Positions 1 to 64,000 of a DNA stretch of 64,000 nucleotides are shown one piece after another. Source of the DNA: Rhytidiadelphus loreus (taxonomy: Eukaryota > Streptophyta > Bryopsida > Hypnales > Hylocomiaceae); assembly GCA_947034895.1 (NCBI GenBank), contig OX344763.1, forward strand, positions 31,123,025 to 31,187,024, read 5' to 3'. Every line of letters starts with the position of its first letter. The stretch's first letter is position 1. The notes beneath the pieces are model-generated. The model did no database searches. It was not told the DNA's origin and worked only from the letters and a program-made list of their open reading frames with translations. The translations under genes were made by a program, and so were the position numbers.

Positions 1-480
1 CACCTTTTCAACACGCTAGACAAGCAATTGCTTCAACTAGCTCTAACACTACAAGGGAAATGGGTCCGGAATGACAAGATTTTAACAGTTTAAAAAAAAA
101 TGACAGTAGGCTATCACTACAAGGAAAACAAGTCCGAAATGACACAATTTTGACACAAAACTGTCTAAAATGACAGTAAGCGGCACGATACTATAAATTT
201 TCTTTTTTTTGTCAAAATAATGTCAATTATCTATCATTTCTTGTCAATTTAGACATGCTACAAGGGAAACAAGTCTAAAATAATAAGATTTTAACACAAA
301 ATTGTCTAAATTGACAATAGGCAATGTACAAATGCCATCTAAGAAAATTTAGGCAAATAAATTTCGTGATTGGAGGGTAGAGAGGTTGTTTTTATATTGA
401 AATGTATTGTCCAGAAAGAATTCTCAAAAAGCATGGGATAATTTGAAGATGAGAGCTTGACCACTCATTGTGAAAACATA

Positions 481-851
481 GGAATTTTGTTCAAAGTGAA
501 ATTTTAGACCTCATTTAGGCATAGTAGAATATTTTTTTTAGAAAATTTTAGACTAAAAAAAGTTGGAAAATAAATTAAAGTTTCATCTTCAAAAATCCTT
601 TTCAGATTTACATACTCCAATAAAAAGTATAGACAAAATTCAAAAACAATGTAGAAAGATAATGTCCCTTCCAAATCCTCTTTGAGTTTGGTTAATAACT
701 TTTGAGTGAAGGATCTAAATCTAAAATAGATTTTTAGAGGTGAAATTTAAATTTATTTCCCAACTTTTCTTAGTTTAAAGTTTAAGAAAAAAAAGTATTC
801 TACTATGCCTAAATGAGGTCTAAAATTCCACTTTGAACAAAATTTCTGCTT
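481..851. repeat. Imperfect foldback (inverted repeat) inside CACTA 1
   Basis: Arms at about 481-615 and 710-851 are reverse complements along most of their length, with a loop of about 95 bases. A shared core reads AGACCTCATTTAGGCATAGT on one arm and its complement on the other. A relative of one arm lies at about 24098-24220 within CACTA 3, so this is probably a small MITE-like family nested in other transposons. Confidence 0.75.
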
Positions 852-1356
852 TTGAGTTAAATATAAACGGTTGAGATCCTACTAATCCCAATTCATATAT
901 CTCCCATATGAATTGTTTTACCTACTACTATCCTTCTTGTATAAAGGACTTGTCTTCTCTTCTCAATTCATTTGTAGTCAAAGGCTTATAGAAGGTAGAT
1001 TTGAATGTAAAACCGAATTTTGATTAGTAATATTTTTAAGTTGTAAAGCTTAATTAATTTGTTGTTTAGAAACAATTTGAACCAAAAAATCATCAATTTT
1101 CTTGACTATTTGATGAAAAAAAAGTCCAGCCCTGAGGTTACCCCCACTTCCATTGGGAAATCCTCTACTATTAGATTAAATTTGGAAAAAAACTGACTCT
1201 TGCTTTGCCATCAGATCAAATGGTGGAAAAAAAATTGTCAGCCGTTGATCTATCAAAAGTGTTGGATTTTTGCTATGTATACGAATCCATTGTCCCATAT
1301 CAATTGTCCAAGCATAATCAATCTAAAACTACAAAATGGGGATGGGGCAGTGATTA

Positions 1357-1432
1357 TGGTATGAGTATGGCATGACTTTGGCATGATTTTGACATGACTC
1401 TGACATGACTCTGGATTGGCGTCTGGATTTGC
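1357..1432. repeat. Short degenerate tandem repeat
   Basis: Several variants of a roughly 12-base unit around TGACATGACTCT follow each other, inside CACTA 1. They open a short minus-strand frame that I regard as a by-product. Confidence 0.6.
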
Positions 1433-1706
1433 ATTGTTGTTTGGGTTCAATCTTGGGAATTAAAAGAAATTTAAAATTGATTTCTTCACAATGCAATTAA
1501 ATATTAGGTTGGAAATGCCTTCTTGAACCTTGAAATCTTCGGATACTACTTTAATAGAAAATTGACAATTTGTTGTCTAAATTGACGAAGAAATGACATA
1601 AATATGTTAATTCGATGTCTGAATCAACACGTCCTAATTGACAGAGCATTTGACAAATTTCTGTCAAATATCTATCACTGCGGACAGAATTCCCCTTGTA
1701 GTGTAA

Positions 1707-3028
1707 GAAATTGGACTCTAACATCATAAAAGAGTTGCATTTAAATATTGATACATTGGATTATTGATCGATCTCCAAATTGGACACATCGGATATCATT
1801 GGATTATTGTGAGAGATCAAAGGACAACTAAATTTTTGAAATTACAATAAATAGCTTTATTTTGAATATTTTCTAAAAATCCAATATGGAATAGAATCTA
1901 GACTTTGTGGTAAACTTCATTCTCTAAGTTAAGCGCAATGCTATAGAGGCCCTTTTTGTAGGCTAAATTCAAATTTTGTCCCAAAAATAAAAAAATCCTA
2001 CAATACAATATATGGTTAATTGTTATGTTTCTTCAATTATGGTCCATATAAAATCTAGAAATAGCATGTATGAAAAAATTCACATGAAAGAGCTATTCAC
2101 AACAAATTCCCATAAAAATATCAATAGGCCGGTTTCAATTTGTTGCCATTTGGACACTCCTCGTGTGTTTGCATGTTCACCTCTTGCGATGCAAAGATGG
2201 TGAAGAAGTCAATGCACATGTTTCAGATCAAGCGATACAGAACTATGGCACCTACTCATCTTCCTACAGCAAAAAAAGCCCTTCTATTGTCCCTCCCTCC
2301 TAACACCAACTATCTAGCTATGCAATCATTACTCTAGTAATTTCTGATGTTTGATAACAAAAATTAAATATGGAAAAGCATCTTTACAGCAAGAACTCAC
2401 AACTCAAGACAAACTACTATTGCCAAAGAAACAAATGCAAGTATCTACTTGCATACCACACTCATCACATGATTAGATACTTGTTCCAATATTGATTCAA
2501 TATCATAACTTAGTATTTTGGGAAAAAATGTTATCTCAAATTGTTTCAATCTCCACTACTCAAATCCAAAGTGCCCAAAGCCTCTACCATTCCTAGGGTC
2601 AAAGCTCCTAAAAACTAAAACTAGGTTCCAATCCACTTATTTGCATGCCAAAAGACCCGTTTCTTTCAAAAATCCACGTTTGTACTTCTACACCTTGGTA
2701 CATAAATAACATAACAAGAACTTAGATGAACACACAATATCTATGGATACGAGTCTGACATCTTCAATATCATTATCATTAGATAATTTATGCCTAAACG
2801 ATAGGATTATCATGCAAAGACCTCAAGATGCTCCAGCATAAATGTTCTCTGTACTTTTCAAAGTCTATAATTCTAACTATCACTCAACACTAAACAATGC
2901 TCAATTGCTAGAGTGAATTTAACTTACATCAAACCTATCCAATCTCTACTAGAATTGAGCAAGAATATAAGACAACCTTGAGTTCAAGTTGACCTCCCAA
3001 ATATTCTTCAAGGAAGTCAATGGAAACC
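1707..3028. other. AT-rich intergenic sequence
   Basis: Only short, composition-driven open frames occur here. I see no domain, splice-site set, tRNA or clear repeat end. Confidence 0.6.
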
Positions 3029-3439
3029 TCAAGTATAGTTTGCTAGATAGCTTCTTGCCCTAGAACCCTTTCTTGCCAAAAATAAAGTTTGACGAGTCTT
3101 ATAGTGAGACTCAAAGTTGGCTAGTGTTGTACAAAATATAATTACGGGAACAATTGATGTCATCCTAGTAGGAACACACGTTACACACGTGCTTCTAACA
3201 AAGCTCTCGGCCTGTTGAGTACACTGGCCTCCATCCTTCACTACCTTCACAAATGTTAACAGCCCATCTTTGTTAGTGGTGTGTTTTGCTCCAAATGCCA
3301 TTTGGAAGAAAAAATATGGGTTGCTCATAGAATCAATAGCTATCTGGTTATGCACCATAGACACACAATAATTTGAAAGGTCATCCTTACATGCTAAAAA
3401 AGCATCTGCATTGCTTTTGAATGTATAGGACTTTGACAT
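3029..3439 (-). CDS. Unidentified 136-codon open frame
   Basis: A minus-strand frame of 136 codons from its first ATG; the frame is open further upstream, up to about 3515. It is long for such AT-rich sequence and its composition is fairly protein-like, with several cysteines and few low-complexity stretches. I recognise no domain. It could be a remnant exon of a host gene, a piece of a transposon protein or chance. Nothing nearby suggests a promoter or partner exons. Confidence 0.2.
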   Translation of the reverse strand: MSKSYTFKSNADAFLACKDDLSNYCVSMVHNQIAIDSMSNPYFFFQMAFGAKHTTNKDGLLTFVKVVKDGGQCTQQAESFVRSTCVTCVPTRMTSIVPVIIFCTTLANFESHYKTRQTLFLARKGSRARSYLANYT

Positions 3440-4458
3440 AGGTAGAGTAAGAGTAATAGCTACTATCAGGTCAAAGACAAAGTAATAATTATTTATAGGG
3501 TTGACGAAATTCTATGTCTTGGTCAAATTCACGTCCAAAATCAGGACATGCGGATGTGGTGGACATTATGTCGACTTGGGTAAAATAAGTTGTTTGTTGG
3601 ATTTAATTGATGTAAACGGACGCGACGGACACACTGGCGGACAACAAATGACGGACAACAAACGAGTTGGTAGACAATGACACAAATGGGTGTGGGCAGG
3701 ATGGACGGTCTATGCGACCACGGTTTGGCTATTGGATCAAACAAATGCCACACGGTCTACACAATCACAACCGTTGGATTTGGCAGACAACAAGGCAAAT
3801 AGGGGCAGTCAATGGGGACTACCAATGCAGATGTAGGTTGTCTATATCTATAAATGGATAATTTTATTTACCGCACTCGATATATTCCCAATTTTTGAAT
3901 GTTAAGGGATGTTTGGGAGATAGTAGACACTCGACACTAGACATCTGGACGTGACTCTAGGCATCTTGACATCTTGACAACCTTGGCTATCACAACTAGA
4001 ATGTGACACATGAAAAAGGTCAAAATTCATGTTTGGCATAGATGAAAGGGTGGGTTTTTCATCTTATGAAAATAGTTCCTAAACTATGTCCTCCTAACAA
4101 GAAAATGGTTGTTTTTCATAAGTGCAATTTGGGTGTACATAAGCCTTGATTCATCCATGAATTTTGGGCATTTTGTAGGCATGAATAGTGACTACTATCC
4201 ATAGGTCAAATTTTAGCACATTCTAGGCATGAAAATTGGAATAATTATATTCATGATAATCCATAACTTTCTACACATCAAAATGCATAATTTTTGTGGG
4301 TAAAATTTGAGCACTTTCATTGCATGAAAAGGATACACATAAATTGTAAGCTAATCCCGTACATATTTTATCTACATAGTCTACCTATGCATCTATCTAC
4401 CAAATCTTCGAACATCTACGAAAGCTTTCCTCATTTCCCACTCCCTTCGGACACTTCT
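3440..4458. other. Intergenic sequence
   Basis: Contains a short patch rich in GGACAACAAA-like words near 3600-3670 and otherwise ordinary AT-rich DNA. This is downstream of the stop codon of the minus-strand exon at 4459. Confidence 0.5.
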
Positions 4459-5267
4459 TCAAATGTATTGGGCAAGGACTGACAGATCTGTAGGAGCCTT
4501 TGGTGGAGTCTTCTTCACGAGTTCATCAATTACCTGCAACTCAAAGTAAAAATACTACAATAAGTATCACTTAACAACTCTGAAGACAAATCCACAATGA
4601 CTTTCCAACAAAAGAAATAAACTTCACAACATTAAGTAGTGACAGTTTTATATTGCAGGTCTTACAATGGTGGTTCCAATTGAAGCTCCAAGTCGTTTCT
4701 TTCGTTTCGATCCAACCCAATCCAGCAGTTGATCCACCGTGTGACGAGATGCAGGGTTGTCCCCGTCACGTCAGGTCTGTCCGTCAAGATGTCTGGATGC
4801 ACGCCAAGATTCAATCTGGCAACCGTCGGGATTACAAAAAAAAAGTCCCCTGGACGGTCCGTCCGTCGACTTGGACCATCATCTGGACGGTCAGATTGTT
4901 GACCTCGACAGTAGACGGACTGGCCGTCTACAAAAAAAGGGCTTTTATCTGGAACATCCTAATTTCGTGGGCGCTTCCTAAATCTCTTTCTTTACTATAA
5001 ACAAACATTGCTTTAATAGTTTCTATTTTCGAAATGATACAGACTATTAGCTGCAAACAACTAATCCGTCAAGTATGCTCTTACATCTTACTTGTCAAAT
5101 CATCAAATATTTTGCCAAGTTAGAACCAAATGTATAACTAAGCAAGGCATTCTCTTACAATTAGCTATCAATATTGCACTATATGCAAAGAATTTTTTTC
5201 CTTTTTTATCCATCAATTGTCCATGTATAACCAAAATCAATATAGCCATGTTACCATAGTTTGCAAA

Positions 5268-5270
<3 letters not shown>

Positions 5271-5314
<44 letters not shown>
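5271..5314. repeat. (TA)n microsatellite
   Basis: About 22 uninterrupted TA units inside the hAT-like element. Confidence 0.95.
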
Positions 5315-5321
<7 letters not shown>

Positions 5322-6636
5322 TACAAGAATTAGTCATAGACCATTGTAAAGTATCCAAAACATAAGAAAAGGTAAGGTTTTTGAAGAATATAGTAGCATG
5401 TCTTGAATCCAATAATATTCCAAGAAGTTTGGGCCTCACCTGTGCCCATCCCAAAAACACAACACGAATGCATAGTTAGTGAGGTTACACCAGATGTCTA
5501 CAACCCACAAACGCATGTTATAGCTTTCACTAGGAGAAAAATTGCAATAATGCATATCCTATAACCTCAATCACACAAAAAAACTTCTAAGAACTAATCC
5601 AAAACCCTCCAAAAACAACACATGCGTAGCATTAGATTGAGAAGAAGCCATGGTTGCAACACACTAGCACAGTAACTTCAGTGACAAAATGGGCGCAAAT
5701 AGCTTGTAAAACTCCACAAACAGGTAGGCTCCAAAAAACTTCAAAGACAGGAACGAAATGCTCGTTCTGCCTTGCTAGTTGAAAGCTGGCTTTTTGTAAT
5801 GTGAACAGGCTTAGTCACAGACTGTTAATTTAGTCATATTCAAATATTCTTGACCATTGTAGAATTTAATATGACCAACTGTAGAACTTATTTGGTACAT
5901 GAGTCTTAATGTCTCACGGTGGTTTACAGTGCAGCCTTTCCATGTATTGACTATACTTACAGCACATCTTGGTAATCCCACATGCTAGATTTAACATCAT
6001 CATTTCTCAAGGTCAGTCATTAGATGTGACCAGCCAGTATGACTTAATTTTCTTGAGTCTTTAACAACTATTAATAGTATACTTAGTACTTACTTAATTA
6101 GTTTACCTGACTAGTAGTTACCAAGGCATATGAATAGCCATAGAAGGCCAACAGCCAAATGGCATAACCGCATAATAGTTACCAGATGCCAATTTCGCTT
6201 AATGTGACATTTAGTGCTTTTATAGAAAAAATTATATTTGCTTACTAACATCTAACCACCTCAAATCATTATTTGCATACTAGCTAAAATGATTTAATGG
6301 TTTGGTGCTTAATTTACTTAGTCATTTATGCAAATAGAAATGCCCCATACTTGAGTTAATTTATTCAAGTGTTCACAAGTCATCTATTTGTTTGATTCAA
6401 TCCATTGAATCAAATATTATGCTTCAACCTATATCTTTTGAAAAAAATCCACAAAGAAGGAACCTATGAGTTTTATACATATCATCATATTAAGTCATGT
6501 ATTATTGGTCAAATAGGGATATAAGAATCCCCCCTTGCATTTTACTACTTTGCTACTTTGCCATATCGTCTCCTAGATTCTAGAGATAACAACACAAATT
6601 TTTGTCTTATAACAAGCTCTTGAAAAAGTGATCTAG

Positions 6637-6660
6637 AAAAAAAAAAAAAAAAAAAAAAAA
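6637..6660. repeat. Poly(A) run
   Basis: Twenty-four consecutive A residues inside the hAT-like element. Confidence 0.95.
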
Positions 6661-7029
6661 TTGTTTTTTGACGACCTGTCTGTCAACTAGTTTGCTCCAG
6701 GGTGACAAAATGGCTGTCAAAAAATTTATTTTTATTTATTTTTTTGTTTGGGCTGACGGCAATACCGACGTGTCAAGACGCGTTAGGACGGACGCGTCAT
6801 GACATCCGAACGTGAAAAGCCCACGTCACGTCTAGATAGACAACCCTGGCAAGATGCATCCACCAATGTTTTTGTCAATGTTCCACTTCAATCAGAAAGC
6901 CAACTTTTGACCATGAGGTTCTACAGTGTTTAGAGATGTAAACCCCAAAAGAACAGATTAAGAAAAACATTGAATGTGTACCAACCCCCTCGCACTTATT
7001 GCAACATGAAGATTGGATTGTATAAAAAG

Positions 7030-7107
7030 AACTTGGAGCAACGGTGCCATCTCCACCAAGGGTTGGAGTGTCGTTTTCATGCAAGCTCCGGAGGAGATTA
7101 TTTAGGC
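7030..7107 (-). CDS. Exon downstream of CACTA 2 (part of the 7.0-10.3 kb gene)
   Basis: After the acceptor TTTGCTGCAG the frame reads LNNLLRSLHENDTPTLGGDG and stays open to 6875. The incoming phase fits the exon at 8984-9020. The true end is not clear: the donors GTTGCT and GTACAC are both possible, or the frame may run to its TGA. Confidence 0.4.
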
Positions 7108-7339
7108 CTGCAGCAAAGTGCAGAAATTCATACACTCAGTACCAACCCAGTCATTGCAATAGGTTCACCCATAAAATATAACACAGCCTAAGTCTCTCAA
7201 AGCACGTCCACTACTAGAAGAATGGAGTCCAAATGAAGATAAAATCAATAGAAAAATGTGTTGATTTTGTCTTGGTTAGGAACAATTGGTTCAGACCTCA
7301 CAAGAACATGATTCTGTTGGTTTTGCATGTCTTGGTCAT

Positions 7340-7503
7340 AAAAATTAATTAAATAAAAATAAAATAAAAACTTTTTTTGCATGGAACTGCCCCTCCACAT
7401 GAGTACACGGGACCACCCACCACAGGAGATCTACCAACTACCACCAAGGTTTGAACCTGTCACCTCCCAACCAGTAGCTGAACGCCTCAACCTCCACACC
7501 ATG
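7340..7503 (-). mobile_element. tRNA-derived SINE candidate
   Basis: On the minus strand a head with an A-box-like TGGTGTGGAGG (about 7501-7491) is followed by a B-box-like GGTTCAAACC (7457-7448), the spacing of a tRNA promoter. An A/T-rich tail follows toward 7340. This fits a SINE nested in CACTA 2. I did not find a target duplication. Confidence 0.4.
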
Positions 7504-8574
7504 GTTGAAACTTCTTGTTTATAAGTACATTTGTTTCATTTATCTATTTAATTTGTTTTCATTTTGTGAAGTCAGCAGCCTTTAGAGGCATGTATCTTCC
7601 TCGTTACAAGTCCGCTTTTCATGAGACTTGTTGGAATTGTTTGGTACTGAAGTCTACTTTTAGTGGTAAATTTTTAAACTTTTTCTAACCTGTTTTGAAA
7701 ATTTGACCAGCATTTTTCTAGAGGTAGTCTTATTTAATCATTTTCATTTTCATTTTGTAAAGTCAGCAGACTTTGGAGGCCCATATCTCCTTCATAGAAA
7801 GTTCATTTTCCATGAAACTTGTTGGAAATGATTGATATTGAAGTCTACTTTCAGTGGTGAAATTTTTCAATCTAATCTAACTTGTTTTGAAAATCTGACA
7901 AGCATTTTTCTAGAGGTGATTAAGCCAGATTTTAGAATTTAATAGTTCAATTGTTGAATAATTAATTCAAATTTAGGATTTTGAATAGTTTAAAACTTAC
8001 ATTTAGAATAATCAAAAATCAAAAATCAAAATTTAATTTCTAATTAATTTACTATTATCATCTTGATGGACAAAATGAATTTCAAGCAAGCTTCTATCGC
8101 CTCAAGTCATTAAATAGAATATCTTATTATCTTTCTACAAGTTTATTTATTTTTCAAATATTATGGTTCATATTATATGTGAAGCTTTGATTCATTCTAT
8201 TTAAATTTGTGATGAAAAAGTTATGAAGAATCTTAATGTTTAGGCAATCTAAGCATCTTGGTGAAAATTTTAAGTAAACTTGTTATATTAAACTTTAAAA
8301 CATAAGTTAGAAATTCAACTAAATTGTAAATTTGAATTCTAATCAAATTACCCCTATAGAAAAACTGAATGAAAAATCCGCTAGAATTTGAATTGATTAG
8401 AATTGAATGAAAGTTTGAATTTTCATTAAGTTATTTGACAATTTGATTTAGAGTTGAATTTGTTTAATATTTTGATCAAGTTCTAAGTTTTAATCATAGT
8501 TAAGGAATATCATTGAAATTTAGAGCAAATTTGAAATCAAATTATACTCATTAAAATTTGAATTTATATCCTAT

Positions 8575-8795
8575 ATAAGATTCCAAATGATCTACAAAGA
8601 TTTCAAAAATTCTAAAGATTTCAAGTGGATTTCTAAAAAAATTCAATAGATTCTAATAGTTTTTCAACAGTTTTCCAAAAGATTTCAACAAATTCTAATA
8701 GATTTCCAAAAGATTTGAAGAGATTAGAGTAGATCCCCAAAAGATTCCAATAGATTCCCAAAAGATTTTAAAAGATTCTTCAAATTCCTAAAAAT
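8575..8795. repeat. Degenerate tandem repeat of AAAAGATT-type units
   Basis: About 15 imperfect copies of a 12-22 base unit built on AAAAGATTYCAATAGATT, inside CACTA 2 near its right end. Confidence 0.65.
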
Positions 8796-8983
8796 TTAAC
8801 ATAATTTTGTTGATTTATATTGAACCAACAAAAAACGTGTTGATTCGGTCAAAATCCAGCAAAAATGTGTTGGTTTTGTCTTGGTTTTGACTACTTTTCT
8901 AGTAGTGGTCCATTGAGTAATCTCAAGCAAAGTACACTCCAAAGCTGCTACAATTTTTGTAAAACGCATTCATCTTTGCTCAC

Positions 8984-9020
8984 CAGAATCTTCTTCTTGA
9001 GCTTTATTACTCCATCGAGT
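8984..9020 (-). CDS. 37-base small exon (part of the 7.0-10.3 kb gene)
   Basis: A good acceptor (GATGCAG) and donor (CTG|GTGAGC) bracket 37 bases encoding TRWSNKAQEEDS plus one base. The phases match both neighbours. Confidence 0.4.
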
Positions 9021-9389
9021 CTGCATCAATCAGTCTGTCCGTCCACATCCAAAATTTATCAACTATTCACGTAGAATTGCTAAACCACATTAATAATTCA
9101 AATCCTAGATTAAAATATAGCTATCGTAACATCACCACAGCCAAATCTTCCAGTTAGATACTTCACACAACACAAAACTCATACGCTTGTGATGAGATTC
9201 CCGTAAAATTGAAACGTGGAAAATGTAGCTGCGTAGGAAAAGTACAACTGGATTCTTCCTTCCTAAGGTCGGTTGTGTGAATTTTTCTCCTTGAAAAATC
9301 AAAGGACTAGTAACCTATGCCAAGTATTCTCCTTGTACTTGGCCTAATTATGTTTTACACTACCTACACTTGTCAACAAAATTTTGTAC

Positions 9390-9511
9390 CTCATCAAGTC
9401 TTTCAAGCTGATCTTTCCTCGATGTTCTAAATGCATGTTGCTTGCCACTGCATTGCTCCAACTGAAGAGCAACTTCCCGTGTAACTTCATCATTCTCCTT
9501 CTTCAAAGCAT
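9390..9511 (-). CDS. Charged helical exon (part of the 7.0-10.3 kb gene)
   Basis: The exon opens after ATACTAG and closes before GTACAA. It contains DALKKENDEVTREVALQ and later DQLERLDE, a pattern of alternating charge and leucines that suggests a helix or short coiled coil. Its incoming phase does not match the exon at 9691-9770, so a micro-exon or a frameshift must be invoked. Confidence 0.5.
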
Positions 9512-9690
9512 CTAGTATTTGTAATTCAAGTCATTTGAAAAAGCTAAGGACAAATGCTAATGTATCACTGCATCACGAATACCTCATTATCGAAATAGAG
9601 TAATGAATCAAAAAAACAAAAAAATGTTATTCAACTCTAAATTTCACTCTTACATCATCCACAAAAGTGTACAAACATGGAGAAATTTAC

Positions 9691-9770
9691 CTGGGGTACA
9701 AGCACGTAGCCTAAGGCACCGAAGACCACCCCACTAAGAACAAAACCAACTACAAAGTCACTGCCACCTC
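9691..9770 (-). CDS. Exon with predicted membrane segment (part of the 7.0-10.3 kb gene)
   Basis: The acceptor is best placed at GATGAG|GAGG, because the earlier AG would put a stop codon in frame. The exon is 80 bases and encodes a run of V, F, L and G with several small-xxx-small pairs, then VPQ before the donor. The hydrophobic stretch of about 20 residues is long enough to cross a membrane. Confidence 0.5.
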
Positions 9771-10330
9771 CTCATCTGTGTAGACTAACCAGAATGATCA
9801 ATAGTTACTCAAATGAATTTGAGCTACAGACAATTGAAAAACACACTTAGCAGTGATGCTCTTTACATATTAGAATAATAAATCAGTGTACGCAAATTAG
9901 ATTCTAGAAATACATTCAGATAGAATGCCCTAGGCTATTATTCAAATACAGGAGGGGGTTCTGGAATGTTGTAAATTCAGAGTACCAATATTACTCATTT
10001 TAGAGTGGGATGACTTTAAAGCACCTATGCAATCCAACTTTAGAAATCCCCAATATACTTGTTTGGTCTCCAATTTTTTAAATTCCAATTGCGTTACATT
10101 CAAGTTCTATTTTCCTTTCCACTGAAATTGAATAAAAATGTTGAGACCAAAACATACTTGCATAGAGAACATTTACCTTAAGTTTGAATTGATAGCAAGA
10201 GAGATTTCAATACTCTCTACCAAGGAGGAAACTACAAAGAGCAAGTACCTGTACTCAATAGAGACAAAAGCACGGCAACCAGAGATTTGTCATGGCCAAA
10301 TCCACTGCAGTGTAAACTGCAAGCACGACT

Positions 10331-11056
10331 TTTAAGAATTCAAGGAAGCACCTGCTCACAACAATTGAATTTACATCACATCTTTACATCTGAACTTCCT
10401 TTACAAAAATCTGCAAACGTTCAAATATCTGCAAAGAGAAATGAAGCTCCACCATATACCTAAATTTTCTAGGCAATGTATTACAAGATTACGCTCCTAC
10501 CTTTGGAAAAAAATTCTTTTCAAATTTGTGTCTTCCTTCTCAAGTTGGTAACTCTCTCTACCCCAACACGCACAATTCAGAAATACAAAAACAAATTAAC
10601 AAACCCTACAAGCCCTCAAAGCTCAAAGCGTACATCCTAGACACCACCGTCAAAACATCAAGCTGGGAACCCTAAACTTCTAATCCCGCCAAGAATTGAA
10701 GTGTTTTTTTTCTGAGTACCCACCAAGCATTAAAAATTATATATCATGCAATAACTTGAGAACCATGTAGTCAAAAGTCATGAAAATTGTTACAACCTAA
10801 AGCTAATCCTTAAGCATATATTGTGTGAATATTTCAAAGGAAAAAATTAAAATTTCATTCATAAAGATTACCTAAAATTGTTATGTTGCCAAAAAACTCA
10901 AATTAGGGTTGATTTTATGGGTTAAACTATACAAAAATAAATACTACTTTGAGTGGTTCGCATGGAATTAATTGTAGAAATTTTTTTACTATTGAATTTG
11001 TAGAATATAACAATTTTGGTTCATCAACCTTATCTACAAAAAAACACAACTTCTGG
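10331..11056. other. Intergenic, with a partial copy of the TTAA-family interior
   Basis: Bases 10762-10910 match the interior and right end seen at 22374-22532: both run from ACCATGTAGTCAAAAGT to a block with ATGTTGCCAAAAAA. No gene is visible. The minus-strand 5' exon of the 7.0-10.3 kb gene may lie near 10600-10650, but I cannot fix it. Confidence 0.5.
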
Positions 11057-11060
11057 TTAA

Positions 11061-11971
11061 TCCTTAAAGGACGGAGGCCGTTTTTTGCCAAAAAACACTC
11101 AAAACTGCCATTCCTATTGCAAAGAGTTAAAAAAAATTAACATTCTTTTTCTGATCATCTAAGCATAGGATTCCATACCTAACTATTATGAGAACATGAG
11201 GAATAAATTTCAGAAATTTTGATTGCACAAATTGCAAAATATCTATGTTTAAAGTGAAAAAAAAAAAAAAATTGCACATTGTGGGTCTAGATTTTTGGAC
11301 TTTGACCTTTCTTAACTTAAATTTTTTGCACTACAAAGTTTTTAGGTTTAGATCTACATAGAAGAAAATTGAGTTGAGGGTCTAGGAAAAATATTATTTC
11401 AAAAAACTTAATTTTCATTCTTAAAAAAAATGTTAAGCAAAAGTAGGTACAAGATAGAAGGAAAATCTAAATTATTAATATCTCTAAGTTGCAATTAAAA
11501 GTCACTAATTCCAATAGTGAGATTGTTTTAGAAAGAAAACTAACCATTTAGAACTTCTTTTTTTAAATATTATGAAAATTTCATTCACAAATGAATCCTA
11601 CAAGTAATTTTTTCAAGAAGATGCTTACATTGTCCGAAAAAACAAGATTGTCCATAACTTTCATATCTTTTGTCCAAATGAAATGAATCAAATCTTCTCA
11701 AATAGATAAAAATATAATCTATGGAAAAAAAACTAAAAGATCAAAGATTCAAATTTTTGAAATTTTTGTTTGTTGATTAGTCTCCTTTTTTTAAAGCTTA
11801 TTTGGGCATAACTTTTGTTCCTGGGCACCAATTGAAATTCTTTTATTCCTATGAAGATAATCAATTTTTATATCATTAACAAAAATTCAGAATATCATGA
11901 CAAAAATTGAGACCGTAGGTACCAACCCGAAATTCAATTTGTCCCCTAAAGGAACATTGGTCTTTTAGGGG
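11061..11971. mobile_element. TTAA-flanked TIR element, copy B
   Basis: The element sits between TTAA at 11057-11060 and TTAA at 11972-11975. Read from the right it starts CCCCTAAAAGACCAATGT, matching the start of the copy at 50800. The whole 911 bp is similar, in reverse orientation, to 50800-51730. The terminal 35 bases are themselves palindromic (CCCCTAAA...TTTAGGGG). It has no coding frame. TTAA targets with CCC-type ends are what piggyBac elements show. Confidence 0.65.
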
Positions 11972-12012
11972 TTAAAAGATTTTATAAGAAGACAAAAACA
12001 TGTTTTTTTAAT

Positions 12013-12025
12013 CCCCCCCCCCCCC
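12013..12025. repeat. Poly(C) run
   Basis: Thirteen consecutive C residues just outside copy B. Confidence 0.95.
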
Positions 12026-12226
12026 AACTTAATAGAATTTTTAAGTTTTTGGGAATTCAAAAATTGATTTTAATTGTCTTTTATTTTGGGAAAATCATAA
12101 CTTTCACCTCCCATGTCCAAATGCCAGAAAACAAAACCCTTATCATCCTTTGTGCTTAGCACTTTCTATTCGTGCTACTTTCGTGGTGTTTGGACCTATG
12201 CTATGGAAGTTATGGATTTTCTTTAA

Positions 12227-12864
12227 CCCTTAAACGTCAAGGAGGACATTTGGCGACAAAGAATCCTTGTAGTAGGACAAACTATTCATCCTTGGAATTT
12301 TGTTGTGAAAAGGGGAGGTCTTCTATAGTATTTTGACTTGTAATGAGTATTTTTGCTATTTCTAAAGCCCATGATTCACATGGTAATGGAAAGAAATGGT
12401 TTCCAAGGTCAATTCTTTCAATTCTTCAATTTTTTAATGAGTAAAAATTATGTGACTTTATTTATTTTTAATTCCTAAACTATGAATTCAATTCTTCAAT
12501 ACAATAAATTAAAAATTCTAAGTCATTAGTGCAAATAATTTAATTTATGAAAAGTAAAAGACAAAAATTCAAGTTGAGTAAGTTGTAAAAAAAATTCTTT
12601 TATTCACTATAAATATGAATATCTTGCAATCTTTGCAATGAAAGTTTGTAAAATACATTCTATACAATTTTAATTTATTGTAGTACAACATCCTATGGTA
12701 AAATACCACCTTCCAATAAAACTTTAGTTTGTTTTTCTATTGGAAAGCTAATGTGTTTTTCTATCTTCACAAAAATATTTCAAAAAATGACAAAAAATAT
12801 TGAGACCGGAGGAGCGTGCTTGAAATCCATTTTGTCTCCCAAAGGGACAATGAGATTGTAGGGA
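12227..12864. mobile_element. TTAA-flanked element, divergent copy
   Basis: TTAA at 12223-12226 is followed by CCCTTAAACGTCAAGG, and the right end GATTGTAGGGA precedes TTAA at 12865-12868. The ends resemble the CCCCTAAAGGAC ends of the other copies but are more decayed. No coding frame. Confidence 0.4.
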
Positions 12865-12868
12865 TTAA

Positions 12869-14186
12869 AGATACCTAGGCACGGTGTCTTCTAATTCATA
12901 AGCCATTTGTATGTTAGTACGCTCCAAATCTGTGACAAGCAAGTTGTTAAATTTTATTGGATTCCAGAATGTACTCTAGAATCTAACTTTGGCACCATCC
13001 CAAAAATCTTGTATAGATTTTGGAAAATCATCTAATCCCTTATTTAACTATCTAACTTGGGCTTTTTAAGCAATTAGAAATTCACTACAAAAAATTATAG
13101 ATTTGCATAGCAATGATAATTGTTCCATTTCTTGTAAATAATCAAGGATAATACATCTTTCCTTATTTTTCCATTTGGTACAATTTATCATATCATCCTT
13201 TTTTTCCATAGGTGGTTGCATTGAATTATACTCATGTTTATTACTACCAGTACGTCTTCATGCATAGACTATAACAAGAGGATTTAAACATTTCTATATT
13301 CTTATATAGTTCATTTATATTCTAAATGATCTTGGTATATGAGACCTTTCTAATGTGCCATCCTAACTCAAGGACAGAGGAACATTCTAATTTATGTTTT
13401 TATGCTACAGTTTTGATAATTGAGATTGGGAAATTTTTTACTAATACTCACATATTGAATTTTACAAAATAAAAGTTTGAATATTTTTGTTTGATTGGTG
13501 AGTGAATTGTTATTAGAATCTATGAGACATTGCAATTCGAAAAGCTTCAAGTTAAGAGTATTTTCCAATGATACCTCAAGGTCTTTGTTATGATGTGATT
13601 CCGCATAACTAACAAATATTGTTTGTAAGTTGTTGGAAACTTAGTCACCTTTTTTATTATTGAAATCATGTTGACATTCTTGTTGGTTTAAGGAGGTGTC
13701 TCTTCTATTTTCTATGATGAACTTTGGATGGGGGAATAGGTGATGGACTCTGTGTTTGCCTTTCCAATTCATCTTGTAGATGAAGATTAATATTTTGCTA
13801 AGTTGGTACAATATTTTTTCCTAAACATCAAGTACAAAAACAAAGCTCTAAAGGCTTACTTATTGCAGCATTTCATTGTTTTTTCCCCCCCTAGCATCAT
13901 AATCTACATGCTTCTTCCTAGTCTTTGGATTTACTAATTTAATACCACTCTTAGACATTGTCTTTGCAATTATACTTGCAAATATAGGGATCTAGTAGCA
14001 ATATTCTAAAACATCAAAAATTAATGTTAGACTTTTATTCATCAAAATACGATAATTAGATGATTAAATGCAAAAATTTCAATAATATAATGTTTGGGAA
14101 AAAAATGATTACCTCACATATGGTAATGCATACTTTGGATTTTTCTAGTAGTTACACATTTAACTTACATAAAGAAGTTCTCACTA
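12869..14186. other. Intergenic sequence
   Basis: AT-rich, no reading frame of note. A CACTACAAAA word at 13083 resembles a CACTA end but has no partner. Confidence 0.5.
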
Positions 14187-14468
14187 CACTAATAATGGTA
14201 TTTAGTGTTATGTTACTAATAGTGTTACCTAATTTTTACCAGACCCATTTAGAGTTTTACTTTCCACCTCTTGTGAGCTCATTTCTAATATGGAATTACC
14301 TTTAACACTAAATGAAGTCTTGTTAAAAATTTATATCCCAAAAAAATTCAAAAAGTTGTCAAATAGTGCCTATATTGACATTTAGTGTTAGTAATACTAG
14401 TGAAATTGTTGACATTTAGTGTTGTACTTCGTAATTAGTGTTGCTAAAACTATATACCATTATTAGTG
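14187..14468. mobile_element. MITE with CACTAATAATGGT ends
   Basis: The left end CACTAATAATGGTAT and the right end ATACCATTATTAGTG are perfect reverse complements. TA lies immediately outside on both sides (14185-14186 and 14469-14470). The motif TTAGTGTT or its complement recurs at least five times inside. Length is 282 bp with no coding capacity. A TA target would fit a Tc1/mariner type; the CACTA-like start does not come with a 3-bp duplication. Confidence 0.7.
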
Positions 14469-14689
14469 TATTTGATCTTGAAAAGAAAGGCAGGGCAAGC
14501 AGGACCCGTCAGAGCACTCACACGGAGAGCCCTGGACACTATTTCAAACAATCCATTTGTTGTTTTCATAGCATTTTTAATTAAGATACAACTTCCATAA
14601 GTTACAAGAATTTTTTCATCTTATGAAATTTTACACAATTGTTGGTATGATTGAGCCTCTCCCCAAATTCCACACATGAATCTCCTATA

Positions 14690-14920
14690 AGGTAGTGTGC
14701 TCATAAATTGTCACTTAAGGGCTGATTCACCTTTTTTACAGGTTTCCAGGGATAAAATGATTTTTAGCCCATTTTTCAGAGAAAGAAAAATAGAGGTGGA
14801 ACACAACACAAGTAGTTTCATATTTTTCCAAGCATTTTTGAATTACTTATAAATTTTCAAAGATCTGGGTCATAGGCACCTACTTGTGACCATAGGTGTC
14901 CCAAAATCCATCCCCTTGTG
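14690..14920. repeat. Dispersed repeat (family R4), copy 1
   Basis: The block from TAAGGGCTGATTCACC to ATAGGTGTCCC is related to 17340-17570, 26680-26870 and 55353-55550. Shared words include GAATTACTTATAAATTTTCA and AAGCATTTTTGAATTA. Confidence 0.6.
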
Positions 14921-16653
14921 ATTTATAAAGAAATGTGCAGAAATCACAACCAATGATTGGCTCTTATAATAAAAAAAAACAATTCTTCTTGAATTCATTA
15001 ACAAAGCAAAGAGGCCCATTCAAGGTTCACCTTGCATCCATTCTACAGCTACCTAGAGGACGATTTGAAGAAGAGGGGCGGATTTTGAACCACCTACCTT
15101 ATATATGAAAATGAGCTGAAATAATGTTACGAATGATTGTAGTTGTGCTGCATTTCAGTTGTATATTGCATGCCCAAGATACCCTACTTCTTAGAAAAGA
15201 AATAATACCAACAACATCAAGTTTAATGAGGCCAAGAAGTGATGCTCACATGGCAACATTGTTATCATCAAATAGAGTTGCCCAATGTTTTGCGTCTATA
15301 TTTATTGACTTCAATTTGATCCTCCCTCTTTGGTTGTTGTCTACTACAAGTAACTTCAATCTTTGTGGATATGGTAGCCGACCCATACCTGATCACCCTC
15401 CTATTCCTAACCAATAGACTGTTGTAATCCCAACCATAGGTTGTTGTAGTTTGCAGAGTTCGAGGAGCAATTCTCGCACATTATGATTGGTTGCAACGCT
15501 GTGAATATTGCAACCAGCCCTTGGTTGACTTTGCAATAGCCAACATCACCATTGTAGGTTGAAGAGAATCTTCCACTAAAAAACTCATAATGATTACATT
15601 TTTGTAATAAAATTCTGGAAAAATATGCAATCCTTTCAAGTTCTATTTTTGTACATGAAAAAAATTTAGCACTCAGAAAACCTCTGCTCCAAATATGCGT
15701 AATTGGCTTAAGTGATCAGGTATGGGTCAGCTCTTATAGTCCATACTTTCTAATCAAATTACAAAATTGGAAGGTTTTGATAACGATTTAGATTACGAAC
15801 AAATGGATAAAAGTACCCCCAATGTACAAGAAGGCCACAACATACCGTAGTGTACTGCACAAATGAAATCGAACCCTAGCACTAAGGAGAGATGACTCTC
15901 ACTAGAGACATGCCCGATACTGTGGTGGATTTGAGTACATATATATTCCATGGTAGTTGAAAACGCCACCGCAAACAGGTATCAACAAAGACTGGCTACA
16001 ATTCCAAGTCAATGAATATATCACTAAAACATGCTTCAGGTTAGGGTAGGCCATATTTAGACATAAATTAGGTGTATTTTGGAATGCCTAAATGACTGTT
16101 TCGAATATTACATGTGAATTGTCCAAATGTTGCAGAATTTTCTCATCTATCTTGCCTAATGTATTGAGTATTTTAAAATTTTGTAAGATACTACAAAAAA
16201 ATTATCATTTTCAAATTTAAAACATTAAAATAATCCTTACCATTAATTTGAAAAATAAAGTAGCGTTTGGCTATTTCAAATAGTTGCTGGAACAACTTTT
16301 ACCAAATTATCAAATTTAGGCCTTTTTCAAAAATTCTCTAGTAGTATAATCTTTATAGTAATTAGTAATCGGTGATCATGAATAAAGTGACGAGTTTTAA
16401 ACTAAAGCACTTTGTTTAGAGTCACTAATTACCAACTATTGATCAATAATAAACCAAATACATAAAAATTCATGAACAAGCATTAAAAGTTTTAACTCAA
16501 AAAATTATTTATAACATTTTAACTATTAGAGTTACATTACGGTTAGAGAATTCAAAACAATCCTACTTGTATGTATAACTTATACGAGCATCTACAATGT
16601 GAGCTCGGCAAACAAGCTTTGTAACAGCAAATGGTGATGCATTTTACAAGGTC
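14921..16653. other. Intergenic sequence
   Basis: The open frame at 15124-15417 (+) has no protein-like features that I trust. The rest is AT-rich without recognisable ends. Confidence 0.5.
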
Positions 16654-17097
16654 ATGGCAATGCTAGGTTTCTTTTTGGACAAATTGACCCTAAACAAAGC
16701 CAACAATCCAAACTTCAAATGGACTTTTCAACATTATAAAAAGGAGAAAAAAAGAATCTACCTTGAAAAAAGACTTTTCATGCAAATAAAAAAGGTTGAA
16801 TTTATTGGCATATATAATAATGCAGGGAAAGTCATAACAATAATGAATTTTTGTATTGTGAGCCAAATTGTATGCCCTTCATATTTTTGCCAATTTGCTA
16901 GGTTTGGGAAGGATAATGAAGAGCCTGGGAATAAAGAATTAAGACCAATGTTCATTACATTGGAGGGTTGTTTTAGGAGCTCGTTTTTTATTATACCTAT
17001 TCTCTTAGAAATTGGTTTCATTGTAAATGCTCTAACAAATGTTGTCTCTTTCATCCTCCCACCAATGGCACACATCGATCATCTAAGCAAGTTTTGA
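16654..17097 (+). CDS. Unidentified 147-codon open frame
   Basis: One of the longest frames outside the retrotransposon. It starts at ATG and has a lysine-rich first half and a hydrophobic patch near residues 107-135. I recognise no motif. The region has no splice or promoter pattern that I can defend, so it may be a remnant or chance. Confidence 0.15.
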   Translation: MAMLGFFLDKLTLNKANNPNFKWTFQHYKKEKKRIYLEKRLFMQIKKVEFIGIYNNAGKVITIMNFCIVSQIVCPSYFCQFARFGKDNEEPGNKELRPMFITLEGCFRSSFFIIPILLEIGFIVNALTNVVSFILPPMAHIDHLSKF

Positions 17098-17339
17098 TTC
17101 ATACCTCTACTGATGAACCCTCAAATAACAATTTTTTGTGACGGATTGAGTAGCAACAAAAGGTGGACTCAACCTTTTGAGTACCTTAAAATATCCAAAA
17201 GCCTAACAAAAATGTTGAAAATTGCATGATCATGTCACATCATTTTCAACAAAGATAGTGTTGTTGAAGCATTGCTTGTATGTAAAAAACTCCTTGCAGT
17301 GTTCTATATTTCCCTATAGGTAATCTAAACCCTAAATCC

Positions 17340-17570
17340 TAAACCCTAATTGATCATCTAAGGGCTGGTCTACCTTTTTCATGTGGTTTTTTGGATGGGA
17401 ATATTTTTAGCTCATTTTTCAAACAAAGAAAAATAGATTTTGATTGTAACACAAGTTGTTTTGTATTTTTTGAAGCATTTTTGAATTACTTATGAATTTT
17501 CAAATGAGATGTGTCATAGGTCCCTATTTATGACCCTAAGTCTTCCATAAATTGTTCATTTGCAACTTCT
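17340..17570. repeat. Dispersed repeat (family R4), copy 2
   Basis: Similar throughout to 14690-14910: CATCTAAGGGCTGG, then GAAAAATAGA, then GCATTTTTGAATTACTTATG. No clear termini. Confidence 0.6.
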
Positions 17571-18211
17571 GAAGAAAAATGGAGAAAACAAGGAGAATGA
17601 TTGGCTCTTGCAATAAATATTATTTTTTTCCTCAAACCATTCAATGACTATAGAAGGTCCATTTAAAGACCATCTCATGTCTATTTCAAAGCTAATTATA
17701 AGGGCAATTCTTAATGCCCCAAGTGGATTTCAAGCCTCCTACTTTACAAATCAAAATGCAATATAGGAGCAAGGGCACACCATCACACCTTTCATCTAAG
17801 GAATTATACTAGTGAACTCAATCTAGGGGAACCCAAAATTCGACTCCATCAAACCTCATACACAATTTTTACTTGCACTCCTCCAAATTAGTAATGAACG
17901 GAAAACCAACAAATAGATAAATGTGCTTTTTGCAAAAAAAAATGTGCATTTGCAACCAAAAACCTACACTGATGTACACCATGTGTTAAGTAGTGTATGG
18001 TGTAAAGGTTGAATGTGTTGCATTCAAGCAAGTTTTATGTATAGGGGTGTTTTGAGAGGAGAATGAATGTCCTTATATACTCTTCCCATGGCACCCACTT
18101 CCTCTCATTTCTACGTGGTAAACTTATCGATCAAGATTTTCATCCTAATTTTCCATTTTTGACTTTTTACATTGAATCCTAACTCTAACTTTTGGAGAAA
18201 GACTTCAAATC
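17571..18211. other. Intergenic sequence
   Basis: No supported feature. Confidence 0.5.
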
Positions 18212-18794
18212 CATGGGGAGGACACTCCCCACATTTTAGCAACCCACGTGCGGTGGAAAAAGTAATACATGTAATATACCTTAAATTTTATTTATTTTTT
18301 CAAAAAAAAAATTATATATAGTTTTTACTACTTTAAAAATTTATGTTTTGAATTATTGGTATTTTTTTATGCTAATAGTAATTAGTTATAAATTTTTTAA
18401 GAAAAAAGATACACTGTAAAGTTGAAAATAACTTTTACACCTCTATATTAGATAAGAAAAAAAATGAAAAAAATGAAAAAAAATTTCTATAGAATAGCTT
18501 TCTATTGAAAGTTTATTGTGGTTGAATATTGATGCAATAGTCATCTTCATGTGAGTTTTATAAATATTTTAGTTGGAGAACATGCCATTTTAGTTCATTT
18601 TTCAACCCTTTCTAGACAATATATCCTATGTTATTTGGAATTGAAATTTTTGTCAATAGAAACCTTTAGTCATTGTTAAACAAAGCTCAAAATTTTAGGA
18701 TGAAATTATAGTTTATTCAAGGTGTATTACATATATTACTTTTTCCGCCGCCACACGTGGGTACTCCAAATGTAGTGAGAGTGTCCTCCCCATG
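18212..18794. mobile_element. Long-TIR MITE, hAT-like
   Basis: Arms of about 80 bases at 18212-18290 and 18714-18794 are inverted copies, beginning CATGGGGAGGACACTC and including CCCACGTG and AAAAGTAATA. The flanks TTCAAATC and TCCAAATC (18204-18211, 18795-18802) match at 7 of 8 positions, consistent with an 8-bp hAT duplication. The AT-rich centre has no frame. Confidence 0.7.
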
Positions 18795-21346
18795 TCCAAA
18801 TCACAAATAGATTGAGACATTGGTTATAAAAGGTCATTTTATGGCTAGTAGACCCCTCCCTATTTTCTATAGAAAAAAAACTCAACCAAGCCTAGTGCCA
18901 ACTTAAACCAACTTTTGGAGTTTGGTAAAAATTCAACTTTTGGAATTTGACTTTTCTTTGAAAAGTAACTAGCCTAGGCTCTATAGGGGATATTAGGGAG
19001 TAAAAAAATTCCCACTTTGGCTTCATTCCAATTTTGTATGCTCCTAAAACATTGGTTCAACTTTGCCATAATCTTTAAAAAATTCTCTGGTAATTGAAAA
19101 ATCTTGTTGGTTCGGGTACTTTTGGCTATTGGAGTGTTTTGAAACTTTTTTAAGAATCTTATTCACATCAAAGAAGCTAATATAATTTTTAGTGAGATTT
19201 TGCTACAACTTGGATAATTTCTAAGAATTTCTTGTCGTAGGTTAAAGTAGTTGATTGGTGTAAAAAGCATCTTTTTAGGATAAAAAAATTCCGAATATTT
19301 TTACGGAACCTCTCATAGAATTCCACAAAAGATGTGCAATCTGATATTTTTACTTTGTACATTTGAAGAAGGAGGATGAAATCATGCTATCTCCTTTAAA
19401 TATTGACAACCAAGGAATCTCTTACATTAAAGAGAAACTTGGCAAATCGATTCCACTGTTGAGTCCCTAGCGTGATTTCAATCCTAGATCAACATACTTT
19501 GGTAGTAGATGCCCGCCACTGGTCTGTCTTGAGATTGTAACTTTTACAAATTAACAATTAGAGGTTCTACTATTTCTTTGGAATAATGCGGAAACTGAAA
19601 CCTCTCTTTGGGAACCAACCTAGGGTGCTCATTGGTGTTCCTTCTAACCAATTTAGCCATAATTAGTCACATGCATGGTAGATTTAGGCCATTTTAGGCA
19701 ATATCACTCTATATGCGGGATTTTGGATGATTATAGGTATAAAACTTTGTTTAGGATCAAATACTATATTGGCATGTAGCATACCTACTTTGGGTACCTA
19801 TGCATGTATTCCACTAGATCATATTGTGTTTCAGGCACCTTGAAAGGTAGAAAATATTCAACGATACGAAAAGCATCATCCTACTGTATTTTATTGCAAC
19901 ACATTAGGATTGGGTGAATGCAAGAAACACTGGTACTATTTGGCGTCACAACTGGAATGACGGAGATGCAATTTGCCATATCTTTTGGGAAATGAAGTCC
20001 ATGTACTTGAAATTTTTATTGGAGATGGCTAACTTGGAAGTCCTCAGATTCCTTACTTTTGAGAAATTTTGAAAAAAAATCCTTTAATTAAATTGTAATT
20101 TACCTAATTTGTCACACTTTGCGTTTTAGGGTTTTTTAGTACTGTGGAGCATCCAAAAATGATGATGTACGTCTAGGATTGTTGTGGGCTATTGCCACAA
20201 TAGAAGGGCACGTGCCCACCAAAGGGCATTCAAAAAAACACAATTCTTTGTCTTCAACATGCATGCAAATAGGGGTCCCTTGCCCATAGCGCTCCTAACA
20301 TTTATGATGGTTTCAATTTTTAGTTTTTGGTGAAATGTAATCACTATCAAGTCTCTACAAATGGCCAATTTTTAGTTTTTTTTTATTCATGATTTTCTAA
20401 TTATTATTAATTTATAATTAATTTTATCTACTTTTTGTGACAAACTGTCATTTTTTTTAAGTAGTACAATTTCAGTATTATAAAGTACTTGAAAGTACTA
20501 TTGGCCGTTGATTTTTCGGATCAACGGCTGAGATTGCTCCGTTTTGCAGTATTAGCAGTACTTGTAGTACTGGGCAGAAAAAACATAGTTTTGGCAGAAC
20601 GCTCCCTAAATCATTCGGTGTTTCTTGCATCCACCCGATTGTGGAATCTGAAATATGGAAGGCCAATTACTACCTCTTTTGAGCTCATTGTCATTGTGAC
20701 AATGAATTCAAAAAACAAACAAACTCAAATTTATTTATTTATTCACTTACTATCCTCCCCTGGTGAGTTAAATTTTAAAAAAAAATTCTATTATCCACCC
20801 TCATCCTAACCTTTTGTAATTTTCAGGTGGGATGGGGTTGGCATTTGATATGGGATATGTCCCATATCCAAATCCATATCCGTAGCTATGTATGTATCCA
20901 TAATTATGTGTGTATTCATACCATACTATATCCGTATCCATATCCTTAATTGTTTTTTTGAGATCAATGGCATTGGAGGGCGGGAGATTTTTTTTCTGAA
21001 AATCGAAGGCCTTCAATTTTTGGAAGAAGGGGGTAAGAAATGCATCTGGATCACAACTGTGTTGCCTCTTTTCATCCGTAATATCCACACCATAAATCAT
21101 TTTCAAAAAACAATCCCCAAGAATACAACTATCCTAATGAAATGCAAATCACAAATTAGAAGACAACAATCTTGATCAGTGTTCACGAGAATATTCTCTC
21201 ACTTCCTAATTTGGTAATAATTAGAATTTCTCTTAATGTTTTTTTAGCTTAAGAATAGAGTCTTTGAAGTCAGAATCATAAAAAATGCAATTAAATATGC
21301 AAATGAAAAATTGTTAGAATGAAAAGATTCCAGTTTCTTAAAGACC
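18795..21346. other. Intergenic sequence
   Basis: Holds a small hairpin GCCGTTGATTTTTCGGATCA... near 20503-20530 and a run of TCCATATCCA-type words at 20860-20945. These make short open frames on both strands; I see no gene. Confidence 0.5.
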
Positions 21347-21350
21347 TTAA

Positions 21351-22531
21351 CCCCTAGATGATTTTGATGATGTTTTCACGAAAACTGCTCCAAAATTGCC
21401 ATTTGTAGGACATGTACCAAATTTTACAAAAAAAACATTTTTAGATATATGCAACCATAGGATCTTGTAGTACACTGGTTTTAGAAGATGTGGAATTTTT
21501 TTCAAAATCTTCCACTATATAGATTGCAAGATATTAGTGTTTGAAGTGACAAAAATCCTTTTTGGGCCCTACAAAAAAATGGGCAATTGCACTTCACAAG
21601 GTCACGTTTGTATGAAAAAATGTCCAAAATGGTGGTTGCTCTTTGGATTCCTACTTCAAAGCAAGTTGGCTACATGCTCAAAAAATTTCAGATCATTTGG
21701 AATTGTAGAACACGTAGGAAAAAATAATAAGTAGAAAGAAGTAAAGAATGATTCAAAATACTAAATTGTTAACGATTTATTTATGGAATTGAAAAATGCC
21801 AATCCCAGTGGTTGTCAATAATGTTGTAATAAACAATCTACACCTAATGTTTTTATTTTTTTCCAAAAATATTGAAAATTGAGTTAAATAAAGGACTTCA
21901 AATTTTGTCTTAGAATAGGGGTTCTCTAACTACATACAAACTACCCCAAACTAAAATTTCTCATAACTTTCATCTCATTAATCAAAATGGAATGATTCAA
22001 ATCTCTCCACATACATATAAATCTAGAGAATGAATTTCAAATTTTTATTTCTTAAAAAAGTGATTTTTAGAGAAGTTTTTTTTCTACATAGGCTACGCTC
22101 AGGGAGAATTGACCCCCTCATTGCCCCGGTCAACTTAGGTTTGAAAAAAAAGCCCCCTATGTTGTGCCAATTTTTTGGTAAGTCTTGCATCTCCTTAGAG
22201 TAATTTGGGGCCTGTGATTACAAATATGAATTCAGAATTTTTAAAAAAATTAAGCCTTGCAAATAAAAAATTCCAGGGTTTGCCCTGGAGGGGCAATGAG
22301 GGGGTCAATTCACCTTGGCCTTAGGCTACCTGTTGAGCAAAGAAAACTACATATCATACAATAACTTTTTAACCATGTAGTCAAAAGTTATAAAAAATTG
22401 TTGAGTCTTAAAGCTACTCCTCAGGCACATGTTTTGTGAAAATTTCAAAGCAAAAAAATAAAAACTCCATTAGTAGTGAATTGCCTAAAATTGCTATGTT
22501 GCCAAAAAAATGCAGTTTGAACATTTAGGGG
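21351..22531. mobile_element. TTAA-flanked TIR element, copy C (nested MITE inside)
   Basis: TTAA at 21347-21350 precedes CCCCTAGATG. The right end ATTTAGGGG precedes TCAA (22532-22535), a one-base decay of TTAA. The interior matches, in reverse, 42141-43025, and also 36400-37040 and 41735-41910 in part. A 225-bp hAT-like MITE interrupts it at 22097-22321. No coding frame. Confidence 0.6.
22097..22321. mobile_element. hAT-like MITE nested in TTAA copy C
   Basis: An 8-bp direct repeat TAGGCTAC flanks it (22089-22096 and 22322-22329). The ends share GAATTGACCCCCTCATTGCC in inverted orientation. Other copies of the host repeat (for example the complement of 42330-42345) lack this insert, giving an approximate empty site. 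Confidence 0.75.
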
Positions 22532-22535
22532 TCAA

Positions 22536-22889
22536 TTAAGAGCGCTTCAGCTTTATGCAATTCTTTCTTCAACATGATCTGCTCATCTGCATCTGTGCTT
22601 GGACAACCTGTGTCCACATGACAACTGTCCACAAAATTGCATATCAGTGATCTCGTCAATCAACAGATTGCAACAAATGACAATTGATGCATTGAATTTG
22701 AACACAAATAAAATAAATCAAAATAAATAAATAGAATTTTGAAGTATTTATCAAAATATGAGACATAGCCGAGGGATCAGACAAATGTATGTACATCTCG
22801 ATGGCTTCATGTGGCTTGCCAACTTTGATGAACGCACCCTATGCCTCTCGGTAGCACCCTTCATCTTCCAGAAACATCTTGTGCTTCAA
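22536..22889 (-). pseudogene. IFT172-like pseudo-exons
   Basis: Minus-strand block 22889 to about 22757 follows a TTCAG acceptor and reads LKHKMFLEDEGCYREA, stop, then AFIKVGKPHEAIEMYIHLSD. The layout E-D-E-G-x-Y-x-E-A, then F-I-K-x-G-K-P-x-E-A-I-x-M-Y-I-H, is the repeated helical hairpin pattern I know from IFT172, an intraflagellar transport protein. An in-frame TAG at 22839-22841 breaks it. A second block, 22607-22536, follows GACACAG and encodes DEQIMLKKELHKAEAL before it is cut by TTAA copy C. It is probably a dead gene or captured fragment. The family call is from memory and could instead be another TPR-like protein. Confidence 0.4.
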
Positions 22890-23287
22890 CTGAACTTGAG
22901 CATTTCAAATTCCCCACCCAATTGCCACCCAATTACAACCCCGTTGCCGCCCCAATTGCCTCTCCAATTAGAGAAACTTTTCAGTATGGGATGCAATCGT
23001 AATTTCTACTTTCAAAAACTGAAGTTCTTGGCTAATTTTATGAGATTTGGGAGCAAACTATAGTAATGAGGGCAATTACTATGGATAGAAGTAATTCTAA
23101 TAAAGTATTATTGTTTAACTATAAAATTAGATTTAAACTTATGAAAATATCCGCATCGTGACCCACCTATGGTCCTTAAAATATTCTTATGGTACTCAAT
23201 TGTAGCGTGTTAAGGTTTTAGGAGACTCAAAAGACATCCAAATCCGACGTCGTGAGAAAAAGTTATTGAAAACCGAATTTCTATTCA
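22890..23287. other. Intergenic, ending in a tandem-repeat unit
   Basis: The segment 22910-22980 is a CCAATTGCC-type degenerate repeat. From about 23150 to 23287 it is the first, truncated unit of the tandem repeat described at 25465-26150. Confidence 0.5.
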
Positions 23288-25461
23288 CACTACAAAAAAT
23301 AGGCATATAAATGACTTCAAAGAGTGACTGCAGAGCAGTCATTTCAGACACATACGACTATAGAATGACTCAAGGGTTTTAGAGTCATAGTGGACAAGTA
23401 GTTTATAAATGACTACAATTTTTATTATCACCAATGATGAAGGGCCTTGGATGTATAAGTAGGTGACTAACTATTTTTGTTCAAGTGATAAAGAAAGTAT
23501 GGGTTAAGGAAATGGCTCCTTAGGTGCCATGTGGAAAGTGTTAACCCCTTGCGTTCAACATAGACATCCACGTGTTTAGTCATTTAGAAGTCATTCTGAA
23601 GTTATGACAGACCCATGCCACATTTGATGTGGACAGCCACATCAAAAGTCATTATATAGTCATCCCTATAGTCATTTAGAAGTTGCAATGAAGTCTTTCT
23701 ACCGTTCAAATGGATTGACACGTGGCAACTCATTTTGTAATGATGTGGATTTAGGGATTATATCACTCCCTGAGGACATGGGAAGTCATTTTTTAGTCAT
23801 TTTCAAGTTGCAACATTGTATGCTAAATGGAGTGTAATGAAAATTGCATGGAGAGTAGTCATTCTACAATCACATGTGAATACATTCAAAGTTCCACAAC
23901 AATACACCATAAATAATACACCACATACAATACACCGTATTCAACAAATATATTGCATGGCTACAAAGCCACTTAGTCTGTGAGTATAAAGAGATGAAAT
24001 GACAAGCCTTTTATACAAGTGGGGTAGTAGGAGGTAAGGCAAACCATGTGAGATATATAAAATGCAAGAATAAATATTGTGTCACAAGTAATATTTCAAG
24101 ACCCATTTAGGTATAGTATATTATCCTTATTAAAAAAACTTTGAACTAATTGAAGTTAGAAAATCAATCTCACTTTCATCTTTAAAAATCCATTTTAGAT
24201 TTTGAATCTCAATTCAAAAGTTATAGACAAATTTGCTAAAGAGATTGGAAAGGATTGACACAAGAAGAGTACTAGGGTCACACTATTTGACTTCCCCAAA
24301 ACACGGACATCTATAATTGTCCTAGGTTTTCTCACTTCATGGAGGAGAAGTGTGATGATAACTACATAGGATGTTTGCAAATCACATTTTGAATTACAAT
24401 CACAAAGTGCTAAAGCAATAGTACAATAGGTGCGCAGTAGTCTAAGACTTCTGAATAGTCATTCGGTAGTCGTAGGAAGTCATTCTGTAGTGACTTCAAA
24501 GAGGCAATGTTGTCGTCTGCGGAAGGGGGAAACAAGACCTAACTACTGTTACAAGATCCATCTAAACACCTTAGTGTGTGCTTGTTTGGACCCCTAATAA
24601 TTTAAATGTGAATCATACAAAGTAGTTAGAAGTGGTGTGATGAAAATGGAACAAAATTCCAAAAGCCATTGTTGGCATACTAGTAGGAATTTAAATAAAT
24701 CATATAGTGGACCCTAAAGAAGAAAACAATATATACCAACAAAAAGAAAAGGCCGTGGACAATGCATGATTTCAAGAAAAAAGATTGAAAAAATCTTTTG
24801 TTGAAAAAAAAGCTTTTAAAAAAAATGAAAAGATAAGCAAGGAGTAGAAAAATTTGAAAGATTAATAAAGATTTGAAGAAAGGAAGAAGAAAAAAGAACC
24901 AAAAGAAAAAAGAGAAAAAAAAATTATTAAAAAAAAATAGAGAAAAAGGTTAAAAAAATGAAAATGAGAAAAATATAGAAATATAAAAAGAGTTAAAAAA
25001 AATTCAAGTAATGAAACAGATAAAATAATGAAGAAGTCAAAAATAAAAAATAAATAAAATATTTATAAGGAGACTGAGGGGGAAAAAATTAAAATTAAAT
25101 TTTAAATAACATTGAGAAAGAAAAGAAAAAGATAACAAAAAATTAAATAAAAGAAGAAGCCTTTGTATAGTGCAATGATGTAGAAGTAATTACGTAGTTG
25201 CCCTAGAGTGAAGCACAATCACTGTAAATGATAGTGGTTTGGTTACATTGGAAGTTCAACAACGTTGTGAACAAAAACCAACTGATGAAGGTTCAACATT
25301 ATGAACTCTTCATGTCCAAGTCGTGTTGGCTACTACATAATGACTCAGATGATGTGGAGCAAGCTCCACAAGTGCAATTAGGGAGCAACAATCATTCTTT
25401 AGTCATTCCGGACAAGAAGTCATTCTTTTGCAGTTGCATATGTGCCTATTTTCTTGTAGTG
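23288..25461. mobile_element. Non-autonomous CACTA DNA transposon 3
   Basis: The left end CACTACAAAAAATAGGCAT and the right end, read inward, CACTACAAGAAAATAGGCAC form a TIR of about 24 bases. A perfect target duplication TCA flanks it (23285-23287 and 25462-25464). Words of the ATGACTTC/GTCATTCT type recur near both ends as subterminal repeats. The related tandem unit at 25866-25885 reads straight through the target as CTATTCATGGCTAGGG, giving a paralogous empty site. No transposase frame is present. Confidence 0.92.
24770..25165. repeat. A-rich low-complexity tract
   Basis: A purine-rich, mostly A stretch of about 400 bases inside CACTA 3, with GAAAAA and AAGAAG words and no stable frame. 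Confidence 0.8.
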
Positions 25462-25464
25462 TCA

Positions 25465-26150
25465 TGACTAGGATTTCAACCGACTTCTTTGGGCCATAAC
25501 TTTTGACTCGTGAGGAATCTAAACACAAGAAATGTACCCTTGGAATCCTCCTCAAAAAACCAGTCGTAATGAATCCGAAAACCACACAAATCCAATGTTA
25601 TAAGCAAAAGTTATTGAAAACCAAATTTCTGATCTGAAACAACCTAAAACTACCCTTGGTGGTGGCCAGGTGATAGGAACTTCCGATAGAATTCATGACA
25701 TTATTGGTTCAATTCCCCATGCTGACATTGTTCATGTGTGGGCTCTTTGTGTTGGGATATGAAGAGAGGGTTTGTTCCTCTCCTTCTTCATGACAAAGAT
25801 ACCAAGGTTTGTAATTTTCCAGCTTGGTGTCAGGTATTCTTCAAAAAACAAAAAAACAAAAACGAATTTCTATTCATGGCTAGGGTTTCAGCCCACTTGA
25901 ACCAGCCATAACTTATGACCCATGAAAAATCTCAACACAAGAAGCATACCCTTAGAATCCCCTCAAAAAACCAGTCTTACTGAACCCCAAAGAACACCCA
26001 AATCTGACATCATGAGCAAAGTGATTGAAAACCAAATTTTTATTCATGGTTGCTCAACTTCCTTGGGCCATATCTTTTGACTTGTGAGGAATCTTAACAC
26101 AAGAAACGTACCCTTAAAAAACCCTTGAAAAATCAGGATTACCTAACATT
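25465..26150. repeat. Degenerate tandem repeat, ~190-bp units
   Basis: Units at 25465-25655, 25862-26045 and 26046-26150, plus the truncated one before CACTA 3, share GGCCATAACTTTTGAC, ACACAAGAA, GTACCCTT and TTATTGAAAACC. About 200 bases of unrelated sequence separate the first two. The repeat has no open frame conserved between units. Confidence 0.7.
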
Positions 26151-26679
26151 GCCAACCTTTACTAGGGGGGTACCTTTTGCTCCCCCCAAAATCAGGAGCC
26201 CCTACTCCCCCCCACATTGAAATTACCCAGTGAAGAAAGAATAACAAAAGGCACCTGCTCTAAGGAATTCAGTGCTGGGCATTGAATTTTTTTTCAAATT
26301 GTAGCAAATTTTGAAGCTGCATCGGCTTCTATGTTCCTTTGGCTTGAATTTGGTGTCGTCCCGGCTAGGCTCTTACTTTCACCAAAGCAAGATCGATGAG
26401 CTTGCAGATGACCCCTGAAACACAGAGGGGATTTGAAATTCACTGAGATCAGTGCTCCGTGCACGGAAATTTTCCATTTCAACTACGAGATCAATCTATT
26501 GCAATCAGAAGCAATAGTATGGAAAACAGAATGTACAGTACAACATCAGCGTAAGATTAGTTGAAGATTGCCAACAACAATGTCAATAGAAAACCTTACC
26601 AACAGACAGAAGGCCACATTTGAGGATGCCTGCCTAGTAATGACATATTGTGGCACAATTCAAACAATTGCTAAGGTGA

Positions 26680-26977
26680 CAGGTCCATAAATTGACCATC
26701 TAAGAGCTAGAACTGATTTTGGGAGAGGTGAAACTTCTTGAAATTGATTTTTCAGTAAATTACCCTTGAAAGACAAGTGGAATTGGCATCTAACCCAAGT
26801 TGTTTCATATGTTTTGGAGCTTTTTGGAATTAGTTATAAAATTTTGAAGTTCAAATGCAATAGGCTCTAAAATCGCCCACCTCCTGAAATGTATACTATT
26901 TGTACATTGCTGATACCATGAAAAGGCAAAATGTACAAATAGTGTACATTTCAGGAGGTGGGCAATTTTAGAGCCTG
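26680..26977. mobile_element. Family R4 element with terminal hairpin, copy 3
   Basis: Ends CAGGTCCATAAATTGACC and, inward from the right, CAGGCTCTAAAATTGCCC are inverted repeats. The right third (26871-26977) is a near-perfect hairpin with arms of about 48 bases around an 11-base loop. A sister copy is at 55353-55656. I found no matching target duplication. Confidence 0.6.
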
Positions 26978-27833
26978 AGCTTTTCATAGACATATTACCT
27001 GCCATGCCATTTTATGGTGAACATAGATGGCCTGCTTTACGGGTTGCATTGTACCACACTTAGGGGTTTTGGGTTTTGGGTGCACTTGCCATAGCTGCGG
27101 AATGTGGGAGTAAGTGAAGGCAATTATGGCAGCGTGTTCTTTTGAACAAAATTTAGTGTCACTGAGAGAGACGACGCAAAATAGTAGTGAGAAGTGGTGA
27201 ATGGAGGTGCTGGCAAGGGCATTGTGAAGATAGCAAAGCTAGTGGGAGTCTACATCATCATTGTTGTGGAACAACTTGGAATTCTAGGTACTCTTGGTGT
27301 TGCAGTTTTAGATTCCATTCTATGGTCCAATTCACCAAATGAATGCTATCACCAATATTATTCCATAAATTTTGAAAACAAAATTTTAAAATGAATTTTA
27401 AATTCATTTACAAGAAAAATATTATCATTTCTTGAATAAAATTTGTTGAAATGGATTTGAAATGAGATTCTCTTCACATGGAGTTTTTCTTGAAATTTTT
27501 GTGTTCTTTACATCTATAACCTCATTTGTGCAAATCTAGTTTTGAACTAAAATAAATGCAATTTTGGTTTGGTTGATCACTTCACATACTTCTACATTTG
27601 TGATTTTAGAAAAATATGTACTCTAGTAACATGAAATCCAATCATTAGGTAGGACAACAACTTAATAAAGTATCTCCACAACTTAGGATGAAAAGAAAAA
27701 AATTGTACTCACATAGGAATAAAATTTTGTTACCTCCAATGACATTGATTTCATATTAATGTCATTGGGTTACCTCTATTGACATTGATTGAATGCTACA
27801 TCATTTGCACCTCTTCCAATGTAGTCTTCAACA
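26978..27833. other. Intergenic sequence
   Basis: Contains repeated TGACATTGATT words at 27738-27790. No gene supported. Confidence 0.5.
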
Positions 27834-27896
27834 CACAGAGCTTCATTCTAGCATCACAGAGCTTCATTCTAGCATCACAGAGCTTCATTCTAGCAT
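27834..27896. repeat. 21-bp minisatellite, three perfect copies
   Basis: The unit CACAGAGCTTCATTCTAGCA+T occurs three times without change. Confidence 0.95.
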
Positions 27897-27919
27897 AGGA
27901 AGGGCAAGATTCATTCAAC

Positions 27920-28453
27920 ATGGACAAATCATTGCATTTTCCATTTCCAGAGGAGAATATGGCAATTGTTGCTTTGTTTGACTACAATAGGACATGCTAC
28001 ATGTCCCTTGGTGTTATCACATTATTCCACCCATTGTCATTGGACTCTATAGCGATGGTTGAGCTCAAAGTCAAGGACTCCCCCAATATTTACTACCTTT
28101 CTCAAAGGTATTACCATCACGCATGGTCATTATTAGTTCCAACATGCATGCATGTTGTGGATGCTTAAGGTGAACTCAGACTTCTTAGTCTACCTTTAGA
28201 GGAATTGGGACATATGCCTTTACCTTCTTCTATTCCTATCACATCCCAAAAGTCTTGTTGCACATACATAGGGGGCCTATATGACATACATACTCCTATT
28301 TGGAGGGGTACTGGACATGGCTTTTGGTATATGGCCAATTACTATTTTAGTATTTCCTCACATTCTATACATGTTTTTGGTGCTCAATTGGAGTTATAGC
28401 CCACCTCTTATGTTAGATATCTCCCCTCCAATGGCCTTATATGAGTGACTGAG
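27920..28453 (+). pseudogene. Decayed coding stretch of unknown origin, cut by the copia insertion
   Basis: One forward frame stays largely open from 27920 to the 5' LTR, broken only by stops at 28166, 28397 and once more near the LTR. Segments such as MPLPSSIPITSQKSC and GTGHGFWYMANYYFS look protein-like. I recognise no family. The retrotransposon landed at its 3' side, and I cannot follow the frame beyond 33996. Confidence 0.25.
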
Positions 28454-28458
28454 GTTTT

Positions 28459-28757
28459 TGTTGAACGACATTCGCAAAAGGCCTGCTCTGGCTTTACTTC
28501 ATCCAGGCTCGAACTCATCCGTTCTAGAAAACTAACGGTCCATAGATTAATCAGTAACTGAAATCCAAGTACTCACTAATGCAAGTTAGTGGCATCAATT
28601 ACAGGACTAGTGGCCTAGTAACTTGAACGTAATTGACTCAAGGAGAGGGCCGTAGAGCTGCCCCGGATCTTTGTATATATCGGTTCACTGTTTTATCGAT
28701 CTTATCTGAGCACTGACTCACTTTCCAATCTAGGAACTAGTTGAGTTTATTTCAACA
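28459..28757 (+). repeat. 5' LTR of the copia element
   Basis: 299 bases bounded by TG and CA. A TATA-like GTATATAT at 28673-28680 is a likely promoter core, so transcription would start some 25-30 bases further on. Confidence 0.95.
28673..28680 (+). promoter_or_regulatory. TATA-like box in the 5' LTR
   Basis: GTATATAT sits two thirds of the way into the LTR, the usual place for the U3 promoter. It is conserved in the 3' LTR. Confidence 0.5.
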
Positions 28758-28770
28758 TGGTATTAGAGCG
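28758..28770 (+). promoter_or_regulatory. Primer-binding site, initiator Met-tRNA type
   Basis: TGGTATTAGAGC follows the LTR directly. It differs at one base from TGGTATCAGAGC, the Met-tRNA-complementary site common in plant copia elements. Confidence 0.85.
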
Positions 28771-28987
28771 AGATTAACACTTTGCAGATGTAAGACTCAG
28801 AGTTTGAGAGGATTAGAGGTATCAAGTAAAGCACTGCTTCTGAGAGAGAGATACAACAAGAGAGAAATCTAGCGAGAGAGAGATCCAGTAGAGCACTGCT
28901 CTAGGACTTGCGAGAGAGAAAGCAGTTAGGAAGCTGACAACGAGAGACGAAGTAGAACGATTGTATCTGCTAGAAAGACAAGAAAAG

Positions 28988-29912
28988 ATGGCTGAGAATA
29001 TGAGCGTATCGTTCAGAGATAACGATAAATTAAAGGGACTGACAAGTGACAAACTACTATGTCTGGGCCCTTAAGATGCGAGCCATGCTTAGAGCAGAGG
29101 GACAATGGGCAATCACTGAAACCGTCCAAACACATGCAGCATTTCCGGTGACTATAGACGGTGAAGCATACACTGAGGGACAACTTAAGAGAAAGAGAGT
29201 ACTTGCATGTAGAATGATCTTGATGTCAATATGTGATGACCTCATCGATCTCGTAGCAGAACACACAGATCCTGTAGTAGTATGGAAAACCTTGAAAGAT
29301 CAGTTTCATTCTGGTGACCAGTCACAAATACTAACTTTCATGGGACAGCTGCAGTCGTTGCGCATGAATGAAGGAGGTGCAGTTGAAGACTACATAAAGA
29401 AGGCACGAGAGATCAAAAACCGATTGAGCAGCATGGGAGAAAGGATCACCGATCGCAACGTCAATCAGCTTGTGATGAATGGACTTCCACGCTCATACAA
29501 AAGCACCATACAGACTCTCGTGCATCTGGACCCATAAATGACGTTCGAGAAGCTGAGCTCGAACCTGATCTCAAAAGCACACCGCCGACAACATCGCAAC
29601 CAACAGCTTGGCGAAGAAGAAGCACTTGCAGCAGATCATCAGAAGCAGCCTACGCGAGGAAGAGGTGGTCGCTGACCACTCTATGGAAGGGGTCGAAGCT
29701 TTCCAGGAAGAAGTTTTGGATCGCCAAGACCACCACCGATATATTTCAACTATCAAAAGTTGGGTCATTTGGCAAGAGACTGCAAAGGTCTACGCAACCC
29801 GTACGCCTCTGCCAACCGAGGGCCTCCTAGGACCACTGGATATGCAAATTCAGCAAAATACTATGACTCACAGATAGACCATGATCCCCACTACTACTGG
29901 GGTCACGGACCA
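28988..29912 (+). pseudogene. gag: gag of the copia element (frameshift and stops)
   Basis: The ATG at 28988 opens gag, but a one-base excess in the A run at about 29051-29053 shifts the frame. The main part then reads NYYVWALKMRAMLRAEGQW and continues to a stop at 29535-29537, as in the UBN2/gag domain of plant copia elements. Coding resemblance continues, with another stop near 29670, to a nucleocapsid zinc knuckle at about 29743-29784. There the first two cysteines of C-x2-C-x4-H-x4-C are tyrosines, each one G-to-A change from cysteine, so the knuckle could not bind zinc. Gag would form the virus-like particle in the cytoplasm. Confidence 0.9.
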
Positions 29913-30270
29913 TGGTACATAGATAGTGGGGCTTCTAGCCACATCGCTGCCGATCCTCAGAAGCTAGATCATGCCCCAGGCCCCTCCGGTGTATAGATCG
30001 ATGAGATCAGAACCGGGGGAGGGGAATCACATGCAGTGAAAGGGACAAGCACGGCAACTGTAACTTCCGAAAATGGAGAAATAAAGCTAAAACCCGTTAA
30101 GTATGTGCCTAGTATGCGCAAGAACTTAGTCTCAGTAGGAGTAATTGTTGACGAAGGACACAAGGTCATGTTTGATAGCAAAAGTTGTCTAATCGTAGAC
30201 TCCAAGGATCATCTAGTCGCATCTAGAGAAAGGGATCCCTGGAATGGACTCTATTTTTTTAGAAACCAAG
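29913..30270 (+). pseudogene. pol: Aspartic protease of the copia element
   Basis: WYIDSGASSHIA at about 29913 contains the catalytic D-S-G-A of retroviral-type aspartic proteases (Asp codon 29922-29924). The same frame is stopped by TAG at 29994-29996, where the family normally has tryptophan, then continues with a conserved protease C-terminal part (YVPSMRKNLVSVG). The protease would release Gag and Pol products. The stop would leave it inactive. Confidence 0.9.
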
Positions 30271-31558
30271 CCAAACATCAGGGGATGGCATTGTCAACCG
30301 AAAGCAACAATCAAGCTATACTATGGCACCGCAGAATGGGCCACTTGAGTTATACTGGGTTGCAATTTTTATCCAAAACTTCAAACGTGATTGGACTCCC
30401 CAAATTAGGAATAGAAAAACAAACATGCCACTGCTGTCTAGTAGGGCACCAACATAGAGAAAGATTTCCTAGAAAGTCAGAAACCTGATCATCCAAGGTT
30501 GGACATTGAATCCACTCTGACTTAATGGGTCCCATGCAGCACGTATCATTAGGAGGCTCTAGATATGTCCTAGTATTTACCGATGATTACTCTAGGAAAA
30601 GTTAGACGTATTTCATGAAATGTAAAAGCGAAACCTTGACAAACTTCCAAAACTTTAAGAAACAGATAGAGACGGAAACTGGCAACAAACTACAGATCCT
30701 CCGATCCGACCGTGGAGGGAGTATACATCAACAGAATTCTCAACTTTCTGTAAAGAGAATGAGATTCAACGAGAACTCACACAGGCACTCACGCCACAGT
30801 AGAACGGAGTCTCAGAAAGAAGAAATAGAGCAATAATGGAGAGAGCTCGAAGTATGATCCACGACTACAAGCTGCCACTATGTCTCTGGTCGGAGGCAAT
30901 ATCACATGCAACGTACCTGATAAACCGCAGTCCAACTAGAGCCAACTCCGGACAAACACCAGAAGGCAAATATTCAGGTATCACTCCCGACATCTCCAAC
31001 CTTAGAATCTTTGGCTGTCTTGCACATGTTCACGTTCCAAAAGAGAGTCAAAAGAAGTTAGACAGCAAGTCTCAGAAATGTTTGTTCATGGATTTTGACA
31101 AAGAAACAAAAGCCTACCGTCTATACAATAGAACAAGAAAAAAGGTCATCATCAGTAGAGATGTAGTATTCAGCGAAGAGAAAGTCGGGTGTCATTACTT
31201 AGACCTTCCAGAACAAGAACCTAGCATCCTTGAATCTATTACAAATAGCAACCAGATTGACAAGGAGCATCAAGAACACCAACCAGAGTTCCCAGAGACA
31301 GATACAGAACCTCATGAGGAACAACCAGGTGTGACTGACCAAGTAGAGCCTCCGATACCCACAATCCTAAATCCTACATAAATTAGAAGGACCAACAGTA
31401 TAGACTCCAATCATGTGCCAGAATCAAGCCGATCTGATCACAATGCAAGACATCCAGTCCCTGTTGCTCGACAGGCTGGACCTACGAACCACAGATATCC
31501 AAGCCGTAGTAGGATACCATCCACGAGGCTGTGAGACTATTGGGCTCTATTTTCAGAG
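30271..31558 (+). pseudogene. pol: Integrase of the copia element
   Basis: The N-terminal zinc domain is visible as H-x3-H in HRRMGH and C-x2-C in CHCC. The catalytic triad follows: Asp in SDLMGP after 30510, Asp in ILRSDRGG near 30700, and Glu in NGVSER near 30810. Stops lie at 30486, about 30507, about 30604, about 30790, 31379 and 31532, and one extra base at about 30714-30720 shifts the frame. From 30836 a single frame resumes with LWSEAISHATYLINRSP. Integrase would join element DNA to the chromosome. Every stop is one C-to-T or G-to-A step from the codon the family normally shows. Confidence 0.9.
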
Positions 31559-32398
31559 TTGATGGAAGAACCATTAGATTTTAGCACAGCCTCAAATAAA
31601 AGGGAATGGAGGAAAGCTATTCAAAGCGAAATCGATTCCATCCAAAAAAACAAAATCTGGGAAGTGATAGACCGTCCAAAGGATAGAAAATCCATATCTG
31701 CAAAGTGGATTTTCAAAATAAAACGGGACTCCCAGGGAATTATAAACAAGTATAAAGCTAGGTTGGTGGCCCGAGGTTTCCAGCAGAAGGAAGGAGTTGA
31801 TTATCACGAGATCTTTGCACCTGTTGTTCGATGGTCCACAATTCGTATGATTTTGGCCCTAGCAGCAAAGTTCAACTGGCCCCTACACCAGATGAATGTG
31901 ATTACTGCTTTTCTAAATGGAAAGATAGATGAAGAAATACTTATGGAGATACCAGAAGGGTTTCCAGGAGCCAAAGACTACACGAAGGTATGTCGAATTA
32001 AGAGAGCATTGTACGGTCTGAAGCAATCTCCAAAGGCTTGGTATGATTGCATCGACACTTGGCTACACGAACAAGGACTAACTCAAAGTAACAACAACTC
32101 AAACTTATACTTCCTCCGGAGAGATAGGAAGATCACCATCCTACTGTTATACGTCGATGACCTTCTTATAACTAGAGACGATCAACAACAGATACTACAG
32201 CTGAAAGAAAAGCTTCACCAAGAATTTGAAATGACGGACCTAGGAGATGCGAGCAACTATCTAGGCGTAGAAATACACCAGAGGCAAGGTGGGATTTTCA
32301 TCAATCAAGCAGGTTACATCCGAAAACTTCTCCAGAAATTCAACATGGACAAATGCAACCCCACTAGAATTCCAACTGATCCAGATACCCCGTTGTAG
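31559..32398 (+). pseudogene. pol: Reverse transcriptase (RVT_2) of the copia element
   Basis: A 279-codon frame covers the copia reverse transcriptase: KARLVARGFQQKEGVDY, the substrate region, then YVDD at 32150-32161, the metal-binding motif C. In motif A the usual Q-M-D-V reads QMNV, with Asn encoded at 31895-31897, so the first catalytic aspartate is lost. The frame ends at TAG 32396-32398. The domain would copy the element RNA into DNA in the particle, but this copy should be dead even if the stops were read through. Confidence 0.95.
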
Positions 32399-33103
32399 AA
32401 AAACATGGGAACAATCAAAACGGACCAAATGGAATACTGCTTTTTGGTGGGAAGCTTACTCTTCGTCACTTACACGCGCCCTGACATCTGCTATGCAGTA
32501 AGTAGTGTCTCCAGATACATGCAAGAACCTGAGATAGCCCACTATCAAGCTGCAAAAAAAATTCTTCGGTATCTAAGCGGGACAATTGACCACGACATCT
32601 TTCTCTCTTCAGAAAATCTAGGTGATTATCATGCATACGCCGACGCTGACTGGGGACGTGACATAGACACTAGGAGATCGATCTCAGGCATTCTACACAA
32701 GATTGGAGACTCAACGGTACACTAGAGTAGCAAAATGCAGCCAGCGGTCTCGCTGTTAAGTACAAAGGCGGAGTATAGGGTCTTGACAGACGCAGCCAAA
32801 GACATCGTTTACTTTCGTAGATTGCTTCAAGAACTTGGATTTGACTCAGACAATCCAACCCAATTGCTCAGCGACAACCAATCATGCTTGAAACTTGTCA
32901 GGAACCCAGTCATGCACGTAAGAACGAAGCACATAGAGATTCAACATCACTTTATAAGGGAGGCTGCCAAAGCAGGAGCAATACAGGTGAACTATACACC
33001 AACAAACGACCAACTAGCTGATTTTCTTACAAAGCCTCTCCCTCACAAGAGCTTTGCCGCAAACCGACAGAAAGCAGGTGTTGTACCATTTTCTCTTATT
33101 TAA
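32399..33103 (+). pseudogene. pol: RNase H domain and 3' end of copia pol
   Basis: In the same frame as the reverse transcriptase, the RNase H shows acidic residues in YADADW, STKAEY and LLSDNQSC, then HIEIQHHFIRE near the end. A TAG at 32723-32725 stands where the family has Trp in SWSSK. The final stop is at 33101-33103. RNase H would remove RNA from the RNA-DNA hybrid during copying. Confidence 0.92.
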
Positions 33104-33683
33104 ATTTGAAATTTGACACGCACCCAATCTGGGGTGTACGCATTGTCTAACCACAGGTCTCTATTCGAAATGCGATGTTTGAAGTCCGTTGCCCTCGGGT
33201 TCTTCTTCACACCACGATTGTCCCACCAAGCAGAAGGGTTATCGGCAAGATCTCTCCAATGCATCTCTGTTGTTGTCCTAGCATTCTCTCTCGAAGCCCT
33301 AGAAACACCGCACCTCGGGGCAGTACAAGTCTTGGACTCCGACTCAACTCGAACCTCCTCGACCTGACGCTGAAATAGAAACCAGACATACACAAACGCC
33401 TCCAACAGATTCTCGCACACACGTTGGATCGAAATCACCAGGAGCCACATTGTAAGGAGGATTATTTGAACCTGGACACTCGACACCAATCACTTTCAGG
33501 AATAAGAAGAATGAAGTAAGAAAGAAACCAAACAAGAAATCGATTGCGCAACTCACCAACGACATTTGGCGCACGAAGTCCCTAAAAATGTGAACTGCCT
33601 CAGTCGAAAGCATCGGGAAACACGACATACTGAAAACAAAACTCAACAAAATTAGTTTTTTAGAAAATAGGGCCTTTGCGACT
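33104..33683 (-). pseudogene. Captured antisense fragment of an OSB (organellar ssDNA-binding) gene
   Basis: On the minus strand 33369-33104 reads MHWRDLADNPSAWWDNR, then TDFKHR, then LWLDN and TPDWV. This is the PDF motif of plant OSB proteins, W-x2-L-x2-N-P-x2-W-W-D-N-R followed by P-D-F-K-H-K and L-W. OSB proteins bind single-stranded DNA in plastids and mitochondria. Splice-like sites remain: an acceptor TTTCTATTTCAG before 33369 and a GTGAGT donor at 33556-33551. That suggests the fragment came in as unspliced or genomic sequence. It lies inside the element, between the pol stop and the polypurine tract, opposite to transcription of the element. It has no start codon of its own and lacks the OB-fold, so it is a partial copy. 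Confidence 0.8.
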
Positions 33684-33692
33684 GAAGGGGGG
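33684..33692 (+). promoter_or_regulatory. Polypurine tract of the copia element
   Basis: GAAGGGGGG abuts the 3' LTR, the place where plus-strand DNA synthesis is primed. Confidence 0.85.
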
Positions 33693-33991
33693 TGTTGAAC
33701 GACATTCGCAAAAGGCCTGCTCTGGCTTTACTTCATCCAAACTCGAACTCATCCGTTCTAGAAAACTAATGGTCCATAGATTAATCAGTAACTGAAATCC
33801 AAATACTCACTAGTGCAAGTTAGTGGCATCAGTTACAGGACTAGTGGCCTAATAACTTGAACGTAACTGACTCAAGGAGAGGGCCGTAGAGTTGCCCCGG
33901 ATCTCTGTATATATCGGTTCACTGTTTTATCGATCTTATATGAGCACTGACTCACTTTCCAATCTAGGAACTAATTGAGTTTATTTCAACA
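33693..33991 (+). repeat. 3' LTR of the copia element
   Basis: 299 bases, the same length as the 5' LTR, ending TTTCAACA and followed by the GTTTT target duplication. Confidence 0.95.
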
Positions 33992-33996
33992 GTTTT

Positions 33997-36399
33997 ACAT
34001 TGCCTCTTAAATTTTATTAGTGGAAATCCTTTTATTTTAGCTCGTTCTAGATGACATTAGGTCATTTGGACCCATTATTTTAGTATATGACTTAATTATA
34101 TTCAAGGTATGTTTCTTATATTCTTTCTTCATCTATCTTTGCTTGAATTTCTTTTTGGAGACTACTAATGTATTTATACATGTTTGTCCCCTCGTAAAAT
34201 GTAAGTATGAAGAACGCTTCCAATGTATACTAAATTTTTTTTCTATTGGATTGCATTTCTATAATTATTTTGAAATTCTTACTAATTATTTCTAAACTTT
34301 TTTTTTTCCTTATATTTTTTGGAGATTGAAAAAATATTTTTTATTACAAACTTTGATTTAACTAGCTAACCATAATATATATAATTATGTATTTGCATGC
34401 AAATAGACCTTTTTAATTCATATGCGTGTCCCCATGTCAATAGAAAAAAATAAATTTACAAATGTATGTTGTAAGGAAAATAGATATTAAAAAACTCTAA
34501 ACTCCAATGCACGTTCATTGAAGACTGGATGACCACATTATGAATGTCTTGATTTGTTAATAGGAGATGTTATTACATTTATTGAACCATTTCCAATTTC
34601 AAAATTTCTTTTGAAAAAAAATTCCCAATATAGTTTCCATGAGTTTTCAAGACTACACTAATTCTTCTTATTTATTTTCTAAAAGTATTGGTTTCTATTT
34701 TTTTTAAGGAGGTTGTGGATGTTTTTTTCATTGATGCCACCTACATGTTCTAGTTAGGGCATACACTTCTCCACTTATCATATTTCTATTAGTTTTTTGT
34801 TCATTTGGGAACTCCTTATGCGTAGATTCCATTATCCACATCAAGTGCTTCTAATCGGTAGTTCTTCATCAACTTGCTTCAAGTCGAGCATTTGGTAGGT
34901 CAAGTGCTTTATATACCAACTACCTTAGCCACTCCTCAGCCATACATATGAGTGTTTGTTTTATGACTTCAATTGCTCAAGCTATTTACGACAAACTTAG
35001 TAGTATACAACATGTTTGTCATGACATGGTCAAATCTTATGTAGAGGTCTTATATGATAGTCATACTTAGAAACTAATTTTCAATCCCATCATTCTCTAC
35101 ATTGTTCTTGAGCATCATTCTAGATACATTAGAGTGATAGTTACTAGATATTCATTACTACATTGATGGGTTTTTCTTGTTTGGACTCATTTTTTTTATA
35201 GACATTTCATTGATCATGCTATATCCTCCCATCCCCATCCTCCACTTTGTAGAGTAGATGACTCCATGACTTTTACTTTTTATCCACTTTCTACATGAGC
35301 CCCGCGATTACATGTAGCATTCATGTGGAAGTGCCATTCGTGGAATGGTATACACCACCGTTACGAGGTCATTGGTCCTCATAATTAGTACATTGACTAT
35401 TAGTGTCATATTTGGTACCTTTTCTCTTGGATTATGAATGCCTTTTTATATGCTATTGTATTTCTAGAAAAGTGAGAGGTCTATACTTAATTTTTATTTA
35501 ACCGGAATTTACTTTAAAACTCCTATTATTTTTTAAAAGAGACGTACAAAATAAAAATACTCTTCTTTCTCTACCCATAGCCCATGGGATGTAGCACTAC
35601 TACAGGTTGAAACTAATTGGAATCAATTTTGAATAGAATTATTATGTTCACTGTAGGCTACTACTTTTTTTATAAAAGAAAGCATCCAAAGTTATTTTTC
35701 TCAAATTTTCAAAGTTGCTCCAATTCCGTCACATACATAATATTATTCAAAAATAAAGTATTTACATATAAAATATTACATTAATTTTCTATATTTTTTT
35801 CCAAACTTTTCTTTAGAAAAGTTTTGGTTGAAAAAAAGATTTATAATGTTTCTAAAGCCACTTAGTGGCCTTCTAGTCTTTAAGGGATTAACAAATAACA
35901 ACCAAATCAATCTTAGACAAAATTTAAATGTGCTAAAAGTCATGTGTTCCACAAATACAACAATTGACCTCCATAAACAAATTCATTTCAAAGTTCAAAC
36001 ATGTATGCATGATGATCACATATATGTATATAAGTGTAAATGTGTAATATAAATACATCAATACAATACATGCACATGAACTAATCATTACAAGGAATAG
36101 TAAAACCTGCACTCAAAGATGTTTGTCATGAACCTCAAGACCTTGATGAATCCCTTCACTACATCCTCTCTACACCTCCCCTCAAGCCTATCTCAACAAC
36201 TATACTATGAATGAAAGAATGTTCTCCGTGGTGGGCTTATGTAATATCCATTCCATTATCTACTTGTGGCTCCTTTGAAAGTATCAGTGGTTGCTTTGCT
36301 ATGCATCAAAAACCTAGATGCACTTCTTCCACCTCAATAGCAATTTGGGTAAACTCTCTTGTATGATGCTTGGTTTTCAAAAACAATTATTTTTTATTC
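33997..36399. other. Decayed intergenic sequence
   Basis: The stretch 35220-35460 still shows protein-like words in one frame with several stops, for example FMWKCHSWNGIHHRYEV. I cannot assign it. No RNA gene or intact frame is visible. Confidence 0.4.
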
Positions 36400-37040
36400 T
36401 TTCCAAATGGTTACATTACATCTTTTGAACATTTTATTCAAAAATGTAGAAATCTACAACTTGCAATTGTCCATAATATGTTGAAGAAATAAATTGGAAA
36501 TAAAAACATAATTTTTTTTTAAAACTTTCATATTCATGCTTTAAAAAAATAGTAAGTAGGAAAAAGTAGATAATAATTCAAAATACTAAATTCTTAAGAA
36601 TTTTGTTATTGAATTGAAAATGTCAATCCCAATGATTGTTATATTGTAATAAAAAATCTACATTATATGATTTTTTTCCCAATAATATTAAAAAATGACA
36701 TACATAAAGAAAATTTAAGTTTTTTTTAGAGTAGAGATTCCTAAATCTCACGCAAACTAAAAGTCCCCCTAACTTTCATCTCATTCATCAAAATGTATAG
36801 ATTCAAAGCTTTCCACATATATAAATCTTAAAAACCAATTTCAAATTTTTATTTATGAAGAAAGTGAATTTTTCCTTATTTCTTGAGGTCGAGAAAAAAA
36901 CTACATATCATATATGAATATTGTTGGGCCATAAAGCTATTCCTTGACCTTATGTTGTGCGATAATTTCAAAGAAAAAAAATATAGTGAGTTGCCTAAAT
37001 TCACTATGTTGTCCAAAAATGCAATTTGTTCCTTTCGGAG
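36400..37040. mobile_element. TTAA-family copy D, left end missing
   Basis: Matches the interior and right end of copy C (words such as CTTTCATCTCATTCATCAAAATG and TCAAAGAAAAAAA) and ends before TTAA at 37041-37044. No left terminus found. Confidence 0.5.
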
Positions 37041-37499
37041 TTAATATTATAGTGTCAAAGATAATTGTAGAAGGGAATTTACTATGGATGAACATAAATA
37101 AATTCCTATAGTTTTAAGTTCGTTCTCAGGGAGGCAAGGTGCTATAGGTAATTCTATAAGGTAGTGGATTTAATCCATTTCCCAGATTATGCACAATCCA
37201 AGGTGGGAGAACTTATCCCATCATTATAAATGTCATTCTTTAGTCTCTATTGAATTCTCCTTCCATTTACAGGATCTATTGTTCTTTAGCTTTCATCTCC
37301 GGCTTGACAGCATCAATAGATATTTTCTTCTGTTTATTTCACCCATGGTTGCTTCAGTCTCAATTGATCTTCAACTCCATCTCTGGATTCTCCGCATGTC
37401 TCCTTTATGCAATTTCTCTATAGCATAGTTTGCACTTACTACAATTGCTATTGATTCCGCTCATGTCTATATTCCCATCACTCAAGATCCTGAACTATT

Positions 37500-38110
37500 G
37501 CATTTAAACTATTGATATAATTTCTACATTATCCCTCATACTGCATACTCCGTTCATACACAATGGATAATCCAGTTGAAAACAACCAACTTACAAATTC
37601 ATTTCTTCTTCACACAATAGACTGTAAATTCTCCAAATCTATATCTATAGATCTAACACTCAGCCCTCATTACAGCAAACACAATCGATACATATTCCAT
37701 TGTTCACAAACTCAATCGTCCTTCAAACACCACTAACCATCAGCCCATTACATTATCACTTTAATGCACAATAGATCTCAACCACACAGACTCACACACA
37801 TAACTTCAATTCCAAACAATTGAGCACAAAACATTTAATCCATAATCTCCGCATTATATTTCACATAGAAAGTATTACAATAGTTCACCGCTCCTATCCA
37901 ACTCCACTCCGTAAAATCTATCGGTCCCAGCATAGTACAAACATCCGAACCCAACCCAACACAAAATCAATCACCAACACTATAGAAACTCAACTCCCTG
38001 AATACACACACTTTCACAACTATCGATCACACACACATACTGCCGGCCAACCTGCTGCACAAGAGCTCTGGACTCTCTTCCAGACTCCCCGACAACTCTG
38101 CTGACAATTG
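37500..38110. other. Strongly G-poor tract
   Basis: Over about 600 bases the plus strand is rich in A, C and T and has few G residues, unlike its neighbours. The open frame at 37820-38104 comes from this bias. No tandem unit is obvious. Confidence 0.7.
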
Positions 38111-40016
38111 ATCTTCACCCCCTCCAAGAATAACCGCCAGTAACCACCACAATAGATTGCATCCCATTCATCCACCACAACTAACATCCATTGATAATAA
38201 ACCACATAAAACCGCACTGAAAAGATAAAAAAAACGGGATTAACCATTGCAACCACACTAGAACTATAGCAAAATTGGAAAATTACCAAAAATTTACAAC
38301 TATGCACGTTCCCACTATAGATAGTATGACTACAATAATTTACCAAGGCATGTAATAGACTGTTGCTCCAGTATAAGTTGGCGACATGAATGATTATACC
38401 AATTGTCTTACAATTGGTAGATTTGCTCCGGAGTGACCCACACCCTCATGTGGTACTACAAGCTCTAAGGCCATAGCCACAATAATGTCCTCTCTATTCC
38501 TTTCTTCAAACATCCTCCACATAGCTATCCAAATATATTTAGGCACCCACTTCATTTTTCCTTTTTTCTACACATTTCCAACCAATGTAATGTTAGTATT
38601 GTGAAATGAGAAATTTTACAACAATATCATTGCACTAAACTTTAATGTAAATTATGAAACATACCTTCAACAAATCCTCATATGCCATCTGTATGTGCAT
38701 GTACTAAGAGAGCATTTCTGTTTGCAAATCCATGCAATTCCACTCTGCAAGCTAATAGAAAAATATAAATATAAAAGAGGTAATAGCTACAATACTTGAC
38801 TCACTTCATTAAAAAAATGGAATAAAACATTCTTACAATTTTATTGTCATTTTAGCAATGAACAACATAGCAATGAATAGTTTTTTAAAGGTAACTTTAA
38901 ACATGTAGTATACAAGTACATACCCCTCGTATTTAAGCTAATGGACCTCCTTTCCCCACCCCTTGAGTTACGTGCAAACTTTTTGCCTCACGATGCTTTT
39001 GTTCTACAATCTCATTCTTCAAACGATCCAATGTCAATCTTGTTGGCAAAGAGATACTCATCTGCCCAACATGTGCTATTTGGATATGAAAATAAGGAGT
39101 GAATGTCTTGAACAACCTTGATGCATGCCACACAAATTTCTTTGCTACATATGGTAAATTGTCCAACATACCACCAACAAATATTAACATACTTAGATTT
39201 GAAATTTGAAAATAGTAGATTAGAATAAATAAAAAATGTAAAACTTCATTTGAATTCATCATAACATTTACTTGTCTTCCTCTTTTGAACTAATACAATC
39301 ATTTGGTGCTTTATATACTTGTTGTAAAGTATTGAAGTAGCAATAGGCTTCCCACATCATGGTAATGTGTCAAAGACAATCCATAGGTGGAGTATTTGAA
39401 ATAACCTACATTAAAAAATATAAATACATTAATATAAACAAAGATTAAGTTTTATCGGATTGAAAAAATCGAAAATAATTACATAATATGTATACATACA
39501 AAAAATCTCACCTAAAGCAACTACTCCATGTGTTATGAAATGCAGTTAGCAATAATGCCATCTAATCACGCATCTAATTGGCTGAATTTGAAGGAACACT
39601 AATGTACACTTCCTCTATTCTTTTCTTCCACTATCACTTGCATTACAATGGGTGCTACCTGCACAATTGAACAAATCATTCTAAGGTAGATATAAAATTA
39701 TACAAATATATATGTAGAAAAACATATAACAAATTTCAAGATATAATCTATAGAAAACAACAAATTTCTGTTAGATTTTGTCCAAAACAACGCGTCCAAA
39801 ATGACAGAAATTTCAGATTTTCTACTAGTGATTATGTACAATAATTTAGGTAATTTCTGAAAACTGTGTTGTAGTCAACAAAAGTATCAACTAGCTTTTG
39901 TTGATTGTGATATAGTTTTCTACTAGTGTGAAAATCACAAAGACATAGGATAGATGACATACATGAATCAAAGATGCATGCATATGCCATTGTTGACCTA
40001 CAAATTGTACAATGTC
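38111..40016. other. Intergenic with a possible coding remnant
   Basis: The minus frame 39262-38933 contains VWHASRLFKTFTPYFHIQI and a charged stretch, which looks protein-like but has no domain that I recognise. Two TCTACTAGTG words near 39820 and 39918 resemble transposon ends but have no left partner. Confidence 0.35.
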
Positions 40017-40320
40017 CTAGGGGCATATTGAAATTTTTGTTGTCACATATGTTGAACATGGCTTTGTTACCATACACCATAGAAAGAAGCTTGCACCAAG
40101 AGCAAATGCATCACCACAAGAGACAAGAGCATAGGAGCAAGCCAAATCATAGCACTCTAAAAGTCGAATTTGCAAATGTTGACCTTCCACAATGATACCA
40201 TCTTTCATAATATTGAAGAGTTGGTCAATAATATGCCCATCTTCTGGAAAAGCTTGCCTATTATACAAAAGGGCAATAACTTATCTATCAAAATCTTTGC
40301 CCTCATATTTGGTAATGGAT
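40017..40320 (-). pseudogene. Decayed coding fragment, unidentified
   Basis: A minus frame reads YNRQAFPEDGHIIDQLFNI and onward to ECYDLACSYALVSCGDAF. A stop splits it from a similar upstream part near 40290. The composition is that of a real protein. I recognise no family. Confidence 0.3.
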
Positions 40321-41439
40321 ATGTAGTATAGAAGCCCTCTATCATGTAGCAACTTCGGAAACACCTCACAAAATTTTACAATATGACAAGTATTATCACA
40401 TTAGTATGGTATACTATAACAAAAATTTATAATCATTTAACATTTATAATTTCAAATTCTATGATTGCTTTCAAGTAAAGCATGAAATACTTGCCCACCA
40501 ATGGGTCCAATAACATCTTGAGTCTATAGCAACTTAGCAAGTTTGAAGAACACAACCCCTTCAAAATTAGAAGCAACTCTCTATTTGTATAAGAGGACCA
40601 TGTAGGTCATCCACATGTTGACATCTTGGTTGACATAGTTCACTTGCACACCATATGTGACTCCATCCGTACACTACCAGCCTAAATCATCATGGAAAGC
40701 CTCATTCTTGAACTTCTGCAAAAAAAAATTAAGAGACAAATAAGTCAATTCTTTAATAATTATTTTTTATATCTTACATATCAAATTGTCGTGTTCTAAT
40801 CCATGTAAGATAGCAATGTTTTGAGACCTAGAAGAACTTTAAGATATTTTGACTAGAACAAATCTACAATCTTGATTTTCATTTTATATAAACAAACAAG
40901 TTCAAATTCATCTTTTGTAAATTGTACACTATAGAATTAAACTCATTTTTAGTTAAACTAATTGAACTTCAAAAAATAGAATTTGTAAGAATTACATAAT
41001 AGTTAGTTACATACATTGAACTCTCATACCTTTGAATTTGAGATTCAGTAGGTGGATTTTGCGTCAAAAATTGTAATTTGATCTGAAATTGTGTAGAGCT
41101 TTATAATTTTGCACTTAGATTGGTTTGACCTTGCGCTTTCGAAGGGACGGCCTGTCCAACATTGTTGAAAGTAACCAAGAAATGTTGGTTGCTTACCGTT
41201 GGCACCCAACTAGCTTTGGATTCCCTTCTCTCAAGTGACTCTATTGGATTGAAGTGGGTTGCTTGTCATTGTTGTTTCGTTGCATTTGCATCCTTGTTGA
41301 GTGGTTACTTTGCACCGTTTTAAGAAGGATGGCTGTTGTCAATTGTCCTTATTTGTGGTTCATCACTTCTAGTAGTGGCGCTGCGATTAGAGCTCATCAT
41401 TCATGCAATTGTTTATTCTACAATATGATTGCTTCAATG
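40321..41439. other. Intergenic sequence
   Basis: No supported feature. A CACTACTAGAA-like right end at 41367-41377 has no partner. Confidence 0.45.
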
Positions 41440-41730
41440 TTGGTGATGGGAGTTCCACTTGCCCATGTACATCTCTTGCAGTTGTAGATGCACCACTACC
41501 TCAATTTGGCAACTTCGTTCAAGGAATAGGACTGTATTGCATTGTTTGTTGATAAAATGGCAACTTGCTTGCGAACAAGAAGAGCATCCATTGAGGAGCT
41601 TCAGAGCATCCAACACTTACTCTTCAATTGGGCAAAATCACAGAGTGGCAATGAGGTTGTCACCCAATCTGTTGTGAACTACCTCCATGAGTGGTATTTG
41701 GTAGAGATAGGAGATTCCACAGGATCACTG
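41440..41730 (+). pseudogene. Decayed coding fragment, unidentified, frameshifted
   Basis: A plus-strand segment reads VVDAPLPQFGNFVQGIG in one frame and shifts near 41540 into a frame reading DKMATCLRTRRASIEELQSI and NEVVTQSVVNYLHEWYL. The two halves look like one protein with a one-base break. A truncated TTAA-family copy begins just after. No family recognised. Confidence 0.3.
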
Positions 41731-41734
41731 AAAA

Positions 41735-41910
41735 TTTCATATTATATAATCACTTTTAAACCATGTAATCAAAAGTTATGAAATTTTTGTGCCTTAAAGC
41801 TACTCATGTGCATATTGTGTGAAAATTTTAAAGAAAAAAAAGAAAAAATTCATCCGTAGTGAGGTGTTCAAAATTGCTATGTTGCCAAAAAATGTAGTTT
41901 GGTTTAGAGG
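41735..41910. mobile_element. TTAA-family copy E, truncated
   Basis: Matches copy C from ACCATGTAATCAAAAGTTATG to ATTGCTATGTTGCC and ends before TTAA at 41911-41914. The left part is missing. Confidence 0.5.
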
Positions 41911-42140
41911 TTAATATTGCAAAGTCTTCAATATATCATAATTGTATTTATCATGCAATGTTTCTTGAATTTTGTCATTCTCATCAAAGTGTCTTTTTAA
42001 ATTAATTTGAATTGAATTTGTATTGTCAACAACGTATATTTTAATTAATGTTCTTAAACACACAAAAATTGAATAAATCATTGATTTCAATACAATTTTC
42101 AAATAATTAATTGTTATAATTCATGAAGTTATAAATTTAA

Positions 42141-43025
42141 CCCCTTGCGGACTACACAATGTTTTTTTTAGCAACATAGCGGTTTTGAACAACTCATTCT
42201 AAATGAAAAAAAAAATTCTTTGAAATTTTCATACAATATGTGCCCGAGGAGTAGCTTTAATGCACAAAAAAATTCATAACTTTTGATTACATGGTTTAAA
42301 AGTTATTGTATGATATGTAATTTTCAACAATATGTAGGCAATTTGGGCAATTAAAAAAAAATCTTTTTTAAGAAATTAAAAATTGAAATTATTTTTCTAA
42401 ATTTATATGTATATGAAAAGCTTTGAATCATTCCATTTTGATTTAATGAGATAAAAGTTATGAGGAGTTTTAGTTTGTGGGTAGTTTGAAGTCTTTTATT
42501 TAACTCAATTTTCAATATTTTTTGAAAAAAATAAAATCATAGAATGTAGATTATTTATTACAACATTATAACCCTTGGAATTGACATTTTTCAATTCCAT
42601 AACTAAATTCTCAACAATTTAATATTTTAAATCATTTTCTACCTCTTTCTACTTATTATTTTTTCTTATATGTTGTACAATTTGAAATGATCTTAGAATT
42701 TTTAACTATGTAGCCAACTTGCCTTGCCAAAGAAGCAACACCATTTGAGACATTTTTTCATACAAATGTGACCTTGTGAAGTGCAACTACCCATTTTTTC
42801 AGAAGGCCAAAAAAAAAGATTTTTGTCACTTCAAATGCTTATATCTCATAGTCTACACGGTGGAAATTTCTGAAAAATTTTCTACATCTTTTCAAACTAA
42901 TGTATTACAAGATCCTACAGTTGCATGTGTTCAAAAATGTATTTTTTTCTAAAATTTGGTACTTGTACTAGAAATGACAGTTTTTGAATGTTTTTGGTGA
43001 AAACATAGTCAAATACCTTTAGGGG
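42141..43025. mobile_element. TTAA-flanked TIR element, copy F (inverted)
   Basis: TTAA flanks both sides (42137-42140 and 43026-43029). The left end is CCCCTTGCGG and the right end CCTTTAGGGG. The 885 bp are the reverse complement of copy C without its MITE. Its orientation is opposite to copy E next to it, so the pair forms an inverted repeat of about 170 bases per arm. Confidence 0.65.
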
Positions 43026-43046
43026 TTAACTTTTAGGTTCAATATA

Positions 43047-43158
43047 GGTTATAGATAGTCAAAGGTTATAGATAGTCAAAGGTTATAGATAGTCAAAGGT
43101 TATAGATAGTCAAAGATTATAGATAGTCAAAGGTTATAGATAATCAAAGGTTATAAGT
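43047..43158. repeat. 17-bp minisatellite
   Basis: Six copies of GGTTATAGATAGTCAAA, two with one change, and a partial seventh, starting 17 bases after the TTAA of copy F. Confidence 0.92.
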
Positions 43159-43800
43159 GTTGTAGGTAGTCATATCTTTAACAAAATACTAGTAGTACAA
43201 CCGTTACACGTTTGCAACAATGTATATAAAACACACTTTCTCCATTCTAAAATGATTGTCAAGTTTGAATGTCATATTTTTCTTTAGGTTGTTTTGAATA
43301 GGACAAAAAAATACTTCCTTGTGGCTAATTTTATTTAGATTGCACTGATCACATACAATGTTCTTCGATCATTTTAGTGATATAAAATTTGAAACCTTAA
43401 TTATGTTTTTCACAACATGGTCAATGAAATTAGCTCAAAAAAATATCAACAAATTTGTCAACAATCATTTCAAGACAAAAGGAGTACTATTTTGTTAAAT
43501 TTCCTAAAACTCAATTTTAAACACAATAATACTTCTAAATTTTGGATGAAAATATTAGAGGATGAAAACACAACCATCCCTCTGGATGAATTTAGGACAA
43601 AAGATCATTAGAATGTGCACTTGATATAATAGTTGTTTGGACACATGTCACATTGTATATAATGAACAATTTCGTCACTTATTTGCTTGTATTAGCCATG
43701 GTCTCAATGCAAATATGTAAAAAAAATCTTTTGAATACACAAAATTGAATGATTGTAAAGTAAACACACCTAATTGCAACCTCTACCAAACTTGGCACTC
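43159..43800. other. Intergenic sequence
   Basis: Short AT-rich open frames only. Confidence 0.5.
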
Positions 43801-44339
43801 CAAAATCTTGCACAATGAATACATATTGAGTTTCAAAATACACACCATCTCCACATCTAAAAACTTGGATCAATTTTACATTGTTAACAAATAAAACTTT
43901 GAACAATCATAACTTTTGCGTATGGTATCTTAATAAAGCATTCTGTGGTGTGTTTGATTTGCAAACAACAACATATTTAGAATTTGACCATTTTAATAAT
44001 AGCAACTATGTAGTGTTGCAATGAGGTGTCGCCAAACATGATGTGACCTGGAGTGCATTTGACCATTTGATCTGTGCAAAATCTTGAACAATGAGTACAC
44101 GTTGATATTTTCAGAATGTGCACACCATCTCCACATCCAAACTTGGATCAAATTTAGATTAGTAACAAAATAAAACTTTGAACAATCACAACATTTGCAT
44201 TTGGAATCCAAAGAACGCATTTCATTCGGTAAGTTTTATTTGCAAACAATAACATATAAAAAATCTGACCATTCTAATAGTAGCAACGACATAAACAGTG
44301 TAGCAATTAGGTGTCAGCAAACATGATGTGATCAGGAGT
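43801..44339. repeat. Tandem duplication, about 276-bp period
   Basis: 43801-44056 and 44077-44339 share CAAAATCTTG, CACACCATCTCCACATC, AAATAAAACTTTGAACAATC and AACATGATGTGA in the same order. The copies have diverged by small indels and substitutions. Confidence 0.8.
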
Positions 44340-44843
44340 GAATTCCATGTGTGGCCCATGATCTACTAACTTCCCCACACGATCCAAAGTGCAAGGAGGA
44401 GTACTGTTTAGTTTGTCAACATCGCTTTAATATTGTCAACAACATCCCGACATCCTCCTGCACATCACGACTTATTATTCTCACGGGACCAGATAGCTGC
44501 CCCCAAGACCTGAAGCATCAGCAGTCTCTTAACGTGCAGAATGAAGACTTTGCCTTAACGAAGTTTGGACAATGATGCATGAACAACAATAACACAGACA
44601 ATGCAAGTGCTTTCTCTCAAGTATACAAGTCTCAAACAACCTCTAGAATATTAAAGTTCAATTTGTGCAAACGTAAACAAATTTTGTCCAACCGAATCAT
44701 TGCAACAAACAAGAAAGCAGTTTGGAGGAAAATAGAAATACTTTCCTGCTTTCGTACTGCACGTGATCCAAGTGCCTGACAACATTCACTTTTTGGTCTC
44801 TCAATCTTCCATCACCCAGACGTCACGATTCTCACGAACATGT

Positions 44844-46341
44844 TCAGATTTCAAAGTATGGTTTCTGACTAATGCCAAGGCGCAAAGCACGTTGAAGAAT
44901 TACAGATACTGCAGTCATTGAACTGAAGCTTTCTAGAGGAAAAGGAAAACTGCTTACCTAACAAGTATGGAAGCCATTCTGCGGAAAATCTTGAAGCGCC
45001 ATCTCCTTCGACAGCACAGTCATACCGATCGTCATCTTGGTTTTGCTGTGCAAGAGAACCCCAGGCAACGTCATCACGCTAATTTCAGACGAATTCAGGA
45101 GTCATCCACTGAAACTTCATGACCTAAAACTTCGACAGTCACTGCAAATGACCTAATCCACGATATTCGAATTCTCTAAGCTTGCGGTGTTCATTTTCCG
45201 CCGCTTCTTTCCATTATAAAAGATAAAGAAACCTTCTATTATTAGGGTTACAAAGCTTTGTTAGAATACAACAGCCCTACTGAATCTGACACTTTACAAT
45301 CTCAGGCTCAGAATTACCCAAGTAACAGCGACACTGACAGTCAACCAAACAACAGTAGCAGCTTCCAAGACGACAAATGAGCATGAATACAGTAAGTTTC
45401 CGACCCACGTTCTGAACCCACCTCTCACACGTTTCTTCTAGAATCTGCATCCCTTATCAGAAATTGTCAAAATTCGATCGCCTGCAACGAATTCCATTAC
45501 CGATTATTCGAGCAAATTAAACCCTAATTTCCGCCAAAGCAACGGTAACGCCACAAGCCATGCCTCGACTCAATACCGATTATCCTAAACGCACTGTAAC
45601 GCACTGTAACGCACTGTAATCACGGCACCAAAACCATCGATCAAAGGAAATTGGAACCATGACCGAAGCTACATGGGCAACTACGAAGCAAAAGCGATCT
45701 CATGCATGAGAGTCCTTCACGCCTCTGCTCCACGAAAAAACATCCCAGTTCACGGATCGATGAACACATCAGGAATCTCGCGAAACTGTAGCTCCAGATT
45801 TGCTAAAATAATCAAACAATTGGGGGCCAATTGGGGGTCAATGTCTGTAAGCCCTACAAGAATAGTTCAAGAATCAAGACTGGTTCCGAACCCGAGCGCG
45901 CGTGTCGTGACCTCATCAACAATGTCGTAATAAAAACCAATCACATGCATTATTGTTTTTTCTTTAGGCTATACCATTTAAGCAGAAAGCCCTACCGACC
46001 GACATGCATGCCATCCTCGCTTCCAAAGAAAAACACAGGCTCCTCAAAAAGCCACTCAACAAGATGAAGTGATGAACAGCATTCTTTTCCTTTCTTAAAT
46101 CCAATTGTTGAAGGAAAAAAAGGAGAAAAAAAAAACACGTTCCGTGAATGAACTTGTCCTCGTTTTGTTGACGGTTCCTTATGTCCAAATCTAGAGCCCC
46201 AATCTCAGGACCAAAAAGCAAATTATCCTCCATGATTGTACCTAAGCTAGAAATTGGAATTGGGCTACAATACTCCTCCCATTCCTCCCATTCCTCCCAT
46301 TCCTCCCATTCCTCCGTCCGTCCGTCCGGTTCAGACGTCTG
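44844..46341 (-). CDS. Candidate minus-strand gene, exons uncertain
   Basis: Three exon-like blocks lie in an island of higher GC. (1) 46341 to about 46135, after TTGTGCAG: an acidic start with GAATGGGAG repeats giving EEW units, then MEDNLLFGPEIGALDLDIRN. (2) 45078-44958, between ATTAG and GTAAGC: RDDVAWGSLAQQNQDDDRYD and on to WLPYLL. (3) 44908-44844, after CTGCAG: VSVILQRALRLGIS and a TGA. Blocks 2 and 3 join in phase, but the intron between them would be only 49 bases; block 1 does not join block 2 directly. I recognise no family. On the plus strand 45247-45379 also reads as a Ser/Asn/Gln-rich tail, so the strand itself is not certain. Confidence 0.25.
45591..45620. repeat. 10-bp tandem repeat, three copies
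   Basis: GCACTGTAAC occurs three times, the last with a final T. Confidence 0.95.
46273..46316. repeat. 9-bp minisatellite followed by CGTC units
   Basis: ATTCCTCCC is repeated about four to five times and runs into three CGTC units. A 9-base unit keeps the reading frame of the candidate minus-strand exon. Confidence 0.92.
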
Positions 46342-47605
46342 CACAATCAGACAATCGGTACAGACAGATAATAATAAAGATTACTCGAGCACTACCAACT
46401 ATCACAAATTAAATTAAACTACGCAAAAACTCATTACCATATAAAACATGAACTGCACTTCGCAGAGGACATTAGCTTGCTACTTTACCCAAGCGTAATA
46501 AGACGCTACCGATTTCCATTGCCTTACCGTTACCGAAAAGCCTGCAAAACAGCGTGTTTTAGGGGCGATTCTTGCGCCTCTGTCAGACAAGTTCAGCCTG
46601 TCCAAATCAATCCCTCCATAAATCCGCCAACACAGTGAGGGCACGCAAGCCTCTCGCTGTTCTCAAAAACAAAACGCTGCTGCTGCAGCACAAAAAGCTC
46701 CTTACCCGACGGCTGTCTGTCTGCGCACCGTCTGCACCGCCTACTCGCCTAGTTATGTTACCGATTCAACGTGATTCCAGCCGAGTGCTGCTACAGTAGT
46801 CAGCTACTTAAAGCTGACCAAAGCTGATTTGCTAACACAAATCTTTTTCAGAAAATCTAGTAAAAAAAGTGCTATGATACACCTCGGGAGTTCGGGCCTA
46901 CACACACATTGTTGCATTTGTCGGCAGCGACTAGCTTTCATTGACTGTGATTATGACGGCAACCTACCAATTAGTCGGTACAGTACTTAACAACAGTACC
47001 TCTTAGCAACAGTAATTACCCATTTTTGTAAGCAACAGTACAGTACTGTAGTAGTACTGACTGATGGTTTGATCGATTTTTCTAATAAGCAACTGTAGTA
47101 ATCATCTCTCTTACCGATTTTTGGAGTGTGATTCAAGTCAGCCTGCCTGGCTGGGTAACCTGGGTTGCATGTGTGAATGCGAAACGTACATACGACAGTG
47201 CTTTAACCCAACTGTCATTAAAAAAAATTTGACTGTCTTTGATTGTAGGGTCAGTTTACAGACAACTGAAGTGCTGACGTCCTGCTCGTGAAAAGGCGGT
47301 TAACTTATTAGCAGTTGGGCGAGTAAGCTTATATGGTAGAAATTTATATGGTAGGAATTGGTAAAACTTTGTGACCAGGTCCATGCTTCTCACTGGCTGG
47401 CCGGTACATGATGTTATATGGTAAGAGGATTGTCAGGGATTTCTGTTGATCAGTCATATCTTGGTGCTGTACTGCGTGTGGTTGCGTCGATAAGTGTGCA
47501 TCTGAATGAATGATAAAAATAATTTAGAGGTTTATGGAGTTACCATATTTATGGAATTCTGCCTAGTCTACAAGGTTGTACATCTGTTTGTTCGCGACAC
47601 ATCAC
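46342..47605. other. GC-richer spacer, possible promoter region
   Basis: The GC content is higher than in flanking repeats. Words such as ACCGATT and TTACCG recur, and there are several CAGTAC palindromic runs near 46980-47080. This may be the promoter and 5' leader of the candidate minus-strand gene. Confidence 0.3.
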
Positions 47606-47609
47606 TTAA

Positions 47610-47830
47610 CCCTTTTTAAGGACCAGCTCATTAGCGTAGATATCATTTGTTTCGTTGTCGTGTGAATTTGTCGACTTTAAAAAAAAATGCAAAAAATAAC
47701 TGATTGGAAGTCAAATTGTTGGAGAAGACCTTCCCTTTTCGCACAAAAATTGGGAGGATGAATAACTGCACTTTTGTCCTACATGGAGAGATTCTTTGTC
47801 ATTCATAGACTAGAAAAAGTCATGAGCATC
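47610..47830. mobile_element. TTAA-family copy G, left end only
   Basis: TTAA at 47606-47609 is followed by CCCTTTTTAAGGACC. The next 200 bases match 55991-56200, including GGAGGATGAATA and TTTTGTCCTA. I found no right end. Confidence 0.45.
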
Positions 47831-49318
47831 ATTTATGGGTTAAGTTTTGTGTAACGGGTAGGAATCACATGCCATGATGTACACGGTGTAAATAATCAAG
47901 GACTACGAGGTGTTTGTACTTTTTCATTTATGGCTAATTTATTTACATGGATGTCTGAACTTGACAATTGGTAAAGCAAAACCAAGATGATTTTGTTATG
48001 GAGTATATGAATTAAGTATCCAAATATGGGGGGACTAACGATGCTAGCATATGAGCATAGAAATGTGAGCATGTGAGCTTAGGTAGAAGTAGATACCCTA
48101 CAACCATTGAAGGTGCTTATAGCATAAACATCTATAATATAGGTACTTATAACATAGATATCTTATAATCATGTAAGGTTTCTATAATATACACGTTTAA
48201 CACATAGGAATGTGTAGACCTTTAGGCTCATGTGCTCATGATCCTAGGCTCACAAATTAGCACCCCTAAATTGGTTGGTTTGGCACATTGGGAATGGAGA
48301 CCAAGAGAGTGGAGCATGGGCAAGTGGAAGGGACCAAAAATAATTGATTTGAGACCGGCAAGTGACAGTAGGAGAATCGAATTTGGAGAGTAAAAGCATC
48401 AATTCTCTACCAATATGGGTGATTTCAGGTTATATATCAAAATAATTAACTCTCTAATTAAATATTTCCCCAAAATTCCCCTTTGCAACTTGTGTCATAC
48501 TAGGATCTAAGAAAGTATTTTAAATACTTGAATGCTGAGATTACAAAATTTTAAAAAATCATCACAGTGTCATTGAAAAGTTTTTTAAATTGGAAAGTTT
48601 GAGCACATTCTTGAAATGGATGCTTGTACTCAAATATGTACAAGTTGCAATCAGACAGCACCTCACTAATTGCTTGCTTGCATGCATTCCCCACAAGCAT
48701 CGTCTCAAATGAATGATATAGTGAGAGGCATCAAGTACTGTACAATTTCGAACTTGCCATATATTGTTGGGCCCAAACTGCATTAAAGTAGTACAAAGTA
48801 CTAGTGCAAAACAAAAGTAAAAGTAATTCTTTTAATTTTTTAATTTATAAAAAAACTAAAATTCAATAACTGAACTTTCACATTGTAATTCTAAGTGTTA
48901 GAAACAAAGCCTATGCATCTCTCCTCGTGGAGAGCTTTCCAGCGGTACCCAAAACAAGATGGGGGATATGTGGTCTAAGAGATCTCACCGTAACAAATAA
49001 AACAAACATAAGTGAATCTAACTTATTGTATGGATGATTAGAGCATAATAGTGTTCATGAGTAAATTTTGAACACGAACCAAAGTTATTATCGATGAAGT
49101 GATAGATATGATTTTTCATTTGAGAACTATATGAAAATTATATCCCCATAAAGGTCATTTTTATTCCTATCTTCAAAGAAAGTTTCAAAAAATCATGCCA
49201 AAAATGGAGATCATATGAACCTGTCCAAATGTTAAAGTGTCCCTCGAGGGGATACTTGGAAGTTTAGTGATTAAGATCATTACGAACCCGAGGAGCATTT
49301 TGAAAGTCAAACCAAAAT
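47831..49318. other. Intergenic sequence
   Basis: Includes another decayed TTAA-type right end at 49235-49273. No gene supported. Confidence 0.4.
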
Positions 49319-49322
49319 TTAA

Positions 49323-50189
49323 ACCCCTAAAGGACCAAGGAAAACACTTTGGGCTTTTTGAAAACTTGGGCAAGCTCTATTGACTTCATAATTTGGAATT
49401 TTTGCATGAATTTTTTAGGATGGATGCTACTCATCATAATCTACATGTGAAACTTTGTTTCATGTCATTCCAATAAATATTGCAAAAGTTAGAAGTTTTT
49501 TCTAAAAAACTTTCAATGTCAAAATGGACATCAAAAAATATATTCAAAAAATATATTAATTATTTTTTGGGGATTGTATAGTTTAATTTTGAATAATGAG
49601 GTAAAAGATAGGAGGAGTTTTATTTTGCAAGCAATGAAGGTAGAAAATGCATATAAATTTGTCTTTTGCCCTCAATTTGAGAATTTTCAAATAAAATAAA
49701 AATAAAGGATATTAACTGTTTACACCATTGGGATTAATAATTATCAAATTCTACCAAAAGTTATTAGCTTATTAGTTTTATCTTTCATTCAATAACACCT
49801 TCCACTTTACAATTTTTTTTAAATGATTAAGAAAGTTTCTTTGATTAAAAATTTTTACATACGTTTTCAAACCATTTTCCAGCATATTGTCAAAATATGC
49901 AAGTTATAGGACATATGTGTTTTCTTCTTTAAATGTTGAAAGACAAAACTTCACTTTTTGGAAGGATTAGACTGAAAAGCCTACATTTTGAAGTTTAGGC
50001 ACGTTGAACTTGCAACCTGTGGGGATATTCATTTTAAAATTTGGAGATAATGCACTTGAACAAGGGAACCAAAAAATCATATGGTTGGATTTGTTAAATA
50101 TAAAAATATTGATGAAGATTTTGACCTTACTTTGGGGACGAGTATTTTGAAGCAAATTTGAGCCTCTAAACATGAAAGAATTTTAGGGA
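49323..50189. mobile_element. TTAA-flanked element, copy H
   Basis: TTAA (49319-49322) precedes ACCCCTAAAGGACCAAGG, and the right end GAATTTTAGGGA precedes TTAA (50190-50193). The interior has no frame. Confidence 0.5.
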
Positions 50190-50799
50190 TTAATATAGTT
50201 TTTGATTTCATGTGTTTTTTCACAATTTTCAAACAAAAAAGGTCCACATGCTCTAATTTGCTTGTTAAAATGATCTCAATGTACAAATGGTTGTGTTTGA
50301 ATTCCATCTTAGAGCTAAGGACAATTTAGTTTTCCTTCAATCTCGTACCTAATTCCACTTAGTAATCTTTTAAAGCATGAGAATCATGTTTTTTGGGGAA
50401 TATTTTTCCCCAAATTGTCAATTCAATACTTTAAAATAATTTTTTTTAAATTTAAATTGGTAATGCAAAATTTTTAAGTTAACAAGATTCTAAGTTGTAT
50501 AATCTTATCATGCAAGGTACAATTTTTTTTCCTTTACTTTGAATGCAAATATCTTGCAATTTATGAGGTCAAAGCTTCTATAATTTCTTTCACATGTTCT
50601 TATACTAGTGTAGTGCCAGATCATATGATTGGATATGAAAAAAAACAATTCTTAAATTTTATTGTTCTCTTACAATTGAAATGGCAGTTTGAGGTGTTTT
50701 TTTGTTGCTTTGAAGTCAATTTCTTAATAACTCTTTTACATTGAACTAAATTTTGAGCATTGGGAAGTTATGATCCCAAACTAATCTCAGTAGTTTTAA

Positions 50800-51730
50800 C
50801 CCCTAAAGGACCATTGTCCCTTTGGGGGACAAATGCGCTTTCAGGCAAGTACCTACAGGCTGAAATTTTCTCCTAATTTTTTGAAATTTTATTTGGAGGT
50901 AGGAAAGTTGATTAGCTTCGTGGGAATATAATTTTTTTCAAAATCGGTGCCCGGGAACAATAGTTATGACCAAATAAGCTCAAACGAGGGGACGGCGGGC
51001 ACCGTGGGCAGCCCCCCCAAAATGGACAAAAATTAGAACTTTTTTTTAATATTATTTTCTCTCATAGATTATATTTTTGTCTATCTGGGAAGTTTTGATT
51101 CATTTCATTTGGATATGTCATGAAAAAGTTATGGACATTCTTATTTTTCGGGCAATTAGAGCATCTTTTTGAAAAAATAACTTGTAGGATTCATTTCTGA
51201 ATGCAATTTTTCAAATTTTTCAATTTTTTTTTAATGGTCTGATTTACTTGCTAGAACAATCTCACCATTAGGATTAGTGCATTTTAATTCCATCTAAAAT
51301 ATATGAATATTTTAGATTTTCCTTCTATCTCATACCTACTTCTACTTAACAATTTTTTTAAGAATGATAATTAAATTTTTTTTGAATTTTTTTTACCAAG
51401 ACTCTCAACTCAATTCTCCACTATAAAGATTTAAAGCTCAAAACTTTGTAGTGCAAAAATTTTAAGTTAAAAATGTTCAAAGTCAAAAAAATCTAGTCCC
51501 GCAATGTGATGAAAAACTTGTTTTTTCCACTTTAAACGCAGATATCTTGCAATCCGAGCGGTGAAAAATTCTGAATTTTTTTTCACGCACTCTCATACTA
51601 GTTAGGTGTAAGATCCTACGGTTAGATATGGAAAGAAAATCAATTTCTTAATTTTTTTTACTCCTTGCTATAGGTATGGCAGTTTTGAGTGTTTTCTGGC
51701 AAAGAAAAAAAGGCCTTGGTCCTTTAGGGG
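50800..51730. mobile_element. TTAA-flanked TIR element, copy A
   Basis: The best preserved member: TTAA at 50796-50799 and 51731-51734, a left end CCCCTAAAGGACCATTGTCC and a right end CCTTGGTCCTTTAGGGG. Bases beyond the TTAA do not match, which makes TTAA the target duplication rather than part of the TIR. It is 931 bp, AT-rich and has no frame. Copy B is its inverted relative. Confidence 0.75.
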
Positions 51731-51734
51731 TTAA

Positions 51735-52628
51735 AGATTCATTCAAAGATTGAAGTGGGATTTGGAACAAAATTAAACCATCTTGATTTTAGTCAGTTTC
51801 GAAGAAGGGCCAAACTTTTTTCTTTTTCTTTTTCAGTTCTTAAAACTTTATTTTCAATGAAAACGATAGGTCAATTTTCAGTTTTGCAAGTTTGTTTTTA
51901 ATGAAAATGATAGGTCATTTTTTTTCAATGTTTTCAGACTTCTTTCAGATCTTTGAACAATGTGACGACCGAGGAACAGAAGGCCATGCCAGTAACTTAG
52001 TTAAGTTAATTACAGTATGATTTGGAACTGAAGGTCCATTGAATTTCAGAGCACCTCTAGTTTGATGAGCAGCAAATCTCTACAAATTTCCACAATTCTA
52101 GCACAACCAAAGACACTTCAAATCATTAAAAAAATAAAGCTTATTCGAGATTCCTTTCAATAGTTTGGATGGAATACAATGTTGCAGTAAACAGTACAGT
52201 ACAATAATATTCGATAATTGGATGGTGGAAAATGGTTTGAATTTTTGGGGGTCAGTCAAGAGAAAGGGGTTCAAGTTTCAAGGATTTTGCTGACAAGTCA
52301 TATCTCGGTGCTCTAGGCTTTGATGCTGCACCTATGTCAGGTACTCAAATGAACGATATTGTCTATGATAAGGAATTGTTTCTGCCGAAGAAGTGGGATC
52401 ACCGTTCGTGGAAGTTGATGATCATTGACCATGCCCAAATAATCTAATGAAATATATTAATTTATATTTGTAAATTGTTGTCAAATTTTTTAGAATAACA
52501 TAAAACACTTACAAACATCGTTTTGTTTGTTGTTGTTTAGTTTCAAGTAAAAGGAAGAATAACTTGGAAAATCGGAAAATAACTTTGATGATGAAAATCA
52601 TTAAATTTTGAATGAACAGATGATGAAA
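51735..52628. other. Intergenic sequence
   Basis: No supported gene. The segment 52270-52330 shares words with 47430-47480 (CAGTCATATCTTGGTGCT-like). Confidence 0.4.
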
Positions 52629-53031
52629 CGTTCAAACTATTTCAAAATTTAATAGAGATCAAACTTCGGTTTACCAAATTGTTGGTATTGTTGAATGTGA
52701 GTGTCAAAAACAACACCTTTTATGGTACAAGAGCGCATATGAGTTCGATAGTGTTTATCTTGTAGTATTAATTTATTCATCACAAACAAAAAAATCGGTG
52801 TGTTGCGTAGACATTTCACGGTTATCAAATGATGATTATATAAAACACGATACTTTTAATGACAAAATATTATATTATGGTATATTGTTAGATTGCCATT
52901 ACATTTTAGGAGATATTACTACATACAACAACATAGAGTTAATTGAAGGTCGTGTGAATGCAAAGCCTATCTCCAATGAGAGGTCTCAAAACCAGCACAC
53001 GCTACCTACACCTACACAAAGTAGGCAGTAG
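52629..53031 (+). CDS. Unidentified AT-rich open frame without an ATG
   Basis: A plus frame of about 134 codons is open from 52629 to a TAG at 53029-53031, with its first usual start only at 52798 (GTG). It reads VYQIVGIVECECQKQHLLWY, then VCCVDISRLSNDDYIKHDTF, then ILGDITTYNNIELIEGRV. The pattern of alternating charged and hydrophobic residues is protein-like. I do not recognise it. It could be an exon, a decayed transposon protein or a captured fragment. Confidence 0.25.
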
Positions 53032-53439
53032 GAGCTACTTCCATCCACTAGACTCTTTATTCGAGCGAGTGACAGACTATTACTGTTCAACAAGTTCCAA
53101 TTAGAAAAAAAATAATACGTCTGTTCATCAGCATGGACTTTGTCAAAGGGCCCATGATCATCCATCCCCCATCCTCTCTCCTCTTACCACCACCACTCAT
53201 CCAGCTGATGAAACAATCCATTCTGTTCATCCTACACAATATCATTCATCTGAGACCTGACATACCTGCAGTAGCAAAGGGTACAACACCAAGATAAGCC
53301 TTGTCAGCAAAAAAAAAAGAAAAAAAGAAAATCCTTGAAACGTGCACCATTTTCAGTCAACAGGAACCACACAAGACTCTTGCCTGCAGACCCTCTCAAG
53401 TTTGCAGACAAAAAAAAAATTGGCAGACAGCCTTGGATG

Positions 53440-53492
53440 CAGCTCCCCTGCCTTGGATGTAGCTCCCCGGGTCTTGGATGTAGCTCCCCCGG
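53440..53492. repeat. 18-19-bp tandem repeat, three copies
   Basis: CTTGGATGTAGCTCCCC recurs three times with small differences, and makes short open frames in several frames. Confidence 0.85.
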
Positions 53493-54442
53493 CCTCAATT
53501 CAAACCCAGCCAGCCCAACCCAGCCCAGCCCAGGCAGGGTTTCAAATTTTTCTTTCAGCAGTGGCTTGACTGATGAGCTCAGACAGAAGCCCAACTTGGA
53601 CACAATCCACGGATCCCAACGTGTCTGTGCACATAACTTAAGTCAGACTCGACCAATCCCACGCAGCTTATCTGCCCCCACCCACCCCTCTTGCGCCCCC
53701 CCCTTCTGCTAAAGCTTAAAATTCCAACTTCTATAACCTTATGGGATGACTTGATAGATAGACAGACCATCGGTCCCTTTGCTCATATTTCAAGACCTGT
53801 TTAGACTTTAGACTGCACTTAAAAAAACTTTTGTTGTAAAACATGAGAATAATATTTATATGGGATGATGCCACGCACACATACTGCTCAAAGTGAGTGA
53901 CCAAAAGCCTCTTTAATGACACTTCCTGGTCCTTACAAACAAATGACACTCTCAAATGGGTTTGGTTTGCAACAACTTGACAAGTGGAATTCGAATGTCC
54001 ACCCACATGCCTGGACGAATTCTTTCCGGTGGAATTGAGGGAAAATATATTCAATTATATACCATACTCCAGAGTAGTATATTAATAGTGTGTGGGTTAC
54101 GTGTGTGGCGTAGGCAATTTTATGCTTTGAACAAATTGGTAACCAATTGTACATACGGTTGTTTATTTTGGGTTTTTAAGAAAAAAAATCTTTCTGCTCA
54201 ATTCAGTTGTACAGTATGTGGAATGGTAAGAAACATGAGTTGCCAACATGCTTTCAAAGTTGAACAATATGGTGAACTGAAGAAATATATATGGTAAATG
54301 TGAAGGCTACTTTGGATTTGTTGATAAGATTTCTACCATATATATAAAAGATAATGGTCGGTTCTCTGATTTTTTTTGGTTTACATGACAAGCTCTTTTA
54401 AAGCTAGCAGCAACAAGATGCCTTGGCTCTACAAAACAAGCC

Positions 54443-54612
54443 TAGGGTTTGTTTTTACTTGTTTTTGGCCCCCCTCGGTAACGACCCAAATTAGCACGTG
54501 CAAAGCCATAGATTGTTCAGAGAACGAGCCTAGGATTGTTGCTTTTATTTATTTGTAGGCCCCTAGGTAATGATCCAAACTAGCCCGTACAAAGCTACGG
54601 GTTTGTTGTTCC
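54443..54612. repeat. Tandem duplication, about 85-bp units
   Basis: Two diverged copies share GCCTAGG, TTGTTTTT, TAGGCCCC or its variant, and GTACAAAGC in order. Confidence 0.7.
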
Positions 54613-54694
54613 ATGCACCGACACGTGTGTTTATTTTTCAAACTTTCGTGTACAGTTAACCGAGATTCTAGAGGGGAGGGAATAGCTACCATAT

Positions 54695-54736
54695 ATGCAA
54701 AATCCTCCATGCAAAATCCTCCATGCAAAATCCTCC
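54695..54736. repeat. 14-bp minisatellite, three perfect copies
   Basis: ATGCAAAATCCTCC three times in a row. Confidence 0.95.
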
Positions 54737-55352
54737 GCAGACACTGCTCATAAGATCTCTGTTAACTAGACTAGACTAAACTAAAATTAAGGACAGGGGG
54801 GGAGGGTCCGACCAAGATTCTATCCCGGGGGAGGAATTTGCTACCTTTTATGAGAAATGGTATGGCACAGACCATCTCACCCCCACACACACACCATGCT
54901 AAAACATACAGTGCATAAGTTATATAACTTATATGGTGTCTCATTAGATCACGTCAAAAATGAAGCTATCAGTGAATTTATCATCCAGCAAGTTATTAGA
55001 GCATTTGATATCTGTACGTGAGCTGACTCATTCAGTTACCATATACCAGTCTTTAATAGCTTATATATATATATTAAAGGGCTAGGAAACAACCATATAA
55101 CTTGAAAAGGATGACTGGACCATGTACCTGTCTATGATATGTTCAAGGGCTACGAACAACCATACAAGGGTGACTGGACTATTGAAGCCCCCATTGAACT
55201 ACTTGGTAGTACCCACCATGTCTGTCCGTCCTGTAGTCGGTTACCATTTAACTTACCAGTAGGTCTGTGACAACCACTTGTATATGGTTAACCTAGACCT
55301 AGACCTAAAACCAAACCGCCCACATCAGATCTGTGGATTCATGGACATGCAG

Positions 55353-55656
55353 CAGAGAGGTTCAGAAACTGCCCACCTAAGAGCTGAAACTGGATTTTGG
55401 GGTGGCAAAGCTTCTTGAAATAATTTTTGGTAGATTTTCCTTGAAAGACAAGTGGAATTGGCATCTAATCCAAGTCATTTCATATTTTTTGAAGCTTTGA
55501 GGAATTAGTTATAAATTTTTGAAGTTGAAATGGCATAGGGCTGTAAAATCGCCCACCTCCTAAACTGTACATTGTTTGTACATTGCTGAAGGCTATGGAA
55601 AAAAAACATGTACACACAGTGTACATTTGAGGATGTGGGCGGTTTTAGAGCCTCTG
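55353..55656. mobile_element. Family R4 element with terminal hairpin, copy 4
   Basis: CAGAGAGGTTCAGAAACTGC at the left and CAGAGGCTCTAAAACCGCCC inward from the right form the TIR. The layout matches 26680-26977, including the hairpin in the right third (CGCCCACCTCC...). No matching target duplication. Confidence 0.6.
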
Positions 55657-56245
55657 CAATTTCAGAGCCTGTTACCTTATGGGTATGAGTGTTTGGAAAT
55701 AGTCACATCAGCAGCAAATTGGGTGGTGATCAAAGTGGGAACTTGTGTTCAAACAAAAGAAGAAGAAATTGGGAACTTGAGATGTGACCCCGGTATTCGA
55801 CACACGCGCACGGTATGCACTAATCACGTGGTGATTTGGAGTCACTGGAAAAAATGGCCTCAGCACAGGGCCTGGGTGGACGGTCCCTGTAGAATTTCTA
55901 TGGATATTGATAATGTTGTGACTATTTGAGTGATTTCAATGGCAAATGGAGCGACTAAATTTCATTTTTTTTTTGGATTACAAGATTTAACCTTTAAAGG
56001 ATGGACCGGTGAGAGTGAAAATCATCCATTTGGGCATTCTTGTGAATCATTGGATTAAAAAAAATCTGAAAGTATTCATTGGAAGTCAAACTATTGTAGA
56101 AGAAATCCCCTTTTCACACAAAATTTGGAGGATGAATAGTTGTACTTTTGTCCTATATAGTCTAAGGATTCTTTATCATTCATTGGCCAAAAAATGGCCA
56201 CAACATTGTTACATATACACACACAAAATAAAAGAAAAAGAAAAA

Positions 56246-56249
<4 letters not shown>

Positions 56250-56305
<56 letters not shown>
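56250..56305. repeat. (AT)n microsatellite
   Basis: About 28 AT units, within copy I. Confidence 0.95.
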
Positions 56306-56307
<2 letters not shown>

Positions 56308-57353
56308 TAATTATAGCATTTGTGGCTCAAATACAGTGTCAAAGACCCAAAAATATAGGTTGAAAGCAAAGAACCATCCATTGTGTGAGACAAAGAAGTT
56401 AGGTCCTAATCTATTCAAATGGGGAATTTAACTACACTATTATGCAAACTTTGGCATTTTTACGGTTTAGATTGTGTGGGCTAAAATCTATACATGTCCT
56501 AGACAAAAAAATTGTAGTTTAGACTGCGCAATCTGAAATCTATACATGTCCTAGATGGCACTTTTGTAGTTTAGACTGTGAAGTCTAAAATCTATACTTG
56601 TCTTAGATGACACTTTTATGGTTTAGACCGCACGGTTTGAAAATGGCTTATGGAATATTACCATTTTAATAAAATTCTCTATCCAAGCTTATCTAAAATT
56701 TGGATTGATCTTTGTCCCTTTTTTTCTAGTATTTTTAATTGAAGGTTATTCATTGTTCAATGAAAAAGAAGAGGTTAGCATAACATTCTTCATTCAAGTA
56801 CCTATGGGAATGTGCCTTCAAAAAGATGAAGTGGTCAAACTTCTTTAAATCCACTACAAGATGAAACTTACTTTGGACCTATATTACTTGGGCAATGCAA
56901 GAGTGTTTTAGAGCCCCATGCTTCATTGGTTTAGAATGTTATGAGGTCACTTCATTGTTTGAAAGAACATTCTTCATTGTACTTGTGTCTAATTATACAA
57001 TTTTTTGATGTCCTTCCAATGATAATATAGTATGTATCATTAAGTTGAAGATTGATATGAATCATTAAAAGTTATTTAGTTTCTCGGGCCATTTTGTGTT
57101 ATACATCAACAACATTACAAGAGACTTGTGGTCAATTTGCAATCAATGTAGTAAGATGAGTGGGTGGAATAAACAACTAACTCACCTTCAAAATGAGTTT
57201 ATTTACCTTTTTGTATAAGGCAATGCCCAATGCCAATCATGGGCATGAATGAAAATTGAGTAGATCATTTGTTAGGCACAAATGAATTGGTTATTTCCCG
57301 ATTACAATTGTCATTGTAAGAAACTAGTGTTTTTTTGTTGTCAGAGCAAACAT

Positions 57354-57488
57354 ATTTTGTTAGACATCCAACGTAACAATTCATGTTTTTATGTCAACAA
57401 TGACATCCAATACAAGATGAAGATGTTACATTGAATGTCATTGTTGATATAAAAAAATGTGTTGTTACATTGGATGTCCAACAAAATC
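57354..57488. repeat. Foldback MITE (hairpin)
   Basis: Arms 57354-57414 and 57424-57488 are inverted copies with few mismatches (ATTTTGTTAGACATCCAA and ATTTTGTTGGACATCCAA inward). The loop is about 9 bases. RNA from it would fold into a long hairpin. Confidence 0.8.
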
Positions 57489-58179
57489 TGTCTACTTCGA
57501 CATAGGGTTCTTGCTCACCCTAATGATGGAGGTTACACAATATAACTAGCTTAATCCTTTAATTAGACAAGGTGACTACTAGGAACATCTTTATGACTTG
57601 TTAAATTAGTTTTACATGGTTTGCTATCGCATTTCTTACACCCCTAGTGGCTTCGTGCCTTGTTGATCTACAACAACTTCACTGTTTTGAATTGGTTATG
57701 AGGTGCAATTGGTAAAGTAGATGGGATGGCATATTTTTTAGTGTATGGATAAGAAAGTGTTGAAAAGAATGACCTACATATCTAGCATATGGCCAAGCAA
57801 CTTATCAATAGTTTCCTACCAGTGCAATTGTAGCGAGTTGAATGTGGGAACCCTTACATAGTATTATCGATGAGGTTTATAATTAAAAAGACCAAAGATG
57901 TATCTAGAAAAAGACGTCGGATGAAGGATTCTAGAAAAGAAACAACTTCACAAAGCCCTCCGTCACATTTTTCCATTTTTTCAAAAACATGTTGTACATA
58001 TTTCAAGCTCTTAAATATGACAACACAACTTCCATGTTGAAGATGGCCATCAAAAGATGTACCCCGATCTCTACTACTTACGCGCGTACAAAAGCAAAGA
58101 TTTATGTATGTATGAGGGCATGTCTCCCAAAAGAAGGGTACCCCCAAAATGCCGTTGTCCTTAAAGGATTAACTTAATG

Positions 58180-59385
58180 AGCCTAGAAAATGAACATCCC
58201 GGTATCCAGTACTGCTGGAGATGCTCCAACCTCCCTCCCCATGCCGCTATCCTGCCCCGGTACATTTTCGTCAGTCACTCCTGGTCAAGAACGGTGGGCT
58301 TGCCTCCTTTCTACGAAGCGTAACCGGAAGGAACACGGTAACCCCTCTCCCGCTAAAAACGGTGTGCAACTCGGCCGGTATTAGCCCACCTACCTCACTG
58401 AAATCTATTTTTTAAATATTTTTAAATACTAAAAAAGAATAAGAAAAGGCGGGGACGGTAAAGGACGGACGAATGAGAACGATTGTCGGTATCATCGAAG
58501 CTCCTCTGCTGTCGTAGCGTGGCTTCCATCATAGACTGGGGGGGCGAGTGGGGCCCACCGCCTACAAGCGACGTCTGCAACTGTGTGTGCAATATTGTCG
58601 GCAAATGAGCGTTTCCATCAAGGAAGCGGGCATGTATTTTAAAGGGCTTTTGCTTCTGTGCTAGTTTCCGATTCTTAGCGGAGCTACTTTTCCTTCGATT
58701 GATCTTTGGTGAAAGAAATTTTTTAGGAATTTCGAGAAAAGCGTGGGATGCGCGCGATTGACAGGTGGTTGGTCAAGTACATTGACCGCGCGCGACTGAG
58801 GACGATTGAGTTTGGTAAGAAAGAAGTGGAGCTATAACTTCTTAAGCTTTAGACCGGAAGTGATTTTTTTGTTGCTGTCCCTCTCTCTCTCTCTCTCTCT
58901 TTTTTTTTTTTTCCTTTCTGTATTTTCTACAGTGAAGATTTGTTATTGTTATTGGAGTCCCAGTACGGAGCGTGGTTTTTGCTTTTTTGCTTAGGAGGTC
59001 TATTTATTTGCTTGCGCTGCTCCTATTGAGAGTTTTTGCGAAGGCGCCGTGTGAGGGCGACGCGGTGGAGGGGCGATGCAGGGAGGGGCGATGGAGGTCG
59101 ATATTTGTGTTAGGGTTTAGGGGAGTGGTGTGAGAGAGGGTGTTAGGGTGAGGTGGTGAAGTTTGTATTCCAGGAAAGAGGCCTCATGGAAGGGAAGAGG
59201 CTTCGGTGGTGTGAAATTGATTATAAACATAAATTGTTACTGCGCATGCGTCGACGGAACACAGTTGGCTCTTGCGGAAGATCTTTTCTCGCTTTCTGTT
59301 TATCACCGATTTCGTAGTGGCGTGAGACCGCGCAAACGACGACGCTGTGGCCGTGGCTGTGGCTGGCCCGCGTTGAAGGTCGGAA
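58180..59385 (+). promoter_or_regulatory. GC-richer promoter and 5' leader of the PRT6-like gene
   Basis: GC and CpG content rise sharply here compared with the repeats upstream, including GCGCGCG near 58780-58800. A (CT)n run at 58880-58901 followed by a T tract is typical of plant core promoters and leaders. Several short upstream ATGs precede the chosen start. I cannot place the transcription start exactly. Confidence 0.5.
58880..58912. repeat. (CT)n microsatellite with T tract
   Basis: Eleven CT units, then eleven to twelve T residues, about 480 bases before the PRT6-like start codon. Confidence 0.95.
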
Positions 59386-59588
59386 ATGTCTGGGCTCCAA
59401 CCCGCTCATGTTAGTGAGGAGGGAGCGGTGATTGTCCTCCAGGATCTCAGCTTGAAGATGTGCGGGGGTGTGCCTCTACAATCGTATCTCGACGAGTTTC
59501 GGGCTCAAGGAGAATCGCAATGCACGAACGTCTGGTCCAAGGGGATAATTGCGTATCGGTGCCGCACTTGTCAAACGAATGATTCTAG
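59386..59588 (+). CDS. PRT6: PRT6-like exon 1
   Basis: 203 bases, ATG to AG|GTATGT. It encodes the start and the first three zinc ligands of the UBR box (C-x12-C-x2-C). Leaves two bases to the next codon. Confidence 0.88.
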
Positions 59589-62500
59589 GTATGTTAGCAC
59601 GATCTGATCCTCCCCACTATGGTGTTGCATTTCTGTTTCGTACATTGGACCTTTGTTAAAGAATCCAACAGATAGCATTAAGCCGACAAGCTTGGACAAT
59701 TTTGAAGAATGCTTCCAATTTTTGGATCGGATTACGAGCTTCTGGATATCCTTTTACGGGCTTTTTAAACGGTTAAATGTAGTGGTAGTGATTCCTTGTT
59801 CGGGTCGATCTTTGCTTGACAGCTACCTATGGAGCTGGGATCGTTGACGATCTATTCCGACAGAACGTCAACTTCGTTATTCCTTTGTGATGTAAAATCT
59901 AGATGAAGAAATGGCATGGAATCGAGATGTGACCTGGTCGAGAGATTGAAGTGTATGATTAGGCTAGTTTCAGTTTCACGCTTCATATTGACGTTTGATA
60001 TCGCTGACGATGGAGTTGCCCATTATATTGAATATCTGGATTGATTATGGAAACCTCTCTGCAGATTTTGGCATACTCTGTGAATTTAGGAAATATATTC
60101 TCATGAGAATGAGATTGATCGATTCTCTCCTGAATTATTCAAAACGGACATTATTTGCACTTGTTTATAGTATGTGCTGAATTTAGGCTTAATTTTATTA
60201 GTTGAAATTCCCTTTCAGAATAGTTGTATGATCGCTTTTCTGTCTCATCTGCCCTCCCTTTAGGGATCTTGTACAGGGACATGTACTTCGTTATCATCTG
60301 CGACAATAATCGATCATCTTCTTCACGTCTGTCATTTTATATGCCCGTTTCGTACTTGGTTTCACTATCCGAAAGTAGTGTTTCTTATAGTAAGTGAATT
60401 GAAGTTGTAATTTTATGGCATTGGAAATATAATGCTTTATTGGGATTTCATTTGATCTGATTTATGTCTACTTGGGGATGTCTCCTGTATGTAGAATTCG
60501 GGTCGATTTGTCAATCCGTGGGCGGTAGAATCAATTGTAATTTTCAAATCGCCGAAACTGCCTTAGCTGACGAGTTCTTAAAACCCATTCTTTAGGTGGA
60601 CGGATTTGGGCTCTCATGTTACCCTCGATTTCTGGAGAATAGGTTGGCTGATACGCGATTGCTCGTATTCGTAACGTTCGATGATTGTGCTTGGTATAGG
60701 GTTTATGTGTTTCGTGTCGTAGTGACCATTTCCTCTGGTGTTGTAATGCAGTGCAATATGTGTCGAGTGTTTCCAGAACGGTGAGCATTGGAAGCATGAC
60801 TATGGTAATTCCACTCCGCCTTTTGTTTTAGACTGTACTTGTATTCTTTTGGCTTTCTGTGCTTTGTTTGTCTTCTGGAGGTATGAATGTACAAGTGAGT
60901 TCAATGGCAAAGATGTATTTCATCTAGGTTTCAGAGTAGCTTGTAAGAGCATAATTCGTTTCTGAATTTCTGTTGATGTCTATTAACCCAGCATCAAAAT
61001 GTCGTGATCATGCTCTCTGACTACGGCTTTCACGAGTACGACCTTATTTTTGTGCTGTTGAGATCCATGCTCTGATGGTGGCATGTTTGCAGTGATGTAC
61101 CACAGTGAATCTGGTGGGTGCTGCGACTGTGGAGATAAGGCTGCGTGGAAAGAATCGGGGTATGTTCAAGTAGTACTAATGGACTCTATTAGTGGCCGAC
61201 GTAGGCTAAAGCAGGTTCTTTGGCCTTGTAGTGGCTCCTCTATTTCCGGTACTGTTTGCACTACGCAGTACTTTCGGTAGTTGATAGCTCTTTAACCTGC
61301 TGGGTACTGGAGGCAAGCCTAATTTCATTCCCTAGCAATGTATAGATCGCGGGACAATATTTGGAAAACGAAATAGCTCCAGGCATGTGGGAGTTTCATA
61401 AACCATAAGTTCTTGCGACTGACAACTCGGTTTTACAGGTTTTGTTCTATCCATCAACGTCTCCATGTGCAAGAAGCAAGAGTGCAAGACGAGCTTGTGA
61501 AGCCAACACATGATGCTGGTACGTGGATTTGTCTGTTAATTCCCCATGTGGTTGCTGTTGTTTGAAGATATAAATTGGATCAAGATGTTTCGCAGATGGT
61601 GTGGTTGGGTTGGGTCTTTGGTTCTTATGGTCTATTGTGTTAGGCTTAAAAATTCTTAACAATGACGGATATAGAGTCCAGCTGTCCAAATATGTGTCAA
61701 AATTCAGAACTTGCGTCCAAAAGGTGGAAGGATTATGGGCTGGGTGGTTGTTAGCAAGACGTGCCGCCTTCAAGATGTGAAGGTGGTACACAGTGATTTG
61801 AGGTCCACCAATTTGTAATTGCCAAGTTGATAAATTTACTGGCATGTTGAGCGCTGAGATAAAAGAGGTTAAAAAGATGATTTATGAAGTTCGACAACCT
61901 GTTTCAAATACGGGATTATTTCCCTTTCTGACCGTTAACGATCGTTGCGTAGTAGGATCTAAAGCAGCCGACTTGTCATCTCTGGGAATCACTAGTCTGG
62001 ACATTCTAACAAAAAAGTATCCGCAAATGTTAATTATTGAGAGGCTTTTGAAGGCATTGGAAATTGATTAAGTCCAGTGTCAGGTCTTGACTTTATGGAA
62101 TACCTCGTGGTTCTTTGACCTCTCACTGTTTCTTTTTGGATTTTGAAACTGTCTACAGTGCGACATGTGCTGAAAGAGCTGCTGGCGTGGGTTAAGAAGC
62201 TTCATGATAAGCTGAGTAATTCATGTGAGCAAGAGACTGAAGTGTTTATGACAATGGCCAAGATATATTTGGATTGGTCACTGAAGGTCAGCATATTCTG
62301 CTTTGCATCCACTCACTTTCATATTGAACAGATGTTCTCTATGTCTACGTTCAAAATTAACCCTCAAACGTCACAACCAGCCTCTCGGGCTGGTATCCCA
62401 ATGTACTTTCAAGAACTGTGGACCTTCAAGGTTTATTAGGTCATCTACGTCTTCCCGTTGACAATAGACACTCTCAAGTGACAAGGATACTTGAGTCTTT

Positions 62501-63503
62501 TTGGTGGTGTTAAGAGGTGTTCGATGAGAAACATATCAAGAGGATATACTTTTCACATGCAGATTATATGCTGCTGCATCAATTAATAAAATGGAATTAA
62601 AATAACACTCTGGTGTCACTGGTGAGGAGTACCGTTATTCATGAACGGTCGTGTTGTGAAATTATATTCCCTGTTTCACTTGTCTTGTCACTTGAATTGG
62701 TTATGTTTGCAAACAATTTGCTCTTGTTGCTCCGCAGATCTGTGCTGTAGATGCGCTTCGGAGCATAGTTTGCAAGGACATAATAGAGTACGAAATTATA
62801 TATCAGGTATGTAATCAAGATATCCACGAGTTTGTAAATTCAGTGCCTAGTTTTTTTTTTGAACGACGTCTCCTTGTGTCCTTATGATGTGTCCTTAAGT
62901 CTACATGTTGACTTTATTTGCAGATTGATAGTTTGTCGCCGCTGGACATCTTGCTGGACTGCTTGGGCTGGATGCCAGAAAAAATCATTGAAGCGGTATT
63001 GTCATATATATCTCCTTGCATATTTGCACACCAGATTGAGTCGTGAACAGCGAAACATAACAGAGGAGTATAGATTTATAATTCCGTGCATATGGCATAT
63101 GGCATAGATTCTCTGTAGTAAATACAAAGCGGGCTGCAATTAGCTGACAACCTTTTGGTGCATCTGAGAGTTCCTTTATGCATTTTGTTTAACAAAGTTC
63201 TGTGATCACTATGTCTTTAGATTTATTTATTGGAGAATCAGCTGCTATATGTTAGAAGAAATATTGCAGGTTGTTAGTCTGGTGGGAGCACAAATACTAG
63301 AGATGTTCGCTGTTTGACCATTTAGCTGTTGTTTGCCTGCGTGCAGGAGACTACTTTGTTTTTACAACTGTTGTATAAGAACGAATTTAAGATCCAATTT
63401 TTAAATATTTTGAAAGGGAAGTACGAGAAGATGATCATCCTTGCTGTCAATAATGAAGCATATATGAGGAATTACAAGTATCTCGACACAAATTTAGATA
63501 GAG
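59386..63503 (+). CDS. PRT6: PRT6/UBR1-type E3 ubiquitin ligase, 5' part (eight exons, runs off the window)
   Basis: The spliced frame gives 276 codons from the ATG at 59386. Residues 46-113 form a complete UBR box: Cys46, Cys59 and Cys62, Cys71 and Cys74, His80 and His83, the GGCCDCGD block at 93-100, Cys110 and His113. This zinc fold binds basic N-terminal residues of N-degron substrates; PRT6 marks them for the proteasome and controls, among others, oxygen-sensitive ERF-VII factors in flowering plants. A helical region follows. All seven visible introns have GT-AG ends, and all eight exons join in phase. An in-frame TGA at 59374 supports this start. The N-terminus before the UBR box is short compared with Arabidopsis PRT6 as I remember it. 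The RING and C-terminal domains lie beyond the window. Confidence 0.9.
60752..60804 (+). CDS. PRT6: PRT6-like exon 2
   Basis: 53 bases between AATGCAG and G|GTAATT. It encodes AICVECFQNGEHWKHDY, with the C-x2-C and H-x2-H ligands. The preceding intron is 1,163 bases, the longest one visible. Confidence 0.88.
61093..61159 (+). CDS. PRT6: PRT6-like exon 3
   Basis: 67 bases between TTTGCAG and GG|GTATGT. It encodes MYHSESGGCCDCGDKAAWK, the core of the substrate pocket. Confidence 0.9.
61439..61518 (+). CDS. PRT6: PRT6-like exon 4
   Basis: 80 bases between TTTACAG and CTG|GTACGT. It encodes GFCSIHQ, the last zinc ligands, and a charged linker. Confidence 0.85.
61844..62071 (+). other. 75-codon open frame inside PRT6-like intron 4
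   Basis: The intron between exons 4 and 5 holds a frame reading YEVRQPVSNTGLFPFL and later SLGITSLDILTKKYPQML. It starts at TTG and ends TAA. It has no good donor site, and exons 4 and 5 join in phase without it. The sequence looks protein-like, so it may be a nested remnant. Confidence 0.2.
62159..62286 (+). CDS. PRT6: PRT6-like exon 5
   Basis: 128 bases between GTCTACAG and AAG|GTCAGC, encoding VRHVLKELLAWVKKLHDKLS and a helix with IYLDWSLK. Confidence 0.82.
62738..62806 (+). CDS. PRT6: PRT6-like exon 6
   Basis: 69 bases in phase 0 between CCGCAG and CAG|GTATGT, encoding ICAVDALRSIVCKDIIEYE. Confidence 0.82.
62924..62995 (+). CDS. PRT6: PRT6-like exon 7
   Basis: 72 bases in phase 0 between TTTGCAG and GCG|GTATTG, encoding SPLDILLDCLGWMPEKIIEA. 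Confidence 0.82.
63347..63503 (+). CDS. PRT6: PRT6-like exon 8
   Basis: 157 bases between GTGCAG and AGAG|GTATGC, encoding ETTLFLQLLYKNEFKIQFLN and a helical continuation to NLDRG. The next exon must lie beyond 64000; the last 500 bases are intron as far as I can see. Confidence 0.82.
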
Positions 63504-64000
63504 GTATGCATTTCGATTTCTCTTGACCGTGCTGGGCTCACAGGTATCGGTTTCTTGGCTATGCTAAGGTTGTTTATGACTTTTTTTGTTGCTGTTGTTG
63601 CATTAAATTCAGCCATTATGATGATAGTTAAGTGATCTATAATCTGGTTTATGATGTCTAGATAAGAAGTTTCTGTTTTCCGCCAACTGCTGATGTGGTA
63701 TGTGTAACTTAGAAATGGATAAGTAGATACGAAATATTTAGAGATATTTAATATGTGGTGTGTTTGCTTGAGATAAATTTACAAAATAGCTGAATTACTG
63801 ATGTTTGCAACTTGCCAGAGGTCATCAGTACTAAAGAAAATTTTGAAACGACACGCTATTGTTCCCACAATTTTTTTGATTTCACCTCCCCTATGCTTTT
63901 GAGAATAGTTGGCATGATGTAGGTTAATTATACGAGGCACTCTCCCTTTAGGTTGAGCTCACTCATTAAAGTTGGGACGTGCGTCGAGTTGGTGTTGGTT

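Follow-up and report, generated by a model that had tools for sequence, protein, structure and literature searches.

An antisense fragment of probable OSB-gene origin carried by a Ty1/copia retrotransposon in Rhytidiadelphus loreus

Introduction

In the moss Rhytidiadelphus loreus, 580 bases lying between pol and the polypurine tract of a copia retrotransposon read, on the strand antisense to the element, like the end of a gene for an organellar single-stranded DNA-binding (OSB) protein. The locus raises the question of whether this segment is a piece of a host gene captured by the element, by which route it may have entered, and whether its reading frame is under selection. The original prediction for this DNA, made from the 64,000 nucleotides of the whole stretch analysed (the window), described an uncommon capture in which the splice sites had been kept, and proposed entry as unspliced or genomic sequence.

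Plant LTR elements are already known to capture genes, and commonly do so. According to the available text of the respective reports, 672 cases have been counted for rice and 1,343 for sorghum (PMC3726574), and between 1,398 (rice) and 3,898 (potato) genes were found inside LTR elements in a comparison of six plant species (PMC5664825). The plant OSB proteins are described, in the accessible parts of two reports, as having an SSB-like domain followed, at the C terminus, by between one and three PDF motifs of ~50 residues, the motif being named for Pro, Asp and Phe (PMC6963530, PMC4166229).

Results

Anatomy of the element

The element at 28459-33991 is a 5.5-kb Ty1/copia retrotransposon with an LTR pair, a primer-binding-site-like sequence, a polypurine tract and a flanking duplication (Table 1). 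The assignment to copia follows from the structure, i.e. paired LTRs with TG...CA ends and a 5-bp duplication, as well as from the ordered domains Retrotran_gag_2, gag_pre-integrs, SH3_retrovirus and RVT_2, with the integrase-side domains placed before the reverse transcriptase. The primer-binding-site-like sequence resembles, and presumably represents, the initiator-tRNA-Met site found in copia elements of plants, and the last pol frame is taken to be the RNase H end, as judged by motifs; the two last pol frames of the element matched no Pfam family. No close relatives of the reverse transcriptase were found in viral contigs (2 pattern matches, none confirmed), and neither tRNA genes nor Rfam families were detected in the window. 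The two LTRs differ at 12 of 299 sites, with 11 of the changes being transitions, corresponding to a K2P distance of 0.0417. At an assumed rate of 1.3e-8 substitutions per site and year the insertion would be ~1.6 million years old, and at one of 7e-9 ~3.0 million. The gag-pol frame is interrupted, and this copy of the element is consequently probably defective.

Table 1 Features of the copia element, its antisense segment and the further genomic copies of the segment
Feature	Position	Strand	Remarks
Target-site duplication GTTTT, left	28454..28458	.	identical 5 bases at 33992-33996
5' LTR, 299 nt, TG...CA	28459..28757	+	96% identity to 3' LTR
Primer-binding-site-like TGGTATTAGAGC	28758..28769	+	immediately 3' of 5' LTR
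gag piece	29046..29537	+	Pfam Retrotran_gag_2, E 8.1e-23
GAG-pre-integrase and Pol beta-barrel piece	30036..30488	+	Pfam gag_pre-integrs, E 2e-13; Pol_BBD, E 4.3e-06
Retroviral-polymerase SH3-like piece	30836..31381	+	Pfam SH3_retrovirus, E 1e-28
Copia-type reverse transcriptase	31559..32398	+	Pfam RVT_2, E 3e-80
Last pol frame	32735..33103	+	stop 33101-33103; 0 Pfam families
Putatively captured segment, 580 bases between pol and polypurine tract	33104..33683	- (antisense to element)	both ends approximate; 3 genomic copies, same place in each
Open frame, 88 codons, with OSB-like PDF motif	33103..33366	-	ends in WWDNRGVKKNPRATDFKHRISNRDLWLDNAYTPDWVRVKFQI
PDF motif core WWDNRGVKKNPRATDFKHRISNRDLWLDNAYTPDW	33124..33228	-	pattern found once in window, never in 60 shuffled windows
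Acceptor-like TTTCAG	33370..33375	-	window's copy only; TTTCAA in both other copies
Donor-like GTGAGT	33551..33556	-	common to all three copies
Second acceptor-like TTTCAG, after T-rich tract	33630..33635	-	common to all three copies
Polypurine tract GAAGGGGGG	33684..33692	+	adjoins 3' LTR start at 33693
3' LTR, 299 nt	33693..33991	+	96% identity to 5' LTR
Target-site duplication GTTTT, right	33992..33996	.	matches left copy
Copy B of the segment	C2:47713359-47713941		92% identity, all 580 bases matched
Copy C of the segment	C1:69924783-69925368		91% identity, all 580 bases matched

A short two-block inverted match (33651-33770) was observed between the bases preceding the polypurine tract and the start of the 3' LTR. 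It was equalled in none of 1000 shuffles and in none of 1204 pieces of the window, these comparisons having been chosen after the match was seen. Two of the three element copies have the first block unchanged, the second fits only the LTR of the window's element well and those of the other two copies less so, and the RNA fold of the region is unexceptional, as 10 of 200 shuffles fold equally well; on the latter two grounds no weight is placed on this inverted LTR-like stretch. Likewise, a GA-rich gapped match between the segment and the leader of the element (0 of 300 shuffles) was dismissed by judgement.

The window also contains several repeats outside the element. A 21-nt unit is present in three perfect head-to-tail copies at 27834-27896, ~560 bases upstream of the element, and a MITE-like hairpin at 26862-26976 is formed by a 47-nt inverted repeat, 96% complementary, with its arms 21 nt apart. 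A further inverted repeat at 480-847 has 60-nt arms, 95% complementary, at a spacing of 248 nt. The stretches 21419-22068 and 42355-42956 form a long dispersed inverted repeat pair, with pieces 77-91% alike, to which the pair 11292-11731 and 51055-51490 is similar, and a dispersed family of ~116-nt repeats has four copies (14762, 17405, 26749 and 55424), 64-86% alike to the reference copy.

An OSB-like motif on the minus strand

The four words on which the OSB assignment had originally been based (WWDNR, DFKH, LWLDN and PDWV) were all recovered in a single minus-strand frame, at the position and in the orientation claimed. They were combined into a PDF pattern, which drew on the detailed residue spacing within the motif and was built after the sequence had been seen. 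Among the six frames of the window the combined pattern matched once, as compared with no match in 60 dinucleotide-shuffled windows; of the single-word controls, WWDNR occurred once in the window and not in the shuffled windows, and DFKH twice as against 24 times. As defined by this pattern, the frame holds a motif of the PDF type, reading Thr-Asp-Phe in the window and Pro-Asp-Phe elsewhere: the window has ATDFKH, and two further genomic copies of the segment (copies B and C, see below) have APDFKH. These copies were not used for the pattern, and their APDFKH provides the best independent support for reading the frame as OSB-like. The strict pattern fails in copy B (WWDNG) and in copy C (LCLDN), and matches both when relaxed at these places. 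The similarity could in principle be an accident, considering that the pattern was written with the sequence in view and that no profile matched; the unmatched shuffled windows and the Pro of Pro-Asp-Phe in both other copies make such a coincidence hardly credible.

The profile search itself was negative, in that neither Pfam nor NCBIfam returned a family for the PDF frame, although the libraries used gave no PDF profile. The assignment to the OSB family, which such a search had been expected to settle, thus draws instead on the motif pattern and on APDFKH. The search of the PDB gave a single chance-level match (E 0.83), the 22 pattern matches in viral contigs and 276 in prokaryote genomes included no confirmed relative of the frame, and plasmids gave none. 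A single-sequence structure prediction of the 88 residues was uninformative (mean pLDDT 36.8). Furthermore, the SSB-like OB domain that precedes the motif in OSB proteins was not recognised, with no Pfam family in a 129-aa frame and no NCBIfam family in either this or an overlapping 127-aa frame. Given that no OB domain was recognised in either frame, the segment appears to be only a fragment of an OSB gene. No origin was recognised for the stretch that lies upstream of the PDF frame (33370-33683).

Copies of the segment elsewhere in the genome

A search with the segment in the window's own genome (407 Mb, 489 contigs), in which counts are lower bounds, revealed at least three copies on three contigs, the window's own included, these being all the candidates of its first pass, each of which was scored. 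Further element copies with the fragment, for which a search had been proposed, do therefore exist on the C2 and C1 contigs. Each copy of the segment occupies the same place in a complete or almost complete copy of this element: the elements of copies B and C align to that of the window (blastn) over 5,510 and 5,552 columns, respectively, at 93.5% identity, with the alignments ending at or near the LTR edges. The flanks of one of these two loci (L004) gave two short matches to the whole window (46 and 34 bases, E 0.001) at unrelated places, those of the other (L005) gave none, and the similarity of the two loci to each other is confined to the element. Copy C has its own target duplication, AATTA, and an LTR divergence of 0.0276. 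In copy B the LTR divergence is 0.0505 over 269 sites, and the first 29 bases of the 5' LTR are missing, which precludes a check of its duplication. At least two insertions with different duplications (GTTTT and AATTA) carry the segment, and consequently it travels with the element. It lies inside the element and has moved with it, i.e. it is retrotransposed cargo and not a one-off.

The three copies were found by means of the segment itself, and its presence in 3/3 is thus uninformative on its frequency within the element family. With the element being one of at least three, only the capture event, not the copy, could be called uncommon, as the original prediction had done. The only matches in this DNA search were the three element copies, with no donor OSB locus among them. 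In combination, the motif, the anatomy and the three copies within elements point to capture of an OSB-type fragment in antisense by a copia element, albeit one with no match to an OSB family in Pfam or NCBIfam. We infer that the segment was captured within this copia family, as against lost elsewhere. It is probable, in our judgement, that the element acquired an OSB-type piece in antisense once, that this was spread by retrotransposition, and that the piece is now unconstrained; the judgement covers capture, spread and lack of constraint jointly and does not extend to the route.

Coding constraint and divergence

In copy B the 88-codon frame is broken by a stop ten codons ahead of WWDNR; the window's frame and that of copy C are open. 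In simulations at 2% random substitution, 77% of the frames remained open, so that the open frame in the window says little. Among changed codons, nonsynonymous changes make up 12/16 (window-B), 12/17 (window-C) and 4/5 (B-C), to be compared with 71% expected without constraint. The divergence of the segment, for the same three comparisons, is 0.074, 0.074 and 0.028, that of pol 0.058, 0.057 and 0.035, and that of gag 0.036, 0.054 and 0.025; the segment has accordingly changed faster than pol between the window's copy and either of the others, and more slowly than pol between B and C. Within the segment, the PDF part (0.068, 0.068 and 0.023) has diverged a little less than the remainder (0.076, 0.072 and 0.029), and the 3' LTR (0.130, 0.106 and 0.053) is faster than the segment.

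These data bear on the possibility that the frame is a conserved antisense aORF, kept under selection. Its place and orientation are those of known antisense aORFs (PMC7264820), of which, in the available text, Retand TRP28 probably binds DNA (PMC11963269) and the ORF of PvRetro13 contains an SMC domain that is described as binding DNA (PMC7264820). The segment was present in every copy found, though found by the segment itself, and the open frame in two of three copies, the slow segment between B and C, the slower PDF part and the faster LTRs are all points against a lack of constraint. Still, with a stop in copy B, a nonsynonymous share at the neutral expectation, a segment faster than pol wherever the window's copy is involved, a frame of just 88 codons and no recognised OB domain, we regard selection on the frame as very unlikely, as far as three copies allow. 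Because no coding constraint was detected on the reading frame in these copies, the segment is most likely a neutral passenger at present.

Splice-like words and the route of capture

The claim that splice sites had been kept holds for the donor-like GTGAGT, and fails for TTTCAG in two of the three copies (Table 1); a GTRAGT-to-TTTCAG pair at intron-like spacing also arose when the segment was shuffled, in 140 of 2000 trials. Entry as unspliced or genomic sequence, which had been deduced from these sites, is hence not secured, the acceptor being absent from two copies. Plant introns are T-rich, and the T content of the minus strand is 0.40 between the splice words versus 0.23 in the PDF part (the cuts, at 33366/33367 and 33557/33558, miss the splice words by a few bases), making an intron within the segment possible. 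In the antisense orientation the RNA of the element cannot splice an intron, which consequently stays once it is in. The intron would also be present in an RNA antisense to the OSB gene, so that a retained intron does not single out genomic DNA, and kept introns alone do not separate RNA from DNA capture. A fragment derived from spliced mRNA, with the splice-like words arising by chance, would fit the missing acceptor, the frequency of such pairs in shuffles and the fact that the window's frame is open for 40 codons upstream of the supposed acceptor. However, the T-rich composition upstream of the PDF part resembles that of plant introns and 0 families indicative of OB-domain coding were recognised in that part, leaving this origin rather improbable.

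The orientation of the segment provides a further constraint on the route. During LTR reverse transcription, a switch to host mRNA in minus-strand synthesis yields a piece in sense to gag-pol, and for a piece to end up in antisense, the template must be an antisense RNA, the switch must occur in plus-strand synthesis, or DNA must be inserted. Genomic DNA could have entered one element copy by end-joining or nested insertion and been spread later by retrotransposition. Such an entry would easily account for the antisense orientation and the possible intron, and a donor-like as well as an acceptor-like word is common to all three copies, but the approximate borders of the segment share just two 7-base matches, one of them direct and the other inverted (no control run). 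A nested transposon was rejected on the basis of these same matches, which give no clear sign of one, and entry of genomic DNA by either means is considered unlikely, if less so than the spliced-mRNA origin.

Of the routes considered, we infer capture from antisense RNA with template switching to be the most likely, ranking it first, and DNA insertion second; the first is itself a tentative choice, somewhat short of an even chance. Abnormal template switching is a described route for plant LTR elements, according to the available text of one report (PMC13317346). In a single event the element would have gained part of a host OSB-type gene, placed in antisense between pol and the polypurine tract, the piece comprising the last, PDF-coding exon together with adjoining, possibly intronic sequence. 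An element transcript or other antisense RNA across the OSB gene, e.g. read-through transcription out of an element oriented opposite to that gene, would have been packaged, with the reverse transcriptase switching onto it and back. Ordinary retrotransposition could then have copied the element to give at least three insertions with the same piece in the same place. Antisense RNA would explain the orientation and any retained intron alike, because the splice signals would be on the other strand.

Discussion

The segment represents gene capture of a known kind, in an unusual, antisense orientation. As in maize Bs1 and the captures in rice and sorghum, insofar as the sources cover them, a piece of a probable host gene is held in an LTR element and copied by retrotransposition; here, conversely, it is antisense to gag-pol, comprises the PDF end only, and may retain an intron. 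In position and orientation, the segment is similar to the antisense aORFs between pol and 3' LTR known as Grande gene23, RIRE2, Retand TRP28 and PvRetro13 (PMC7264820, PMC11963269). The available text of a 2020 review describes no clear similarity of antisense aORFs to other proteins, apart from the SMC domain in PvRetro13 (PMC7264820), and the antisense ORFs of Retand are reported to carry the TRP28 domain (PMC11963269). Whereas these four, in the same partial sources, are kept as ORFs, the present frame is broken in one of three copies, and it differs from them also in having a recognisable host-like motif and in belonging to a copia element. With plant OSB proteins it shares a PDF-type motif at the end of the coding frame (PMC6963530, PMC4166229, in their accessible parts), unlike which it has neither a recognised SSB-like OB domain nor a frame intact in all copies. 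Orchid Gypsy elements with an m6A RNA demethylase domain are likewise plant LTR elements with an added ORF, the domain of which has cellular relatives (PMC9289625). That domain is reported, in the title, as functional, and is fixed in its lineage (PMC9289625), in contrast to the segment described here, for which no constraint was detected. Within partial literature coverage, no publication was found that joins 'organellar single-stranded DNA-binding' and 'retrotransposon'. The case thus appears to join two known phenomena, antisense position and recognisable host-like content, in a copia element.

One conceivable consequence would be that antisense RNA of a living OSB gene is produced when the element family is transcribed in sense, and that small RNAs thereby tune OSB and the recombination of mitochondrial DNA. 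We give this only a very slim chance; if true, a retrotransposon would hold a lever on the stability of an organelle genome. The locus also offers a small, clear case of antisense cargo, of apparently recognisable origin, in a family of copia elements of which several copies can be dated, and its direction bears on the mechanism of capture. Switching to sense mRNA in minus-strand synthesis predicts sense cargo, and antisense captures with introns would consequently point to antisense RNA or DNA as the source. Cargo orientation together with intron content, compared across many captured genes, would provide a test of such an origin.
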